A stretch of DNA of 64,000 nt from Mesoflavibacter sp. (lineage in GTDB: Bacteria; Pseudomonadota; Alphaproteobacteria; UBA8366; Aestuariispiraceae). Positions within the stretch are counted from its first letter, which is position 1. The number at the start of each line of letters is the position of its first letter. The translations under genes were made by a program, and so were the position numbers. The stretch covers positions 1,426,001 to 1,490,000 of the forward strand of contig CP051228.1 in assembly GCA_017792345.1 (NCBI GenBank). The letters run 5' to 3'. Shown one piece after another: positions 1 to 64,000 of this stretch. Below the pieces are notes generated by a model, which had not been told where the DNA came from, made no database searches, and saw nothing but the letters and a program-made list of their open reading frames with translations.

Positions 1-242
1 TGGCCATGACCCTGTCGCCGGACGGGCGGATCAGCACGTCCCATCGGCTGGGGCCGGATCTGGTGTCGGGACAGCGCCCGCAACTGGTCGTCCCGGCCGG
101 TCATTGGCAGACGGCCAAGAGCGTCGGGCATTGGACCCTGGTCGGCTGCACCGTCGCCCCGGCCTTCCAGTTCGAAAGCTTCGAAATGGCCCCGCCCGAT
201 TGGGAACCCGGACAAGGCCCGCCGGACGGTCCAGCGACATGA
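1..242 (+). CDS. DUF985 (Cupin_5) family protein, C-terminal part
   Basis: The frame is open from the left edge of the window, so only the last 79 or so residues are present and the real start lies outside. The readable part carries the family hallmark: a histidine-leucine-glycine-proline stretch, then VVPAGHWQTAKS and GHWTLVGCTVAPAFQFESFE, ending in PPDW. These elements form the C-terminal strands of the small double-stranded beta-helix of DUF985/Cupin_5 proteins, which are usually about 140-160 residues. No enzymatic role is established for the family. The stop overlaps the start of the next gene by four bases (ATGA), so the two are probably translated together. Confidence 0.8.
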   Translation, partial: AMTLSPDGRISTSHRLGPDLVSGQRPQLVVPAGHWQTAKSVGHWTLVGCTVAPAFQFESFEMAPPDWEPGQGPPDGPAT

Positions 243-895
243 CCTACGATGGGATCGCGGCGGATCTGGCGGCGGTCGGCCTGGCCGCGCGTGGCGGATT
301 TCACCCCGGCCCGGCGGATGCGGCCCCGACGACCTGCCGCAGTATCATCCTGGTCGGCAATGTCGGGCCGGAGTTCTGGCCGCATTTCGAGGCCGGACGC
401 CGGGACGAGCCCAACGCGCTGGATTCCTGGACCAAACGCCAGGTGGACCGGATCGCGGCCAAAGCCGGCGGCTGGGCCGTCTATCCGTCCGACGGACCGC
501 CTTACTTCCCGTTCCAGCGCTGGGCCATGAAGGCGGAACCGGTTCATCCGTCCCCCATCGGCATGTTGATCCATCCCGATTTCGGCCTGTGGCACGCCTA
601 TCGCGCGGCGATCTGCCTGCATGATGTGCTACCTTTGCCGGCGCGGGACGAAAGACCCAGCCCCTGCGCGGCCTGTGCCGACAAGCCTTGCCTGACCACC
701 TGTCCGGTCGGCGCGTTTACAGGACAAGGCTATGACGTGCCGGCCTGCGCCGCGCATCTGCGCACGGAAGACGGCCGCGATTGCGTCGAGCAGGGATGCC
801 GGGCGCGCCGCGCCTGTCCGGTTGCCGGGCCCGACCTTTACGCCGCCGGTCAGGCCGCTTTCCACATGCGTGCCTTCGTCGCCGCTCGCGACTGA
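239..895 (+). CDS. Ferredoxin-like 4Fe-4S protein
   Basis: 218 residues, starting at the ATG in the ATGA overlap with the cupin gene. The C-terminal half has a cysteine cluster, CAACADKPCLTTCPVGAF, followed by a second group (VPACAAHL, CVEQGCRARRACPV), which fits ligation of one or two iron-sulfur clusters. The N-terminal half has no cysteine-rich motif, but the conserved-looking stretch SIILVGNVGPEFW followed by FPFQRW resembles soluble proteins related to epoxyqueuosine reductase-type ferredoxins. The HEAT repeats and cobalamin-site residues of a full QueG are absent. It is common in alphaproteobacteria as an uncharacterised ferredoxin. The electron partner is unknown. Coupling to a DUF985 cupin is the only context. 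Confidence 0.7.
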   Translation: MTYDGIAADLAAVGLAARGGFHPGPADAAPTTCRSIILVGNVGPEFWPHFEAGRRDEPNALDSWTKRQVDRIAAKAGGWAVYPSDGPPYFPFQRWAMKAEPVHPSPIGMLIHPDFGLWHAYRAAICLHDVLPLPARDERPSPCAACADKPCLTTCPVGAFTGQGYDVPACAAHLRTEDGRDCVEQGCRARRACPVAGPDLYAAGQAAFHMRAFVAARD

Positions 896-992
896 ATCGA
901 CTGCCCGCCGAAAACACCCCATCAGAAAAAACGCCTGCCCCTTCGATAGCCGGTTCCGAAAGAAACCCGAACCGACCGATCGGAGGTCACCC

Positions 993-1556
993 ATGCGCAC
1001 CGACCCGTCCCCCATTCTGCGCCGCGCCCTGTTCGCCACGATCGCCGTGGCCGCGCTTGGCGCCTGCACCCTGAACAATCAGAAGCCGACCGACGAGGGG
1101 ATAGGCTTCCGCAGCCAGCGCTTCGACGACATCGCCGCCATGCGGGAATATCGATCCTGCGTCGATGATGCGGCCGAGCTCGACCGTCAGGCCTATGCGA
1201 CACGGGCGACCGCCAAATACCTGGCCAGCGCCCGCCTTCTGGAAAGCTGCGAAGCGAAACTGGGCGCGGGTGCGGCGACCCTTCCGCCGGAAGAACGGAT
1301 GCACGCTTACGGACTTGCCGTTCAAAACTACATCAAGGGCGGCGACATCGATAAGGCGCGGGAAACGCTGAGCCGGTTCGAAACCGCCTTTGCCGGGCAG
1401 GATCTCTACTATTCGGACGGCTCATCCTTCACCGACACGATGGGCGCCCTGTTGGGCCGGTATGACGGCAAGGATTTCGGTCAGTTCTCGACCCTGAACG
1501 TCAGTGCGGACCTGAAGGCGGAAATGCGCCGCGTGTCCTACTGGGCGCAGAATTGA
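993..1556 (+). CDS. Small lipoprotein, first gene of an envelope operon
   Basis: 187 residues. The ATG at 993 was chosen because a GGAGG lies just upstream and because it gives a proper type II signal peptide: an arginine-containing n-region, a hydrophobic stretch and the lipobox LGAC with Cys25. The mature part is mostly helical, with two cysteines (YRSCVDD and LLESCEAK) and a pattern (YLASARLLESCEAKL, AVQNYIKGGDIDKARETL) that looks like one or two degenerate TPR helices. No family was recognised. It is followed after 13 bases by the next secreted protein and is taken as the first gene of the eight-gene run ending at 7314. Confidence 0.7.
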   Translation: MRTDPSPILRRALFATIAVAALGACTLNNQKPTDEGIGFRSQRFDDIAAMREYRSCVDDAAELDRQAYATRATAKYLASARLLESCEAKLGAGAATLPPEERMHAYGLAVQNYIKGGDIDKARETLSRFETAFAGQDLYYSDGSSFTDTMGALLGRYDGKDFGQFSTLNVSADLKAEMRRVSYWAQN

Positions 1557-1569
1557 GGAGGAGCCGGAG

Positions 1570-2466
1570 ATGCAACGCCTTCGATCCCTCAAGCGCCGAT
1601 TGACCGCCGGGGCCGCCCCTTTCGCCCTGGCCGCCGCCCTCTCGTTCAGCCCGCCTCCCGCCTTCGCGGCAACGGATGGCCCAACCTGGGCGCCGACGGC
1701 CTCCGAACGGCTGGTCAAACTGCCGACCGTCTATCTGAAGAAGTCGATCGACCGGGATTTCCAATCCTCCGGTCTGGCCGCCGCGATCCGCGACCGCACG
1801 GACGAGTTGGGGTCGACGCAGCAGGCAATCCTGGAACTGCAGGACGCCATGGAGATGGCCGAGGGCGAGGTGCGGATCGAGCTGAAGCATCAGCTGCTGG
1901 CCCATAAACAGGCCTTCGTCCAGGCCTTGGGCACGCGCATCGATCTGCAGCGCCGCGAGGCGGAAACCCGCGCGAAGCTTTACGAGAAACTATTGGACCG
2001 GATCGGCGCCGAAGAGGCGGCGATGACGCCGGCGCGCCAGGAGTTGGTTGCGGCCCAGCACCTGGCGCGCCAGCGGTTCGCAAGCGCCATCGGCGATGTC
2101 GACATGGACGTCTTCGGCAGCGGCGCGGAGATGAGCCGCTATTCCGAGAAATATGCCGAGAACCGGGCCGCCATCGAGGCCCTTGCCGCCAAGATCGCCG
2201 CCCATCCGATGAACCGGATGCCGGTCTTCGACGGCGAGGAAATGGACCGCAAGACCTATCTGCAGCGCCTGGCAGAGGACAGCCGCACCACGCTGGCCCT
2301 GTTGGGGCAGGAAGAGGAATTGCTGGGCTATATGGGCAAGCTGGTCGCGCTGGACGCCATGGCGCTGCATGACGAGATCGCCACCGCCCAGGCGGAAGAA
2401 CAGGGCATCGACCCGGATCAGGCGGGGGTCGAATTGTCCGACGCCGCGCGCCTGTTCCTGAACTGA
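1570..2466 (+). CDS. Periplasmic coiled-coil protein of the envelope operon
   Basis: 298 residues with a basic N-terminus and a long Sec signal peptide ending near residue 34 (PPPAFA, then A). The mature protein is alpha-helical and rich in Glu, Gln, Ala and Arg. Heptad-like segments run over about residues 75-150 (DAMEMAEGEVRIELKHQLL and following) and 180-270. No transmembrane helix follows the signal, so it should be free in the periplasm or held by a partner. No catalytic motif or known family was recognised. Spacing to its neighbours is 13 and 17 bases, as expected for one transcript. A structural or scaffold role between the two membranes is inference. Confidence 0.6.
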   Translation: MQRLRSLKRRLTAGAAPFALAAALSFSPPPAFAATDGPTWAPTASERLVKLPTVYLKKSIDRDFQSSGLAAAIRDRTDELGSTQQAILELQDAMEMAEGEVRIELKHQLLAHKQAFVQALGTRIDLQRREAETRAKLYEKLLDRIGAEEAAMTPARQELVAAQHLARQRFASAIGDVDMDVFGSGAEMSRYSEKYAENRAAIEALAAKIAAHPMNRMPVFDGEEMDRKTYLQRLAEDSRTTLALLGQEEELLGYMGKLVALDAMALHDEIATAQAEEQGIDPDQAGVELSDAARLFLN

Positions 2467-2483
2467 GCGAAGGGAGAACCGTT

Positions 2484-2876
2484 ATGGTGAAACGCATCCT
2501 TTTGGCGGCCTGTCTGACCGCCGCGGCACTGGCGCCGCAGCCGGTCCTGGCCGCCGACACCTTGGAAAACCTGGAACGCGAACGGGCGTTGACCGTGCGG
2601 ACCCTGATCGACCCGGCATTGGGGCCGGGCGACCGCGCGGGCAAGCTGGAGATCGCCACCCGGCGGCTGACAGACCTGGAACGCATGGCGATCCGCGACG
2701 ACAGCCTGACCGGCGACACCTCGCCCGTCGTCCGGGTTGCTTTCAAGAATTACGATCTGACCTTCCTGGTCCACGCATCGGTCGAACGCAATGTCACCCT
2801 GATCGACCAATGGATGGAACAGGTCGGCATCACCACCGACAGCCTGATGACCGCGCGGGTCGGGAGACGCTATTGA
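2484..2876 (+). CDS. Small periplasmic protein of the envelope operon
   Basis: 130 residues starting MVKRILLAACLTAAALAP, a typical Sec signal cleaved near LAA (residue 24). The mature part of about 105 residues is charged and helical (NLERERALTVRTLI, LEIATRRLTDLERM) with no cysteine and no recognised domain. An upstream GGGAGA serves as ribosome binding site. Its stop shares a base with the start of the next gene (TGATG), so expression of this protein and the downstream membrane protein is very likely coupled. Function unknown; the position directly before a MotA/ExbB-like gene suggests it belongs to the same complex. Confidence 0.6.
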   Translation: MVKRILLAACLTAAALAPQPVLAADTLENLERERALTVRTLIDPALGPGDRAGKLEIATRRLTDLERMAIRDDSLTGDTSPVVRVAFKNYDLTFLVHASVERNVTLIDQWMEQVGITTDSLMTARVGRRY

Positions 2877-3406
2877 TGGCCGGGACACGGCGCCTTCCCG
2901 CGATGACGACCGGACCGGCGGCCCTGCGCGGCAGTTCGCTGCTGCTCGGCGTCGCCGTTCTAGCGCTCGCTGCCGGGGTGGCGGCGACGGATCTCGGCGC
3001 GGCCGACATCCTGGATTGGCTGACGGATACGTTGGGAACCGCCTTTCTGGGTCTGCTGGGCCTGCTATGCGGGGTCGCGTTCTGGGCCTGGGTCCGGATC
3101 GTCCAGAACCATCCGCGCCGCGATTTCTGGCTGGAGGCCGGATTGCACGCCGCAGCCGCCGTCGCGACCCTGGCCCTGACCTTCACCCTGTTGGGCATCA
3201 GTCTGGGGATCGGCACGCTGGCCCATACCGAACTGACGCCGGAGACGGTTCAGCCGGTCATCGCCGACCTGACCGAACAGTTCAGCCTGGCCTTCATGAC
3301 CTCCGTCATCGGCCTGCCCGTCTCGGCCGGGCTGCGCGCCGCGTTGCTGCTGACCGACAGCGCGGCGTCCCCGCCGGACCTTCCCGATCCCGACGAGAGC
3401 GCTTAG
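2876..3406 (+). CDS. MotA/TolQ/ExbB-like inner membrane protein
   Basis: 176 residues with four predicted membrane helices (about 20-38, 53-75, 88-113 and 133-160) and little outside them. The last two resemble the proton-channel pair of the MotA/TolQ/ExbB family: TLLGISLGIG in the first, then LTEQFSLAFMTSVIGLPVSA in the second, including the small-residue/Thr pattern and the Gly-Leu-Pro break. It is shorter than TolQ or ExbB (about 230 residues) and lacks their large cytoplasmic loop. The start is the ATG of a TGATG overlap. The next two genes encode single-span proline-rich proteins, the usual partners of such channels. The family call is by eye and moderately sure. Confidence 0.5.
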   Translation: MAGTRRLPAMTTGPAALRGSSLLLGVAVLALAAGVAATDLGAADILDWLTDTLGTAFLGLLGLLCGVAFWAWVRIVQNHPRRDFWLEAGLHAAAAVATLALTFTLLGISLGIGTLAHTELTPETVQPVIADLTEQFSLAFMTSVIGLPVSAGLRAALLLTDSAASPPDLPDPDESA

Positions 3407-3415
3407 GAGACCGTG

Positions 3416-3853
3416 ATGAAATTCCTTGTCTTCAACACCGTGGTTCTGGCCGCTCTGGGATATCTGTTCCTGTCCGACGGGCGTCTGGACATCCCATTTC
3501 CACGCAACGCGCCGACGACCGCCGCCGCACCGGCAGCCACACCGGAAGCGCATGGCGTCGCGGTTCTGCCGGAGCCGGTCGAACCGCCGCCGCCAACCGA
3601 AGCGCGCGCACCGGAGGAGACCGTCTTCACCCCGCCGCCGGCAATAGAGGAGGCCGAACCCGTCGCGACCCTGCCCGTGCCGGAAATCCCGACCCCGCAG
3701 GAACCCACCCTTCCCGAACCAGTACCGTCACCCGCGCCCCAAGTGACGCTGGCGGAGGGAACGGACCTGATGTCCCGGACGGAACGGACGCGGGAATTGG
3801 ACCGGCTGATCGAAGATATGGAGCTGTTCTATATCGAGCGGATCGCCCGCTGA
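3416..3853 (+). CDS. Bitopic proline-rich membrane protein (ExbD/TonB-like architecture)
   Basis: 145 residues. An N-terminal membrane anchor (MKFLVFNTVVLAALGYLFL) is followed by about 85 residues very rich in Pro, Glu, Ala and Thr, then a charged helical tail (RTRELDRLIEDMELFYIERI). This is the layout of an inner-membrane protein whose extended Pro-Glu region crosses part of the periplasm. ATG 3416 is preferred over GTG 3413 because AGGAG at 3405-3409 is well placed for it. It lacks the ExbD/TolR C-terminal domain, so an assignment to that family is not supported. It sits between the MotA/ExbB-like gene and a second bitopic proline-rich gene. Confidence 0.6.
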   Translation: MKFLVFNTVVLAALGYLFLSDGRLDIPFPRNAPTTAAAPAATPEAHGVAVLPEPVEPPPPTEARAPEETVFTPPPAIEEAEPVATLPVPEIPTPQEPTLPEPVPSPAPQVTLAEGTDLMSRTERTRELDRLIEDMELFYIERIAR

Positions 3854-3868
3854 CGGAAGGGGGGCGGC

Positions 3869-4897
3869 ATGGGCACCAAGACCACATCCTGGGACGGCGC
3901 CGCCATGACCCTCTGCGGCGCGGCGGTGGCCCTACTGATCCTCTCCAACTTCCAATCTCCGCCCGGCCCGCCCTTGGAACCGCGGCCCGAAGAGGTCGAG
4001 GAAGCGCATCCCCGTCAGCCGTCCGCCGACCAGACGTTATCCATGCCGGTCGCGATCCTGCTGCCCGCGCCGCCCGCGGTCCCTGCGCCCGCCGCGCCAC
4101 CGGTGAGCACCGCCGAACCGGCGCGACCGGTTCAATCCGAGCCGAGCCCGGTCGAGCCCCTCAAACCCCGCCCTCGGGAGACCGCGCCGACGACAGCCGC
4201 GCCCCAGCCTGCGACCCTGCTGCCGGTCGAGCCGATCGTTCCGCAACCGCCCGAGACGCGGCAAGAGGACCCGCCTCCGACGGAAACGGCCGCCCCACCC
4301 GCCCCGCCCGACCCGCAACCGGAAACGGAGATCGTCGTTTCCGAGACGGCCCCGGATTCCGCGCAGACCCTGCGGCAGGGCCGGGCCTTGCTGCGCCTGC
4401 TGGAACAGGATGCGGGGCCGGATCTGCGGATCGCCTGGCCCGCCGACGGATCGCGCCGGGAAGCGCTTTACGCCGCGCTGACCGCCTGTTTCGGCATGGA
4501 AAGCGTGTTGATGGATGGGACGGGGCGGCTGTATCGGACGGCGGCCCCGGCCGGTGTATCCCAACCGCCCGACATGGCACGGCACAGCGGCTTCGTCCGG
4601 GCGGTCGAGGGCGAAATGCCCCGCAGCGAACGGCAGGAACTGGATACGATTTACCGCCATCACCGCCTGTCCCCTGGCAGCGTAAGGCCGGTACGGCTGT
4701 TTCCGCGCCATGCCGACGCGATGCTGCTGGGGGGCCTGTCCGATCTGCTGGGGGGATTGCGTGGCGGTCAGCGGATCGAGGCCCGCTATACGATGGGCAG
4801 CGGCGAAGTCGCGGTGACGGATATCCGTCGTGACGGCACCGCCATTCCCGGCAGCGTCCGCCTGCGGCCGCGTCGGAACTGCAGGGCGGCGACATGA
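3869..4897 (+). CDS. Bitopic proline-rich protein with C-terminal periplasmic domain (TolA/TonB-like architecture)
   Basis: 342 residues. A membrane anchor near residues 11-27 (AMTLCGAAVALLILSNF) is followed by a proline-rich spacer to about residue 160, full of Pro-Ala, Pro-Glu and Pro-Val repeats. A globular C-terminal domain of about 180 residues contains two cysteines (TACFGMES near the middle, RRNCRAAT at the end). The layout is that of TolA and TonB, though the C-terminal sequence matches neither as far as I can see. A strong GGGGGG ribosome site precedes the ATG. The stop overlaps the next gene's start (ATGA). In context it is the likely link from the MotA/ExbB-like channel to the outer-membrane components. 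Confidence 0.6.
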   Translation: MGTKTTSWDGAAMTLCGAAVALLILSNFQSPPGPPLEPRPEEVEEAHPRQPSADQTLSMPVAILLPAPPAVPAPAAPPVSTAEPARPVQSEPSPVEPLKPRPRETAPTTAAPQPATLLPVEPIVPQPPETRQEDPPPTETAAPPAPPDPQPETEIVVSETAPDSAQTLRQGRALLRLLEQDAGPDLRIAWPADGSRREALYAALTACFGMESVLMDGTGRLYRTAAPAGVSQPPDMARHSGFVRAVEGEMPRSERQELDTIYRHHRLSPGSVRPVRLFPRHADAMLLGGLSDLLGGLRGGQRIEARYTMGSGEVAVTDIRRDGTAIPGSVRLRPRRNCRAAT

Positions 4898-5607
4898 CCC
4901 GGTACATCCTGCTGATCATCCTGCCCTTGCTGACGGCGGCCTGTGTTCCGAACGGGCACAGACCCTATGGCGCGCAGGCGGATCTGCCCCCCGATCTGGA
5001 CCGCTCGACGGAGGTGGAGCTGTCCGACGCCTATTTCGCGGCGCTGCCCGACTGCGTCACCATCCTGCCGATGGGAGCCGGCACCGATGGCGGCGCGCCG
5101 GTCCTGGAAGCCGCCATGACCCGGCATGCGCGCGACCGGTTTTCGCGTGTGATTGGCGGCCCGGAGCGCCGGGCTCTGACGGACCGCCTTCTGGTCGACC
5201 TAAGCGTCCCGGAAGATCGCGCTTACTTCGCGCGCCGGACCCGCTGCGGGCATTTTCTGACCTTCGCGCCCTGGGGCGGGGAAGACCTCTATGCCGTGGT
5301 CTATAGCCGGAAGGCGGTCGGGATCGCGGCCCAATTGACGGATGGCGGAGACAGCGCGCCGTTGTGGCGCGCCCGGCATGTTACGGTGCGTTCGGACGGG
5401 TCGCTGCCGCTGTCGCCCTTGGGTGTGGTGATCGGTGCCTTTGAGGCGGCCCGACTGGAAGGGGATGCCGATCTGCCCAATTCCATGGCGGACGACGTCG
5501 CTCGCCGGTTGATCTCGACCCTACCGGATCTCGGATTGCGGACCGGATCGACGGTTCTGACAAATGGCGGCGTCCTGGATAGCGGTCCGCTGACGATGGG
5601 CGATTGA
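4894..5607 (+). CDS. Lipoprotein of the envelope operon
   Basis: 237 residues starting in a 4-base ATGA overlap with the preceding gene. The N-terminus MTRYILLIILPLLTAAC is a classic lipoprotein signal with lipobox TAAC and Cys17. The residues after Cys (VPNG) carry no Asp at position +2, so sorting to the outer membrane is plausible under enterobacterial rules, which may not hold here. The mature protein has paired cysteines (PDCVTILPMG and TRCGHFLTF) and alternating beta-strand segments, reminiscent of small CsgG/LpoB-like folds, but no family can be named. It is the second lipoprotein of the operon and directly precedes the DUF4384 protein. Confidence 0.6.
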   Translation: MTRYILLIILPLLTAACVPNGHRPYGAQADLPPDLDRSTEVELSDAYFAALPDCVTILPMGAGTDGGAPVLEAAMTRHARDRFSRVIGGPERRALTDRLLVDLSVPEDRAYFARRTRCGHFLTFAPWGGEDLYAVVYSRKAVGIAAQLTDGGDSAPLWRARHVTVRSDGSLPLSPLGVVIGAFEAARLEGDADLPNSMADDVARRLISTLPDLGLRTGSTVLTNGGVLDSGPLTMGD

Positions 5608-5655
5608 CGGCGGGTGCCGGTCGATCCACTCTCCGGCGCCTCAGGAGGCGAGGGA

Positions 5656-7314
5656 ATGATGGTCAAGGGTCCGATTCTGATCGCGGCGGCGGCCGGCCTT
5701 CTGGCCACGGCGGCAACGGCGCAAGTGCCGGGAACTCAGCCCGTATTGGGGGCGACCGGCACGGCGGCCGGTTTGGCGCAGGATATCCTGTCGACCGTGG
5801 AGCCCGGCAGCCGGATCGCCCTACGCCCCTTGCGCGGCACGGCCTCAAATCTGACATCCGGCGTCGCACGGGACCTGTATGAAGCCGTCCTGGACGGATT
5901 GTTCGAGGCATCCGGTGGCGCGCATACGATCCTGACCCGCGAACGCCTGAACCAAGTCTATGACACCTGCGAAGAGTTCTTCACCTGCGGCGATTATGCA
6001 GCCCGGTTGGAAGCCGCCCGCGCGGAGGTCGAGGTCCAATGCGCCGCCTCGCCGGGTGTGGAACGGGTGCGACTGTTCTGTTCGGCGGTCGACATCGAAA
6101 CCACGGTGACGGTCGGGCGCGGCAGCGGCGATTTCCCGCTGGCCAGCCTCGCCCCGGCGCAGGACTGGGCCCAGGCCATGGCCGGGATCGCCGCCGAATT
6201 GAACGCGGCCGTCGCCTTGCCCGGCAGCTTGGGCCGCGCGCATATCATCGACCAAACGACCGGCACACATACGGATTTCGCCGCCCTGCTGACGAACAAG
6301 CTGCGGTTCGAGCTGGGGCGGCGCATGACCTTGCGCCAGGGCGACCTTGTCGACGCAGCGCAGGCGCGCCGCCAGTTGGGCTATGAAGACGAACCATTGC
6401 CGGTGTTTCCCGGCTATGTGCTGAACGGCGTGATCTGGCCGGCGGGGGAAAGTCGGGTGACGCTGACCGTCGATCTGAACCATGACGGCCGGACATTGGC
6501 GCTGGCGTCGGTCGATATTGCACGCGACAGCATTCCCGTTCAGTTCCGGGAATCGGCATCCCCGAACGGTCTTGTTTCCGCCTCGGCCCAGGCCGTCCCG
6601 TCCGCCAGGCTGGATCGGCAGTCGGCGATCCGTGCCGCGACCAACCTGGCCCGGGCGCGATTGATCGCGCAATCATTGGGGACACAAGGACCGGCCGTCG
6701 GGATGATCGCCACCGAGGCCGATGCCACTCAGGCCTTGGGCGGTGCCCTCAGCCTGGGCATGCCTTATGACGAGGTGCTGGAAATCCTGGAGCCGGCGGA
6801 AGCGGATGGGCGTATCTCCGTTCACCTGACCGGCCGGGTCGCGCCGGTTGGCCGGAACAGCGGCCCCGACATCCGCGCCGCCCTGAGCCGGAGCATTTAC
6901 GAGACCGGGGACGCCATCGCCCTGACCATTTCGTCGGACCGCGCCGCGCGTATCGGGATATTCGCATGGGGTGCGGACAACCGCGTGGTCCGGGTCTATC
7001 CGGTAGACGGGATGGCCGCACCGGAACTGATGGCCGGGGACGCGGTCACCCTTCCGGCCGCGGCCGAGGACCGGCAGATTCAATCCGCGCCACTGGAATT
7101 GGCCGACATCGACAATCCCGAAGATCACGAAATGCTCATCCTGGTCGCGGCGGACCAGACCCTGGCATTCGAGACCCTGGCCCCGCCGCTGGGTGCCGAC
7201 GCGCAGGAGACCGCCGCCCGGGCAACGGATGGTGCGGGATTCTTTCAGGCCCTGGCCGCGCATGATCTATCGGCGGTGACCATCCTGGCTCTGCCCTATC
7301 AAATCCGCGAGTGA
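5656..7314 (+). CDS. Secreted DUF4384 protein with CsgG-like N-terminal region
   Basis: 552 residues. ATG 5656 was chosen because AGGAGG lies seven bases upstream and gives a good Sec signal (cleaved near TAA/TAQ, residue 22). Residues 30-150 (SRIALRPLRG, then LYEAVLDGLFEA and TILTRERLNQVYD) resemble the CsgG/FlgO/TolB-N type fold, and a second similar block follows near 200-300 (LTNKLRFELGRRM, YVLNGVIW). The C-terminal 140 residues match DUF4384: GDAIALTISSD, RIGIFAWGADNRVVRVYPVDG, LMAGDAVTLP. DUF4384 occurs in exported proteins of bacterial signalling and surface systems; its ligand is unknown. This is the last gene of the operon and ends four bases before the convergent comF gene. Confidence 0.7.
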   Translation: MMVKGPILIAAAAGLLATAATAQVPGTQPVLGATGTAAGLAQDILSTVEPGSRIALRPLRGTASNLTSGVARDLYEAVLDGLFEASGGAHTILTRERLNQVYDTCEEFFTCGDYAARLEAARAEVEVQCAASPGVERVRLFCSAVDIETTVTVGRGSGDFPLASLAPAQDWAQAMAGIAAELNAAVALPGSLGRAHIIDQTTGTHTDFAALLTNKLRFELGRRMTLRQGDLVDAAQARRQLGYEDEPLPVFPGYVLNGVIWPAGESRVTLTVDLNHDGRTLALASVDIARDSIPVQFRESASPNGLVSASAQAVPSARLDRQSAIRAATNLARARLIAQSLGTQGPAVGMIATEADATQALGGALSLGMPYDEVLEILEPAEADGRISVHLTGRVAPVGRNSGPDIRAALSRSIYETGDAIALTISSDRAARIGIFAWGADNRVVRVYPVDGMAAPELMAGDAVTLPAAAEDRQIQSAPLELADIDNPEDHEMLILVAADQTLAFETLAPPLGADAQETAARATDGAGFFQALAAHDLSAVTILALPYQIRE

Positions 7315-7318
7315 GAGG

Positions 7319-8110
7319 TCAGACCGGCGCGGATTCACGCACCACACGGGCCAAGGTCAGAATGTCGACCGCCGCCGCACCGTCCCGTTTCAAGCGCCTT
7401 GCGGCCGCATCGACCGTCGCGCCGGTGGTCATGACATCGTCGATCAAAAGGATACGCCGGCCGTCGATTTCCGCCTTACGGTCCGGATTTGTCCGGAAGG
7501 CCCCCTCGACATTCCGCCGCCGCGCCGGCGCAGACAGATGGCCCTGGATCGGCGTATGGCGCTTGCGGATCAGCGCATCGGATACTAGCGGCTTGCCATA
7601 GGCGGCCGCCAAGGGCCGTGCCAGAAGAACCGACTGGTTATAGCGCCGGTCGAACAGGCGGCGGCGGTGCAGCGGCACCGGCGCGATCACATCCGCTTCC
7701 GGCAGCAAATCCGCGCCGGCCCGCATCATCCAGCGCGACAGGCCGGGGGCCAGATCGGTGCGGTCGCCATGTTTGAATGCGATCAGGATCTTCGCGATCC
7801 CATCGTCATAGGCGACGGCCGCCCTGGCCCGGTCGTAATGCGGCGCGTTGGCCAGGCAGGCGCCGCAGCGCGCACCGACGCCGAAATCCAGTTCGAACGG
7901 ATAGCCGCATTGGGCGCATTGCGGCGCGGAGACGAAACGCGTCTTGCGCCAGCAGGCGATGCACATGCCGCCATGACTGCCGGTTTGCACCCCGCACGCG
8001 GCGCAGCGTGGCGGCAGGATCAGGTCCAGCAGCGCCGATCCGCCGCGCCACAGCCGGGCCATGGGCCCATCGGGCGCGACGGTCCCGTTCAGGGGTCGAA
8101 TGTCGGCCAT
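7319..8110 (-). CDS. comF: ComF family phosphoribosyltransferase-like protein
   Basis: 263 residues. Four CxxC pairs near the N-terminus (PRCAACG, CIACW, CAQCGYP, CGAC) form the zinc-finger-like part. The C-terminal half is a type I phosphoribosyltransferase domain with the PRPP loop ILLIDDVMTTGAT and the RRYNQ element typical of ComF/GntX. The start at 8110 is preferred because AGGAAGG sits nine bases upstream; the alternative ATG at 8062 has no such site. The gene overlaps the end of the rhodanese gene by 22 bases. ComF proteins are linked to DNA uptake in Gram-positive and some Gram-negative bacteria, but the biochemical reaction is not settled. The stop lies four bases from the end of the envelope operon. 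Confidence 0.9.
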   Translation of the reverse strand: MADIRPLNGTVAPDGPMARLWRGGSALLDLILPPRCAACGVQTGSHGGMCIACWRKTRFVSAPQCAQCGYPFELDFGVGARCGACLANAPHYDRARAAVAYDDGIAKILIAFKHGDRTDLAPGLSRWMMRAGADLLPEADVIAPVPLHRRRLFDRRYNQSVLLARPLAAAYGKPLVSDALIRKRHTPIQGHLSAPARRRNVEGAFRTNPDRKAEIDGRRILLIDDVMTTGATVDAAARRLKRDGAAAVDILTLARVVRESAPV

Positions 8111-9672
8111 GTCAGCGTGCCTTCCTGCGCCACTTTGGGCACCAGGGCGACCTCCCAATCCAGATATCGCTGCATCGCCGCCTGGTCCAGTTCCAGGTCA
8201 TAGGGCTTGTGGAAGACATCGTCCTCCGCCGAATAAGGCTGCCCGATCCCGTCTTCCATTTCGCCGCCGGCGGCACGCCACGCGGCATTGCCGCCATCCA
8301 GGACCTTGACCCGGTGCACCCCGGCCCGCGTCAGATCCTGCGCCGCCAGGATCGCCATGCGCGGATCGTCCGCCGTGAAGACGATCCACCGCGAAGCCAG
8401 GATCGGCGCCAGGTCTTGCATCGCCCGGGCCCGGATCGCGAATTGCGCCCCTTTCGGATGACCGCGCCGATGGGCCAGACTCTTTGAGAAATTCACCATC
8501 GGCGTATCCGCCATGGCCATGGCGTCGGCGGCCGAGATGCGGGCAACGGACATCAGGTCCAATTCATAGACATGGTCCTTCGGGATTCCTTCTTCCGAAC
8601 CGCGTTTGCCGATTCCGCCCGCCAGCACCGCCACATCCGGCCAACCCATCTGGATCAGCCAGGACGCGGTCATGATGGCCCGGACTTCGGTATCGTCAGC
8701 CAGGACAATCCGGGCATTCTGCACCCCGACATATTCGTCCGTCGCCTGGACCAACTGACCGCCCGGCGCGTGCCGGAAACCCGGGATATGTCCGGCCTCG
8801 AACTCCTCCTTGGTGCGGACGTCCAGTTGGAAGGTCGTACGGTCCCCTTCCGAAAGCCAGGCCTGCAGCCCGTCCCAGTCGATCCGCTTCACGCCGAACC
8901 GGTCGGCGACCTTCTCCGCCGCCGCGCGCGCCCATTGATCTGCCGGAGCATCGGGGAAGGGCGCCACATCCGACGCGCCGCGTGCGCAGTCCAGCCCCGC
9001 CAGCATCCATCCCATCGTGCCGTTTTCCAGCGCGACCACCCGGTTGGACACACCGGCATTGATCAGCGACTGCGCCCCGATGATCGACCGGGTCCGTCCG
9101 GCGCAGTTGACGACGATGGTCGTGTCTTCGTCGGGGACCGCCTCGCGGACCCGGTGAACCAGTTCCGCCCCCGGCGCATCGACCCCGCCCGGAATGGACA
9201 TGTTGTGGAATTCCCGGAAGGGGCGGCTGTCCAGGATTGCCAGCTTGTCGCCCCGGCGCTGCATCGCGTTCAGATCCAGGGCCGAGATATGGGGCGTCCC
9301 GAATTGGGCTTCGACATATTCCCCGAAGGCCTTGGACGGGACATTGACCCCGCTGAAAAGGATATGACCGGCCGCTTCCCAGGCATCGACGCCACCGGTC
9401 AGGATCGACACATCCGTCCAACCGGCGAAGCACAGGATATCGGCCGCTTTATCCGCCAGGCCCTCGCCTGCATCGCACAGCACCACCGGCACGTCGCGGC
9501 GCGGGATCAGCCGCCGGTATTCCAGTTCCAACCGGCTGAGCGGCAGATTGACCGCGCGCAGAATGTGGCGCTGCCCGAAGGCGCCTTGTTCGCGCAAGTC
9601 GATCAGGGCGATTTCGCCCCCGCCCTTCAATTGGCGGTGCAGGCTGTCGGCGTCGATGGATTTGGCGGTCAC
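8089..9672 (-). CDS. Multi-rhodanese sulfurtransferase (four tandem domains)
   Basis: 527 residues made of four rhodanese-like domains of about 110-130 residues. The first two keep the active-site cysteine: Cys66 in VVLCDAGEG and Cys190 in VVNCAGRTRS. The third (IVLADDTEVRA) and fourth (IVFTADDPRM) have Ala or Thr in that place, so they are probably non-catalytic. The protein would transfer sulfur from a donor such as thiosulfate, or act in persulfide handling, in the cytoplasm; there is no signal peptide. Tandem rhodanese proteins of this size are common in proteobacteria. It is divergent from the methyltransferase gene and is followed on the same strand by comF, with overlap. Confidence 0.88.
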   Translation of the reverse strand: MTAKSIDADSLHRQLKGGGEIALIDLREQGAFGQRHILRAVNLPLSRLELEYRRLIPRRDVPVVLCDAGEGLADKAADILCFAGWTDVSILTGGVDAWEAAGHILFSGVNVPSKAFGEYVEAQFGTPHISALDLNAMQRRGDKLAILDSRPFREFHNMSIPGGVDAPGAELVHRVREAVPDEDTTIVVNCAGRTRSIIGAQSLINAGVSNRVVALENGTMGWMLAGLDCARGASDVAPFPDAPADQWARAAAEKVADRFGVKRIDWDGLQAWLSEGDRTTFQLDVRTKEEFEAGHIPGFRHAPGGQLVQATDEYVGVQNARIVLADDTEVRAIMTASWLIQMGWPDVAVLAGGIGKRGSEEGIPKDHVYELDLMSVARISAADAMAMADTPMVNFSKSLAHRRGHPKGAQFAIRARAMQDLAPILASRWIVFTADDPRMAILAAQDLTRAGVHRVKVLDGGNAAWRAAGGEMEDGIGQPYSAEDDVFHKPYDLELDQAAMQRYLDWEVALVPKVAQEGTLTWPTFDP

Positions 9673-9759
9673 GCGCGCCCCCTGTTTCGTAATTCGGGCC
9701 GGCAGTGTAAGAGGTTGGCCCGGGCTTGGGAATTGTTAGTGACACCGGATTGGGACCGA

Positions 9760-10686
9760 ATGCCGACGGACGGGATCGACCAGATCGAGATATTCGACCG
9801 CGCCCTGCTGCGCGACCGCCGGGACCGCAGCGCGCGGCGCGGCGGCGACCATGACTTCCTGTTCCAGGAGGTCGCAGGACGTTTGACCGACAGGCTGGAA
9901 GACGTTTCGCGCCGGTTCGATTTGGCGCTGGACCTGGGTGCGCGGGACGGAACGCTGGGCCGGGCGCTGCTGACATCCGGCAAGGCGGGAAAAGTGATCT
10001 TCGCCGACCGCGCGACCGGTTTTGCCGCGCAATGTCATGAAGGCGGCCCATCCATCGTCGCGGATGAAGAAATGCTGCCCTTCGCCCCGGGCACTTTCGA
10101 TCTGATCGTGTCCAATCTGGCCCTGCATTGGGCGAACGATCTGCCCGGCGCGCTGGTCCAGGCGAACCGGGCCCTGCGCCCCGATGGGCTGTTCCAAGCC
10201 GCTGTACTGGGCGGCGAGACCCTGTCGGAGCTGCGCCATTGCCTGATGGATGCGGAGGAAGAGATCAGCGGCGGCGTCTCGCCCCGGGTTTCGCCGATGG
10301 TCGATCTGCGCGACGCGGCGGGCCTGTTGCAGCGCGCCGGTTTCGCCCTGCCGGTCGCGGATCTGGACCGGATCGAAGTGACCTATGACGACCCGTTCCG
10401 GCTGATGGCCGATCTGCGCGCGATGGGCGAGACAAATGCCCTGCGGGACCGGCTGCGGCGCCCGACGCGGAAGGCGGTCTTTCTGCGGGCGGCCCAGCTC
10501 TATGCGGAACGGCACCGCCGGTCGGACCGGCGGCTGACGGCCCGGTTTGACATCATCTACCTGCATGGTTGGCGGCCGGCGGAAACCCAGCCCAAACCGT
10601 TGCGTCCCGGCAGCGCCAAGTCGCGCCTGGCCGACGCCCTGGATACCGACGAGGTCGGGGCGGGCGATCCGACAAAACCGGAATAG
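9760..10686 (+). CDS. NDUFAF5-like class I SAM-dependent methyltransferase fold protein
   Basis: 308 residues. The opening IEIFDRALLRDRRDRSA, then HDFLFQEVAGRL and a loose SAM motif I (ALDLGARDGTLGRAL) match the bacterial relatives of human NDUFAF5, an assembly factor that hydroxylates an arginine of the NDUFS7 subunit of complex I. Motif IV-like sequence is present (FDLIVSNLALHWANDLP). The usual GxGxG is replaced by GARDG. In alphaproteobacteria this gene usually neighbours comF and a glutaredoxin gene, and here it is divergent from the comF group. Upstream alternative starts exist (for example TTG near 9734). A role in respiratory complex I assembly is inferred from the human homologue. Confidence 0.75.
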   Translation: MPTDGIDQIEIFDRALLRDRRDRSARRGGDHDFLFQEVAGRLTDRLEDVSRRFDLALDLGARDGTLGRALLTSGKAGKVIFADRATGFAAQCHEGGPSIVADEEMLPFAPGTFDLIVSNLALHWANDLPGALVQANRALRPDGLFQAAVLGGETLSELRHCLMDAEEEISGGVSPRVSPMVDLRDAAGLLQRAGFALPVADLDRIEVTYDDPFRLMADLRAMGETNALRDRLRRPTRKAVFLRAAQLYAERHRRSDRRLTARFDIIYLHGWRPAETQPKPLRPGSAKSRLADALDTDEVGAGDPTKPE

Positions 10687-10707
10687 ACGTCAGGCCCTCT
10701 TGCAAAA

Positions 10708-10725
10708 GTAAAACGATCGTTCTAC
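10708..10725. promoter_or_regulatory. Probable TetR-family operator (18-bp palindrome)
   Basis: The sequence GTAAAACGATCGTTCTAC is an inverted repeat with one mismatched pair and a perfect AACGATCGTT core. It ends nine bases before the TetR start codon. A palindrome of this size just upstream of a TetR gene is the usual arrangement for autoregulation; binding is inferred. Confidence 0.6.
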
Positions 10726-10734
10726 ATCTGCGGC

Positions 10735-11301
10735 ATGACAAACACCGCACAGCAAATATCCGCGCGCCTGGAATCCTGCTTCGCCCATTCCGGCTTCGCG
10801 GAGCCCGGCGTCGACGCCGTCCGCGAGGCGGCAGGCGTCAGCCTGCGTACCCTCTACAAGTATTTCCCGTCGCGCGAGGATATGGTGATCGGCGCCTTGG
10901 ACCATCGTCATCAGCGCTATCTCGACGGCCTGAAGGACGGCGTACCGGACGGCCCCGGACCGGCCCCGATCCATCATATGATTAAGCGGGTCGCCGCCTG
11001 GATGATCGACGAAGCGTCGACCGGTTGCCTCTTCCTCAGCGCCTTGGCGGCCCATCCCGGCAGTGCCGCCATTCAAGCGGCCGTCGCGCGCCATAAGGCC
11101 GAAACCCGGGCCGTGCTGGCCGAATTCGCCCAGCGCGCCGCACCGGCACTGTCCGGGGCGCGGCGCGGCGCAATCGCCGATGCGCTGTTCGTGATGCATG
11201 AAGGCCAGGTCGCCGCCAGCGCGACCTGCGGCGCCGAGAGCGCCGCCAATGCCGCCCATTCCCTGGCCGACACGATCCTGACCGAAAGGATGATGCAATG
11301 A
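10735..11301 (+). CDS. TetR/AcrR family transcriptional regulator
   Basis: 188 residues. The N-terminal helix-turn-helix is clear (VDAVREAAGVSLRTLYKYFPSR, with the RTLYKYFPS recognition helix). The C-terminal part is the variable ligand domain, with WMIDEASTGCLFLSAL resembling the TetR_C regulators of oxidoreductase genes. A palindromic operator candidate ends nine bases before the ATG and no Shine-Dalgarno sequence is visible, so the transcript may be leaderless or weakly translated. The stop overlaps the start of the oxidoreductase gene (ATGA), making that enzyme the obvious target. Confidence 0.85.
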   Translation: MTNTAQQISARLESCFAHSGFAEPGVDAVREAAGVSLRTLYKYFPSREDMVIGALDHRHQRYLDGLKDGVPDGPGPAPIHHMIKRVAAWMIDEASTGCLFLSALAAHPGSAAIQAAVARHKAETRAVLAEFAQRAAPALSGARRGAIADALFVMHEGQVAASATCGAESAANAAHSLADTILTERMMQ

Positions 11302-12389
11302 CCAAAGATCTGCCTGAAACGATGTGCGGCGTGGTCCTAACCGGCCATGGCGGGTTCGACAAGCTGGAATACAGGACGGACCTGCCGGTTCCGCGCCCCG
11401 GGCCGGGCCAGATCCTGATCCGGGTCGCAGCGTCCTCGGTCAACAATACCGACGTCAACACGCGCATCGGCTGGTATTCCAAATCCGTGCGCGGGGATAC
11501 CGGCACCGGCGGGGCGTCGGGCTTTACCGACAATGTCGACACCGATGGCGGCTGGGCCGGGGTGCCGCTTCATTTTCCGCGCATTCAGGGGGCCGATTGC
11601 TGCGGACGGATCGTGGCCGTCGGCGACGGCGTCGACGCTGCGCGGATCGGCGAACGGGTTCTGGTCCGCACCATGCAGACCACCGGCGCGGGCGGGAAGG
11701 ATTACGGCAGTTGGACCTATGGGTCGGAATGCGACGGCGGTTTCGCGGAATATGCCATCGCCGATGCCCCGGAAGCGGAACCGGTCCGGTCGACCGACTG
11801 GAGCGATCTGGAATTGGCCACCATTCCCTGCGCCTACACGACCGCGGAAGGCATGTTGCAGCGGATCGGACTGGGCGCACAGAAAGTCTTGATCACCGGT
11901 GCGGCGGGCGGCGTCGGGTCGGCCGCGATCCAATTGGCGAAGAGGCGCGGCGCGACGGTCATCGCCATGACCTCGCCGGAGAAAGCCGAGGCGATCCGCG
12001 CGCTGGGCGCCGATGCGACCCTGGGCCGGGACGATGTCATTCCGGGTCAGGAATTCGACGCCGTGGTCGATCTGGTGGCCGGACCGCGCTGGCCGGACCT
12101 TCTGGATTCGATCCGACCCGGCGGCCGCTATGTGACGTCCGGCGCAATTGCCGGGCCGATTGTCGAACTGGATGTGCGCACGCTCTATCTGCGCGACCTG
12201 ACGCTGTTCGGATCGACCTACCAGCCGCGCAACATCCTCCCGGACATTATCGGGTATATCGAACGCGGCGAGATCAAACCGGCCGTCGCCGCAACCTATC
12301 CCTTGGAAAGGCTGGTCGACGCGCAGAAGGCGTTCCTGGAAAAGCGTTTCGTCGGCAAGATCGCAGTCAACGTGGTGACGGGCGGCTAA
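11298..12389 (+). CDS. Zinc-type medium-chain dehydrogenase/reductase (quinone reductase-like)
   Basis: 363 residues with an alcohol dehydrogenase-like GroES domain at the N-terminus (PRPGPGQILIRVAASSVNNTDVNTR) and a Rossmann nucleotide-binding domain marked by GAAGGVGSAAIQLAK, typical of NADPH-dependent quinone or enoyl reductases. The catalytic zinc ligands of true alcohol dehydrogenases are not evident, so a zinc-independent quinone-oxidoreductase-like activity is more likely. It lies directly under a TetR regulator with a 4-base overlap and is therefore probably induced by an electrophilic or aromatic compound. The substrate is unknown. Its stop codon overlaps the stop of the convergent mutT gene. 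Confidence 0.85.
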   Translation: MTKDLPETMCGVVLTGHGGFDKLEYRTDLPVPRPGPGQILIRVAASSVNNTDVNTRIGWYSKSVRGDTGTGGASGFTDNVDTDGGWAGVPLHFPRIQGADCCGRIVAVGDGVDAARIGERVLVRTMQTTGAGGKDYGSWTYGSECDGGFAEYAIADAPEAEPVRSTDWSDLELATIPCAYTTAEGMLQRIGLGAQKVLITGAAGGVGSAAIQLAKRRGATVIAMTSPEKAEAIRALGADATLGRDDVIPGQEFDAVVDLVAGPRWPDLLDSIRPGGRYVTSGAIAGPIVELDVRTLYLRDLTLFGSTYQPRNILPDIIGYIERGEIKPAVAATYPLERLVDAQKAFLEKRFVGKIAVNVVTGG

Positions 12390-12835
12390 ACCCAGTCGCG
12401 CAGCTGCGCCACCAGCGGGACATCCGCCGGGGGCATCGGGTAATCGCCCAGCCGCGCCGGCCTGACCCAGGCGAGTTCCTGGCCTTCGCGCGGTTGCGGA
12501 TTGCCCTGCCAGACCCGGCAGACATAGAGCGGCATCAGCAGATGGAAATCGTCATAGGCATGGCTGGCGAATCCGATCGGCGCCAGGCAGCTCGCCCGAG
12601 TGTCGATCCCCAGCTCTTCCTGTAATTCGCGGATCAGGGCGCGTTCCGGTGTTTCGCCCTCGGCGACCTTGCCGCCGGGAAATTCCCACAGACCGGCCAT
12701 CTTCTTCCCTTCGGGTCGCTTGGCAATCAGGATCCGTCCGTCGCGGTCGATCAGCGCGACCGCAACAACCAGCAGGATCGGCACATCGCGTTCCGCTTCA
12801 AACAACCCCTCGCTGGCGTCCCAACATCCGCTCAT
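12386..12835 (-). CDS. mutT: NUDIX hydrolase, MutT-like 8-oxo-dGTP diphosphatase
   Basis: 149 residues. A complete Nudix box is visible: GKVAEGETPERALIRELQEE followed by LGI, preceded by the MutT-typical KKMAGLWEFPGG. This enzyme hydrolyses oxidised nucleotides such as 8-oxo-dGTP and so prevents AT-to-CG transversions. The start at 12835 forms an ATGA overlap with the stop of the upstream acetyltransferase gene and was chosen for that reason. The order argJ-GNAT-mutT is a common alphaproteobacterial cluster, which supports the assignment. Confidence 0.9.
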   Translation of the reverse strand: MSGCWDASEGLFEAERDVPILLVVAVALIDRDGRILIAKRPEGKKMAGLWEFPGGKVAEGETPERALIRELQEELGIDTRASCLAPIGFASHAYDDFHLLMPLYVCRVWQGNPQPREGQELAWVRPARLGDYPMPPADVPLVAQLRDWV

Positions 12836-13386
12836 CGTTTCGCGCGCTCCCAATCGTTTCGTTCTAGGGCGAAGCGCCGGACCGGAAACCGCCCGCCGCG
12901 AGCCGGCATGTCCAGTTCACCGTCACCCAGATAGCGGAAGCCGGCTTTCGCCAAAACCCGTTCCGAGGCCGGGTTGCCGGGTGAGACCGTCGCATCGATC
13001 AATCCGATCGGCCAGCGTTCGAAATAGTGCGGTACGACGGCGCGCAGCATCTCCGTCCCATAGCCGCAGCCCCACATCGACGGCGCCAGCATATAGCCGA
13101 TTGTCGCCGCCATCCTGTCTTCCGACAGGCTCGCGCCGATGACGCCGACCGACGCGCCGTCCGACCGGCGCCGCGCGAAAAAGCCCGCAGCGATCCCATC
13201 TGCCGTCCGCCGGATTCCGTCGGCAACAAAGTCGGCCGCCATTTCCAGCTCATAGGGATGCGGGACACGGGCGGTCCAACGCGCCACCTCCCAATGCCGG
13301 GCGATCTCGTAAAGATCGTCAACGTCCTCCGGACTCTGCGGACGCAGGGTTAGGGCGACGGTATTGAGGACAGGCACGGTAGTCAT
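12832..13386 (-). CDS. GNAT family N-acetyltransferase (RimJ/RimL type)
   Basis: 184 residues of the Acetyltransf_3 type. The opening LTLRPQSPEDVDDLYEI, the acetyl-CoA binding loop region (GYMLAPSMWGCGYGTEMLRA) and the segment PASERVLAKAGFRYLG are standard for RimJ/RimL-like enzymes that acetylate protein N-termini or small amines. In the loop GCGYGTE the usual QGYATE or RGYATE is altered but the glycines are kept. It shares four bases with each neighbour (13383-13386 and 12832-12835), so all three genes are tightly coupled. It appears to be a paralogue of the next gene. The substrate cannot be told. Confidence 0.85.
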   Translation of the reverse strand: MTTVPVLNTVALTLRPQSPEDVDDLYEIARHWEVARWTARVPHPYELEMAADFVADGIRRTADGIAAGFFARRRSDGASVGVIGASLSEDRMAATIGYMLAPSMWGCGYGTEMLRAVVPHYFERWPIGLIDATVSPGNPASERVLAKAGFRYLGDGELDMPARGGRFPVRRFALERNDWERAKR

Positions 13387-13967
13387 GCCCGTGCGCCGGA
13401 TGTCTGCGCGGCCGCCCAGTCCTCTCGGCGGAGATCGTAACTATTGACCTGTACATGCTTCTCCCGGGCGAAGGCGTCGACCCAGCCGATGTCGCGGAAT
13501 GTCATCCCGAGCCTCAATGCCAGGCGGTTGGATGCATCGTTTTCCAGAAACACTTGGGCGAAGATATGGGACAGGCCGAGAGTCTCAAATCCGAAGCGCA
13601 GACCGGCACGCGCCATCTCGGTTCCGATCCCGCGCCCCCAGGCCGAGCGCGCAACAAGATAGCTTAGTTCCGCTGAACCAGGTGTATTGGCATCGGGCGT
13701 CAGGCCGACTTGGCCGACATAGCCGCCGTCGTCCCTGAAATGCGCGGCCAGCAGAAAAAACCTGCCATCCTCCCATTTCTGCGCGGCGCTGGTGAGAAAA
13801 CGCACGGCCTCTCCCTCGGGATAGGGGTGCGGGATGCTCGCCGTGTAGCGCACGCTCTCCCAGTCCCGGCACGAGTCCTCGACCGCCGCCGCGTCTGCGA
13901 CGGTGATGCGGCGTAGGGTCAGGCGCTCGGTTTCCAGGAACGGGGCGTCAGCTTCGGTAATCGGCAT
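13383..13967 (-). CDS. GNAT family N-acetyltransferase (RimJ/RimL type)
   Basis: 194 residues from ATG 13967; ATG 13985 is an equally readable start and neither has a clear ribosome site. FLETERLTLRRITVADA at the N-terminus, SAWGRGIGTEMARAGLRF as the acetyl-CoA loop, and NDASNRLALRLGMTFR near the C-terminus define an Acetyltransf_3 domain. It shares the layout and many positions of the adjacent GNAT gene (YTASIPHPY versus WTARVPHPY), so the two probably arose by duplication. It overlaps the end of argJ by about 20 bases. The substrate is unknown. Confidence 0.85.
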   Translation of the reverse strand: MPITEADAPFLETERLTLRRITVADAAAVEDSCRDWESVRYTASIPHPYPEGEAVRFLTSAAQKWEDGRFFLLAAHFRDDGGYVGQVGLTPDANTPGSAELSYLVARSAWGRGIGTEMARAGLRFGFETLGLSHIFAQVFLENDASNRLALRLGMTFRDIGWVDAFAREKHVQVNSYDLRREDWAAAQTSGARA

Positions 13968-15180
13968 TGATGTCGATATAGGCATGGGTCAGATCGCAGG
14001 TCCAAACCCGGGCCTTGCCCCGTCCGACGCCGACATCCACCTCGATATGGACCTCGCGGCCCTTCAGATGTTCGGCCACCGGTGCTTCGTCATAGCCTTC
14101 GACGCCTTCGCCCTTTTCGACGATGAGGACGCCGCCCATGGAGACGGTCATGCTGTCGCGGTCGGCCCGCTCTCCGGCCTTGCCGACGGCCATGACGACG
14201 CGGCCCCAATTGGCGTCCTGTCCGGCGATCGCGGTCTTCACCAGCGGCGAATTGGCGATCGACAGGCCGATCGTGCGCGCCGCCTTGTCGGAGGCCGCTC
14301 CGGTCACGTCGATGGTGACGAATTTGGACGCGCCCTCGCCGTCCTTCACCACCTGATGCGCCAGATCGGTCAGCACATCCAGCAGCGCCGTGCGGAACCC
14401 TTTCAGCGCCTTGTCCGACGACTTCTTCGGTGCCGTATTGCCCGCCGCGCCCGTCGCGGCCAACAGCAAGGTGTCGCTGGTCGATGTGTCGCCGTCGACG
14501 GTGATGCAATTGAAGCTTTTGTCCGTCGCCTTGCGCAGCAGCTTCTGCAGGATCGCCGGCGGAATGTTGGCGTCGGTGAACACGAAGGACAGCATGGTCG
14601 CCATGTCCGGCGCGATCATGCCCGATCCTTTCGCGAAACCGGCGATGGTGACGGGCACGCCGCCGATCTCGCAGGTCGCGGACGCGCCCTTGGGGAAGGT
14701 GTCCGTGGTCATGATCGCGCGCGACGCCTTGCGCCAGCCATCGGCCGACAACGAGGCATACAGCTTCGGCACGGCTTTCGTAATCCGGTCCGCGGGCAGT
14801 TTCTGCCCAATCACCCCGGTGGAGGCGACCAGGATTTCCTTCCTTCGGCATCCGATGGCATCGGCCGCCGCGGCCGCCATATGCTCCGTTCCTTCCATCC
14901 CGGCGCGGCCGGTGAAGGCGTTGGCATTGCCCGCATTGACCAGTATGCCGCGCGCCTTGCCCTTCTTCAGGACTTGCGCGCACCATTCGACCGCCGAGGA
15001 CCGCGTCAGCGACGTGGTCAGCACCCCGGCGACCGACGATCCCGGCGCCAGTTCCGCCATGAACAGATCGGGGCGGCCCTTGTATTTCACGCCCGCGGCA
15101 TAGCCGCCCAAGGTCACACCGGCGATTTCCGGCAGATTGGGAAAGCTACTGGGGGCGAAGGGCGATACGGCGTCGGCCAT
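13948..15180 (-). CDS. argJ: Bifunctional ornithine acetyltransferase / N-acetylglutamate synthase
   Basis: 410 residues, full length for ArgJ. It makes N-acetylglutamate and moves the acetyl group from N-acetylornithine to glutamate, closing the acetyl cycle of arginine synthesis. The self-cleavage region is present (KGSGMIAPDMATMLSFVF, with the nucleophilic Thr after MA). Other hallmarks are GILVNAGNANAFTG, VASTGVIGQ and FNCITVDGDTSTSDT. An N-terminal motif GVTLGGYAAGVKYKGRPDL also fits. It lies downstream of the PpiC gene and upstream of the GNAT/mutT genes on the same strand, with 30 bases to the isomerase gene. Confidence 0.95.
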   Translation of the reverse strand: MADAVSPFAPSSFPNLPEIAGVTLGGYAAGVKYKGRPDLFMAELAPGSSVAGVLTTSLTRSSAVEWCAQVLKKGKARGILVNAGNANAFTGRAGMEGTEHMAAAAADAIGCRRKEILVASTGVIGQKLPADRITKAVPKLYASLSADGWRKASRAIMTTDTFPKGASATCEIGGVPVTIAGFAKGSGMIAPDMATMLSFVFTDANIPPAILQKLLRKATDKSFNCITVDGDTSTSDTLLLAATGAAGNTAPKKSSDKALKGFRTALLDVLTDLAHQVVKDGEGASKFVTIDVTGAASDKAARTIGLSIANSPLVKTAIAGQDANWGRVVMAVGKAGERADRDSMTVSMGGVLIVEKGEGVEGYDEAPVAEHLKGREVHIEVDVGVGRGKARVWTCDLTHAYIDINADYRS

Positions 15181-15210
15181 GGCGCGGTTTCCTGATTTCG
15201 GTTGCGTCCG

Positions 15211-16074
15211 TTACTGCGGGGCGGGCAAGGGATTGCCATCCAGATCGAAACGCTCGACCTGCGCGCCCTGAATGGCTTCTTCGATGACCGCGCGGACATG
15301 CTGTTCCGCCAATTGCTGACGGAAGCGCGGGGCCAGTTCCTCATAGGAAGGCGGCGTGATCTCACGACGTTCGTCCACCAGGATCACGTGCCAGCCGAAC
15401 TGGGACTGCACCGGATCGCCGGTAAAGGTGTTCGGCTGCAGCGCGAAGGCGGCATTCTCGAACGGCTCAACCGTTTCGCCGCGCGCGAGCCAGCCCAGAT
15501 CGCCGCCCTTTGCCGCGGAACCGCTGTCCATGGAAACTTCCTTGGCCAGATCCGCGAACGGCGTCCCGTCGGTCACTTTCTGAATGATATCGCGCGCCTC
15601 TTCCTCGGTCTCGACCAGGATGTGGCGGGTCTTGATCTCTTCGCCGCCCGGCTGCTGCGCGACCCAATCGTCATAGGCCTTCTGAACCTCGGCGTCGGAA
15701 ACGCGGGCTTCCGCCTCGTTGATCAAGAAATATTGATAGATCAACTCATTCTCGGCCTGGCGCATGCGTTCCTGAATTTCCGGCAGGTCCTGGACGCCCT
15801 CTTCGCGCGCCTTCGTCGACACGACGCGGCGGCCGATGACTTCCTCCAGCAACAGCGGATAGAGCTGCTGCACGCCCTGGGCCTGAACCTCGCGCGGCAA
15901 TTCGCGGAACAAGCGGACCAGATCCGCTTCGGTCACGGCTTCGCCGTTGACGGTCGCGACGGTCTTACCGCCGGACTGCGCCGCTGCGGGGCCGGCACCG
16001 GTGAAGGCGGCGGCCGCGAAGACCAGGGCGGCGGCCGACAAACCGATGCGAAACTGCGGCGACAAAAGCGGCAT
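15211..16074 (-). CDS. Periplasmic PpiC-type peptidyl-prolyl cis-trans isomerase
   Basis: 287 residues. The start at 16074 has GAAGAGG seven bases upstream and gives a Sec signal peptide ending near AAAQ (residue 30). A SurA-like N-terminal helical segment (GEAVTEADLVRLFREL and following) leads into a single parvulin rotamase domain at about residues 150-250 with KTRHILVETEEEARDI, GGDLGWLARGE and FGWHVILVDE. It probably folds or chaperones exported proteins. The position back to back with secA, and upstream of argJ, is conserved in alphaproteobacteria and fits a role near protein export. Confidence 0.9.
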   Translation of the reverse strand: MPLLSPQFRIGLSAAALVFAAAAFTGAGPAAAQSGGKTVATVNGEAVTEADLVRLFRELPREVQAQGVQQLYPLLLEEVIGRRVVSTKAREEGVQDLPEIQERMRQAENELIYQYFLINEAEARVSDAEVQKAYDDWVAQQPGGEEIKTRHILVETEEEARDIIQKVTDGTPFADLAKEVSMDSGSAAKGGDLGWLARGETVEPFENAAFALQPNTFTGDPVQSQFGWHVILVDERREITPPSYEELAPRFRQQLAEQHVRAVIEEAIQGAQVERFDLDGNPLPAPQ

Positions 16075-16216
16075 AATGAACCTCTTCGAAATGTGACATG
16101 AACCGGTACAAGCGACCCGCGTGAGGCCGTCCTTTTTCGCAGCGCAAGAAACCACGTCCCGCCGCCGACCACAAGCATTACAGCGGGGTTTCTCCGGCTT
16201 CCGGGGCAGGCACGCG

Positions 16217-16245
16217 TTGACAGCCGGGCAGCGGCCCCTTATCTC
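16217..16245 (+). promoter_or_regulatory. Candidate sigma-70-type promoter for secA
   Basis: TTGACA at 16217-16222, a 17-base spacer and TATCTC at 16240-16245. The -35 matches the consensus fully and the -10 only partly. It lies about 115 bases before the secA start in the divergent ppiC-secA gap; no experimental support. Confidence 0.35.
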
Positions 16246-16361
16246 CAAACGCGCGGATGCGCTGCCCGGATTTCCCGGATTTTCGCATCTCTCTCGCGGT
16301 CGGGCTCTGCGGCTCCTCCTTCGTCGAACCAATTGCTCCAATCACAAAGGTCACGTCTTTC

Positions 16362-19139
16362 ATGCTGGGCGGTTTGCTAAAGAACGTGTTCGGGTCCGCC
16401 AACGACCGGATCGTGAAACAGATGCGCAAGCGCGCCGAAAAGATCGGGGCGATGGAGCCGGAGCTGGAGGCGCTGGACGATGCCGCGCTAAAGGCCAAAA
16501 CGGCGGAGTTCCAGAAGCGCCTGGCCGAGGGTGAAAGCGAAGACGACATCCTTGAGGAGGCCTTTGCGGTGGTCCGCGAGGCCTCCAAACGCGTTCTGGG
16601 CATGCGGCATTTCGACGTCCAGCTGGTCGGCGGGATGGTCCTGCATCAGGGCAAGATCGCGGAGATGAAGACCGGGGAAGGCAAGACCCTGGTCGCGACC
16701 CTGGCGGTCTATCTGAACGCGCTGTCCGGCAAGGGCGTCCATGTCGTCACCGTCAACGATTACCTGGCGCGCCGCGATGCCGGCTGGATGGGCCGAATTT
16801 ACGAATTCCTGGGGCTGAGCGTCGGCGTGGTCGTGCCCGGCCTGGACGAGGCCGGTCGTCAGGCGGCCTATCGCTGCGACATCACCTATGCGACGAATAA
16901 CGAGCTGGGCTTCGACTATCTGCGCGACAATCTGAAGTTCCGCCTGGACCAGATGGCGCAGCGCGAACCGCATTTCGCCATCGTCGACGAGGTCGACAGC
17001 ATCCTGATCGACGAGGCGCGGACGCCGCTGATCATTTCCGGCCCGACCGACGATTCCTCGGAACTCTACATGACCGTCGACGCGCTGATCCCGTTGCTGA
17101 CGGAAGAGGATTTCGAAAAGGACGAGAAGCAGCGCGCCGTGACCCTGACCGAAATCGGCCAGGAGCGGATCGAGGAATTGCTGCGCGAGAAGACGTCCCT
17201 GTTGGGCGAAGGCGGGCTGTATGACGTCCAGAACGTCACGGTCGTGCATCACGTGAACCAGGCCCTGCGCGCGCACAAGCTTTTCACGCGCGACGTGGAT
17301 TACATCGTCAAGGACAACAAGGTCGTCATCATCGACGAGTTCACCGGCCGCATGATGGAAGGCCGCCGCTATTCCGAAGGCCTGCACCAGGCCCTGGAAG
17401 CCAAGGAGAAAGTGGCGATCCAGATGGAGAACCAGACCCTGGCCTCCATCACTTTCCAGAATTATTTCCGGATGTACGAGAAACTGGCCGGCATGACCGG
17501 CACGGCCATGACAGAGGCCGGGGAATTCGCCGAGATCTATGGCCTGGAAGTCGTCGACATCCCGACCAACAAGCCGATGCAGCGGATCGACAATGACGAC
17601 GAGGTCTATCGCACCTCGGCCGAACGCGACGCCGCCGTCGTGCAGCAGATCCTGGAATGCAACAAGAAGGGCCAGCCGGTCCTGGTCGGCACGGTGTCGA
17701 TCGAAAAGTCCGAACAGCTGGCCGGCGAGCTGAAGAAGAAGGGCATCCGGCACCAGATCCTGAACGCGCGCCAGCACGAACGCGAGGCCTATATCATCGG
17801 CGAGGCGGGCGTTCCCGGCGCCGTGACCATCGCGACCAACATGGCCGGCCGCGGCACCGACATTCAGTTGGGCGGCAACCTGGAACTGCGCCTGGAACGC
17901 GAGTTGGCGGAGATCGAGGACGAATCCCTGCGCGCCCAGAAGCAGGCGCAGATCAAGGACGAGATCGAAACCCGCAGGAAAGAGGTTCTGGCCGCCGGCG
18001 GTCTGTTCGTCCTGGGCACGGAACGGCATGAGAGCCGCCGCATCGACAACCAGCTGCGCGGCCGGTCGGGCCGTCAGGGCGATCCCGGCGAATCGAAATT
18101 CTTCGTCAGCCTGGAAGACGACCTGATGCGCATCTTCGGGTCGGAGCGCATGGACGGCGTGCTGCGCCGCCTGGGCCTGGAAGAGGGCGAGGCCATCGTC
18201 CATCCCTGGGTCAACAAGGCGTTGGAAAAGGCGCAGTCGAAGGTCGAGGCCCGCAACTTCGAAATCCGCAAGCAATTGCTGAAATTCGACAACGTCATGA
18301 ACGACCAGCGCAAGGTCGTGTTCGAGCAGCGCAAGGAACTGATGGGCGATGACGATGTCAGCGAAACCATCAAGGACATGCGCGCCGAGACGGTGGACGA
18401 AATCGTCGACCGCTGCATTCCGGAAAAGGCCCTGCCCGAGGAATGGGCGCTGGATTCCCTGCATGAGGAATGTCTGCGCGTTTTCGGTCTGGACCTGCCG
18501 ATCCAGGAATGGGCCAAGGAAGAGGGCGTCGGTCATACCGAGTTCCGCGACCGCATCGGCGACGCGATCGACCGCAAGATGGCAGAGAAGGCGTCCCGCT
18601 ATGGCGCCAACATCATGCGCATCGCCGAACGCAGCCTGCTGCTGCAATTGCTGGACAATGCCTGGAAGGACCATCTGCTTCAGTTGGACCATCTGCGGCA
18701 GGGGATCGGCCTGCGTGCCTTCGCCCAGCGCGATCCGCTGAACGAATACAAGACAGAGGCTTTCGCGCTGTTCGAATCCCTGCTGACCGGGCTGCGCAGC
18801 CAGGTGACACAGGTTCTGTCCCATGTCGAACTGCGCACCGACGCGGAAGAGAACCTGGCGCGGCGACAGGCCCCGACGGCCCAGCAGGAACTGCGCCCGG
18901 CCGCCGAGGACGATATCGCCGATGCCTCCGGCGGCAGCGCCCGAGAACCCGCGGCACAAACTTCGGCCGGCACGCAGCCGGTGTCAGACGACACGCCGCC
19001 CCCGGGCTTCGTGAAGCATGAGGCGACGGGCCGCTGGCTGCATCCGGGCGACCCGAGCACCTGGGGCAAGGTCCCGCGCAACGCGCCCTGCCCTTGCATG
19101 TCGGGCAAGAAATACAAGCATTGCCACGGCAAGGCCTGA
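16362..19139 (+). CDS. secA: Preprotein translocase ATPase SecA
   Basis: 925 residues, starting at the ATG that gives [16 protein letters not shown], the usual SecA N-terminus. Motifs include Walker [29 protein letters not shown] as DEAD-like Walker [12 protein letters not shown], and [10 protein letters not shown] plus [12 protein letters not shown] in the second motor domain. The C-terminus ends in the zinc-binding SEC-C motif, [13 protein letters not shown], which contacts SecB and phospholipid. It drives Sec-dependent export together with SecYEG. It is followed closely by a TPR gene. Divergence from the ppiC gene is the normal alphaproteobacterial arrangement. Confidence 0.98.
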
Positions 19140-19148
19140 CCGGACGCC

Positions 19149-19829
19149 ATGCCGACCGCCGCCGATAAGCGTCAGGATCTGACCCGGCAGGCGGTCGCGG
19201 CGTTTCAGTCCGGCGACAGTGCGACGGCCGACCGGTTGTTCCGAAAACTGGCGACCGACAAGAAGGCGGATGCCCAGTCACTCTATAACTATGGTGTCTT
19301 CCTACGCCGCTCCGGGCGGACGGCGGACGCGGTCTACTGGCTGAACCGGTGCCTGCGCATCGCGCCGGATCGGACGGATGCGCGGATCGAACGCGGACTC
19401 GCCCTTTCCGACCAAGGGGAATTGACCAGCGCCGTCGACGACCTTGCGGCCTTCCCCCGCGATCCGGTCGCCCTGCGCGCCCTCGCCAATATCCAGACCG
19501 GACTTGGCAATTGGACGGAGGCGAAGACCAGTCTTTCGATACTGCAATCCTTGGAAGCGTGGACCGAGGCCGACGGCCTTCTGATGGTCCGGATATTGTT
19601 GGAATCCGGACAGGTTGACGATGCGCATACGCTCTGTCGCTCGCTGCGCGCCGCAAATCCCAGTCTGGCCCCGTCGCTGCTGAAGTTACTTGGCCGGCGC
19701 TCGAAGGGGCGGCTCAGCCTCGATGAAACCCGCCTGGCCCGGCTCATCGGAGACGACCCCGCCGACAATCCGGCCAACGAGCGTCCAACCGCCGGAACGC
19801 ACCAGGCCCCAATCCGGTCTCTTTCTTGA
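19149..19829 (+). CDS. TPR repeat protein
   Basis: 226 residues with no signal peptide. Several tetratricopeptide repeats are readable: AVAAFQSGDSATADRLFRKL, SLYNYGVFLRRSGRTADAV, ARIERGLALSDQGELTSAV, and ALANIQTGLGNWTEAKTSL, over residues 14-140. Such repeats form protein-binding superhelices; no catalytic part is present. It begins nine bases after secA and is probably co-transcribed, but a link to export is only positional. Its last 86 bases overlap the end of the convergent AraC gene. Confidence 0.75.
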   Translation: MPTAADKRQDLTRQAVAAFQSGDSATADRLFRKLATDKKADAQSLYNYGVFLRRSGRTADAVYWLNRCLRIAPDRTDARIERGLALSDQGELTSAVDDLAAFPRDPVALRALANIQTGLGNWTEAKTSLSILQSLEAWTEADGLLMVRILLESGQVDDAHTLCRSLRAANPSLAPSLLKLLGRRSKGRLSLDETRLARLIGDDPADNPANERPTAGTHQAPIRSLS

Positions 19830-20709
19830 AGCGGATTGAAAAGGACGGCACGGATTCATAGCCACATCGCGCGGCGATTTCCGAGATATCCAGATCCGTA
19901 TGGCGCAAGAGATCACGCGCCCGGATCATACGCCAGAGCCGCAGATAGGCCGCAGGCGCCATTCCCGCCCTCGCCGCGAATGCCTCCGCGAAGGCGGTGC
20001 GGGACATTCCCGCCTCTCGTGCCAGATCCGAAAGTGTCCAGCGTGCCTCGGGCCGGTTGTGAATGGCTTCGACCGAACGACGCAGGCGCCTGTCCGCCAG
20101 AACCGTCAGGAAGCCGGGCATGGCCGACAACTCCCCTCCGGTCAGGCGGCGCAGCGCATACAGCACCAGCATCTCCATGGACCGCGTCAGGATCGCCGTT
20201 CCGCCGGGCTGCCCCCCGTCGTGTTCCGTCGCCAGTATGCCCAGCAGCGCGGCAAGGGGCGGATCGTTCCGGATCTCGGCGGCGCGCAGTACGACCACCT
20301 TCGGCAATTGCGACAGGACCGGATGGTTGAAACCGGCGCGGAAACGGCAGAAACCGCATAGCAGCGTCGTACAGGCGCCGGTCTCCCCATACTGAAACCG
20401 CCCGTCCGGCGTCAGCGTGCCGGCCGAAAGGGCCTCGTTCAGCGGAACCGCGGTCCGGCTATTGTCCCGAAACAGCGTTTGCGCCGCGCCGTGGGGGATC
20501 AGGACCCAATCGCCCGCCGCCAAGCCTATCGGCGGCAGTCCGGGCACCGCCACCCTACAATCCCCGTCCAGACCGCCATGTATCCGAATCGTATCGCCGT
20601 CTTCGGGAATGACGATCGCAAAATCCCCGCGCAGATCCGCCGTGAAATACATTCCGCCGGTCAGACGCAGCGCGTCCAGGACATCGCTCAGGGGGTCGTT
20701 CTGGACCAT
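19744..20709 (-). CDS. AraC family transcriptional regulator with cupin sensor domain
   Basis: 321 residues from ATG 20709. That start was chosen because it yields the usual opening NDPLSDVLDALRLTGGMYFT and leaves about 100 bases of promoter; an ATG at 20796 would leave only 12 bases before the divergent gene. The N-terminal AraC_binding_2/cupin_6 domain covers residues 1-190. The C-terminal double helix-turn-helix has WTLSDLAREAGMSRTAFAEA and LDISEIAARCGYESVPSFS plus FKKETGLGPGAFRR. It is divergent from a LysE exporter gene, which is its likely target, by analogy with many AraC/LysE pairs. The gene end overlaps the TPR gene by 86 bases. Confidence 0.88.
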   Translation of the reverse strand: MVQNDPLSDVLDALRLTGGMYFTADLRGDFAIVIPEDGDTIRIHGGLDGDCRVAVPGLPPIGLAAGDWVLIPHGAAQTLFRDNSRTAVPLNEALSAGTLTPDGRFQYGETGACTTLLCGFCRFRAGFNHPVLSQLPKVVVLRAAEIRNDPPLAALLGILATEHDGGQPGGTAILTRSMEMLVLYALRRLTGGELSAMPGFLTVLADRRLRRSVEAIHNRPEARWTLSDLAREAGMSRTAFAEAFAARAGMAPAAYLRLWRMIRARDLLRHTDLDISEIAARCGYESVPSFSIRFKKETGLGPGAFRRLDARWPDCRRGRLR

Positions 20710-20808
20710 CGATTTCGGACGATTCGATATAAAATCTGATCTGGGAAGAATGGTCGTCCGAAACTCCTCCGTCAATAGTCGGCGCTCAACCTTCATATGA
20801 GGAAGCCG

Positions 20809-21429
20809 ATGACACTTGAATCCAGCCTGGCCCTGATCGGGTTTGCCTTTGTCATGTCACTGTCGCCCGGTCCTGGAAATTTTCTGCTGCTCAGTTCCGG
20901 GGTAAATTTCGGGTTTGGCCGATCCGTACCGCTGGTCCTTGGGATCAGTTGCGGCTTTCTGACCATGGTGTTCGGCATCGGCATCGGGTTAGGGGAAATC
21001 TTGCAGCGCGCACCGGCCATCCTGACGGTCCTTCGCGTCCTATGCGCGGCCTATGTGATGTATTTGGCTTGGAAGATTTCGCGCATCCGGTCGTTGGGAA
21101 GCGGTTCAGGCGAAACGATGGCGAAACCGATCGGGTTTGTCCAAGCGGCCATGTTTCAATTGGTCAATCCCAAGGCCTGGGCGGTGGCTTTCATCCTGAC
21201 GGTTTCCTATACGGACCCGGAAAACTATCTGCGCAGCCTGCTGATACTGATCGCCCTGTTTGCGATCGTTAATCTGCCGACCATCAGCCTTTGGGCGGTG
21301 TCCGGTGTGGCCTTGCGGCGCGTGCTCTCCACCGACGCGCGGCTCAGGCTTTTCAACCTCGTCATGGCCGGATTGTTGATCGCCACCATGATCCCCGTCC
21401 TGGCCGACCGAAGTCTTATCGGAGGCTAA
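20809..21429 (+). CDS. LysE/RhtB family amino-acid exporter
   Basis: 206 residues with six predicted membrane helices. The family signature MSLSPGPGNFLLLSSGVNFG lies at the N-terminus and FQLVNPKAWAVAF near residue 120. Such proteins export amino acids or homoserine-lactone-like compounds using the proton gradient. ATG 20809 has GAGGAA five bases upstream; an in-frame ATG at 20797 has none. It is divergent from an AraC regulator. The substrate cannot be read from the sequence. Confidence 0.88.
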   Translation: MTLESSLALIGFAFVMSLSPGPGNFLLLSSGVNFGFGRSVPLVLGISCGFLTMVFGIGIGLGEILQRAPAILTVLRVLCAAYVMYLAWKISRIRSLGSGSGETMAKPIGFVQAAMFQLVNPKAWAVAFILTVSYTDPENYLRSLLILIALFAIVNLPTISLWAVSGVALRRVLSTDARLRLFNLVMAGLLIATMIPVLADRSLIGG

Positions 21430-21543
21430 GCCCACTCGCGCCGAGACCTGCCCAAACTTCCGAATTGGAAAGAAATCGGGATTCCCGCTATCATACGCGG
21501 TCTTGAATGTGAAAATGCTCCGGGATCAATCGAGCGCGGGCGG

Positions 21544-23343
21544 ATGGGCGAAGATTTCAACGTTTTTCTGTTGTTGCTGAACAACATATCGATCTTTGTC
21601 GTTCTGATCGTCGGGTACTCCTATCTGATCGATCAGGTCCGCGGCTGGCCGACGGTTCGCCGGCAGCTCTTGCTGGGCGTGTTCTTCGGCTTGGTCGCTC
21701 TCGGCAGCATGTATGTCAAAATTCCCGTTACCGAAGGTGTGATTGTCGATCAGCGCAATGCGATCATCGTCTTGAGCGGGGCGTTTGGCGGACCGTTTTC
21801 GGCCCTTGCCAGCGCGGCAATTGCCGGTGCGTTTCGGATCTATTTGGGCGGCAGCGGCGCCATGGCCGGGGTCTTCGGCGTCACCCTGTCCGCCCTGGTC
21901 GGCGCAGGCCTGTATTACATGCGCTGGTACAAGACGGACGTCGTCACCCTGGCCGTCGGCGCCGTGCTGGCCGTCCTGTTTACCGCGCCGGGCTTCCTGT
22001 TGGTCGGCGATCTCGCCTTCGGTTTCGACCTAATGATGCGAATGCTGCTTCCCTGGGGCAGCGCGATCTTCATGGGCATATTTCTGGGTGGTTTGCTGTT
22101 GTCCCGCGAGGACCGGCGCCAGAAAGCGGAACTGGAGAAGCGGAAGAGCGAGGCGCTTTACAAACAATTGTTCGACAGTTCCATGGTGTCGCTCTGGATC
22201 GTGGACCTGAGCGCGGTCTGGGACCGGTTACAGGAACTGCGTGCCGCGGGCGTTACGGACCTTCGGGCGCATCTGGCCAAGCATCCCGAAGAATATGACA
22301 GGCTATCGGCCCTATCCACCATCCTGCATGTCAACAAGGCGTGCCTTGATCTGTATGGCGCGTCTTCATTTGAGGAGTTAATCCGTCATCGGCAATTCGT
22401 TCTGGGCCCAAAGGTCGATGAGGTGCGTGCCAAGCAATTCTGCGCTGTCTGGGACGGACGTGACAGCCTGGTGATAGACGCCGAACATCGAACGCTGAAT
22501 GACCGCCCATTGTCGGTGATCGTTTCCATGCCTATTCCCAAGGACCGGTCCGAATCCGTGGCCGTTCCCGTCAGCGTCATGGACCTGACAGACCGGGTGG
22601 CGGCAGAGCAGGAACGGGACCAGGCACTCCAGGAAGCGCGGGACGCCAGTCAGGCGAAATCCAAGTTCCTGGCGGCGATGAGCCACGAGTTGCGCACACC
22701 GCTGAATGCCATTCTCGGCTTCGCGGAGATCATCTCTCAGCGTCTGATCGGTCCCCCCGGCGGCGGAAAGTACACCGAATATGCCGGCCATATCCATTCC
22801 AGCGGGAAGCTACTCCTGTCTCTGGTGGATGACATTCTGGACATCGCGGCGATCGAAGCGGGGCGCAAGAAGCTGCATTTCGCCGAGTTCGATTTGCCCG
22901 ATGTGGTGGGCGAGAGCATCGCCATGCTGGGCACCAAGGCCAATGCCGCGGGCGTCACGATCCGCTCCGAGGTGCCGGACGCACTGCCGATGGTAATCGG
23001 GGACCGCCGCGCGGTGCAGCAGGTTTTGCTGAACCTGCTGTCCAACTCGGTCAAGTACACGCCGAATGGCGGCCAGATTTTGATCGCGGCCGACCGCCTG
23101 AATGACCGTATGGCCATTCGTGTGGCGGATACGGGAAGGGGCATTCCCCCGGAACGGTTGAGTGATATTCTAGAGCCCTTTGCCCGCGGCGAAACCGACC
23201 CGCACAAGGCCCAGGACGGATGGGGGCTCGGCCTGTCCATCGCGCGGTCCCTGGTCGAGCTGCATCACGGCGAATTTCAGATCAGCAGCACCTTGGGCGA
23301 GGGCACGACCGTGACCTTCGACCTGCCAAGCCGCCCGCACTGA
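21544..23343 (+). CDS. Membrane histidine kinase with LytS-type 5TM receptor and PAS domain
   Basis: 599 residues. The first 190 contain five or six membrane helices with the 5TMR-LYT pattern (IIVLSGAFGGPFSALASAAI, AGAFRIYLGGSGAMAGVFG). A PAS-like domain follows at about 200-345 (YKQLFDSSMVSLWIVDL). The HisKA phospho-acceptor is His381 in FLAAMSHELRTPLN. The catalytic domain has NLLSNSVKYTP, DTGRGIPPE and GWGLGLSIA. There is no receiver domain and no response regulator beside it, so it is an orphan kinase. LytS-type receptors sense signals at the membrane, in some cases membrane potential or small molecules; the signal here is unknown. Confidence 0.9.
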   Translation: MGEDFNVFLLLLNNISIFVVLIVGYSYLIDQVRGWPTVRRQLLLGVFFGLVALGSMYVKIPVTEGVIVDQRNAIIVLSGAFGGPFSALASAAIAGAFRIYLGGSGAMAGVFGVTLSALVGAGLYYMRWYKTDVVTLAVGAVLAVLFTAPGFLLVGDLAFGFDLMMRMLLPWGSAIFMGIFLGGLLLSREDRRQKAELEKRKSEALYKQLFDSSMVSLWIVDLSAVWDRLQELRAAGVTDLRAHLAKHPEEYDRLSALSTILHVNKACLDLYGASSFEELIRHRQFVLGPKVDEVRAKQFCAVWDGRDSLVIDAEHRTLNDRPLSVIVSMPIPKDRSESVAVPVSVMDLTDRVAAEQERDQALQEARDASQAKSKFLAAMSHELRTPLNAILGFAEIISQRLIGPPGGGKYTEYAGHIHSSGKLLLSLVDDILDIAAIEAGRKKLHFAEFDLPDVVGESIAMLGTKANAAGVTIRSEVPDALPMVIGDRRAVQQVLLNLLSNSVKYTPNGGQILIAADRLNDRMAIRVADTGRGIPPERLSDILEPFARGETDPHKAQDGWGLGLSIARSLVELHHGEFQISSTLGEGTTVTFDLPSRPH

Positions 23344-23350
23344 CCAGATA

Positions 23351-23944
23351 CTAGCGGAACAGACCCAGCAGCATCTGGCGCATGGCCCCGGCATAGACGG
23401 TCGGGTCCGCGCCTTCCGATACGGCCAGCGCGGCACGGTCAAACGCGGCGGATAGCAGGCTCGCCAATTCTTCAAGCGGCAGGTCGTCCCGGCCAAATCG
23501 CCGCGCCGCGTAAGCCAGCCCGTCATAGAGCGTGCCGCCGCCGGTTTCCCGGTCGATCTCCGCAAGCGCGTCCGCGCCCAGGACAGCCGGTCCGTCGATC
23601 AGCAGGATGCGGCTGCGGCCTGGATGACGCATCGCCTTAAAATACGCTTCCGCGCCGGTGACCAGTGCGTCGATCGGATCGGTCTGGTCAATCGACGCCT
23701 CCTCGATCTCATCCGCGACAGCGTGCGCTTCCTGAACCACCACGGCCCGGAACAGATCCGCCTTGTCGCTGAAATGATGGTACAGCGCGCCGCGCGTCAC
23801 CTCTGCCGATTTGACGATTTCGAGCGTTCCCGTTTCGGCATAGCCCTTCTCGACAAAGAGGGCGCGGGCGGCGGACAGCAGTTTTCCGCGGGTTTCCTCG
23901 GACCGGTCACGGTTTGAGCGGCGGGTTATCTTTTTCTGTTGCAT
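23351..23944 (-). CDS. TetR family transcriptional regulator
   Basis: 197 residues with a basic N-terminus (KKITRRSNRDRSEETR) and a standard helix-turn-helix (TLEIVKSAEVTRGALYHHFSDK). The C-terminal part (about residues 80-197) is of the TetR_C_33-like type. The start codon is directly preceded by a 17-bp palindromic operator with no space for a Shine-Dalgarno sequence, and no other Met occurs for many residues, so a leaderless mRNA is likely. A second copy of the operator lies 29 bases further upstream, towards the divergent VOC gene. It probably represses itself and the VOC gene. Confidence 0.9.
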   Translation of the reverse strand: MQQKKITRRSNRDRSEETRGKLLSAARALFVEKGYAETGTLEIVKSAEVTRGALYHHFSDKADLFRAVVVQEAHAVADEIEEASIDQTDPIDALVTGAEAYFKAMRHPGRSRILLIDGPAVLGADALAEIDRETGGGTLYDGLAYAARRFGRDDLPLEELASLLSAAFDRAALAVSEGADPTVYAGAMRQMLLGLFR

Positions 23945-23990
23945 ACATACAGCCTGTATGTTAGTTAATCTTCACATACACACTGTATGT
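23945..23990. promoter_or_regulatory. Paired TetR operators between the tetR and VOC genes
   Basis: Two 17-bp palindromes share the form ACATACA-N3-TGTATGT, at 23945-23961 (perfect apart from its centre) and 23974-23990. Their centres are 29 bases apart, about three helical turns. The first touches the tetR start codon; the second lies 22 bases before the VOC start. Dual control of both divergent genes is inferred. Confidence 0.75.
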
Positions 23991-24012
23991 ATCTTTTCAC
24001 AGGAGATCAACA

Positions 24013-24438
24013 ATGCGCTGCACCCAGTATTACCCCGTGATCATGACCGGCGATGTCGCCGCCACGTCCCGCTTCTATCAGGACCACTTCCGTTTCCAGG
24101 CGGCGTTCGAGGCCGATTGGTATGTCCATCTGCAATCGACCGAGGACGAGAAGGTGAACCTCGCCATCCTGAAGGGCGACCATGAGACCATCCCGGAAGT
24201 CGGCCGGGGCCGGGTGTCGGGCCTGCTGCTGAACTTCGAAGTCGAGGATGTCGATGCGGTCTATGATCAGGCGAAGGCCGACGGCCTGCCGATCCTTCTG
24301 GATATCCGCGACGAAGCCTTCGGCCAGCGCCATTTCATCATCAGCGACCCGAACGGCGTGCTGATCGACGTGATCAAGCCGATCCCGCCCAGCGCCGAAT
24401 TCCTGGCCCAATATGCCCCGGACGCGGTGCCTGTCTGA
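24013..24438 (+). CDS. VOC (glyoxalase/bleomycin resistance) family protein
   Basis: 141 residues with the two beta-alpha-beta-beta-beta units of the vicinal oxygen chelate fold. The N-terminal half opens [21 protein letters not shown] and the C-terminal half ends [22 protein letters not shown] lies about 10 bases upstream. Members include glyoxalase I, ring-opening dioxygenases and antibiotic-binding proteins; the metal ligands are not obvious enough to name an activity. It is controlled by the divergent TetR through the paired operators, so it probably answers to a small toxic compound. Confidence 0.85.
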
Positions 24439-24492
24439 CGCCACGCATGATGCCGGACGTCATTGCCGCGATGGCGGGCGTTCAGGGAGAAT

Positions 24493-24579
24493 CGGCACCT
24501 TCGTGCCGGTTACCCCTGGATCCCCGCCTGCGCGGGGATGACGAACTGGTGCAATGCGCGCTCCTGCGAAAGCAGGAGC
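24493..24579. repeat. Intergenic hairpin repeats (three stem-loops)
   Basis: Three inverted repeats lie side by side: CGGCAC/GTGCCG at 24493-24508, ATCCCCG/CGGGGAT at 24520-24539, and GCTCCTGC-GAAA-GCAGGAGC at 24560-24579. The last has the same GC-GAAA-GC loop as the hairpins at 27827-28113. They sit in the 167-base gap between the VOC gene and a convergent methyltransferase gene. They resemble widely dispersed alphaproteobacterial REP-like elements. Confidence 0.6.
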
Positions 24580-24605
24580 CTCGTGGATCGGGCAGCCTTC
24601 CGGCC

Positions 24606-25229
24606 CTAAACTTTTCGCGCCACCACGAAGTGAGACGGCGGCGATTTCGGGAAGTCGCCGGTCTCGACAATCTCGAATCCCGCCGCGCGGATCATCTTTT
24701 CCAGCGTCCCGGTGGTCATGAACCGCACATAGGGCGCCTTGCCGAATACTTGCATGACGGCAACCGGCAACCACATCGCCCGCCAGATCCCCTGAAGGCA
24801 GACCGATTTCGAGATGAAGAGCCCGCCCGGTTCGACGCGGTCATGGATTTCGGCCAGGACGGCCGGCAGATCGGGCAATAGATGCAGGATGTTGAAGGCC
24901 GTCACCGCATCATAGGTCTCGGCCCCTAAACTACCATCCCCCGGCGCGGCCTGGCGGAAATCGACATTCGCCAACCCTTGATCGTTTGCCTTGCCCTGGG
25001 CGATTTCGATCATGCGGCCGGAGATGTCGGTGCCGGTGATATGCCCGGCGGCATCGGCCAGTTTCAGAGCCGTCGTACCGGTCCCGCAGCCGATCTCCAG
25101 CACCTTATCCGTCGGTTTCAGATGGGCCCGAACCCGGTCCAGCGTGTGTTCATAGGCCGGCATGTTCTTCACCGGGCTCGCCGCGTATTTATCCGCCGCC
25201 TTGTCCCAGAATGTCCGCGCCGTTGTCAT
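24606..25229 (-). CDS. Class I SAM-dependent methyltransferase
   Basis: 207 residues. Motif I is VLEIGCGTGTTALKLA and the acidic loop is ITGTDISGRMIEIA; further motifs are YDAVTAFNILHLLPD and RVEPGGLFISKS. This is a small-molecule methyltransferase of the UbiE/Methyltransf_25 type. The start at 25229 has GGGGAGGG a few bases upstream. The C-terminal segment LEKMIRAAGFEIVETGDFP is typical of phospholipid or ubiquinone-like methyltransferases, but the substrate is not identifiable. It is transcribed towards the VOC gene. Confidence 0.88.
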   Translation of the reverse strand: MTTARTFWDKAADKYAASPVKNMPAYEHTLDRVRAHLKPTDKVLEIGCGTGTTALKLADAAGHITGTDISGRMIEIAQGKANDQGLANVDFRQAAPGDGSLGAETYDAVTAFNILHLLPDLPAVLAEIHDRVEPGGLFISKSVCLQGIWRAMWLPVAVMQVFGKAPYVRFMTTGTLEKMIRAAGFEIVETGDFPKSPPSHFVVARKV

Positions 25230-25362
25230 TGAACCCTCCCCGTCTTGGCACAACCGATTTAGAGCGTCGGCATTACAGGCGCAAGCAACGGTCGATGAAG
25301 TTTAACGTTCTTTTTAGGGAGCCCGCTGCTACCAACCCGGCAACACAAGGAGGAACCAGGAT

Positions 25363-26355
25363 ATGCGCATGCCCCGACGGACGGCCAGACTGATAGGTTT
25401 GCTGGTCATTGGCTTTTCCCTGCTCGCGCCCATGCCTGGCGCGCTGGCTGGGCCGGTCGGTTTCACCTTTCTGGAAATCGAGGACCCCGTGTCCGGCATG
25501 CCGGTACCGGTCGGTGTCTGGTATCCGGCGACGGAGGACCAAGGCCCGATGCAGTTCGGACCCTTCACATTGAATGCCGGACAGAACGCACCGCCGGAGC
25601 CGGGCACACGGCCCCTGATCGTCATCAGCCACGGCAATGGCGGCAGCACGGCCGGGCATCTGGACACTGCGCAGGCCCTGGCAGAGGCCGGGATGATCGC
25701 CGCCACGCCGACCCATGCGGGCGATAATTTCCAGGACACCAGCCTGGTCGGAACGTCGACGCTGCTGGAAAGCCGCCCCAAGACGGTTTCGGCGGTGATC
25801 TCGGCCCTGATGACCGACGACCGGTTCCAGGTCGATGCCGGTCGGATCGGGTTTTTCGGGTTCTCGATGGGCGGCTATACCGGCCTTGCGCTGATGGGCG
25901 CACGGCCCGCCGCCGCGCAGTTCACCGCCCATTGCGCCGAACACCCGGGCGATCCGGTGTGCCGGTGGGATCCGAATTTGAAACAGGGCCCGATGCCGAT
26001 CGAGGGCTTGGCCGATCCGCGCATCGCCGCCGCCGTCATTGCCGGGCCGATGACCGCCCATTTCTCAGATGGTGCTCTGGAGGCGTTGCGCGGCCCGATC
26101 CTGTTGATGTCCGGGTCCGAGGACCGGGTCATTGTCGACCGCTTCCATACCGATCGGGTTGCCGCGTCATCGGCCGTCCTTGATCGATGGGTGCTGGAAG
26201 GGGCCGGTCATTTCTCGTTCCTGACCGTCTTCCCGGACAGCATGCGGGACCAGATCGGTCCGGCCGGCGAGGACCCGCCCGGCTTCGACCGCGCCGCCGG
26301 CCATCGCGACATGAATGCCCGGATCGTGACCTTCTTCGAAGAGACCCTGCGCTGA
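25363..26355 (+). CDS. Secreted alpha/beta hydrolase (PAF-acetylhydrolase/dienelactone hydrolase-like)
   Basis: 330 residues with a signal peptide (positively charged start, cleaved near ALAG, residue 29). The fold is marked by LIVISHGNGGS (oxyanion region), the nucleophile elbow GFFGFSMGG with Ser168, an acidic residue in SGSEDRVI and the catalytic His in GAGHFSF. The overall layout fits predicted dienelactone hydrolases of COG4188 and platelet-activating-factor acetylhydrolase-like enzymes. An RBS (AGGAGG) lies ahead of the ATG. The substrate is unknown; the periplasmic location suggests an ester from outside. It is convergent with the HxlR gene, one base apart. Confidence 0.85.
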   Translation: MRMPRRTARLIGLLVIGFSLLAPMPGALAGPVGFTFLEIEDPVSGMPVPVGVWYPATEDQGPMQFGPFTLNAGQNAPPEPGTRPLIVISHGNGGSTAGHLDTAQALAEAGMIAATPTHAGDNFQDTSLVGTSTLLESRPKTVSAVISALMTDDRFQVDAGRIGFFGFSMGGYTGLALMGARPAAAQFTAHCAEHPGDPVCRWDPNLKQGPMPIEGLADPRIAAAVIAGPMTAHFSDGALEALRGPILLMSGSEDRVIVDRFHTDRVAASSAVLDRWVLEGAGHFSFLTVFPDSMRDQIGPAGEDPPGFDRAAGHRDMNARIVTFFEETLR

Positions 26356-26356
26356 C

Positions 26357-26776
26357 CTACTCCGCGGCCTGAACGGCTTCCTCGTAATCCGACCGGGCCG
26401 CGCGGATTGCCTCGTGGCTGTCGGATGCCCAGGTGATAAGCCCGGAAAGGGGCTGCAGGATCGACCGGCCCAGAGGGGTCAGCGCGTATTCGACGCTGGG
26501 CGGCGTCGTATCGAAGACCGTGCGTTTCACGAAACCGTCCCGTTGCAGGCTGCGCAGAGTCTGGGTCAGCATGCGCTGGGATATGTCTGGAATACGCCGC
26601 CGCAATTCCCCGAAACGATGCGGCCGGCTACCCAGGGTCAGAAGCATCAGCGTGCTCCATTTATCGCCGATTCGGTCCAGCACATCGCGCACCGGACAGC
26701 CTTCCAGCTCCTGCGCGTCCTGGGCGCGGGCAAACTCCGCGACGACCCCGCGGACCGTCTGATCGGGCTCTTCCAT
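26357..26776 (-). CDS. HxlR family transcriptional regulator
   Basis: 139 residues from the ATG at 26776, which has GGAAGG nine bases upstream. The winged helix has the family signature [20 protein letters not shown], then [20 protein letters not shown] and the tail [14 protein letters not shown]. HxlR proteins usually respond to oxidants, electrophiles or quinones, often through the conserved N-terminal cysteine, here in EGCPVRDV. The gene is divergent from an NmrA-family oxidoreductase, its likely target, across 126 bases. An in-frame ATG at 26815 could extend it by 13 residues. Confidence 0.9.
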
Positions 26777-26867
26777 CCACCGTTTCCTTCCAGCCGGTTC
26801 CCTGAAGGTAACCATCGGCGTTGAAACTGCCTTCTTTTCGAACGGCCTGCAATTCCCTTTATAGAGC

Positions 26868-26886
26868 TGGTCTCTTTTATATACCA
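26868..26886. promoter_or_regulatory. Possible HxlR operator / promoter region
   Basis: TGGT at 26868-26871 and ACCA at 26883-26886 flank an AT-rich 11-base centre, making an imperfect inverted repeat just before the NmrA gene. AT-rich hexamers (TATAGA, TATATA) in the same place could be -10 boxes. Weak evidence, based only on position and symmetry. Confidence 0.3.
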
Positions 26887-26902
26887 ACTTTCGGAGCGTA
26901 AC

Positions 26903-27799
26903 ATGACTGACAAACTTCTGGTAACCGGTGCCTCGGGCCGTCTCGGTCAGGCGGTGATCCGTCATCTGCTCGACACCCTGTCCGTCGATCCCGCCCGCAT
27001 CGTCGCCGCCTCCCGCACGCCGGAGAAACAGGCCACGCTGACGGAGAAGGGGATCGAAACCCGCCGCATCGATTTCGATGACCCGGACGCCGCCGCGGGT
27101 GCCTTGACCGGCATCGGCCGGATACTGCTGATCTCGACCGACGCGCTGGGCGAACCGGGCAAACGCCTGTCCCAACACAAGGCCGCCGTCGCCGCCGCCA
27201 AGCAGGCCGGTGTCGGTCATGTGGTCTACACGTCCATGCCCAATCCGGAAGGCTCCCTGATCCCCTTCGCGCCGGATCATCTGGGCACGGAACGGACGCT
27301 GGCCGAGAGCGGCTTGGGTTGGACCGTCCTGCGCAACGGCTGGTACATGGAAAACCTGTTCATGTCCCTGCCCGGTGCGGTCGCGTCCGGCCAGTGGGTC
27401 AGCGCGGCGGGCGGCGGCAAGCTGGCCCATATCGCGCTGGACGATTGCGCCCGCGCCGCCGCGACCGCCCTGGCCGACGGGGTGACGGCGAACCGCCTGC
27501 TGACCTTGACTGGCAGCCAGGCCCGCAGCACGGCGGAAATCGCCGCGCTCGTTTCAAGGCTGACCGGCCGGACGATCGATGTGGTGCCCGTGTCGGACGA
27601 TGTCCTGCGCCAAGGCATGATCGCCCATGGCGTTCCGGAAAGCCTGGCCCCGATCTTCGCCTCCTTCGACGCCAATACCCGCGAAGGCAAGATCGCCATG
27701 GTGACGAGTGATTTCGAAACCTTGACCGGGGTCAAACCGCGGACGCTGGAGGATTTCCTGACCGCCAGTAAGGGCGCGCTTCTGGCCCAGGCGGCGTAG
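26903..27799 (+). CDS. NmrA-family NAD(P)-binding oxidoreductase (QorB/azoreductase-like)
   Basis: 298 residues. A Rossmann motif at the N-terminus ([19 protein letters not shown]), the segment [16 protein letters not shown] and the substrate-side [13 protein letters not shown] identify the NmrA/SDR-a6 group related to quinone oxidoreductase 2 (YtfG). It would use NADPH to reduce quinones or bind NADP as a sensor. HxlR plus YtfG-type gene is the well-known qorR/qorB arrangement for quinone and aldehyde stress, which supports the reading. The start ATG has GGAG upstream. Confidence 0.85.
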
Positions 27800-27826
27800 T
27801 CTCAGAACCGATCCTCTCAACCTGTC

Positions 27827-28113
27827 ACCCCGGCGAAAGCCGGGGTCCAGGGAACAGGGCACCCGCCCTGCAATTGGCTCTGGATTCCGGCTTTCGCCGG
27901 AATGACGGGTATGTTCAGCAAGGAACCAGGATTAGCAACGCAGAGGACGCGGAGTTTTCGCAGAGGACGCGGAGACGACCTGATGCCCCTCCGCGTCCTC
28001 TACGATCCCTCCGCGCGCTCCGCGTTCCAACGATCCCGTGTTCCTGCGAAAGCAGGAACCTTCGACGACCCGGCTGGGCGTCATGACAACGAAGACCCCT
28101 GCTTTCGCAGGGG
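27827..28113. repeat. Intergenic block of four hairpins plus a tandem/inverted repeat
   Basis: The 326-base gap 27800-28125 has no gene. It contains four perfect hairpins with GAAA or TTTC loops: 27827-27846, 27884-27903, 28040-28059 and 28096-28113. Between them, CGCAGAGGACGCGGAG occurs twice with a 20-base period (27939-27954, 27959-27974), and its inverse CTCCGCGTCCTC follows at 27989-28000, so that part can fold back too. This looks like a cluster of REP/MITE-like elements, not a coding or regulatory region. Confidence 0.7.
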
Positions 28114-28125
28114 TACAATGGAGGA

Positions 28126-28833
28126 TTAGCCGCCGCCCGCGCGAAAATTCTTGCGGTAGCCCCCGCGCGCATCGCCGATCCGGTCCAAGGTCTCCTCAAC
28201 CTTATCCGCATCCACCCCGTCCAACGTGCCGAACACCGCTTCAACGCCGCGCGGCACCGGCCAAAGCTGGGCGACGGGGGTGCCGGCGGGCAGGGTGCCG
28301 GTCCAATCCCTGTCGGTCCACAAGGCCGGGAAATGGACGAAGCCGTGGCTGAAGGCGTCGCAGTCGACCAGGCCGGTCAGGGTGCGGAAGGGCAGGTCGA
28401 AGCGGTTGACCGGGTGGGTGAACAGCACGGACCAGCCGTCCGGCACCTCGACGGTCCAGGCGCTGTTGAACTTGATCGCGGCCATGCCCGGCTCGGCGAA
28501 GGGCACACCGTCCAACTGGGCCGACACATGCAGGGAAATCGGCGACCGCGTCAGGCGGTTCAGGGCGGCCGGCGGCAGATCCCAGTCCCAGGTGAAATCC
28601 GGACCGTCCGTCACAACCACATCGCTCAGCAGCGGCATCAGCCAGCCGCCGCCCATCGCGTCCAGGAAAGGCGGACAGTGTTTCACCGTCCGCACATCCT
28701 GGCCGATCAGCGCGCTATGTGCCTCCTGCGGCATGGCTTTCAGCCAGTCCGGCAGCCCCTGCCGCCCCGGGACCGGACGCGGCAGAAGGTCCCGCCATTC
28801 CGGCGGACAGCGAAAGGTGAGTTGGACCGTCAA
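28126..28833 (-). CDS. DUF6065 family protein
   Basis: 235 residues with a TTG start, one base after the stop of the preceding permease gene; no better ATG exists in the conserved region. Recognisable features are CPPFLDAMGGGWLMPLLSDV, DFTWDWDLP, IKFNSAWTVEVPDGWSVLFTHP and a C-terminal VAQLWPVPR, which fit the DUF6065 family. No catalytic motif is known for it. Its position as the last gene after a polyamine-type ABC transporter suggests co-expression, but a functional link is inference. The downstream side is the repeat block. Confidence 0.65.
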   Translation of the reverse strand: MTVQLTFRCPPEWRDLLPRPVPGRQGLPDWLKAMPQEAHSALIGQDVRTVKHCPPFLDAMGGGWLMPLLSDVVVTDGPDFTWDWDLPPAALNRLTRSPISLHVSAQLDGVPFAEPGMAAIKFNSAWTVEVPDGWSVLFTHPVNRFDLPFRTLTGLVDCDAFSHGFVHFPALWTDRDWTGTLPAGTPVAQLWPVPRGVEAVFGTLDGVDADKVEETLDRIGDARGGYRKNFRAGGG

Positions 28834-28834
28834 C

Positions 28835-29707
28835 TTACTTCAGGGCCGCTTTCCGTTTGCGCTCGCGTTCCTTCTGGATCGTATACAGCGTGGCGGCGGC
28901 CACGGTGACGATCACGAACAGGACGCCGATCACATTGATAACGGGCGACAGGCCGAAACGGAAGCGCGAGCCGATTTCCGTCACCAGGGTCCAGTCGCCG
29001 CCGATGGCGAAGACCGTGGTGTTGTAGTTTTCGATCGACTGCAGGAAGGCGATCACCGCCGCCGTCAAAATGGTCGGCATCAGGAACGGCAAGGTGATGC
29101 GCCGGAACATGAAGAAGCTGGACGCGCCGAGATCCAGCGCGGCCTCTTCCAACACCCGGTCCTGACGCTGCAATCGCGCCATGAACAGCAGCATGGAATA
29201 GGACGCGATGAAGCTGGCCTGGGCCAGGATCGTCAGCAACAGCCCGCCCGACACATTGACCCGACCCCAGAAGATCAGGGTCGAAATGCCGAGAATGATC
29301 CCCGGCATCAGCAGCGGCGAGACCAGCGTGGCGTAGAGCACATTGTTGAAGCGGCTCTGCAGTCTGGTCAGGATGAAGGCACCGGACAGGCCGAGCGGCA
29401 GCGAGATGCCGATCACGCCCACGGCGACGATCACCGAATTGACGATCCCCTGCAGGATGCGGTCGTCCTCCGCCAGTTCCCCGAACCATTTCAGGGTCCA
29501 GCCGCGCCATTGCGTGACCGACGGGTACTCATAGGCGTTGAACGCGGCCAGCGACATGACCAGCAAGGGGGCGAAGAGATAGAGGAAGAAGACCCCGATA
29601 TAGATTTTCAGGATCACTTCGGACCATTCGGTCCCGGCCCGGCGACCGGCCGGAGCGGGGGCACCGGCCGCGACGGTGACGGCGGAATCGGAGGTGGTGG
29701 CGGTCAT
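28835..29707 (-). CDS. Polyamine-type ABC transporter permease (PotC-like)
   Basis: 290 residues, six predicted membrane helices after a 27-residue Ala-rich cytoplasmic tail. The cytoplasmic EAA loop that docks the ATPase is readable (EEAALDLGASSFFMFRRITLP). It belongs to the binding-protein-dependent inner membrane family of the spermidine/putrescine (PotC) type. It is the second permease of the operon, 12 bases after the PotB-like gene. Together with the other three genes it forms a complete importer. Confidence 0.88.
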   Translation of the reverse strand: MTATTSDSAVTVAAGAPAPAGRRAGTEWSEVILKIYIGVFFLYLFAPLLVMSLAAFNAYEYPSVTQWRGWTLKWFGELAEDDRILQGIVNSVIVAVGVIGISLPLGLSGAFILTRLQSRFNNVLYATLVSPLLMPGIILGISTLIFWGRVNVSGGLLLTILAQASFIASYSMLLFMARLQRQDRVLEEAALDLGASSFFMFRRITLPFLMPTILTAAVIAFLQSIENYNTTVFAIGGDWTLVTEIGSRFRFGLSPVINVIGVLFVIVTVAAATLYTIQKERERKRKAALK

Positions 29708-29719
29708 TCTGTCGTCCCC

Positions 29720-30754
29720 CTATTTCGCGATATCGCGGATGCCGACCTTGAACACCTTCATCATGATCAGGATGAAGCCCAGGCAGACCAGCACCAGGCT
29801 GAAGGAATAGGCGGCACCGACATTCCAGTTCTGGCTTTCGAAGAACTGGCGGTAGATCAGCTGCGAGAACCAGTCGCCCGACTTCCCGCGCGTCATGATC
29901 TGCGGCACCGAATAGGAGCCGACCGACAGCATGAATGTCATGATGCAGCCGACCGCAATCCCCGGCTTGGCATGGGGGATGACGACCCGCCAATGGGTGC
30001 GGAAGGTCGATGCTCCCAGATCCCGCGACGCCTCCAGCTGGTTCTTATCCAGCGTGTCGACCGTGTTGTAGATCGGGAAGATCATGAACAGGACATAGGC
30101 ATAGATCAGCGCGACGAAGACCGAGCCGGAATATTCCAGGAAGGGAACCCAGCTCTTGTTCTCAAAGCTGACCAGGCCCAGCCAGGCCAGGAAACTGTTC
30201 ACCACCCCCTGGTAATCCAGGATCATCAGCCAGGCATAGACGCGCAGCAATTCGTTGATGGCATAGGGGATGATCAGCCCCAGCAGCAACAGGGCCGCCC
30301 GCTGCGGCGTCGCCAGCTTGGCGATCGTGAACGCGATCGGGTAACACACGATCAAGGCCAGGACCGTGACCATCAGCGCATAGACGATACTTTTTACAAA
30401 GATCGTGAAATGCAGCGACGACATCTTGGTGTAGTTCTGCAATCCATAGACCGTGGGCGGATCGGTCTCCTGCGCCTCCAGTTCCGCGATGGTCGCCTTC
30501 AGGCTGTCGACCTCTTCCTGCAAGGCGGTCTTCTCGTCGCCCTCCTTGCTGTTCAGGTCGTATTCCATCAGGCCCAGGTCGGAGTAGGCCCGGTCGATTT
30601 TCATGCCCAACTGGTCGTCGCGGTCGATGATCCACAACGAATGTTCCAGCATGAAGGCCTGGGGCAGGATGATGAGGATCAACAGCCAGAACGCCGTCAA
30701 CGTCACGAAGACGGCGGTCAGCCCCTTGCCGTAGCTTCGGATCAACTCATTCAT
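29720..30754 (-). CDS. Polyamine-type ABC transporter permease (PotB-like) with long periplasmic loop
   Basis: 344 residues. The start at 30754 overlaps the end of the ATPase gene by eight bases (ATGAATGA). After the first membrane helix (13-34) comes an unusually long periplasmic loop (about 40-118). Residues 72-95 of it read like a coiled coil (DEKTALQEEVDSLKATIAEL). The rest is a normal PotB-type permease with the EAA loop LEASRDLGASTFRTHWRVVIP near residue 240. The loop is longer than in E. coli PotB and may contact the binding protein. Confidence 0.88.
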   Translation of the reverse strand: MNELIRSYGKGLTAVFVTLTAFWLLILIILPQAFMLEHSLWIIDRDDQLGMKIDRAYSDLGLMEYDLNSKEGDEKTALQEEVDSLKATIAELEAQETDPPTVYGLQNYTKMSSLHFTIFVKSIVYALMVTVLALIVCYPIAFTIAKLATPQRAALLLLGLIIPYAINELLRVYAWLMILDYQGVVNSFLAWLGLVSFENKSWVPFLEYSGSVFVALIYAYVLFMIFPIYNTVDTLDKNQLEASRDLGASTFRTHWRVVIPHAKPGIAVGCIMTFMLSVGSYSVPQIMTRGKSGDWFSQLIYRQFFESQNWNVGAAYSFSLVLVCLGFILIMMKVFKVGIRDIAK

Positions 30755-31829
30755 TGTCGACCTCGCCCGGGCGCATGACGATGGCGTCGCCCGCGTTAAA
30801 GCCGACCTTGGCCGCGCCCGCCAGATCGCCATGCCGGCCGCGATTGGCCTCATGCACGATGAAGGGGCCGGCATCGGTCTTGAAGAACAGGTTCACATAG
30901 GCGCCTTCCAGATCGCGGCGCTCGAAATGCGCCTCGAAGCTGTTGTCCGGGATGACGCCATTGACCAGAACCGTGCGCTCCGGCCGGACGAACAGCATCG
31001 CCGTCTCCCCGGCGGACAGCCCGTCCTGGTTCAACCCGCGCAGCGGACCCTGCGAGGTTTCGACAACGGCATATTCCTTGTCGGCCTGGGCGACCTTGCC
31101 CTGCAGCACATTGTTCTCGCCGACGAAGGTGGCGACGAAGGGCGTCTTCGGATTGGCGTAGATATTGTCGACCGTGTCGACTTGTTCCACCACCCCCGCC
31201 TTCATCACCGCGATCCGGTCGGACATGGTCAGGGCCTCGCCCTGGTCATGGGTGATGAAGATGAAGGTGACGCCGGTCTTGCGCTGGATTTCCTTCAATT
31301 CAGCCCGCATGTATTGGCGTAGTTTCAAGTCCAACGCCGACAGCGGTTCGTCCAGCAGCAGCACCGCCGGCTCCACCGCCAGGGCGCGCGCGATGGCGAC
31401 GCGCTGCTTCTGTCCGCCGGACAATTCCGCGGGCGTCTTTTCCTCGTGACCCTGCAGGCCGACCAGCGCCAGCAATTCGAAGGCGCGGTTGCGGCGTGTC
31501 TTCCTGTCGATGCCGCGCGCCTCCAGTCCGAAGGCGACGTTCTCCCAATTACTCATCAAGGGGAAAAGCGCGAGGTTTTGGAAGATCAGGGCCGTGGGCC
31601 GCCGCGCCGGCCCCAGGCCGCGCATATTGTCCTCGCCGATGAAGACCGATCCCTCGGTCGGCTCGATAAAACCGGAGACCATGCGCAGGATCGTCGTCTT
31701 GCCGCAGCCCGACGGGCCAAGGACGGAGAAGAACTCACCCGCGTTGATCTTCAGACTGGTTTTCTGGACGGCGGTGAAATCGCCGAACCGCATCACCACG
31801 TCTTCCAGACGCACATCCTTGCCGCGCAT
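30747..31829 (-). CDS. Polyamine-type ABC transporter ATP-binding protein (PotA-like)
   Basis: 360 residues. Walker A GPSGCGKTT, Q-loop FQNLALFP, signature LSGGQKQRVAIARAL, Walker B VLLLDEPLSALD and switch His in FITHDQGE are all intact. The C-terminal 120 residues are a TOBE_2 domain (FVGENNVLQGKV and following), as in PotA and FbpC. This subunit powers uptake by the adjacent permeases and binding protein. It lies downstream of the binding-protein gene, from which it is separated by a hairpin that may lower its expression. Confidence 0.92.
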   Translation of the reverse strand: MRGKDVRLEDVVMRFGDFTAVQKTSLKINAGEFFSVLGPSGCGKTTILRMVSGFIEPTEGSVFIGEDNMRGLGPARRPTALIFQNLALFPLMSNWENVAFGLEARGIDRKTRRNRAFELLALVGLQGHEEKTPAELSGGQKQRVAIARALAVEPAVLLLDEPLSALDLKLRQYMRAELKEIQRKTGVTFIFITHDQGEALTMSDRIAVMKAGVVEQVDTVDNIYANPKTPFVATFVGENNVLQGKVAQADKEYAVVETSQGPLRGLNQDGLSAGETAMLFVRPERTVLVNGVIPDNSFEAHFERRDLEGAYVNLFFKTDAGPFIVHEANRGRHGDLAGAAKVGFNAGDAIVMRPGEVDNE

Positions 31830-31881
31830 GGGCTCCCCCTTCCCAGAAAATTAAAAAACGAATTGGTGCTTGAAGCGGTAA

Positions 31882-31907
31882 ACCCGGGCGGTGATGGCCG
31901 CCCGGGT
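31882..31907. terminator. Hairpin between binding-protein and ATPase genes (attenuator or mRNA stabiliser)
   Basis: ACCCGGGCGG (31882-31891) pairs perfectly with CCGCCCGGGT (31898-31907) around a 6-base loop. On the minus strand it follows the binding-protein gene and precedes the ATPase gene. A run of T lies about 25 bases further along, too far for a classic terminator, so partial termination or protection of the upstream mRNA is more likely. Confidence 0.5.
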
Positions 31908-31923
31908 CCCCATAGCCGACGCC

Positions 31924-33039
31924 TTAGGCGTTGGTGATCTTTTCCACGTATTCCTGACGCAGCGGCGCGAAATACGGGGTATCGGCCTGCCACCACCAGA
32001 GATTCGCCAGAGCCTCTTCGGTGTAGACTTCGTTGAACTGGTTCTTGTAGTCCTCGCCCGCGAATTCGGCCGCGCCCTTGACCGCCGAATTGTAGCCGGT
32101 GTTCATCGCGAACATGCCGGCCATTTCCGGCGCCAGCATGGCGTTGATGAAGGCATATGCCTGATCGACATTGGCCGCACCGGCGGTGACGCCCATGGAA
32201 TCCATCCAGGTGATCCCGCCTTCTTTCGGCATGCGGTACTTCCACTTGGCGTTCTCACGGTTCAGCAGCAGGCCCGTCGTATCCCAGGTCTGGCCGATCG
32301 TAGCGCCGGCATCGGTGAAGGCCGCCGTGGCTTCGGTCGCGTTGTTCCAGAACGCGGCGATGTTGTCCTTGCGCTCCAGGATGAACTTCGTGCAGCCGTC
32401 CCAGACGCGGCGGGCGTCGTCTTCCGACTTGTAGATGTCCAGCGCCCGATTGGACGGGACCTCGCCGGTGGCGTCCAAATAGATCGCGACACCCATGATG
32501 ACCGACTTCTGACGGAAGGCGGCGGCACCCTTGGCTTCCGGCGTCCACAGCGACCCGAAGGATACGGCGTCGCGGTCCATCGGCCATTTTTCGCTGTCAT
32601 AGGTGATGGCCTCGGTACCCCAGTCGAACGGCAGCAGGTAACGCTTGCCGCGATAGGTGGCGCCCAGGTTGATCGAGTCGCGGACCATGGACGGAATGAT
32701 CTGGTCCATCGCGACCTTGCTCTCGTCCAGCGGGGCCAGCAGGTTGTTCGGATAGTAGTTCGGGCCGTTGGTGACGGACGGGAAGATCACGTCGAAGCCC
32801 TTGCCGCCGGCTGCCAGCAGCTTGTTTTCGGCTTCGTCGTTCGAACCGAAGGTCGACAGGTTGACCTTGATCCCGGTGTCGCCTTCGAATTTCTGGATCA
32901 TGTTGTCCTGGATGTAGTCGCCCCAGGCGAAGACGTCGACCTGACCGGACGAGGCCAGGGCGTCATGGGCGCGCAGGATGGCCGGCGCGGCCAGGATGGC
33001 GGCGGTGCCCTTCAGGACGGAACGGCGGGAAAAGGACAT
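31924..33039 (-). CDS. Periplasmic polyamine-type solute-binding protein (PotD/PotF-like)
   Basis: 371 residues from ATG 33039, which has GGGGGAG five bases upstream. The N-terminus MSFSRRSVLKGTAAIL is a twin-arginine-like signal (SRRSVLK). The mature protein shows the spermidine/putrescine-binding fold (VDVFAWGDYIQDNMIQKFE, FDVIFPSVTN, YLLPFDWGTEAITYD, and VDQAYAFINAML near the end). The usual polyamine-contact tryptophans and acidic residues appear present in part, but the exact ligand cannot be told. It is the first gene of the operon and is expected to be the most expressed. Confidence 0.9.
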   Translation of the reverse strand: MSFSRRSVLKGTAAILAAPAILRAHDALASSGQVDVFAWGDYIQDNMIQKFEGDTGIKVNLSTFGSNDEAENKLLAAGGKGFDVIFPSVTNGPNYYPNNLLAPLDESKVAMDQIIPSMVRDSINLGATYRGKRYLLPFDWGTEAITYDSEKWPMDRDAVSFGSLWTPEAKGAAAFRQKSVIMGVAIYLDATGEVPSNRALDIYKSEDDARRVWDGCTKFILERKDNIAAFWNNATEATAAFTDAGATIGQTWDTTGLLLNRENAKWKYRMPKEGGITWMDSMGVTAGAANVDQAYAFINAMLAPEMAGMFAMNTGYNSAVKGAAEFAGEDYKNQFNEVYTEEALANLWWWQADTPYFAPLRQEYVEKITNA

Positions 33040-33348
33040 GGGTTGCTCCCCCTTGGATGTCGGATGCGATGAAAGAATCATGGATCCGCGCGGATTCGTG
33101 CCGCGCGGGGGTCTCCCTTACGCGTGTCTGTTGACCGTAGCGTGATGGCTTCGTTTCCGAATGATGACGAAACAATCGATGAGATTGTGACAGCCGAATT
33201 AAGGTAAGGTGATACCGTCCCTGAAGCCCTTTACCGCCCTGCGATGGACGGACTGTTTCCAAGCAGGTGGATTTTTCAAAGGTCGATCCGAACTATATCG
33301 ACATTCGGTGAATTGAATGCCCGAACGGCATAGGAATGGAGACACGCA
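33040..33348. other. Divergent intergenic region between transporter operon and pirin gene
   Basis: 309 bases without a coding gene. It must hold the promoters of both the transporter operon (minus) and the pirin gene (plus). I see short AT-rich patches (for example ATTTTTCAAAG at about 33271) but no convincing -35/-10 pair, operator or riboswitch. Confidence 0.5.
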
Positions 33349-34185
33349 ATGGTCATCGACCGGATCATCAAAGGCATGGAAACGTCGGATGGCGACGGGG
33401 TGCGGCTGACCCGCATGATCGGCACGCCGCAATGCGATATGATCGATCCGTTCCTGATGCTGGACCGGTTCGACAATGACGACCCGGATTCCTATATCGG
33501 CGGCTTCCCCGACCATCCGCATCGTGGATTCGAAACGGTGACCGTCATGCTCGACGGCCGCCTGCGCCATCGCGATTCGACCGGTGGCGAAGGCGTGATC
33601 GGTCCCGGCGACGTGCAATGGATGACCGCCGGGCGCGGCATCATCCATTCCGAAATGCCGGAACAGATCGCGGGCCGGATGCGCGGCTTTCAGCTGTGGG
33701 TCAACCTGCCTGCGTCGAAGAAGATGGCGCCGGCCGGCTATCAGGATCTGACCGATGCGAAGATCCCGGTGGTGGAGAAGGACGGGGTGACCGTCCGTGT
33801 GATCGCCGGCGCCTATGACGGCATCGACGGACCGGCGCGGACCCAGACCGATATCCGCCTGCTGCGCATCGACGCTGCGCCCGGTGCGAAGATCCCGCTG
33901 CGCGCACCCGAAGGCCACAATGCCTTCGTCAGTGTCTATGAAGGAACGGTTTCCGGTCCTGGCGCACAGGGCGCGGCGCGCCATGTCGATGCGCCCTCCC
34001 TGGCGGAACTGACCGGCAGCGGCGACGTCGTTCTGACGGCAGGGCCGCAGGGCGCGGCCCTGTTCTATGGCGAGGGCCGCCCGATCAACGAACCGGTCGC
34101 GCGCTATGGTCCCTTCGTCATGAACAACCAGGACGAACTGATCCAGGCGGTCCGCGACTTTCAGAACGGCCGGCTGACGGCATAA
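33349..34185 (+). CDS. Pirin family protein
   Basis: 278 residues, a double cupin. The metal ligands of the N-terminal barrel are in place: His56 and His58 in FPDHPHRGFE, His100 and Glu102 in GIIHSEMP. The C-terminal barrel has the pirin-typical LFYGEGRPINEPVARYGPFVMN. Pirins bind Fe(II) and, in some cases, act as quercetin dioxygenases or as regulators of metabolic enzymes; the role here is unknown. AGGAATGGAG lies upstream of the ATG. The gene stands alone between the transporter operon and a GNAT gene. Confidence 0.92.
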   Translation: MVIDRIIKGMETSDGDGVRLTRMIGTPQCDMIDPFLMLDRFDNDDPDSYIGGFPDHPHRGFETVTVMLDGRLRHRDSTGGEGVIGPGDVQWMTAGRGIIHSEMPEQIAGRMRGFQLWVNLPASKKMAPAGYQDLTDAKIPVVEKDGVTVRVIAGAYDGIDGPARTQTDIRLLRIDAAPGAKIPLRAPEGHNAFVSVYEGTVSGPGAQGAARHVDAPSLAELTGSGDVVLTAGPQGAALFYGEGRPINEPVARYGPFVMNNQDELIQAVRDFQNGRLTA

Positions 34186-34316
34186 CGGGCCCCAATCCAC
34201 ACGGCACGGCAATTCGTCGCGTTCGAGCGTCGGGCATGGCCGTCCCGCATGTTGACTGACATGCCCGACCTTGATTTGTAAAACTCGTCGATAATGGTCG
34301 AAAGATTGGACGAGTG

Positions 34317-34778
34317 ATGACCCGTGTTGCGCGGCCGGCCCGCCCGGAAGACAGCGCCGAGATACTGCGGCTGATGATCGGATTGGCTGAGTTCGAGAAA
34401 AATATCGACGATTTCGCAGTGACCGAAGACGCGCTGCGGGAACGCGGCTTCGGCGAGAAGGCACAGTTCCGTGCCCTTGTGATCGACGCCGCGGACCGTC
34501 CCGGACTGGCCGGGATCGCAGTTCTGTACGAAATTTCCTTCACTTATACGCTGAAGCCCAATCTGGTCCTGAAGGAACTGTTCATAGACCCGCGCGACCG
34601 GGGCCGGGGCCACGGGTCGGTTCTGTTCACTGCCGCGACGGAGATCGCCAAGACCGGCGGCTATGGGGAGCTGATCTGGACCGTGATGAACGGCAACGAA
34701 CCGGCCGAACGCTTCTATCGCGGCATGGGTGGAGAGCCGGATGTGAAATGGAACAACTGGGTCTACCGTTTGCGCTGA
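34317..34778 (+). CDS. GNAT family N-acetyltransferase
   Basis: 153 residues. The acetyl-CoA site reads VLKELFIDPRDRGRGHGSVLF, with the Arg/Gly-x-x-Gly loop slightly altered (RGRGHGS), and the tail has NEPAERFYRGMGGEPDVKWNNW. The layout matches diamine/spermidine acetyltransferase-like GNATs (LAEFEKNIDDFAVTEDAL at the start is characteristic of SAT-like proteins). Given the polyamine-type transporter nearby, acetylation of a polyamine or amine is plausible but unproven. ATG 34317 was taken in preference to the in-frame GTG at 34314. Confidence 0.85.
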   Translation: MTRVARPARPEDSAEILRLMIGLAEFEKNIDDFAVTEDALRERGFGEKAQFRALVIDAADRPGLAGIAVLYEISFTYTLKPNLVLKELFIDPRDRGRGHGSVLFTAATEIAKTGGYGELIWTVMNGNEPAERFYRGMGGEPDVKWNNWVYRLR

Positions 34779-34785
34779 CGGCGGT

Positions 34786-35175
34786 TCAAAGCGTATCCAG
34801 CCAGGGATGCCGCCGGTCGGTATAGACGCTCTTGGTCGGTTGCGGGAAGGACGGGTCGGCAAAGGCGCCCACGGCGACGGCGACAAAGCCCGGTTTCGCG
34901 GCGGGATACCAGTAGACGGTGCCGCCGCATCGCGGACAGAAATGAAACGCGATATCGAACCCGCTATCCCCGCGCCGCAGAAACTCGGCGGAAACGCCGC
35001 CAGTTGAGACCGACGCGATGTCAAAGAAGGCGGCGATGCCAAAGGGGCTGCCGGTCCGGCGCTGACAGTCCAAACAATGGCACAGCGAGACCGAAACCGG
35101 TTCGCCGGTACAGCGCGCCGTCAATTGCCCGCAGGCACAGGCGGCCGTTCGAACCACCGTTGGACCGGCGGTCAA
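34786..35175 (-). CDS. GFA/CENP-V family protein (glutathione-dependent formaldehyde-activating enzyme-like)
   Basis: 129 residues if translation starts at TTG 35175; a GTG start at 35157 would give 123. The zinc-binding cysteines of the Mss4-like fold are present (ACACGQL, SLCHCLDCQRRTG, HFCPRCGGTVYW). Members include S-hydroxymethylglutathione synthase, but many are uncharacterised. The TTG is preferred because it overlaps the stop of a small lipoprotein gene (TTGA) and has an AGGAC-like site upstream. It is convergent with the GNAT gene. Confidence 0.75.
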   Translation of the reverse strand: MTAGPTVVRTAACACGQLTARCTGEPVSVSLCHCLDCQRRTGSPFGIAAFFDIASVSTGGVSAEFLRRGDSGFDIAFHFCPRCGGTVYWYPAAKPGFVAVAVGAFADPSFPQPTKSVYTDRRHPWLDTL

Positions 35176-35309
35176 TATCCGGCGTCCTGATTGGCCCCAA
35201 CCTCGCCTTCGACGGCCGGCTTCTCCTCGCCATCCTGCTTCTTGCAGGCAGCGATCAGGGCGGCGAGCGGCAACAAAGCGGCGAGACGCAGGGCGGTACG
35301 ACGGGTCAT
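35172..35309 (-). CDS. Small lipoprotein (45 residues)
   Basis: A short gene starting ATG at 35309. The translation begins MTRRTALRLAALLPLAALIA and continues with AC, giving a typical lipoprotein signal with lipobox IAAC and Cys22. The mature part is only 24 residues, lysine- and glutamate-rich (KKQDGEEKPAVEGEVG). Its TGA stop overlaps the TTG start of the GFA gene. No homologue is recognised; such tiny lipoproteins are often missed by gene finders. The clean signal peptide and the coupled overlap make it likely to be real. Confidence 0.6.
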   Translation of the reverse strand: MTRRTALRLAALLPLAALIAACKKQDGEEKPAVEGEVGANQDAGY

Positions 35310-35342
35310 GTTTCGGCTCCAGCTTGGATCGACGCCAGGATA

Positions 35343-36371
35343 TCACACCACGAGGCCGAACACCCAACCCGCGATCAGGGACCCGGTCAGAGCGATCGCG
35401 AGATAGAGTGCGAAAGCCTTGGTTCGCAACACCGGCAGGATGGCCATCGCGCCCCAAATGCTGACCACACCGCCGGACACCAGGAAGGCCATCGCCGCCC
35501 CCGGCGCCATCCCGTGATCCATCAATCCGCGGGTCAGGGGCAGCGCGGCATAGCCGTCCAGATAGGCCGGCGCCCCGACGAAAACGGCCAGCGGCACCGC
35601 CCACCAGACATCCTTGCCGACCAGCGGCGCCAAGGCATGCGGGTCCAGTAGGGCTTGCAGAACATGTTCGGCCGCGAAGGCAGGCGTCAGGCAGATCAGG
35701 ATTAGCCGGGTCGTGGCCAGGGCCTGGCGCAGGAAGACGGCGCGCCGTTCCGGATCGACCCAGGGCGCCGCCACGAAACGCGACGGTCCACAGCCGCAGG
35801 GTCGCTGGTCCTGCAAACCCCGGACGATGCCGTTTTCCCGCAGCGGATTTTGCACCCAGTCCCGCCCTACGATCAGGGCCGTGATACTGCCGCCCAGCAT
35901 GCCGATGCCGAAGGCGGCGACCGTCTTGCCGACCGCGAAATCCATCCCCAACGTCGCCGCCGTGGTCGCCAGCATCGCCGGGTCGGTCACGGGCGAGGAC
36001 AGCCAGAACGCCATGACCGGCGCCAGGGGTACGCCCGCGGATAGCAGGCCCACCATCAAGGGCAGGACGGTCACGCCGCAGACCGGGGTCACGGCCCCGA
36101 TGGCGGAGGCCACAAGAACCGTCTTGAGCGCATGGCCGTTGAAGACCGCCGCGACCCGGCCTCCGGCACCGCTGGACGTAACCCAGGCGGCGACCAGGAT
36201 CCCCGGCACCACGATCGGCGCCACCGTCAGCAGGCTGTGCAGTACAAAGGCGAGGGTTTCCAGAGCTGCCCCGGGATAGACCGCCGTGGCGACAGCCCCC
36301 GCAAAGCCCGCCGACAGCAGGATTACCCGGCCCGGCCTTACCGGACCCAACCAACCGATGCCTTGTCTCAT
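35343..36371 (-). CDS. Permease of the ArsP/DUF318 (SO_0444-like) family
   Basis: 342 residues with about eight membrane helices in two halves. Each half carries a repeated, conserved turn: GAVTPVCGVTVLPLMVGLL with SSPVTDPAM in the first and GAPAYLDGYAALPLTRGLM in the second. A cysteine-rich linker sits between them (QRPCGCGPSRF). The family includes putative arsenite, organoarsenical or heavy-metal efflux permeases. The Cys-Gly-Cys linker hints at metal binding. ATG 36371 has GAGG eight bases upstream. It is divergent from a LysR gene that probably controls it. Confidence 0.8.
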   Translation of the reverse strand: MRQGIGWLGPVRPGRVILLSAGFAGAVATAVYPGAALETLAFVLHSLLTVAPIVVPGILVAAWVTSSGAGGRVAAVFNGHALKTVLVASAIGAVTPVCGVTVLPLMVGLLSAGVPLAPVMAFWLSSPVTDPAMLATTAATLGMDFAVGKTVAAFGIGMLGGSITALIVGRDWVQNPLRENGIVRGLQDQRPCGCGPSRFVAAPWVDPERRAVFLRQALATTRLILICLTPAFAAEHVLQALLDPHALAPLVGKDVWWAVPLAVFVGAPAYLDGYAALPLTRGLMDHGMAPGAAMAFLVSGGVVSIWGAMAILPVLRTKAFALYLAIALTGSLIAGWVFGLVV

Positions 36372-36479
36372 ATCCCGTGCCTCATGCCGGTCTCCAGCGC
36401 CGTTCAGAATGACGATGGACGAAGTTTGCGGCACGGAATAGCATTTGAGAAACTTGTAATTCTTCTATGAGCTATTCGA

Positions 36480-37355
36480 ATGACTGATGGATTACCCACC
36501 CGTTCCCTGAACAGCGATGCCTTGCGCACATTTCTGGCCGTCGCGGATGCCGGCAGTTTCACCGGCGGCGCGGACCGGATCTTCCGGACCCAGTCGGCGA
36601 CCAGCCTGCAGATCAAGCAGCTCGAAACGCTTCTGGGCCGTCCGGTCTTCGAACGGCATGGAAGGGGCGTGCGCCTGTCACCGGCGGGCGAGCAGTTGGA
36701 GAAGGTGGCGCGGCAGGTCGTCGGCGATCTGGACCGGGCGATGAGGGCTTTCGCCGGTGCGGAGACGACAGGTCGATTGCGGGTCGGGCTTCCGGACGAA
36801 ATCCGCCACGGCCAGCTTTCCCGCGTTATCGCCGATTTCACCGCGGCCCATCCGGGAACGGAGATCGTCGTACAATGCGCGATGAGCAGCCGGTTCTCCT
36901 CGGCGCTGGAGAATGGCGAGCTGGATCTCGCCGTCTATGACGCCGAAACCGCCCCACCGGACGCCGAGATCCTGATGCAGGAAACGACCCATTGGGCCGC
37001 GTCCCGGCGCAACACCGCCTGGCGACGAGAACCCGTGCCCGTCGCCCTGTTCGACCGGGACTGCTGGTGGCGGAACGAGGCGCTGGAACATCTGGCCCGG
37101 CTGCGCCGCCCCTACCGCATCGTCTATTCCAGCGAAAGCTCCGAAGGCGTGATCGCCGCGCTGGACGCCGGAATCGCCGTCGGCATGCTGTCGCGCGGCA
37201 GCATCCATGACGGCCTGACCATCCTGGGCGCAGAAGACGGATTCCCGGAACCGCTGCCCAACACGACCCTGGTCCTGCGCCGCGCCCCGGCCCTGAAGGA
37301 CGACCCGGCCGCCGACGCCATGTCGGACGCCCTGCGATCGGCCTTCAGGCGATGA
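36480..37355 (+). CDS. LysR family transcriptional regulator
   Basis: 291 residues. The N-terminal helix-turn-helix is standard (LRTFLAVADAGSFTGGADRIF, QSATSLQIKQLETLLGRPVFER), and the effector domain starts near residue 92 (GRLRVGLPDEIRHGQLSRVI). It lies divergent from the ArsP-like permease gene, 108 bases away, the usual position for a LysR regulating its neighbour. The AT-rich stretch at about 36440-36470 is the probable shared promoter/operator region. The inducer is unknown. Confidence 0.9.
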   Translation: MTDGLPTRSLNSDALRTFLAVADAGSFTGGADRIFRTQSATSLQIKQLETLLGRPVFERHGRGVRLSPAGEQLEKVARQVVGDLDRAMRAFAGAETTGRLRVGLPDEIRHGQLSRVIADFTAAHPGTEIVVQCAMSSRFSSALENGELDLAVYDAETAPPDAEILMQETTHWAASRRNTAWRREPVPVALFDRDCWWRNEALEHLARLRRPYRIVYSSESSEGVIAALDAGIAVGMLSRGSIHDGLTILGAEDGFPEPLPNTTLVLRRAPALKDDPAADAMSDALRSAFRR

Positions 37356-37376
37356 TCACCAGACAGCCTCGGACCA

Positions 37377-38192
37377 CTAGCGTCTAGCACCAGACCAAAC
37401 GATCCGAATTCGAAAAATTAGATCGGAGAGGAAAAAACCAATTCCGAAGACAGCGACCAGACCGAGGAAAAAATGGAAACCCTCCTCCAGTAACGACGCG
37501 GGTACGCTGTTCTCACGGGGTGAACTCAATACGAACTGAAAAAATGTAAGAAGCAAAACCGCCCTAAGAAAGGCATTTTCCAAACCATGAGAAACGTAGA
37601 AAAGTTTTAACAGGAAGCTTCTTTGCACACCGGCAAGCATGACTGAAACAGGTGAATCCAGCATACGAGGGAGAGTGGGCAACAGAATTGCCGTACAGAA
37701 CGCCAGTGTATTCAGACCATGCGAGGACGAACGCAGATCGAATGCCTGAAGATAGAAACAATAGAAAACTAGGATTATTGCCACCCAAACTATGAACACT
37801 TTTAACGATGGCCACCGCACCCCATTATAAGCGATTTTGACACCGCCTTTCGAACGATAATCCAAAAGAAAGAACACACGGGTCCAGGACCATTTCGACA
37901 ACCGATCGAGGAAAAGCGGCTCGATACCTGCCTCCCGGATCATCTTAAGTTCCAACTCCGTGGGCTCCCGTGGCGAAGGAAACCATCGCGTTCCTAGCGC
38001 GACGACATCAATGAACCGACACAGAACCGCGCCGAGCAAACAGGCCAAGAACAGATCGTCCCCTTGTTTTGGGTCGTTGACGACTAGCTTTGACATGGCA
38101 GCGGCTACCAGCGCCAGAAAAGTCACAAAGAGTGGCCGCAGAACAAAACGTTCAAAGATTTCGAAAGCGCGTTTCAGTGCCCCCTGCTTCAC
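37377..38192 (-). CDS. Low-GC membrane protein of unknown function
   Basis: 271 residues with about six hydrophobic segments (FVLRPLFVTFLALVAAAM, FLACLLGAVLCRFIDVVAL, VFIVWVAIILVFYCFYLQAF, TLAFCTAILLPTLPRML, AVLLLTFFQFVL, HFFLGLVAVFGIGFFLSDLI). No family was recognised. Base composition is clearly lower in GC than the neighbouring genes, with A/T-ending codons frequent, which points to recent transfer. It lies between a LysR gene and acetoacetyl-CoA synthetase with no obvious operon partner. No mobile-element ends or direct repeats were seen around it. Confidence 0.6.
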   Translation of the reverse strand: MKQGALKRAFEIFERFVLRPLFVTFLALVAAAMSKLVVNDPKQGDDLFLACLLGAVLCRFIDVVALGTRWFPSPREPTELELKMIREAGIEPLFLDRLSKWSWTRVFFLLDYRSKGGVKIAYNGVRWPSLKVFIVWVAIILVFYCFYLQAFDLRSSSHGLNTLAFCTAILLPTLPRMLDSPVSVMLAGVQRSFLLKLFYVSHGLENAFLRAVLLLTFFQFVLSSPRENSVPASLLEEGFHFFLGLVAVFGIGFFLSDLIFRIRIVWSGARR

Positions 38193-38247
38193 GTTTCAAG
38201 CCCGCGCTAGCTTGTCAGGCCAGTCCACAGCCGGTTGTGCGGAGAGA

Positions 38248-40200
<1,953 letters not shown>

Positions 40201-40389
40201 CCCCCTCGACTCCTTCTCAAAATCTGGCTCGGTATAGCGTTCTGACGGTCTGTGCGGTTCCGGCACAATGGTCGTGCCACGCCCCCGCCTTGTTCTTTAT
40301 GGCGTAAGGGGATAGCACGGAGGAATAGGAAGGCCAAGGCGGCGCGAAGCCCCGATCCGACGCCTTCTCTCACAAGCTCAAAGCCCCGG

Positions 40390-41358
40390 ATGAGCCCGCC
40401 CGTTACCGAAGTCGACGTTCCCGCCGCGAAACACGCCCCGCCCCGGGCGCCGGTCCCGGCAAAGCCAAACAATCCGATGCTGGGCGCGGCGCTGATGACC
40501 CTGGCCGCCGCCCTGTTCGCCGGGCTGAACGGTCTGGTCAAATATGCGTCCAATCTGGGCCTGGATCCGCTGCAGATCTCCTTCCTGCGCTCGATCTTCG
40601 CGGCCGGCGCGATGATGCCGTTCCTGATCCGGCCGATCCTGGCCAACGGGTTTGCCTATCTGAAACCCGTGCGGCCCGGCCTGATGCTGTTCCGGGGCCT
40701 GTCGGCCAGCATCGGCGTCATGCTGTGGATGACGGCCGTCACCATGCTGCCGCTGGCGGAAGTCACCGCGATCAGCTTCACCGCGCCGCTTTTCGCGACC
40801 ATCGGCAGCGCCTTGCTGCTGGGCGAAATTGTCCGCGCCCGCCGTTGGTCGGCCATCGCCATCGGTTTCGTCGGCGTGCTGATCATCCTGCGGCCCGGCA
40901 TGATCCCGCTGGAGACCGGGGTCTTCTGGGCCATCGGGGCGGCCGGGGGGATGGCTGTCGCCGCCCTGGTGATCAAGCTGCTAACCCGCACGGAACCGGC
41001 GGACCGCATTGTCTTCTGGACCAATGTCATCCTGACATTCGGCACTTTGGGCCCGGCACTGTGGGTCTGGCAGCCGATGACGATGGAGATGTGGCTGGTC
41101 GGCATCGCCATGGGCGCGGTCGGCGCCATCAGCCATATCTTCTTGACCAATGCCTTCGCCGTCGCGGATGCGTCGATCGTCCTGCCCTTCGACTATACCC
41201 GCCTGCCCTTCGTCGCGGTGGTCGGGTTCTTCGCCTTCGGGGAGACGTCCGACCTGGTCACATGGCTGGGCGCAGGGCTGATCGCGGCCTCCGCCTTCTA
41301 TGTCGCCCGACGGGAACAGCTGATCGCCAAGAAGGCTCAGAGCGCGGCGCGCACCTGA
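40390..41358 (+). CDS. EamA/DMT superfamily transporter
   Basis: 322 residues with ten predicted membrane helices in two EamA repeats. The first opens MLGAALMTLAAALFAGLNGL and the second GVFWAIGAAGGMAVAALVIK. About 30 cytoplasmic proline-rich residues precede them. These proteins usually export metabolites or amino-acid derivatives; the substrate is unknown. The ATG has no clear ribosome site. Its last 22 bases overlap the end of the convergent BKACE gene. Confidence 0.88.
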   Translation: MSPPVTEVDVPAAKHAPPRAPVPAKPNNPMLGAALMTLAAALFAGLNGLVKYASNLGLDPLQISFLRSIFAAGAMMPFLIRPILANGFAYLKPVRPGLMLFRGLSASIGVMLWMTAVTMLPLAEVTAISFTAPLFATIGSALLLGEIVRARRWSAIAIGFVGVLIILRPGMIPLETGVFWAIGAAGGMAVAALVIKLLTRTEPADRIVFWTNVILTFGTLGPALWVWQPMTMEMWLVGIAMGAVGAISHIFLTNAFAVADASIVLPFDYTRLPFVAVVGFFAFGETSDLVTWLGAGLIAASAFYVARREQLIAKKAQSAART

Positions 41359-42206
41359 TCCGGCGTCGCCGGTGTCCCGCCCGCCGCCTCGATCCGCCGG
41401 ACGGCGTCCGTCACCCAATCCAGATTGGACCGGGCCGATCCCCAAGGCGCATCCTCCAGCCCGACCCGGACATGCCCGCCCGACACGACCGCCGGTTCGA
41501 TCAGCGGCGTGATATCGACCCGCAGCCCCGCCACCATCCACGTCGCGCCCGGTGCGGCCTCGTCCAGCAGCCGCCGGTGGGCCGCCAGGGCCCAATCTTG
41601 CGGCGGGAAGCCGAAGGCAAAACCCTCCGAGAACATGAAGCGGTAGATCGGCCGCGGGCAGTTCGGTACGGCGGCATGAAGCGCCGCGCCCAGACGGATG
41701 AAGCCGGGTTCATAGATCGCATAGCCGGGATGGAAGCCATGTTCCGCCGCCAGTTCCAGACCGGCGCGGATATGGTCGCCCGGATTGGCATAGAGAAACC
41801 CGGTCTCGCCTGCCTCGATGCGGTCGAACCCGGCGATCTGAACCGATCCCGGATCGACGACGGCACAATCGATCAATCCGCGCTTCGCCAGTTCCGCAGT
41901 GTGGGAAAAGCGCTGCGCGCCCGTCATGGCGTTGGGATCGCCCATCGCGCCCGGGAAGGGGATCGTCGGATAGACCAGCGCATCGCAGCGCGCACGGATG
42001 CCTTCGATGATCCGGGCATAGGTCTGCCAATCGTCGCGCTGACGCCCGGTCGCCTCGTCGAAGGCATGGACATGGATGATCGCCGCCCCTGCCTCGGCGC
42101 AGGCGACGCCCTCCGCGACGATCTCGTCCACGGCGATCGGAATGCCGGGCTGGATATCCCGCGTCCAGGGACCGTTCAGCGCCGCTTCCAGCCAGACCGC
42201 GCCCAT
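41337..42206 (-). CDS. 3-keto-5-aminohexanoate cleavage (BKACE) family protein
   Basis: 289 residues. A TIM-barrel enzyme of the BKACE family: the zinc ligands are in IIHVHAFDE near residue 45, and VSGGHVRVGLEDAPWG near residue 245 holds further conserved residues. Family members condense a beta-keto acid with acetyl-CoA to give acetoacetate and a CoA ester. The sequence is shorter in some loops than Kce proteins of lysine fermentation, so the exact keto acid is uncertain. Production of acetoacetate would fit the nearby acetoacetyl-CoA synthetase, but the two are not in one operon. Confidence 0.85.
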   Translation of the reverse strand: MGAVWLEAALNGPWTRDIQPGIPIAVDEIVAEGVACAEAGAAIIHVHAFDEATGRQRDDWQTYARIIEGIRARCDALVYPTIPFPGAMGDPNAMTGAQRFSHTAELAKRGLIDCAVVDPGSVQIAGFDRIEAGETGFLYANPGDHIRAGLELAAEHGFHPGYAIYEPGFIRLGAALHAAVPNCPRPIYRFMFSEGFAFGFPPQDWALAAHRRLLDEAAPGATWMVAGLRVDITPLIEPAVVSGGHVRVGLEDAPWGSARSNLDWVTDAVRRIEAAGGTPATPDQVRAAL

Positions 42207-42215
42207 GCGTCGATC

Positions 42216-42692
42216 TCAGACCGCGATCGCGCCGTATCCGGCGGCCAGGGTCAGGATCAGCGCTGTCAGGACGCCGATGGTCAGGAGCTTGCGCAGCCTG
42301 CCGTACCAGGCCGGGAACATGCCGACGGCCACCGCCTTACGATCGACCAGGAAGGCCAGCGCGAAGGCAACCGCGAACCCGCCCAGAATGACCTTTGCAT
42401 CGGGCAGAAGCAGCAGCGCCCAGCCCAACGTGGCCGGCGTCACCGACCAGATCAGCCGCGCCCAATTCGGCGTGCAGGCATCCCCGGCCAACGCGCGCCC
42501 CCAATGCACCCCGCCCAGAAAGGACAGGATCACGGCGGCATAGCCGAATTGCATGATCAACGCGTTGTGGATCAGGGACGGGTCGCCGCTCCACAGGCCG
42601 AGCGCCGGGGCGAAGAAGGGGATCAGCCCCGCCAGCCCCAGAATCAAGGCCGGTTTCGGGATATCGCGCTTGGAGTCCGTCGCCCCGGCCAT
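42216..42692 (-). CDS. DUF3429 family membrane protein
   Basis: 158 residues with about five membrane helices. The start ATG at 42692 overlaps the polA stop (TGATG); a TTG three bases earlier is also in frame. The family signature is readable: ALILGLAGLIPFFAPALGLW, FGYAAVILSFLGGVHWGRAL, WARLIWSVTPATLGWALLLL. DUF3429 proteins (human TMEM69-like) have no known function. Translational coupling to polA is clear from the overlap. Confidence 0.85.
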   Translation of the reverse strand: MAGATDSKRDIPKPALILGLAGLIPFFAPALGLWSGDPSLIHNALIMQFGYAAVILSFLGGVHWGRALAGDACTPNWARLIWSVTPATLGWALLLLPDAKVILGGFAVAFALAFLVDRKAVAVGMFPAWYGRLRKLLTIGVLTALILTLAAGYGAIAV

Positions 42693-45460
42693 CAATGCGC
42701 CTCCGCCCAGCTCTTGCCGGTTCCGGCCTCGACGACCAGCGGGACGGCGAGGTCGAGGATCGGCAACGCGGCGCCTTCCATGACATCCTTCACGCAGGCG
42801 ATGACCGCCTCCGCCTTATCCTCCGGCGCTTCGAAGACCAATTCGTCATGGACCTGAAGCAGCAGTTTCGCGTCTTCGGTCAGGCCGGCGTTTTCCAGCG
42901 CTTTCGGAATCCGGATCATGGCGCGCTTGATGATGTCGGCGGCGCTGCCCTGAATGGGCGCGTTGATCGCCTGACGGTCGGCATAGTTCCGGCGCATCGG
43001 GTTCTTGTCGTTGATCGTCGGGATGTGAATGCGCCGGCCGAACAGCGTCTCCACGCGACCATGCTTGCGGCAATAGTCGACGGTTTCGTCCATGAACTGG
43101 CGGATGCCGGGGAAGCGTTCGAAATAGCGGTTGATGAAGTCCTGGGCCTCGCCGCGCGCCACCCCGATCTGGTTCGCCAGACCGAAGGCCGAGATGCCGT
43201 AGATGATGCCGAAATTGATCGCCTTGGCCTTGCGGCGGATATCCGACGTCATGTCGGCCAGCGGCACGCCGAAGACTTCCGACGCGGTCGCGGCGTGAAT
43301 GTCCTGTCCGTCTCGGAATGCCTGGATCAGCGGCTTGATGTCCGCCACATGGGCGACGAGGCGCAGTTCGATCTGGGAATAATCCAGCGAGATCAGGGTC
43401 GATCCTTCCGGCGCGACGAAGGCCTGGCGGATCTTGCGGCCTTCCTCCGTCCGGATCGGGATGTTCTGCAGGTTCGGATCGGTCGAGCTCAACCGCCCGG
43501 TCTGCGCGCCCGTCATCATATAGGAGGTGTGAATGCGCTTCGTTTCCGGATGAATTTCTTCGGGCAGGGAATCCGTATAGGTGCTCTTCAGTTTCGACAG
43601 CATGCGCCAATCGAGAATTTTGGCGACGATGGGATGGGCGTCGCGCAACGGTTCAAGCACGTCCGAATTGGTCGAATAGGCGCCGGTCTTGGTCTTCTTG
43701 CCGCCCTGCAACCCCATCTCGTCGAACAGGATTTCGCCCAATTGCTTCGGCGACCCGACATTGAAGTCGCGCCCGGCATCCTTCTTGATCCCGTCCTCCA
43801 GTTCCATCATCCGCTTGCCGAAATCGCTCGACATCTGGCGCAGGACCGTCGGGTCGACCTGAATGCCCCGGCGCTCCATCGCGGAGAGAACCGGCACCAG
43901 CGGCCGTTCGATGGTCTCATAGACCGTTGTCAGCTTTTCTTCCAACAGGCGCGGCTTCAGGATCTGCCACAGGCGCAGGGTGACATCCGCGTCCTCGGCG
44001 GCGTAATCCCGCGCCTTGTCCAGCGGCACTTCGGCGAAGCTGATCTGCGACTTGCCCTTGCCCGTGACCTCGGAATAGGCGATCGGCTTGTGGCCCAGAT
44101 GCAGTTCCGACAATTCGTCCATGCCATGGCCGTGCATGCCGCCTTCCAGCACGAAGCTGATCAGCATCGTGTCGTCGATGGGGCCGACCTGGACGCCTTC
44201 ATTGGCGAAGATCACGGCGTCGTATTTGATGTTCTGGCCGACCTTCAGGACGCCCGGATCCTCCAGCATCGGTTTCAGGATTTTCAACGCCTCGGCCTTG
44301 GCGATCTGTTTCGGCGGCTCCGCCCCGCCGCCAAGAAGATCGCCGCCGCCCGATCCCGGCGCGACATGGGCAACGGGGATGTAGCATGCCTTGCCTGCCT
44401 CGACAGACAGGGAAATTCCGACCAGTTCGGCACGCATCTGGTTCAGCGAGGTCGTTTCGGTATCGACGGCGACAACGCCCGCTTTCTCCGCCCGCGCGAC
44501 CCAGGCCTTCAGCGTGTCCACATCCTGGACCAGCTCGTATTCCGCATCCGCCGGGGCCGGCACGTCGGCCGCCTTGTCCGCCGCACCGCCGGTTTCCGTC
44601 CCGTCGCCGACACGGGCGATCAGGCGTTTGAAATTGTTCGCCTGAAGGAAGGTCATCAGGCGGTCCTTGTCGAGATCGCGCCGCTTCAGCTCGGTCAGCG
44701 GCGTCGTCACTTCGACATCGTTCTTCAGCCGCACCAATTGGCGCGAGATCCGGGCCAGTTCGGCATGTTCGATCAGGCTTTCCCGGCGCTTCGGCTGTTT
44801 GATTTCCTCCGCCCGGGACAGAAGCGTATCCAGGTCGCCATATTCGTTGATCAATTGCGCCGCGGTTTTGATGCCGATACCCGGCACTCCCGGCACGTTA
44901 TCGGTCGAATCCCCGGCCAGGGCCTGAACATCGACCACGCGATCGGGTCCGACACCGAATTTCTCCACCACCTGGTCGTGCTTGATCGCGATATTCTTCA
45001 TCGGGTCCCACATGGACACCCGGTCGTCGACCAGCTGCATCAGATCCTTGTCGGAGGACACGACCGTCACTTCCGCGCCCAGCTTCTTCGCCTGTTCGGC
45101 ATAGGTCGCGATCAGATCGTCCGCCTCGAACCCTTCCATCTGCAGACAGGGCAGGTTCAGTGCGTCCACTGCCTCATGGATCAGCGGAAATTGGGGGACC
45201 AGCTCTTCCGGTGCGTCGGGGCGATGGCCCTTATAGTCGGGATAGATGTCGTTCCGGAAATTCTGCCGCTTGGCGTCGAAGATCACCGCGACATAGTCGG
45301 CGTCCGTCTGTTCGATCAGGTTCAACAGCATGCTGGTCACACCGAACACCGCATTCGTCGGGGTGCCATCCGCGCGGTTCATCGGCGGCAGGGCGAAGAA
45401 CGCCCGGAAAATATAGCCGGAACCGTCGACGAGATAGAGATGCTTGGGTGTTTCGGACAT
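42692..45460 (-). CDS. polA: DNA polymerase I
   Basis: 922 residues from ATG 45460 (MSETPKHLYLVDGSGYIF). All three domains appear intact: the 5'-nuclease (residues 1-290, with VSSDKDLMQLVDD, ALAGDSTDNVPGVPGIG), the 3'-5' proofreading exonuclease (Asp and Glu in VVAVDTETTSLN, about 350-550), and the polymerase (TGRLSSTDPNLQNIPIR, LISLDYSQIELRLVAH, AKAINFGIIYGISAFGLA, LLLQVHDELVFEAP). It fills gaps after Okazaki primer removal and in excision repair. It is divergent from hsp20 and coupled to DUF3429. Confidence 0.97.
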   Translation of the reverse strand: MSETPKHLYLVDGSGYIFRAFFALPPMNRADGTPTNAVFGVTSMLLNLIEQTDADYVAVIFDAKRQNFRNDIYPDYKGHRPDAPEELVPQFPLIHEAVDALNLPCLQMEGFEADDLIATYAEQAKKLGAEVTVVSSDKDLMQLVDDRVSMWDPMKNIAIKHDQVVEKFGVGPDRVVDVQALAGDSTDNVPGVPGIGIKTAAQLINEYGDLDTLLSRAEEIKQPKRRESLIEHAELARISRQLVRLKNDVEVTTPLTELKRRDLDKDRLMTFLQANNFKRLIARVGDGTETGGAADKAADVPAPADAEYELVQDVDTLKAWVARAEKAGVVAVDTETTSLNQMRAELVGISLSVEAGKACYIPVAHVAPGSGGGDLLGGGAEPPKQIAKAEALKILKPMLEDPGVLKVGQNIKYDAVIFANEGVQVGPIDDTMLISFVLEGGMHGHGMDELSELHLGHKPIAYSEVTGKGKSQISFAEVPLDKARDYAAEDADVTLRLWQILKPRLLEEKLTTVYETIERPLVPVLSAMERRGIQVDPTVLRQMSSDFGKRMMELEDGIKKDAGRDFNVGSPKQLGEILFDEMGLQGGKKTKTGAYSTNSDVLEPLRDAHPIVAKILDWRMLSKLKSTYTDSLPEEIHPETKRIHTSYMMTGAQTGRLSSTDPNLQNIPIRTEEGRKIRQAFVAPEGSTLISLDYSQIELRLVAHVADIKPLIQAFRDGQDIHAATASEVFGVPLADMTSDIRRKAKAINFGIIYGISAFGLANQIGVARGEAQDFINRYFERFPGIRQFMDETVDYCRKHGRVETLFGRRIHIPTINDKNPMRRNYADRQAINAPIQGSAADIIKRAMIRIPKALENAGLTEDAKLLLQVHDELVFEAPEDKAEAVIACVKDVMEGAALPILDLAVPLVVEAGTGKSWAEAH

Positions 45461-45543
45461 GCGGATCGGACCCTCGAACGGAATGGCGTGACGCGGTGGC
45501 CGCAGTATGCCCGCGCCGGTCGGATCGGGAAACACCGCAGCCG

Positions 45544-45573
45544 CTTGAATTTCCGGCTCTGCTGACCAAAATA
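45544..45573 (+). promoter_or_regulatory. Possible RpoH-type heat-shock promoter for hsp20
   Basis: CTTG at 45544-45547 is followed 18 bases later by CCAAAATA. Alphaproteobacterial RpoH promoters typically have CTTG and a C-rich/AT-rich -10 at this distance. The -10 match is weak; the call depends mainly on position about 95 bases before hsp20. Confidence 0.3.
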
Positions 45574-45669
45574 GGAAGAGCGGACGGACGCCTATGAAGG
45601 GTCCGCGACCGCGGATCGGCTCTCGCTTGATCGCCGCTGCTACGGGCGATCGCAAGGAGGAGGCAGCCC

Positions 45670-46137
45670 ATGGCGCGCATGACGCTGTTCAACAGCCCGC
45701 TTCTGTTGGGCTTCGACGAGATCGAGCGGACTCTCGACAGGGTTGCCAAGATGTCGTCGGACGGATATCCCCCGTACAATATCGAGCAACTGGACGAAGA
45801 CCGCATTCGGATTACCTTAGCTGTAGCGGGGTTCTCTGAAGAGGATCTGGCGATCCAGCGCGAGGACGATCAGTTGGTCGTCATCGGCCGACAGGGATCG
45901 GACGACAGCGAGACGAGGATCTTCCTCCATCGCGGGATCGCCGCCCGCCAGTTCCAACGCCGGTTTGTCCTGGCGGAAGGGATTGAAATTGACGGTGCGA
46001 CGTTGAACAACGGTTTGTTGGATATCGACCTGCGCCGCCCCCGCCCCGAAACGCGCGTCGAGACGATCGCGATCAATGCGGGACGGAAAACGAAATCGGC
46101 GAACGCGCCGAAAGCCTTGGACGTCGAAGATGCCTGA
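45670..46137 (+). CDS. ibpA: Hsp20/alpha-crystallin family small heat-shock protein
   Basis: 155 residues with a very good ribosome site (AAGGAGGAGG). The alpha-crystallin domain runs from about residue 35 to 130: PYNIEQLDEDRIRITLAVAGF, LVVIGRQGS, FLHRGIAARQFQRRFVLAEG and LNNGLLDIDLRR. The N-terminus (TLFNSPLLLGFDEIERTLD) matches the IbpA type of alphaproteobacteria. It holds unfolding proteins for refolding by DnaK/ClpB. It is followed by DUF1150 in the usual alphaproteobacterial pair. Confidence 0.93.
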   Translation: MARMTLFNSPLLLGFDEIERTLDRVAKMSSDGYPPYNIEQLDEDRIRITLAVAGFSEEDLAIQREDDQLVVIGRQGSDDSETRIFLHRGIAARQFQRRFVLAEGIEIDGATLNNGLLDIDLRRPRPETRVETIAINAGRKTKSANAPKALDVEDA

Positions 46138-46153
46138 GGCGAAGGAGAAAGAG

Positions 46154-46366
46154 ATGGAAACGACCGACCTGAAATCCCTGACCCTGGACGAGCTGCTTGG
46201 CCTCGGCGCGGGAGACGTCGGCTATATTCGCCTCGTTGAAACCGACGAAGGCCCGCAATACGAATTGCGCGACGCGGATGGCAGCCAGCTCGCCACCGCC
46301 GCCACCGCCGACGCGGCCCTGTTCGCGGCGGAGCATCTGGACATCGAACCGGTCACGCTGCACTAG
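46154..46366 (+). CDS. DUF1150 family protein
   Basis: 70 residues from ATG 46154, which has AAGGAG six bases upstream; an in-frame ATG at 46130 overlaps the hsp20 stop and could add eight residues. The sequence GDVGYIRLVETDEGPQYELR and ALFAAEHLDIEPVTLH are characteristic of DUF1150, a small protein nearly always beside hsp20 in alphaproteobacteria. Its role is unknown, probably linked to heat shock. A terminator follows after 14 bases. Confidence 0.85.
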   Translation: METTDLKSLTLDELLGLGAGDVGYIRLVETDEGPQYELRDADGSQLATAATADAALFAAEHLDIEPVTLH

Positions 46367-46380
46367 GCGGCGGGCGTACG

Positions 46381-46405
46381 AAAGGGCCGACCTCGCGCCC
46401 TTTTT
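46381..46405 (+). terminator. Rho-independent terminator after hsp20-DUF1150
   Basis: AAAGGGC at 46381-46387 pairs with GCCCTTT at 46397-46403 and is followed by more T. It ends the plus-strand pair; the same palindrome might also serve the convergent PAS gene, which ends at 46411. Confidence 0.65.
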
Positions 46406-46410
46406 CCCTT

Positions 46411-46953
46411 CTAATCCGGAATCGGCAGAAAGGTTGAGCGAACCTGTTCGGACGGGTTCTTGTCGACCGCACTCGGCCCGTCATAGATGACGGTGACACC
46501 GACCATGCCATCCGCCGTCTCGCCATCGCCGGCCAGCGGCAGGGCAAGCCGTTCCAGGCGCGTATAACGCCCGACCGACCGGTAGACGAACCCATCGGAA
46601 TGGAAGATCGCAGGATCGGTCAGGATGCGCATCATGATCGGATTGATACGCCGGAACTCCGCAGCGTCCAGCAGGTCCGACAACAGCTTGCCCCGTAATT
46701 TCGGCGCCCCGGACGCCTGAACGACCGTTTCTCCGGCCAGCCGGTAACGGATTGTCCCATGTTCGGGTTCGTAATCGGACAGCCAAATATTGGGCAGGAT
46801 CGGTGCCAGACTGACCGGATCGATATCGCGCCGCGACGGCAGCCGCCGGGCACCCCGGATGGCACGCCAGTAATCGAACAGCGTCCACAGTTCGGAATGC
46901 CGGAAACAGGCATAGGGGCTGCGGTCGAAGGCCGGAATACAACTACCTGTCAC
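46411..46953 (-). CDS. PAS_5-family (PF07310-like) protein
   Basis: 180 residues. The pattern LWTLFDYWRAIRGARRLPSRRDIDPVSL, split over two helices, then LSDYEPEHGTIRYRLAGETV and LERLALPLAGDGETADGMVG, matches the alphaproteobacterial PAS_5 proteins, a PAS fold without an attached output domain. In related species such proteins take part in cell-cycle or stress signalling, but no function can be given here. There is no signal peptide. It is convergent with DUF1150. Confidence 0.8.
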   Translation of the reverse strand: MTGSCIPAFDRSPYACFRHSELWTLFDYWRAIRGARRLPSRRDIDPVSLAPILPNIWLSDYEPEHGTIRYRLAGETVVQASGAPKLRGKLLSDLLDAAEFRRINPIMMRILTDPAIFHSDGFVYRSVGRYTRLERLALPLAGDGETADGMVGVTVIYDGPSAVDKNPSEQVRSTFLPIPD

Positions 46954-47029
46954 TGAACCCTCGCCGGTCCCGCATAATATTCATAACTTCGAACATGTTA
47001 AGCGATATCGGAGCTTCGCACAAAGAAAT

Positions 47030-47057
47030 AGCGGCGCCCCAATTGTGGAGCGCCGCT
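47030..47057 (-). terminator. Terminator hairpin downstream of infC
   Basis: AGCGGCGC at 47030-47037 pairs with GCGCCGCT at 47050-47057 around a 12-base loop. On the minus strand it lies 24 bases past the infC stop and runs into ATTTCTTTG, a weak T tract. A T4 run on the plus side makes it potentially bidirectional. Confidence 0.6.
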
Positions 47058-47080
47058 TTTCTGTTCCGCCGGCCGGCGCC

Positions 47081-47617
47081 TTAGCGCGGGGCGAGGACCA
47101 TGATCATCTGGCGCCCTTCCATATTGGGGCGCTGTTCGACCTTGGCCTGTTCGTCCATTTCGGCCTGGACGCGCTGCAGCACTTCGAGGCCCAGCTCCTG
47201 GTGGGCCATTTCGCGGCCGCGGAAGCGGAGCGTGACCTTCACCTTGTCGCCTTCTTCGATGAACTTCTTCAACGCGCGCATTTTGACGTCATAGTCATGC
47301 TGCTCGATATTCGGGCGGAATTTGATTTCCTTGACCTCGATGGTCTTTTGCTTCTTCCGCGCCTCATTCTTGCGCTTCTGCTGTTCGTATTTGAACTTGC
47401 CGTAGTCGAGGATCTTGCAGACCGGCGGGTCGGCGTTGGGGGATACCTCCACCAGATCCAGACCTGCCGCTTCGGCGATCCGAATGCCTTCCTCTACCGT
47501 GATCACGCCATGATTTTCGCCGTCGTCATCGATGACACGGACTTGCCGCGCTGTGATTTCCTCGTTGACGCGGGGGCCCTCCTTGGTGGGGGGAGGAGCG
47601 TAGTGTGGTCTGCGTAT
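47081..47617 (-). CDS. infC: Translation initiation factor IF-3, apparent ATA start
   Basis: 178 residues. The IF-3 N-domain ([23 protein letters not shown], continuing to [17 protein letters not shown]) and C-domain ([36 protein letters not shown]) are complete. The start was placed at ATA (47617) because a perfect AGGAGG lies five bases upstream and the product then begins [16 protein letters not shown] as in relatives, at normal length. No ATG or GTG is in a suitable place. infC is known for using rare start codons (AUU in E. coli) so that IF-3 represses its own translation. The gene follows thrS, as usual. Confidence 0.9.
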
Positions 47618-47725
47618 AGGAGCCTCCTCGACCGATCGCCGGCCGGTGTCGTTGATATTGGGTAACCGTCCGTTCCGTATGCCGAAGGCGTGCAGGAAAT
47701 CCCGCACGCCCGCACCGGAACACTT

Positions 47726-49678
47726 TTAAGGCGCGCCCGCAGGGGATCGCGCTTCTTCTCTTAGAATATGGATTGCGTCGTCCAGCGCAAGAATTTCCTG
47801 ATCCTTGCCGCCCAGACGGCGCAGTGCGACGGTGCCTTCCTCCTGTTCGCGCTTACCGACGACCAGGACGGCCGGAACCTTCTGCAACGACAATTCGCGG
47901 ATCTTCAGGTTGATCTTCTCGTTCCGCGTGTCGCTTTCCGCCCGCAGCCCGGCCGCTTTCAGCTTGGCCAGCACCTCGGCCGCATAGCCGTCCGCATCGT
48001 TGGTGATCGTCGCCACCGTCGCCTGAACCGGCGACAGCCACATCGGGAACCGGCCCGAGAACTGTTCGATCAGGATACCGATGAAGCGTTCGAACGACCC
48101 CAGAATCGCCCGGTGCAGCATGACGGGGCGATAGCGGTTGCCGTCCTCGGCCATATAGGTGGCGTCCAGACGTTCCGGCAGGACGAAATCGACCTGCAGG
48201 GTGCCGCATTGCCAGTCACGGCCGATGGCGTCGCGCAGCACGAATTCCAGCTTCGGACCATAGAAGGCGCCTTCGCCCGGATTGAGCGTGAAGGTGGCGC
48301 CGGCCGCCTCGGTCGCCCGTTTCAGGGCTTCTTCGGCCTTGTCCCAGGTCTCGTCCGACCCGGCGCGGGTTTCCGGCCGGTCGGAGAACTTGATGGCGAA
48401 ATCCTCAAACCCGAAATCGCGATAGATCGACGCCAGCAGGTCGATGAAGATCTTCGTCTCGGATTCGATCTGGTCTTCGGTGCAGAAGATATGCGCATCG
48501 TCCTGGGTGAAGGCGCGCACCCGCATGATGCCGTGCAGGGCGCCCGACGGTTCGTAGCGGTGGCAGGACCCGAACTCGCCCATGCGGATCGGCAGATCGC
48601 GATAGGACTTGATGCCCTGTTTGAAGATCTGCACATGGCCCGGGCAGTTCATCGGCTTCAGCGCCAGCATCCGCCGGTTCGCGCCGTCTTCGGACGTGCT
48701 GTCGGATTCATCGACTTCGGCGATGAACATGTTCTCGCGGAACTTGTCCCAGTGGCCGGACTTTTCCCACAGCGCGCGGTCGACGAGCTGCGGCGTCTTG
48801 ACCTCGACATAACCGGCCTTGTCCAGACGGTCGCGCATATAGCGTTCGATGGTGCGGTAGACCGTCCAGCCCTTCGGATGCCAGAAGATCGACCCGCGTG
48901 CTTCTTCCTGAAGATGGAACAGGTCCAGTTCCCGGCCCAAACGGCGGTGGTCGCGCTTCTCGGCCTCTTCCAGGCGGTGCAGATAGGCCTTCAGTTCCTT
49001 CTCGTCGCGCCAGGCGGTGCCGTAGATGCGCTGAAGCTGCGGATTGTTGGCGTCACCGCGCCAATAGGCCCCGGCCAGACGCAACAGCTTGAACGCCTTG
49101 CCCAGACGGCCGGTCGACGGCAGATGCGGGCCGCGGCACAGGTCGATCCAGTCGCCCTGGCGGTACATCGTGATGTCCTCGCCCTCGGGCAGTTCCCAAA
49201 CCCATTCGGCTTTGAAGCTCTCGCCCTTCTCGGCGAACAGATCGGCGACGTCCTTGCGGTCCCAGACCTCGCGCACGATGGGCACGTCGCGGTCCACGAT
49301 CTCCTTCATCCGGTTTTCGATCGCCTCGAAATCCTCGGACGAGAAAGGCTGCTCGCGGTGGAAATCGTAATAGAAGCCTTCCTCCGTCGCCGGACCGAAG
49401 GTGATCTGGGTGCCGGGGAACAGTTCCTGCACCGCCATCGCCAGCACATGGGCGGCGTCATGACGGATCAGTTCCAGCGCCGCATCGTCCTGGCGCCGGA
49501 TCAGTTCCAGCTTCGCATCGGTTTCGATCGGGCGGTTCAGGTCCCATTCCGTGCCGTCGACACGGGCCAGCACCGCGGCCTTCGCCAGGCCGGGGCCGAT
49601 TTCGGTCGCGACATCCAGCGCCGTCACCGGGCCGTCATAGGATCGCACACTGCCGTCGGGAAGGGTAATTGCCACCAT
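47726..49678 (-). CDS. thrS: Threonyl-tRNA synthetase
   Basis: 650 residues from ATG 49678. Domains in order: TGS (1-62), the editing domain with [12 protein letters not shown] and [12 protein letters not shown] (63-230), the class II catalytic core with [10 protein letters not shown] (zinc-binding Cys), [15 protein letters not shown] (motif 2) and [14 protein letters not shown] (motif 3), and the anticodon domain at the end. It charges tRNA-Thr and removes mischarged Ser. The gene is followed by infC on the same strand after 108 bases. Nothing like a leader operator could be confirmed upstream. Confidence 0.97.
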
Positions 49679-49899
49679 GGCGTCTTGTCTCCATCCAGGT
49701 CCCGTCAACCAAACGGGGCACCGTTTCCGGATCGCGGGTATCTCGGCCCGTTTCGAAGGGCCGCCCCCACAACCTGTCAACGTTCGGTTCCGGCACCGCC
49801 TCGCCCCTACGAAGGACGTTTGGACGGCACCGCTCGTCAAATAGTCGAACGGGCGGGGTGTATCGCAGCCCCGTTTTCGGGGCAAGGAAATTCAGTTCC

Positions 49900-50835
49900 C
49901 TACGCCAGGGCGGTGCAGGCCGCCAGAACGTCCATCTCGTTCAGGCCGGTCAGATTGGGCACCCGCAGGATCGTGACCTGCGGCCCCTTCTGTCCGCACA
50001 GCTTGGGGTCCGAGGCATGGGAGTAGAGAACGACGCAGCGGCAGCCGGCGACGGCGGCCAGATGCATCGGGCCGGTGTCGTTGCCCACCGCGATCTCAGC
50101 CCGGCGGGCCAGACTGGCAAGCTGCAACAGGTCGGTCCGGCCCGTCAGGTCCAGGGCGTCCGGACAGGCGGCGGCGATGGCGCTGGTCCATTCGGCATCG
50201 GCCGCGGTGCCGATCAGAACCGGGGTCAATCCGCCGGCGGCCCAACGCGTGGCCAGCGCCGCATAACGGTCTGCGGGCCAGCGCTTTTCCGGCCGGTGCG
50301 GCGCACCGCCCGGGACCAGCAGGCCGAACCGCTGCGGCAGGGCCAGTGCCGACAGGTCGGCATTCATCCAAGCCGCGTTCGGCATCGGCACGTCGGCAAT
50401 GCCGGCCCGGGCCAATTGATCGCGCTGGCGGTCCAGTGTGTGCATGCGGTCGCGTGCGGGATTGTCATGCGGATGGGACGCGCCGGGCGCGATGCCGGAC
50501 AGATAGGGCCTGTCCGGCCACATCAGCCACCAATACAGGGCCGACCGGTCCGATGTCTGCAAATCGAAGACCATGTCGAACCCGCCCCCGCGCAGCCGAT
50601 TGCGCAGGGCAAGATAGCCCAGCGGACCGCGCGGCCGGGCATCCACCCAGACCCGGTCGAACCAGCCCGACCGTTCCGCCAGGCCCGCAAAGGGTTTCGT
50701 CGTCAGCAGCGTGATTTCCGCCTGCGGCAAGGCCGTGCGGATGGCCTGGAACGGTCCCATCGCCTGGACGAAATCGCCCAGCGCGCCAAGCTTGATCACG
50801 AGAACCCGTTTCAGGCCGGTCGGAAGGTCCGCCAT
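49900..50835 (-). CDS. Glycosyltransferase family 9 (heptosyltransferase-like)
   Basis: 311 residues starting MADLPTGLKRVLVIKLGALGDFVQ, the typical GT9 N-terminus. GLLVPGGAPHRPEKRWPADR and EIAVGNDTGPMHLAAVAG form the ADP-heptose-binding part. GT9 enzymes add heptose or related sugars to the lipopolysaccharide core at the inner membrane. The sugar and acceptor are not identifiable. It directly follows a GT4 gene (11 bases), so the two probably act in one surface polysaccharide pathway. Confidence 0.9.
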   Translation of the reverse strand: MADLPTGLKRVLVIKLGALGDFVQAMGPFQAIRTALPQAEITLLTTKPFAGLAERSGWFDRVWVDARPRGPLGYLALRNRLRGGGFDMVFDLQTSDRSALYWWLMWPDRPYLSGIAPGASHPHDNPARDRMHTLDRQRDQLARAGIADVPMPNAAWMNADLSALALPQRFGLLVPGGAPHRPEKRWPADRYAALATRWAAGGLTPVLIGTAADAEWTSAIAAACPDALDLTGRTDLLQLASLARRAEIAVGNDTGPMHLAAVAGCRCVVLYSHASDPKLCGQKGPQVTILRVPNLTGLNEMDVLAACTALA

Positions 50836-50846
50836 ATCAAGATGTC

Positions 50847-52061
50847 TTAGGCCGCGCCGGCGGCGGGCGCCTGCAGCAATTCCCGGTACACGTCCAAGGT
50901 CGACGCGCACATCCCGGCCTTGGTGAACCGATTGCGGGCATTTTCGATCCCGGCCTGCCCCATCGCCATGCGCGCCTCGGCGCCCATATCCAGCGCGCGG
51001 TCCAGCTTGTTGGCCAGATCGAACGCGTCGCCCGGCCGGAACAGCCAGCCGGTCACGCCATCCTCGATCTGCTCCGGCGCGGCGCCATGGGCGGGGGCGA
51101 TCACCACGCGGCCCATCGCCTGGCCTTCGACGGCGACCCGGCCGAACCCTTCCGGATCGGTCGAGGCGGAAATCACGATATCGGCCAGTTTCAGCGCCGC
51201 GGGCATGTCGTCGCAGCCGCCGACGGCATGGACCATGTGATCGACCTTCAGGCGTTTGGCCAGATCCTCGACCTCGCGGACATAGGCGTCGCGGCCCTGG
51301 GAATCGCCGACCAGCAGGCAGCGCACAGGACGGTGCGTCATCTCCGCCAGCGCGCGCAGCAGCAGGGTCTGACCCTTCCACCGCGTCATGCGGCCCGGCA
51401 GCATGACGATCGGCACCCCGTCCGGCAGGCGCCAGCGTTCGGACAGGCGGATCAGGCGTTCCGCCGCGACGCTCTCGCCGGAATACAGATCCATGTCGAT
51501 ACCGCGATGGATCACCCGGACCTTGGTCCCGTCCGGCCGGTAGTTGTCATGGATATGGCGGCGGATGAACTCGCTGATCGCGATCACCCGGTCGGCCTTG
51601 GTCATGACCGAATTGTAGTACCGCTTCAGCGGGTTGCTGAAATTATAGGTGCCGTGGAACGTGGTGACGAACCGCGCGCCCGTGCGCTGCGTCGCCCAGA
51701 GCGCACTCCAGGCCGGGGCGCGGCTGCGCGCATGAACGATGTCGACGCCCTCGTCGCGGATCAGCGCTTCCAGGCGGTCGGCATTCCGGCGCATCGTGAA
51801 ATAGTTCTTGGATGCCAGCGGCAGTTCGACATGCTCGATCTCGGCGCGGTGCAGTTCCCGGGTCATCGGCCCGCCGGCGGAGGCGACCAGCGCCCGGAAG
51901 CCCGCGTCTTTCAGCGCCAGCGCCACGTCGATCGTGCCGCGTTCGACGCCGCCGGTCACCAGGGCCGGCAGGACCTGCAGCACCGTACCGCGATACCGTT
52001 TCGCAGCAGCAGCGGCCGGCGCGGTTTCGGTCGGGTCGTCTTCCGTGTTAGAGCGTACCAT
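50847..52061 (-). CDS. Glycosyltransferase family 4
   Basis: 404 residues from ATG 52061; a GTG two codons earlier is also possible. The N-domain has VLQVLPALVTGGVERGTIDV and the C-domain the GT4 donor-site pattern: LPGRMTRWKGQTLLLRAL, ISASTDPEGFGRVAVEGQAM (EX7E motif). It transfers a nucleotide-sugar unit to a lipid or glycan acceptor at the cytoplasmic face of the membrane. With the downstream GT9 gene it probably builds lipopolysaccharide core or a related glycan. Confidence 0.9.
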   Translation of the reverse strand: MVRSNTEDDPTETAPAAAAAKRYRGTVLQVLPALVTGGVERGTIDVALALKDAGFRALVASAGGPMTRELHRAEIEHVELPLASKNYFTMRRNADRLEALIRDEGVDIVHARSRAPAWSALWATQRTGARFVTTFHGTYNFSNPLKRYYNSVMTKADRVIAISEFIRRHIHDNYRPDGTKVRVIHRGIDMDLYSGESVAAERLIRLSERWRLPDGVPIVMLPGRMTRWKGQTLLLRALAEMTHRPVRCLLVGDSQGRDAYVREVEDLAKRLKVDHMVHAVGGCDDMPAALKLADIVISASTDPEGFGRVAVEGQAMGRVVIAPAHGAAPEQIEDGVTGWLFRPGDAFDLANKLDRALDMGAEARMAMGQAGIENARNRFTKAGMCASTLDVYRELLQAPAAGAA

Positions 52062-52108
52062 CGTCACAATTCGTCAGTCCGTCGCCACCCGAAGGATCCG
52101 CTCCATCC

Positions 52109-52924
52109 ATGTCCGAAAACGCGCACCTGGATACCGTCAAGACGCTCGATCAACCGGAACCGGGTAGCACCGGTCGAGCAAGGATCGCATACCGGGATAT
52201 CCCGCGCAACGCAAGCGGTCCGAGGTCAGGAGACGGCGCAAACGCGGGAATCCTGTTCTGTGGCGGCTTTCATTCCAACATGGATGGCGGCAAGGCGGCC
52301 TTTCTGTCCCAGCGTTGCGCCGAGACCGGACGCGGCTTCGTGCGGTTCGACTATCGGGGGCACGGGTTAAGCGGTGGCGCCTTCGCGGATGGGACCATCG
52401 GCGACTGGTATGACGACGCGAAACTGATCTTCGACCAAGTCTGCGACGGGCCGCAGATCGTCGTCGGTTCCTCCATGGGCGGTTGGATGGCGCTGCTGCT
52501 GGCGCGTGACCGGCCGGAACGGATCAAGGGCCTGGTCCTGATCGCGCCCGCACCGGATTTCCCGCGCCGACTGATGCTGCCGCAATTGGATGAAGACGCC
52601 CGGACGGCCCTGGACCGGGACGGCGTCTGGCACCGCCCGTCGGAGTTCGAGGAAGATCCCTACCCGATCACCCGCGCGCTGATCGAGGAAAGCGCCCGGC
52701 ACGAGATCCTGAACGGACCGAGGATCGCGGTGTCGGGGCCGGTTCACATTCTGCACGGAACGGCGGACGAGGTCGTACCGCTGGACCATGCGCGCCGCGT
52801 CGCCGAGTGTCTTGCCGCGACCCACGTCACCTTGGAGGTCATCGACGGCGGTGGCCACCGTCTGTCCGACCCGCCCGATCTGGATCGTCTGTGGCGCGCG
52901 GTCGGATCCGTGTCCGAGCGCTGA
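52109..52924 (+). CDS. Alpha/beta hydrolase (ABHD10-like)
   Basis: 271 residues. ILFCGGFHSNMDGGKAAFL is the oxyanion region, VGSSMGGWMALLLA the nucleophile elbow with the catalytic Ser, HGTADEVVPL carries the acid and GGGHRLSDP the His. This arrangement is close to mitochondrial ABHD10 and its alphaproteobacterial relatives, which remove acyl groups from proteins or glucuronides. There is no signal peptide, so it is cytoplasmic. It is divergent from the GT4 gene, 47 bases away. Confidence 0.85.
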   Translation: MSENAHLDTVKTLDQPEPGSTGRARIAYRDIPRNASGPRSGDGANAGILFCGGFHSNMDGGKAAFLSQRCAETGRGFVRFDYRGHGLSGGAFADGTIGDWYDDAKLIFDQVCDGPQIVVGSSMGGWMALLLARDRPERIKGLVLIAPAPDFPRRLMLPQLDEDARTALDRDGVWHRPSEFEEDPYPITRALIEESARHEILNGPRIAVSGPVHILHGTADEVVPLDHARRVAECLAATHVTLEVIDGGGHRLSDPPDLDRLWRAVGSVSER

Positions 52925-52984
52925 CCGGGGCCCGGTCGGAGGATCATCCCGGGCATCCAGCATCGTCGCGCAAAGTCCGTGGAA

Positions 52985-54199
52985 CTATTGGGTCGTCTGT
53001 TGTGTACCGCTCTGATCCGCCGTGCCTGCGCCGACCCCTGCCGCGAAGGCGTCGATTACGCCGTCGACTTGGCGGAGGATCGCGCTGAACGGCGCAGCAT
53101 TGCCCGCAGGATCTTCGCCCGTGCGGGGACCGGTTTGGTCACCCTTACCACCACGCAGGACAGTGCGGACAGCCGCCAGCCGCTTGGCAACGTCGAACCA
53201 GAACGGCCCGCCAAGACCGATCAACAGACCCGTTACCAGCACGCGGAAGAACCAGAAGATATAATCCGGTTTCTGGTCGGACCCGCACAACGCATCCGCC
53301 GCCGCCCCCGCCTCGGCCTTCTGGCAATACGGAAACTGCTGCCAGCCGATTGGCAGATGACGGTCCTGAAGGCTTTTCAGGATATCCGCGGATCCGGCCA
53401 GCAATTGCCGCATCGCCTCCGGATCGGCCAGTTTCGCCAGTTCCTGCTGCTTCGCCACCAGCGCTTCCTCGGCGGCCGCCTTTTCGGTCTCATTCGCGCT
53501 TTGAAACTTCTCTTTCAGCGCCCGGACCTCCGCCTCCAGGGCGAGTGCTGCGCGGAAGGAGTCCGTCGCGGCGGCATCCGCCGCTGCCAAACCGTCCTGA
53601 TCGGCGATGATCGCCAGCGCCGTTTCCGGACTGTCTCGGTAGGTCTCGAACAGGCGCAAACCGTCAACATTCGCCACGAAGGCCAGAATGATGCCGATGA
53701 CCAGCGACCAGCCCCGGGCGCGCGTCGCGAAACTGGCAACCGTTGCCCCGGACATCTTGTCGAAGATGCGGGCCGATTCGATCAAGGCCGCCCGAACCTC
53801 CGCGCGCGCCGTATCGATGCGATCCCGCAGCCCGGTTTCTTCAACCAATCGGGACAGGAAATGTTCCAGGGTGATCCGGTCATAGGCCCCGCCTGGGCCT
53901 ATGACGGGCCGATCTAGGGAAACCTTTTCCGCCGGGTTGCCGATGATCGCTTCGACCAGCTTGCGTTCCGCGGCCTTCGCTGTCTGCTCCGTCGGCGCGG
54001 CGCCCATTGCGGCGGCGAAGGCTGTCTTAACGATGGGAATGTTCAAAACTTCCGGCAGGACATAATCCTGGATCATGCCCTTCAGAAACCGCGCCCGGAT
54101 GCAGAAGACGCGGAACATCAGTTCCATGAGCATGGTAACGATGGTCCCCAACGCACCCAGTGTCAGGACCAGCGCCAAGGCGGCGTCGAGCAGTTCCAC
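52985..54199 (-). CDS. Membrane protein with internal coiled coil, function unknown
   Basis: 404 residues with three membrane helices, at about 7-30, 163-178 and 314-336. Between the second and third lies a 135-residue region whose middle (residues 215-260, ALEAEVRALKEKFQSANETE and on) is a strong coiled coil and which also has two cysteines (Cys292 and Cys305) that could form a disulfide. The last helix region LLIGLGGPFWFDVAKR recurs in uncharacterised bacterial membrane proteins. No family name can be given. It is transcribed alone, with an AT-rich upstream region (54200-54300) that probably holds its promoter. Confidence 0.6.
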   Translation of the reverse strand: MELLDAALALVLTLGALGTIVTMLMELMFRVFCIRARFLKGMIQDYVLPEVLNIPIVKTAFAAAMGAAPTEQTAKAAERKLVEAIIGNPAEKVSLDRPVIGPGGAYDRITLEHFLSRLVEETGLRDRIDTARAEVRAALIESARIFDKMSGATVASFATRARGWSLVIGIILAFVANVDGLRLFETYRDSPETALAIIADQDGLAAADAAATDSFRAALALEAEVRALKEKFQSANETEKAAAEEALVAKQQELAKLADPEAMRQLLAGSADILKSLQDRHLPIGWQQFPYCQKAEAGAAADALCGSDQKPDYIFWFFRVLVTGLLIGLGGPFWFDVAKRLAAVRTVLRGGKGDQTGPRTGEDPAGNAAPFSAILRQVDGVIDAFAAGVGAGTADQSGTQQTTQ

Positions 54200-54303
54200 G
54201 ATAGTTCTCCCCGGATTTCGCGACCGTCCCCCAACGGTCGCTTCGATCCAAAGACAATCTTAGCGTGAAAAATGTCGAATACGAGTCAAAATAGTCGCAA
54301 AAG

Positions 54304-55194
54304 TTACGTGTTTTCTAACTCAAGCAACGATTTTAAGGCGTTACGGTAGTCAGGCCAGCGCAGATCTACCCCCAGCTCCCGCTTGATGCGCGCATTCGAC
54401 ACCAGCTTGTTGTCGGAATAGAAACTGCGCGCCATGGACGACAGTTCCGCCTCGTCGAAAGGCACTTCCGGCGGCGGGGCCACCCCCAACAAATCGCAGG
54501 CAAAGGCGATCACGTCCTGCGGCGGGGCCGGGTTGTCGTCGCAGCAATTATAGGCCGCCCCGGCATTCGGGCGCGCGATCGAGGCGCGCAGAATGGCGAC
54601 CACGTCGTCGCGGTGGATCCGGCTGAAGACCTGACCCGGCTTCACCACCCGGCGCGCCCGGCCCTGGCGGACCGTTTCCAGCGCGTTCCGGCCTGGCCCG
54701 TAGATTCCGGCCAGGCGGAAACTGTGCACCGGCCCGGCCGCAGCGAGACCGAACCAGGCGGCTTCCGCGTCGACCCGCCGCTGGCCGCGCGCCCCGCTGG
54801 GCGTCAGGGCGGAGGTTTCGTCGACTTCCCCCCCATCCCGGTTGCCGTAAACCCCGGTCGTCGACAGATAACCGATCCAGGCATAGGGCGCGCCGTCGCG
54901 AATATCCGCCGCATGGGCGTCGATCACCGGATCCCCCGCCGCATCCGGCGGCACGGAACTGAGCAAATGGTCGGCCTGCCTCAGCGCCGCACGGCCGGCC
55001 TCGTCCAGGGCCCGGTCCCGGTCGAACAGATGCGCGTCGATCCCGGACCGGCGCAGCCGTGCCTGTTTTTCCGTGTCGCGGCAGGTCGCGGAGACGCTCC
55101 AACCCTCATGGACCAAACTCTCGGCCAGCGCCTGGGCGCAATAGCCATAGCCGAAAATGAAAAGATGGGGTTTCGGCGGGTCGGCATCGGTCAT
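54304..55194 (-). CDS. NAD-dependent epimerase/dehydratase-like SDR protein
   Basis: 296 residues from ATG 55194, with AGGAG six bases upstream. The N-terminal nucleotide site reads HLFIFGYGYCAQALAESL, a loose GxGxxA variant of the Rossmann loop. The catalytic region has YLSTTGVYGNRDGG and the sequel GPVHSFRLAGIYGPGRNAL; PDYRNALKSLL near the C-terminus completes the extended SDR fold. This group (YeeZ-like) is widespread but the substrate is unknown. It is divergent from the TPR gene. Confidence 0.83.
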   Translation of the reverse strand: MTDADPPKPHLFIFGYGYCAQALAESLVHEGWSVSATCRDTEKQARLRRSGIDAHLFDRDRALDEAGRAALRQADHLLSSVPPDAAGDPVIDAHAADIRDGAPYAWIGYLSTTGVYGNRDGGEVDETSALTPSGARGQRRVDAEAAWFGLAAAGPVHSFRLAGIYGPGRNALETVRQGRARRVVKPGQVFSRIHRDDVVAILRASIARPNAGAAYNCCDDNPAPPQDVIAFACDLLGVAPPPEVPFDEAELSSMARSFYSDNKLVSNARIKRELGVDLRWPDYRNALKSLLELENT

Positions 55195-55294
55195 CTGCGT
55201 CTCCTGGAGCGAATTGAAAGGGCGCGGGAGAAAATTGCATCCGGCGCGTTGGGTTGGGCTTGCGTCGGCGGGTCGCGGCGTCGAATTTAGGGGC

Positions 55295-56080
55295 ATGCAC
55301 AACCGGCTTCAACCTGTCCTCACCCTTCTTCTGCTGCTGCCCATCGCGACGTTCGCGGGTACGTCGGCGCGGGCCCAATCCTTGGGCACCGTCGACGAAC
55401 AGCAATACCGTTCCTGCATGCAGCAGACGCGGATCGACCCGTCGGAGGCATTCGAACTGGCGCTCGGCTGGCAGGATATGGGCGGGGGTACCCCGGCCAG
55501 GCACTGCGCCGCCGTCGCGCTGATGATGCTGGGCCATTATCAGGAAGCCGCCGCGCGGTTGGAGGAGTTGGCGCAGCAGATGCCGGACGACGCCCCGAAG
55601 GAGATCGTCGCCGATATCCTGGCCCATTCCGGAATCGCCTGGATGGAGGCCGGTAATCTGGAGCGCGCCTACAGCGTTCAGTCCGCCGCCCTGGAACTGA
55701 CCCCGGACCGCGCGATGATCCTGGTCGACCGGGCCCTGGTCCTGGGCCAGATGGACCGGTTTTGGGAATGTATCGACGATTTGAACCGCGCGATCGATCT
55801 GGACCCGACCGACCCCAACGCCTTCACCATGCGGGCCAGCGCCTATCGTTTCGTCGAGGCGAACGACCTCGCCCTGGAGGATGCGAACCGGGCGCTGGAC
55901 CTGGACCCGTCTCATCCGGAAGCGCTTCTGGAACGCGGAATCCTGCACCGTCTTGCCGGGAACAAGGAAGCCGCCAGGCGCGACTGGCTGAAACTGATCG
56001 AGGAACATGACGGCCGTCCCGCCGCGGACGATGCCCGGCGGAATCTGGAACTTCTCGACGTCGCGCCCGCCGCGCAATAA
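55295..56080 (+). CDS. Exported TPR repeat protein
   Basis: 261 residues with a signal peptide (cleaved near ARAQ, residue 28). Repeats are readable from residue 60 on: AAVALMMLGHYQEAAARLEEL, GIAWMEAGNLERAYSVQSA, LVDRALVLGQMDRFWECIDD, TMRASAYRFVEANDLALEDA, and ALLERGILHRLAGNKEAAR. It should be a periplasmic adaptor or scaffold. No catalytic domain is present. It lies just before the putative effector/immunity cassette, but a 33-base gap with a promoter of its own follows, so the link is only positional. Confidence 0.8.
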   Translation: MHNRLQPVLTLLLLLPIATFAGTSARAQSLGTVDEQQYRSCMQQTRIDPSEAFELALGWQDMGGGTPARHCAAVALMMLGHYQEAAARLEELAQQMPDDAPKEIVADILAHSGIAWMEAGNLERAYSVQSAALELTPDRAMILVDRALVLGQMDRFWECIDDLNRAIDLDPTDPNAFTMRASAYRFVEANDLALEDANRALDLDPSHPEALLERGILHRLAGNKEAARRDWLKLIEEHDGRPAADDARRNLELLDVAPAAQ

Positions 56081-56112
56081 GGCACCCTGAAAAGACGATT
56101 TCCTGATTTTTA

Positions 56113-56141
56113 TTGCACCAAAGGCGTGCGGAACATATTAT
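56113..56141 (+). promoter_or_regulatory. Candidate promoter of the effector/immunity cassette
   Basis: TTGCAC at 56113-56118, a 17-base spacer and TATTAT at 56136-56141 lie in an AT-rich gap. The -10 matches five of six consensus bases, the -35 three of six. Transcription would start near 56148, so the coding start must be further downstream. Confidence 0.4.
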
Positions 56142-56214
56142 GTACGAATGTCCGGCTGGCAAAGGCACCTCCCGGTATTGTCTTTTCAATTTTATGAACA
56201 AAACGGAAACAATT

Positions 56215-57558
56215 ATGCTTTACCACACAATCGGTCGAGCCCCGCGCGTCGGGACCCCCCTCACCCAGCGACTGCCCAAGCGATCCGAAGAGTTCCCTGG
56301 CCCGGTTATGGTTCCGGTTTTCGACGATCCCGATACCGACCCCGATGGCATCGACCGGTTCCTGACCGGCATGATGCGCGACCCGCGCTATGCCGGGCGC
56401 GGTCCGGAATCCGACGCCTATCGCGACCGGATCGGCCGGTTGTGGCAAGCGGCCTATCCCGGACAGCGTGCGCCGGGCAGTTGGGGTCGCGACGAACGCC
56501 CGGCCCTGTCCTTGCAGGAGATGAAGCAGCAGGCGGGCGATTTGATCGTGCCGGCTGCGGCCCCGTCCGGCGATGGAATTGGCGAGACACCTGCCCCGCC
56601 CGAGGCAATGGGGCCGGCTGCTGCGCCTTTCGACAAGGGCGGAGCCGGAAGGCCGTCGCCCCAGGCAGATAACAGCGCAAAGAGCAAAGCCGACGGCTCG
56701 GTTCAGGTTGCGGTGGGGCCGCTTGCGATCCCGGCCGCCGGGGCCGCCGCGGCCGGCTTGGCCGCCCTCGGGCTCTATGGCATGGGCGACGATACGCGCG
56801 ACTCGCTTTCCCGCAGCATCGACGGGGCGCTGGGCGGCAACCCGCGCAGCGAGGGAATGGAGACCTACCCGGCGGACAGTCCGGAGGGCACGGTGGAAAC
56901 CTTTCCAGCCGATCCGCCGGATATGGACGATACCGAGGCATTTCCGGACCTTTCCGGCGATCCGGACGGCCTTGTCCTGGTGTTCCCCGATGGCCGCGAA
57001 TTGGCGGCCAAGACCGGTGTGCCGCCGTTCGAGGATCAGACGGGATATCTGCCCGACGGCGCGATCCTGCGTATCGAGGACCAATCGGGCACCCGTTACG
57101 GTATCGACGTGTCCGGTGCCCGGCCCAAGGAAATGGGGCGCCTGAAGGGTCATCTCAATGCGGCACCGACTGAAGCAGTCCGCAGGCTCTTGCTGAAGAT
57201 CACGAATGGAAGCCGGCTTTCGACACATCAGCGTTCACGCCCAGCAATGAGTAATCTGACCAAGACGACGGAGGGGGATCCGGTCGAGCAAGCAATCCGG
57301 GAATTCGAAGATTTGATCCGGGCGGATGACGGGGACCCGACCGCCACGGTCGATAATGGCGGCCCGGACAGCGAGAATTGGGTTAGAACCTACGATATCA
57401 AAGGTGACAGCCCCGGTTCAGGTATCACGATATCGTTCCGCTCCAAGTGCAGTTCGAATAGCGCAGACGCCACCAACGAAATCGTTTTGTCCCGAATTGA
57501 AGACCACGAGAGTGTTCTGAAAATTCGTTATGAGAGACAAAAGCCGGATTTGGAGTAG
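56215..57558 (+). CDS. Putative polymorphic-toxin-like effector
   Basis: 447 residues from ATG 56215; ATG 56194 would add seven. Residues 1-90 include GMMRDPRYAGRGPESDAYRD, which recalls a DPRY-type motif seen in phage-associated proteins. A Pro/Ala-rich linker leads to a hydrophobic segment (about 167-190, VGPLAIPAAGAAAAGLAALG). The sequence then has repeats (ETYPAD, ETFPAD, EAFPD) and LVFPDGRELAA. The C-terminal 120 residues (from about 325) look like a separate domain and are lower in GC. The gene is followed after three bases by two paralogous small genes that resemble immunity genes. No toxin family is recognised, so the effector role is inference from layout. Confidence 0.45.
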   Translation: MLYHTIGRAPRVGTPLTQRLPKRSEEFPGPVMVPVFDDPDTDPDGIDRFLTGMMRDPRYAGRGPESDAYRDRIGRLWQAAYPGQRAPGSWGRDERPALSLQEMKQQAGDLIVPAAAPSGDGIGETPAPPEAMGPAAAPFDKGGAGRPSPQADNSAKSKADGSVQVAVGPLAIPAAGAAAAGLAALGLYGMGDDTRDSLSRSIDGALGGNPRSEGMETYPADSPEGTVETFPADPPDMDDTEAFPDLSGDPDGLVLVFPDGRELAAKTGVPPFEDQTGYLPDGAILRIEDQSGTRYGIDVSGARPKEMGRLKGHLNAAPTEAVRRLLLKITNGSRLSTHQRSRPAMSNLTKTTEGDPVEQAIREFEDLIRADDGDPTATVDNGGPDSENWVRTYDIKGDSPGSGITISFRSKCSSNSADATNEIVLSRIEDHESVLKIRYERQKPDLE

Positions 57559-57561
57559 ACC

Positions 57562-58314
57562 ATGGACGTGAAGGAATATGGCCAGAATTTCTACCGCCGC
57601 TACACCCAGCGGGAGGCGGCAAACATTTTTTTGCCGGTGTTCAATCGCATCTTTCTGCCGGCGGACGATGAACGGTCCCTCCTTGGCGGCCACAACTCCG
57701 CATCGGTGGTGTTCCGGCAATCGGGCTGGAAGACGGTCGTCGGCATTCCTGGACCCTGGTGGCGCTCCCTGGATAGTGGCCCGACTGAGGAGCCGGGTCC
57801 GAAGGACGAGAATTTCTGGAACCCGAAGACTAAGGAGTGGGAGCCCTTGCGCCCCCTCATGCGGACTCTTGTCGAATTCGAGATCGACGAGATTGTGCAT
57901 ATGAGTATCCCGAGAGAGCCGGACCTGGACGAAACGGCCGACCTTCTGGACAGGGAACGGAAAGGCCAAATGGTCTACAAGGGCGCCATCACAACACCGC
58001 CCGCCGCGAATATGCTGCCCGTCCCGCATTATCAGGAGCCCTGTCACATCATCGCGGACGGCGTGATCTTCTCCCGCGACGGGCGGTGGGGCATTTACGG
58101 CGACACGGACGATTTCACCGTAATCGGTGGCGAACCGGATTTCATGGCGCGCTACATCGACAATGCCGGTGGCGAAGAATTTCTGAAGGCGTGCTTCTTC
58201 GGCGCGGCCCCTACTGTTCCCTACAGCCCAGGCATGCCAGGAAAGGACTTCCTGCTGACACTCTGCGGTTTGGCGGGTTGGGAGCCGACGCCCGACTTGC
58301 TGGCCAGGAAATGA
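57562..58314 (+). CDS. Putative immunity protein, copy 1
   Basis: 250 residues, cytoplasmic, no signal peptide, three bases after the effector gene. It shares a pattern with the next gene: RRYTQRE at the N-terminus, FWNPKTKEWEPLRPL, EFEIDEIVHM, FSRDGRWGIYG-TDDF-GGEP and AGGEEFLK, and a closing GWEPTP. The Trp-Gly-Ile-Tyr-Gly segment with a following Asp is like the core of several immunity-protein families, but I cannot assign one. Tandem immunity paralogues next to a toxin are common in contact-dependent and type VI systems. Confidence 0.5.
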   Translation: MDVKEYGQNFYRRYTQREAANIFLPVFNRIFLPADDERSLLGGHNSASVVFRQSGWKTVVGIPGPWWRSLDSGPTEEPGPKDENFWNPKTKEWEPLRPLMRTLVEFEIDEIVHMSIPREPDLDETADLLDRERKGQMVYKGAITTPPAANMLPVPHYQEPCHIIADGVIFSRDGRWGIYGDTDDFTVIGGEPDFMARYIDNAGGEEFLKACFFGAAPTVPYSPGMPGKDFLLTLCGLAGWEPTPDLLARK

Positions 58315-58353
58315 CCCGCCGCAACTTCATTGTGCGGTTAAAAGGAGCCCTTT

Positions 58354-59094
58354 ATGGACGTTATGTATCGCTCGGGACATTACCATCGGCGCTATTCCCA
58401 ACGGGAAACCGACCGCCTGTTCCGGCCGATCCTGCACGGTATTTTTGTGCCCGAGGACGATCCGAACAGCTTTGTGAAGCGGGATCCCGGTCCGGATCTG
58501 TTCCAGAACCGCGATTGGAAGATATTTGCAGGATTGGCCAACCCTTGGGGCGGTTGCGTCACGAACCCGCCGCTGGGAGAGAACGATCCCAGAAATGACC
58601 ACTTCCTGAACCCGGAATCCATGGAATGGGAAATGTTAAGACCATTGTTTCACGCCTTGGTCGAACAGGAGATTGACGAGATCATCCATATGGGTGGGCA
58701 ATTGCCGGAGCCCGAGACCGATAATCTGGATTCGCTGGACGATTCATTTTTCGGAGCGGTCACGTCCCCGCCGTTGCAGGACGCGACGTTTTTCGCGTAT
58801 TCGCAGCATCCCGCCTTTGTTATCGGCGAAGCGTACATGTTTTCCCGCGATGGGCGCTGGGGCATTTATGGCAGCACGGACGGCTTTTTCGTATGTGGCG
58901 GAGAACCGGGCCTGATCGATCGCGTGTTTCAGTTGGCCGGCGGCGAGGATTGCCTGAAAGAGCTGTTCTACCGAAGATTCCGCACTTCAAATTCGAACGA
59001 ACTTTGGCGTTCGATGCTGCCTAAGACGTCGATCATGCTCGGCATGTGCAAACTGTCCGGTTGGGACCCACTGCCGGAGATGTACGATCCGTAG
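58354..59094 (+). CDS. Putative immunity protein, copy 2
   Basis: 246 residues, 39 bases after copy 1, with AAAAGGAG about nine bases ahead of the ATG. It has the same plan: RRYSQRE, FLNPESMEWEMLRPLF, EQEIDEIIHM, MFSRDGRWGIYGSTDGFFV, GGEPGL, AGGEDCLKELF and GWDPLPE. The two copies are clearly diverged paralogues, suggesting that the second guards against a related toxin or an orphaned variant. Function is inferred from the cassette layout. Confidence 0.5.
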   Translation: MDVMYRSGHYHRRYSQRETDRLFRPILHGIFVPEDDPNSFVKRDPGPDLFQNRDWKIFAGLANPWGGCVTNPPLGENDPRNDHFLNPESMEWEMLRPLFHALVEQEIDEIIHMGGQLPEPETDNLDSLDDSFFGAVTSPPLQDATFFAYSQHPAFVIGEAYMFSRDGRWGIYGSTDGFFVCGGEPGLIDRVFQLAGGEDCLKELFYRRFRTSNSNELWRSMLPKTSIMLGMCKLSGWDPLPEMYDP

Positions 59095-59107
59095 GAGTGA
59101 ACTGAAA

Positions 59108-59138
59108 CGCAAAACGCCCGGACCTGAAGGTCCGGGCG
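59108..59138 (-). terminator. Rho-independent terminator of pckA
   Basis: CGCCCGGACC (59115-59124) pairs perfectly with GGTCCGGGCG (59129-59138) around a 4-base loop. On the minus strand the stem is followed by TTTTGCGTTT, so it terminates pckA; it lies 31 bases beyond the stop. Confidence 0.85.
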
Positions 59139-59168
59139 TATCGCTTAAAATCAAAAGTCCGAGAGAGA

Positions 59169-60776
<1,608 letters not shown>

Positions 60777-61028
60777 GGTTTCCTCCTTGTTGCGCCTTAC
60801 CGGTCTCGCTTAAACGATCATGCACCGCCGATCCGGGGCCGGATACGGGATGCGGCGAGCCGGCATTCCGGCGCCTTTCGATTGCCTACTCTTCGACCCA
60901 ATCCGGCGGCGCGCGGCCAACGGTTGCGACAGCACGTCTCTACTGCCCGCCGGGGCGTCGTTTATACCGGCTGCACACCGTGTTGGCGAGTCGCGAATCC
61001 CCGAAAATCCGCGCTGCACCGCACCAAA

Positions 61029-61754
61029 TCAGCCCATTTGCCGCGCCCGTTTGACGCATCCGACAAGTTCGCGGCGCACCGCATCCGAATCCTCGGCCAC
61101 GCCTTCGAAATTCAGCCGCGCGATCGCGCCCTGCCGGCGCAGATCGCACCCTTCCGGATCGACACCCGTCATGAACCAGCCGACGCCCTCGCGGCCCAGC
61201 AGCCGGTTGGCGTAAAGCCCGATCGCATCCAGATGATCGGCGTTCATATGGGCCAGGATCTCCGCCTCCGCCTGGGCCAGGGTTTCGGTCGTCCCGCCAT
61301 ACAGGAGACCGTCGCTCGCCTCGACCCAATGAATGCGCCCGAATCCGGCCACCAGATGCGCGCGCTCCGGCACGATGCGGTAGAGGTTGAAATCTCGGAA
61401 CCCCGCATAGAACCGCGCCGATGGATGCCGCCGCACATAGCGGGTTCGCAACAGATCGTCCTCAACCTTTTCGATCCGGCCCTGAACCGTGGCCCGCGCC
61501 CCTGTAAGGGGGTCGTCGAGCCCGGCCGTGCCGTCGATCATCAGGGAGACGCGCGGATCGGCACCAAAGTTCCGAGTGTGATCGGCGAGATCGCTCAACA
61601 GCATCAGCGGCTCCCCGGCTGGCGAACTGGCGATCAGAACCAGCGAGCCATAGGGGCCGGATCCGTCGGCCATAAGGGTGGAAAGCGTCGCCCGGTCGGC
61701 TTGTCGAAGCAAGCGGCGGCAGGCGGCGGCGGGGGAAAGGTCCGTATCGGTCAT
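61029..61754 (-). CDS. HugZ/DUF2470-like pyridoxamine-5'-phosphate-oxidase-fold protein
   Basis: 241 residues. Residues 10-150 form a split barrel (ATLSTLMADGSGPYGSLVLI, RVSLMIDGTAG, LTGARATVQGRIEKV). Residues 160-241 are a DUF2470-type domain with ILAHMNADHLDAIGLYANRL, as in HugZ heme oxygenases and many alphaproteobacterial relatives. Heme degradation or FMN/heme binding is possible; the exact role is unknown. It lies upstream of pckA on the same strand with a 252-base gap, so is probably separate. Confidence 0.85.
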   Translation of the reverse strand: MTDTDLSPAAACRRLLRQADRATLSTLMADGSGPYGSLVLIASSPAGEPLMLLSDLADHTRNFGADPRVSLMIDGTAGLDDPLTGARATVQGRIEKVEDDLLRTRYVRRHPSARFYAGFRDFNLYRIVPERAHLVAGFGRIHWVEASDGLLYGGTTETLAQAEAEILAHMNADHLDAIGLYANRLLGREGVGWFMTGVDPEGCDLRRQGAIARLNFEGVAEDSDAVRRELVGCVKRARQMG

Positions 61755-61871
61755 GGGCGCGAGTGTGCCGGGCCCACCCCCGCCCGCCAAGCCGGAATTG
61801 GGCTGGTCAGGGGCGGAACAACAGGCGTAGTCTTACCGCCGTTCGCGCGCCGCCTCCGACGGAACCAATCC

Positions 61872-62507
61872 ATGACCTTTTTCGCTTTTTTGCCCGATCT
61901 TCTGATCGCCTACGGCGCCTATCTGATTGCCACGGCCAGCCCGGGCCCGGCCAATCTAGCCATCATGACCACGGCCATGCGCCGCGGACGCCGCGCCGGA
62001 ATGTTCCTGGCGGGCGGGGTCGTCCTGGGCTCCGCCACTTGGGGGTGCCTTGCCGCCGCGGGCATGTCCGCCCTGCTGGCGCAATATGCCGGGATCACGG
62101 AGGTCATCCGGATCCTGGGCGGGCTCTACCTCTTCTGGCTGGCCTTCAAGGCGCTGCGTTCCGCCGCCCGTTCCGGCCCGGTCGCCCTGTCGGAAACGAC
62201 GGAAAGACGGTCCGACATCCGCTATTTCTCGACCGGCCTGGCAATCCACCTGACCAATCCGAAGTCGATTTTCGCCTGGCTGGCCATCATTGCCCTTGCG
62301 ATCACGCCCGATGCGCCCGGCTGGGCCGCCTTCGCGGTTGTCGGCGGGTGTTGGCTTCTGGGCATCTTCGTCTTCGAAGGCTATGCGATTGCCTTTTCGA
62401 CCCGCCGGATGATCGACGGCTACACCCGCTTCCGCCGCTGGATCGAGGGCGTGACGGGCCTCGCCTTCGGCCTGGCCGGGATCAAACTGATCGTGGGATC
62501 GCGCTAA
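61872..62507 (+). CDS. LysE/RhtB family exporter
   Basis: 211 residues, about six membrane helices. IATASPGPANLAIMTTAMRRG is the family signature near residue 20 and IHLTNPKSIFAWLAI the second. It is predicted to export an amino acid or derivative by proton antiport. It is distinct from the LysE gene at 20809. The gene has no obvious regulator beside it and ends at a bidirectional-looking hairpin. Confidence 0.85.
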   Translation: MTFFAFLPDLLIAYGAYLIATASPGPANLAIMTTAMRRGRRAGMFLAGGVVLGSATWGCLAAAGMSALLAQYAGITEVIRILGGLYLFWLAFKALRSAARSGPVALSETTERRSDIRYFSTGLAIHLTNPKSIFAWLAIIALAITPDAPGWAAFAVVGGCWLLGIFVFEGYAIAFSTRRMIDGYTRFRRWIEGVTGLAFGLAGIKLIVGSR

Positions 62508-62545
62508 GCAAAAGTCCCGGCGCGGACAGGGAACCGCGCCGGGAC
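62508..62545 (-). terminator. Terminator hairpin between LysE and haloacid dehalogenase genes
   Basis: GTCCCGGCGCGG (62514-62525) pairs with CCGCGCCGGGAC (62534-62545). On the minus strand the stem is followed by TTTTGC, so it terminates the dehalogenase gene; it may also stop the convergent LysE gene. Confidence 0.75.
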
Positions 62546-62569
62546 AGTAGGCCACACCGGAACTGGGCC

Positions 62570-63289
62570 TTACGCCTCCGCTTCGACTGCGTCGGCCATT
62601 TCGGCCAGTGAGTGGAACTTCCATTCCGGCGTGACATCGATTTCCGGCTTGCGGGTCGCGCCGAACCCTTCCTGGGCGTGGCGGCGATAGATCCAGGCGC
62701 GGCTGAGCCCGAACTGACCGGCCCGCCAATGGTCGTGATACAGGCTTTCAGCCGTGTGCAGGATTTCGGACGGCGCGATGCCCCGCTTGCCCATGTCTTC
62801 GATCATCACCTCGTAATTGCGCGGCGTCGGCTTGTAAGAGCCGACATCCTGGGCCGTGATGATGTGGTCGAATTCGACGCCCAGACGCCGGTTGCTGGCG
62901 GCGAAACCGGCGCGGTGGACGTTGGACAGGATGACCAGTTGGAAATGCTTCTTCAGCCGGCGCAGCGCCGAAGCGGAATCTTCGAAGGCCGGCCAGTAGG
63001 GGACAGACTCGCCAAAGCGGCGGTGGTCGTCCTCGGTCAGCCCCTTCACGCCCAGATCGGCCGCCATACGGCGATGGGTTTCGGTCAGAACGTCGCTATA
63101 CAGTGCCGCCGGGGTTTCGGTCTGAACCGTGGATTCATGACGGGCGAAGGCTTCCAGTTGTTCATCGCGGGAGATCGACAGATTGCCGACCGTCCGCATC
63201 GCCTGGGTCGCCAGGTAAACGCCGCTTTCCCAGTCAATCAACGTGCCGTAGCAGTCGAAGGTCAGCGCCTTGAAATCGGTCAATTTCAT
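62570..63289 (-). CDS. Haloacid dehalogenase type II (HAD superfamily)
   Basis: 239 residues. The nucleophile motif is FDCYGTLIDWE with Asp12; motif II is LVILSNVHRAGF; motif III/IV are VGSYKPTPRNYEVM and LHTAESLYHDHW. These fit the type II 2-haloacid dehalogenase group, in which Asp attacks the halogen-bearing carbon. However, some proteins with this layout act on other substrates. A terminator follows. Confidence 0.85.
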   Translation of the reverse strand: MKLTDFKALTFDCYGTLIDWESGVYLATQAMRTVGNLSISRDEQLEAFARHESTVQTETPAALYSDVLTETHRRMAADLGVKGLTEDDHRRFGESVPYWPAFEDSASALRRLKKHFQLVILSNVHRAGFAASNRRLGVEFDHIITAQDVGSYKPTPRNYEVMIEDMGKRGIAPSEILHTAESLYHDHWRAGQFGLSRAWIYRRHAQEGFGATRKPEIDVTPEWKFHSLAEMADAVEAEA

Positions 63290-63369
63290 CGAAGGTCATC
63301 CTTTCGGGGTTCTGTTTCCCGAAAGGTAAGAGGGCCCGGCGGGGAAATCTTGTCCCCAGCCGCCGTTTC

Positions 63370-64000
63370 TTAGATCGAAACTCCGGTTTCGGGCTCTCGG
63401 CCTTTGCGATAGGCGGCGGGCGTCGTGCCGGTCAGCCGCCGGAAGGCGCGGGTAAAGGCAGTCTGATCTGAAAAACCGCTATCCTGGGCGATCTGGGCAA
63501 TGGGCAGGTTGGTCCCGGTCAGCGCCGCCCGGGCCCGGCGGATGCGGATCGCGGTCAGATGCGCCTGCGGACCGGCGCCGATCCAGGTCCGGAACAAATC
63601 GTAGAGCCGGCTTTCGCTGAGCGCCGCCGCCTGGGCGATATCGGCCACGGTCAGCGGTTTGTGGCTCTGCGCCTCCATGAAGGTGATGGCCCGGCGCAAC
63701 TGGCGTGGCTCGGTCTTGCCCTGACCGGCGGCGATGCTTTCCAGCGCGGTCGCCAGCAGCAGTCCTTCGATCCCGCCGTCATTCATGCCCCGCGCCTCCA
63801 CGAAGCGCAGCAGGTGGAACAGGGCCGGATCGAGCGAGAAGAAGGGATCGCCGCGCCCTTGCGCCGCCGCGTTCAGCAGATCCGACCCGGCTTCCGGCAC
63901 GTCCAGAATGGCGCAGCGGGCGGACCGATGACCGATGAAGGCGTGCAAATCGCCGGACGGGACCAGCGCCCCGCGCAGGTCGTCGACGAAGCCGCCCCGA
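63370..64000 (-). CDS. AraC family transcriptional regulator, C-terminal part
   Basis: The frame has no stop up to the right edge, so the N-terminus is missing. About 210 residues remain, with an incomplete sensor domain (FVDDLRGALVPSGDLHAFIG and on) and a complete C-terminal pair of helix-turn-helices: LTVADIAQAAALSESRLYDLF and LPIAQIAQDSGFSDQTAFTRA, then FRRLTGTTPAAYRK. It could regulate the dehalogenase gene, which is 80 bases downstream on the same strand, but this is unproven. Confidence 0.88.
   Translation of the reverse strand, partial: RGGFVDDLRGALVPSGDLHAFIGHRSARCAILDVPEAGSDLLNAAAQGRGDPFFSLDPALFHLLRFVEARGMNDGGIEGLLLATALESIAAGQGKTEPRQLRRAITFMEAQSHKPLTVADIAQAAALSESRLYDLFRTWIGAGPQAHLTAIRIRRARAALTGTNLPIAQIAQDSGFSDQTAFTRAFRRLTGTTPAAYRKGREPETGVSI

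Follow-up and report, generated by a model that had tools for sequence, protein, structure and literature searches.

Eight genes, g1 to g8, lie head to tail on the + strand at positions 993-7314 of the window, which is the whole 64,000-nucleotide stretch of DNA analysed here. ORF analysis and inspection of their products give the following features:

g1, 993-1556, + strand: predicted lipoprotein of 187 aa, lipobox Cys in LGAC (by eye)
g2, 1570-2466, + strand: periplasmic protein of 298 aa, mostly helical (by eye), with a cleavable-type signal sequence
g3, 2484-2876, + strand: small periplasmic protein of 130 aa, with a cleavable-type signal sequence
g4, 2876-3406, + strand: four-helix membrane protein of 176 aa with a predicted MotA/TolQ/ExbB-like fold, candidate ion-channel ring (stator) subunit
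g5, 3416-3853 (or from a GTG at 3413), + strand: inner-membrane-anchored protein of 145 aa with one span and a Pro-rich periplasmic region
g6, 3869-4897, + strand: inner-membrane-anchored protein with one span and a Pro-rich spacer (LPxPP-type motif), candidate force transducer
g7, 4894-5607, + strand: predicted lipoprotein of 237 aa, lipobox Cys in TAAC (by eye), weakly GNA1162-like
g8, 5656-7314 (GTG start at 5614 possible), + strand: secreted protein of 552 aa with a signal sequence, a CsgG-like N-terminal domain and a C-terminal DUF4384

The operon is confirmed as real. Successive genes from g1 to g8 are separated by 13, 17, -1, 9, 15, -4 and 48 bases, so that the initial annotation was right about eight head-to-tail genes with gaps of at most 48 bases, while the "several" short overlaps it mentioned come down to one of 1 base and one of 4 bases. 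Comparison with a genome of the same genus (G003) gave dN/dS values of 0.11 to 0.39 across all eight genes, indicating purifying selection, and together with the synteny described below this rules out a chance string of genes. Export signals, lipoboxes and membrane spans were judged by eye, without a signal-peptide program; on this reading every product carries an export or membrane signal, and g5 and g6 are indeed the two single-span proteins with proline-rich spacers that had been proposed. DUF4384 in g8 was the sole Pfam match above cut-off, and no NCBIfam family exceeded its cut-off. A canonical Tol or Ton operon is rejected for want of such family matches in g1-g8: neither Pfam nor NCBIfam matched TolA, TolB or Pal in the eight products, which, with TonB likewise unmatched by profile, agrees with the earlier statement that no known domain of this kind is present.

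Gene order was compared in the best 80 of 147 loci found; since these were retrieved by g4, its presence in all 80 is by construction. A further 24 stretches were left out of the order counts because they overlap the 80 loci, several being on the same contigs. Within this set of the best 80, homologues of g2 and of g3 each occur in 77 loci, of g1 in 72, of g5 and of g6 in 70 each, and of g7 in 45, while g8 is a variable member of the cluster (11 loci). Wherever both genes of a pair are held they are adjacent: g1-g2 in 72 of 72 loci, g2-g3 and g3-g4 in 77 of 77 each, g4-g5 in 70 of 70 and g6-g7 in 45 of 45. An OmpA-domain gene lies within the cluster in 10 of the same 80 loci, directly 3' of g7 in eight of the nine that hold both. 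The hosts are mostly Alphaproteobacteria, with nine loci from Alteromonadales, meaning that the string is kept far outside this strain; Terasakiella pusilla is one cultured carrier. Of the two outcomes that the initial annotation named as fatal to its reading, lack of conservation elsewhere and lack of a MotA/TolQ/ExbB-like fold in g4, neither came about. The distribution of the string is sparse: g4 is present in 13 of 289 genomes of the class (own genome counted), and the cluster is patchy in the genus, with two of six genomes carrying it and three relatives showing an empty site. A phage or plasmid origin is not supported, since no plasmid, phage or viral contig yielded a relative of g4 at the sensitivity of the search. 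No description of this gene set was found in the literature searched, and within that limit the inferred complex can still be called undescribed.

By its predicted structure g4 is a remote relative of MotA, TolQ and ExbB, as the initial annotation had suspected, though no Foldseek match had E < 1e-3. Four hydrophobic helices are visible by eye, and the AlphaFold model, built from 50 homologues after redundancy filtering, has a pLDDT of 87.2 and a pTM of 0.71. In Foldseek, TolQ and ExbB fill the first nine ranks (best E 0.17), and VIA-align rows 1-14 are TolQ, ExbB or ZorA, with Z from 11.8 to 9.7, rmsd of 3.5-4.2 and 120-129 residues aligned. The tool itself cautions that for helical bundles a Z under about 13 may be nothing unusual, and a designed bundle in the same list scores 9.7; roughly the lowest nine of the 14 family rows lie within 1 of that score. 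At the sequence level, an unfiltered search of 47 PF01618 proteins with the g4 profile retrieved four small ones (E 4.6e-5 to 1.1e-3, relative to a set of that size). The g4 of the window itself gives no match to Pfam MotA_ExbB (PF01618) and thus misses its curated cut-off, and six of 23 homologues match it weakly (best E 0.072); hhalign against broad sets was weak, and a PDB profile search with the g4 alignment gave nothing useful. The cytoplasmic helical domain is missing, helix 55-76 directly preceding helix 82-115 in the model; the intervening loop is short in the 23 homologues displayed, and 51 homologues fit 182 columns. Only a short stretch follows the last long helix, with no long cytoplasmic tail of the ZorA type. 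For the threonines that line the lumen in the last two helices of this family the picture is mixed: T142 and T143, conserved in at least 90% of the 51 homologues, align with the TolQ "ATALGL" stretch, and the other threonine position is Ile108, with the invariant T102 and T104 nearby.

The operon is incomplete, a point that the initial annotation missed: in relatives it is joined by a lytic transglycosylase, a Lon-like module and what is probably the axle, of TolR/ExbD type. There, a five-gene block lies next to g1; here it is found 311 kb away on the same chromosome. It encodes a one-span protein (TM145), the transglycosylase, two proteins without export signals (A and B) and a membrane-anchored, Lon-like protein (C). 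Where ExbD, TolR and MotB carry an Asp, TM145 has a Glu in its N-terminal membrane helix, and this Glu is kept by all 44 homologues aligned and by 18 of 18 of an overlapping set. A TolR/ExbD domain was expected from the TM145 sequence before folding, and the model (44 homologues after redundancy filtering) then placed TolR first in Foldseek for the periplasmic domain, at E 0.22, with none below 1e-3 and ribosomal proteins next at 0.39. VIA rows 1-5 for this domain are TolR/ExbD, with Z of 6.2-4.9, followed by MreB at 4.6; a Z of 6 is modest. Leu at +5 and Phe at +9 from the membrane-helix acid are common to TM145 and ExbD/TolR, in rows picked by patterns that fix the acid in both and +2/+3 in TM145. 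Sequence profiles add little: TM145 against 46 ExbD/TolR proteins reached merely E 0.01, none of 18 members matched PF02472 or any ExbD or MotB family, and a PDB search with the TM145 alignment returned nothing useful. We regard TM145 as a likely TolR/ExbD-type axle on the strength of the invariant Glu and of a model whose fold scores are modest.

TM145 occurs in 14 of the 289 genomes of the class, 12 of them shared with g4 (own genome included). The P value for this co-occurrence, 2e-18, assumes independent genomes, which these are not; TM145 is also absent from seven of 34 well-flanked loci. The transglycosylase gene lies directly 3' of TM145 in 36 of the 37 loci that hold both on the strand of g4 (best 80 of 147). 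Protein C is Lon-like by profile and by a Ser-Lys pair, any proteolytic activity being inferred from sequence alone: the first 40 of 44 rows of a PDB profile search are Lon-type peptidases (E 6e-4 to 0.53), S78 and K127 are invariant in 29 members, Pfam found no Lon match in these 29, and the two C-Lon alignments printed cover only the half with the Lys. Protein A, whose profile found nothing useful in the PDB, is not upheld as an obligatory component: it occurs in 15 of the 289 genomes, shares eight with g4, is missing from five of the 13 g4 genomes and is present without g4 or TM145 in five others, three of them weak matches.

That g1 and g7 are lipoproteins, as first annotated, is supported by a lipobox-like motif close to where the domain begins, which recurs in 85 of 94 g1 and 41 of 63 g7 homologues, against four of 100 for g2 and three of 100 for g3. 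Neither Pfam nor NCBIfam matched g1, and Pfam did not match g3. The g2 protein is strongly conserved (mean column identity 52%), and its profile found no convincing relative in the PDB. In g5, Phe6-Asn7 matches all 60 homologous N-termini aligned (60 of 93 homologues, the window sequence being outside the 60). The C-terminal domain of g6, some 170 aa long and conserved, gave no TonB or TolA C-terminal match in Pfam at E up to 10 and is without an assigned fold; a profile search of the PDB found no convincing relative of g6. Nor is g6 a TonB by its membrane helix: the TonB/TolA motif, SxxxH, is present in none of 60 homologous N-termini nor in the g6 of the window, and an SxxxS found in 41 of 60 homologue membrane helices is missing from the window's own copy. 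A TolR-like C-terminal domain in g6 is likewise rejected, the weak hhalign signal for it (P 0.016) being lost once the comparison set was widened (P 0.23). GNA1162-like is matched by 10 of 30 g7 homologues (best E 0.0026), and the g7 profile against the PDB gave a weak GNA1162 row (E 0.39) and otherwise nothing useful. The description of g8 as a CsgG-like/DUF4384 protein holds for DUF4384 (Pfam E 4e-6, found in eight of eight members scanned); CsgG was not seen in g8 by Pfam and rests on homology of its N-terminal domain to a neighbour family in relatives, one member of which matches Pfam CsgG. The g8 profile found nothing useful in the PDB.

Apparently, g1-g8 encode half of a conserved, undescribed envelope machine, with a core similar to the proton-driven rotary motors of flagella, Tol-Pal and TonB. 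What the analysis establishes is the conserved gene string, the folds predicted for g4 and the TM145 domain, the invariant Glu and the co-occurrence; that operon and distant block together form a trans-envelope machine driven by ions, with a motor of the 5:2 kind and similar to TolQRA-Pal and ExbBD-TonB, we consider fairly probable, its assembly, ion flow, force and task being inferred. A g4 ring would enclose a TM145 dimer, and proton passage at the interface of ring and axle would drive rotation. Force might be passed across the periplasm by g6, and perhaps g5, through their Pro-rich spacers, with the co-encoded transglycosylase opening a gap in the peptidoglycan for these transducers. On the receiving side there could be two lipoproteins (g1 and g7), two periplasmic proteins (g2 and g3) and the CsgG/DUF4384 protein g8. 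Proteins A, B and C may constitute a separable regulatory or assembly module. As for its inferred task, the machine most likely moves or remodels something at the cell wall or outer membrane.

The same parts could belong to a second system of Tol-Pal type, whose own lipoproteins and OmpA-domain proteins would serve to stabilise or remodel the outer membrane. The TolQ/TolR-type folds, the lipoproteins g1 and g7, the transglycosylase and the OmpA-domain gene after g7 all point that way, but no TolA, TolB or Pal family is matched in the eight proteins, the genome retains a PF01618-PF02472 gene pair that we read as tolQ-tolR, and most genomes sampled in the class lack the cluster, so we hold this unlikely. 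A shade more doubtful is a Zorya-like anti-phage defence: the motor would detect damage done to the envelope by an entering phage and set off an effector, and the Lon-like module would be that effector or a switch. The fold matches of g4 include ZorA, and the patchy distribution and empty sites fit a defence system; a PADLOC scan of g2, g4, g6, g7, g8 and a relative's A, B and C gave only two hits, both weak: ZorA for g4 at E 0.01 and CARF-Lon for C at E 0.002. Against it, g4 lacks the ZorA tail, no nuclease or helicase was found by Pfam among nine proteins of recurrent neighbour families, no g4 relative was found on plasmid, phage or viral sequences at the sensitivity used, and the cluster has outer-envelope lipoproteins, which are not known to be part of Zorya. 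Finally, a passive scaffold of motor-derived g4 and TM145 that no longer conduct ions would suit the loss of the cytoplasmic domain in aligned g4 homologues and the replacement of Asp by Glu, but the invariance of that Glu and the conservation of T142/T143 make it improbable.

Returning to the ion-driven machine, inner-membrane energy is known to reach the outer membrane by few routes, and this conserved cluster, in which fold alone reveals both motor subunits and which has a possible new transducer and a complete set of outer-envelope parts, would add one. Its reduced ring subunit offers a natural test of the minimum size for a 5:2-type motor, and the split locus, with g4 and TM145 311 kb apart, a clean genetic test of their partnership. 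More speculatively, and with the odds against it, a new lineage of rotary ion motors (ring without cytoplasmic domain, axle with Glu for Asp) might power a large trans-envelope machine that pierces the peptidoglycan to move or export a specific cargo, with the membrane-anchored Lon-like peptidase as its gate on the cytoplasmic side. Energy coupling across the envelope would then have one more system next to those of Ton, Tol, Zorya and gliding.

Among known systems, Zorya ZorAB has an A subunit of a 5:2 motor with the fold predicted for g4, which differs in lacking the long cytoplasmic tail and in having no Zorya effector among the neighbours scanned. New vWA-type motor-driven force transducers have been predicted beside TolQ-like motors in a paper which states that systems of this sort are still to be discovered (PMC12204202); our cluster likewise places candidate new transducers next to a TolQ-like motor, with a different gene set and no vWA Pfam match in g1-g8. 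The generic ion transporters CCD2 and CCD3 are described with condensed cytoplasmic domains of two or three helices, with one size class of "2 or fewer" (PMC12505986); they too are non-flagellar MotA relatives with varied appendages, whereas g4 is essentially devoid of a cytoplasmic domain. With ExbB-ExbD-TonB the cluster shares the channel fold and, in g6, a single span, Pro-rich spacer and C-terminal domain, although that domain has no TonB match and SxxxH is absent from the 60 N-termini. The closest parallels to TolQRA-TolB-Pal are the ring-type channel fold, a one-span partner with a TolR-like periplasmic fold, lipoproteins, the envelope location and an OmpA-domain protein sometimes in the cluster. 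In contrast to that system, g4 has an extra N-terminal helix and no cytoplasmic domain, the axle acid of TM145 is Glu, and the cluster, without a TolA, TolB or Pal match, adds Lon-like, transglycosylase and CsgG/DUF4384 parts.

The best-supported reading of our data is that the eight-gene operon, together with TM145, a small protein encoded in a second block, constitutes an ion-driven motor coupled to envelope proteins, its ion flow, assembly and task being inferred. The elements concerned are as follows.

Window 993-7314, + strand: operon g1 to g8 (g1 and g7, predicted lipoproteins; g2 and g3, periplasmic; g5 and g6, one-span and proline-rich; g8, secreted, CsgG-like/DUF4384)
Window 2876-3406, + strand: g4, membrane protein, candidate ion-channel ring subunit
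C1:1,744,452-1,749,219 (chromosome contig of the window's genome, 311 kb away from the operon): second block, TM145, SLT, A, B and C
TM145: protein with one span, about 145 aa long
SLT: lytic transglycosylase (Pfam SLT, E 1e-22)
A and B: no export signal, by eye
C: N-terminal domain and one span, with a proline-rich tail in many members

As the initial annotation stated, the eight genes lie head to tail, no intergenic gap exceeding 48 bases, and by eye every product has a signal sequence, lipobox or membrane span; overlaps of the 1-base and 4-base kinds do exist, but there are just two, not several. DUF4384 in g8 is the only Pfam family above cut-off among the products, and none of the eight is recognised by an NCBIfam family at cut-off. 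All eight genes are under purifying selection (dN/dS 0.11-0.39 against the same-genus genome G003).

With g4 as first query, and the window's own genome included in the counts, the gene was found in 14 of the 59 relatives searched; samples of 289 genomes from the class and 398 from the phylum contained it in 13 and 7 cases, and within the genus 2 of 6 genomes have it. The g4 alignment, run against GTDB species genomes, yielded 147 relatives, the best 80 of which were kept. By title, most hosts among these 80 are Alphaproteobacteria (Rhodospirillales, SAR116 and others); nine bear the names Colwellia, Glaciecola, Paraglaciecola or Agaribacter, and some MAGs are titled only by broad group (Proteobacteria, 4; Gammaproteobacteria, 1; Deltaproteobacteria, 1). 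Family profiles over these 80 loci showed a conserved gene order; where both genes of a neighbouring pair were present, they were adjacent and in order as follows: g1-g2 72/72, g2-g3 77/77, g3-g4 77/77, g4-g5 70/70, g5-g6 63/64 and g6-g7 45/45. The variable member is g8 (11/80). Since contig ends often cut the loci, missing genes are not all true absences; of the 34 fully flanked loci, all contain g2, g3, g4 and g6, whereas g1 occurs in 33, g5 in 30, g7 in 24 and g8 in 5.

The claimed resemblance of g4 to MotA/TolQ/ExbB channel proteins was supported by its predicted fold. Its model, built from 51 sequences (pLDDT 87.2), has helices at 14-37, 42-53, 55-76, 82-115 and 125-164. Foldseek placed TolQ or ExbB in PDB rows 1-9, but at a best E of 0.17 and with none below 1e-3. 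VIA, where Z differences below 1 count as ties, gave TolQ, ExbB or ZorA as the first 14 entries (Z 11.8-9.7, the matches falling within model residues 40-176), followed by designed and other helical bundles at Z 9.7 and below; in this predicted structure the best rows thus stand about 2 Z above unrelated ones, whereas the lower family rows are not separated from them. Sequence support is weak but consistent: MotA_ExbB is the commonest Pfam family among 23 homologues (6/23, best E 0.072), hhalign against broad TolQ/ExbB/MotA sets is weak but aligns the last two helices in the register that was expected, and within 47 PF01618 proteins the g4 profile reaches a small subfamily (E 4.6e-5 to 1.1e-3), a member of which, at locus L251, exceeds the Pfam cut-off by itself. 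The four-helix order of g4 resembles that of MotA. An alignment check found the cytoplasmic domain missing from the aligned g4 homologues; PMC12505986 describes cytoplasmic domains condensed to two or three helices, one of its size classes being two or fewer. L251 (5954-7684) holds a three-gene operon of the small PF01618 protein followed by two proteins that, by eye, have one span, another candidate small motor, whose subfamily scores best with the g4 profile.

In many relatives TM145, SLT, A, B and C lie in this order upstream of g1; other relatives have the block on the opposite strand or lack it. The full-flank loci contain TM145 in 27/34, SLT in 26, A in 25, B in 26 and C in 26. Of the same 289 genomes, 14 have TM145, 13 have g4 and 12 have both (P 2e-18, assuming independent genomes), and fragmentation possibly explains the three discordant genomes, because their contigs stop within the cluster. 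A TolR/ExbD-type domain was predicted from the TM145 sequence before folding, and the membrane helix carries a Glu in 18/18 and 44/44 aligned homologues (overlapping sets). The Terasakiella pusilla model contains a domain of high confidence (block means of pLDDT 93-95 over residues 81-140; overall mean 78). Foldseek ranked TolR first (E 0.22) and ExbD eighth (E 0.8), the rows between them including ribosomal and other unrelated proteins; VIA gave TolR or ExbD in rows 1-5 (Z 6.2-4.9), then MreB (Z 4.6). The modelled domain of TM145 thus appears to resemble the TolR/ExbD fold, with modest scores. That two proteins of one cluster independently indicate both partners of one kind of motor supports the pair. 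Paired transglycosylase matches instead of one occur in 11/80 loci (L071, L083, L085, L091 and L108 among them).

A is only loosely tied to g4 (15/289 genomes, 8 in common; P 7e-9, assuming independent genomes), and A-B-C is therefore treated as a separable module. Lon-type peptidases fill the first 40 of 44 rows of the C profile against PDB (best E 6e-4), and S78 and K127 are invariant in C homologues; the Pfam Lon family is not matched by C proteins.

The operon is flanked by a gene without Pfam hit and one with DZR_2 and Pribosyltran, in our reading a 4Fe-4S protein and a ComF-like gene. Among same-genus genomes, the site is empty in G002, G004 and G005 (flank matches 78, 132 and 235 bases apart), G003 has the operon between the same flanks, and in G001 the two genes are about 37 kb apart. 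No g4 relative was found in the plasmids, phages and viral contigs searched. About 5 kb from the operon, upstream of the window, lies a caspase-domain gene (Pfam Peptidase_C14, signal-like N-terminus; L060 3281-5773, G000:C1:1419280-1421772). Recurring near the cluster are a sulfatase-modifying-factor and SH3 domain protein (L100 7277-8722, similar in 11/80 loci), a histidine kinase (8/80; L061 3890-5260) and a response regulator (6/80; L139 4295-4975). A further secreted family occurs in 33/80 loci, some matches being weak, with one copy in the window's genome at C1:1,343,782.

In the proposed mechanism, g4 would form the ring and TM145 the axle of an ion-driven motor, coupled via g6 and g5 to the lipoproteins and periplasmic proteins, while the transglycosylase would open the wall. 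The GNA1162-like resemblance of g7 is weak. The N-terminal domain of g8 matches that of a CsgG and peptidoglycan-binding protein from other clusters at 100% probability, which is partly built in because both profiles recruit each other. In g6, a proline-rich spacer with an LPxPP-type motif precedes a conserved C-terminal domain, for which no convincing PDB relative was found.

The cluster is not a replacement for tolQ-tolR, since the genome retains a PF01618-PF02472 gene pair, which we read as tolQ-tolR. The start of the genome's chromosome contig (G000:C1:1-6500) repeats a stretch near the contig end (4849133-4855399; L273 and L274 cover the two regions) at 100% and 99.94% identity, which looks like an untrimmed circular overlap; in the first copy about 234 bases are doubled and a tolQ-like match falls in two overlapping pieces. 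The initial annotation called the complex undescribed, and among the open-access matches listed (DUF4384, trans-envelope/Lon, MotA/TolQ evolution) no paper describes it by title and abstract start; nor does the gene set figure in the transducer section of PMC12204202. According to the same paper, Ser and His are present in TonB and TolA, whereas SxxxH is found in none of 60 g6 membrane helices, nor in the window's own g6; SxxxS occurs in 41/60, the window's g6 lacking it too. Because its membrane helix is without the SxxxH of TonB/TolA, the role of g6 as force transducer is inferred from layout alone. Other new motor-driven transducers, with vWA domains, are described in PMC12204202, according to which more are still to be discovered.
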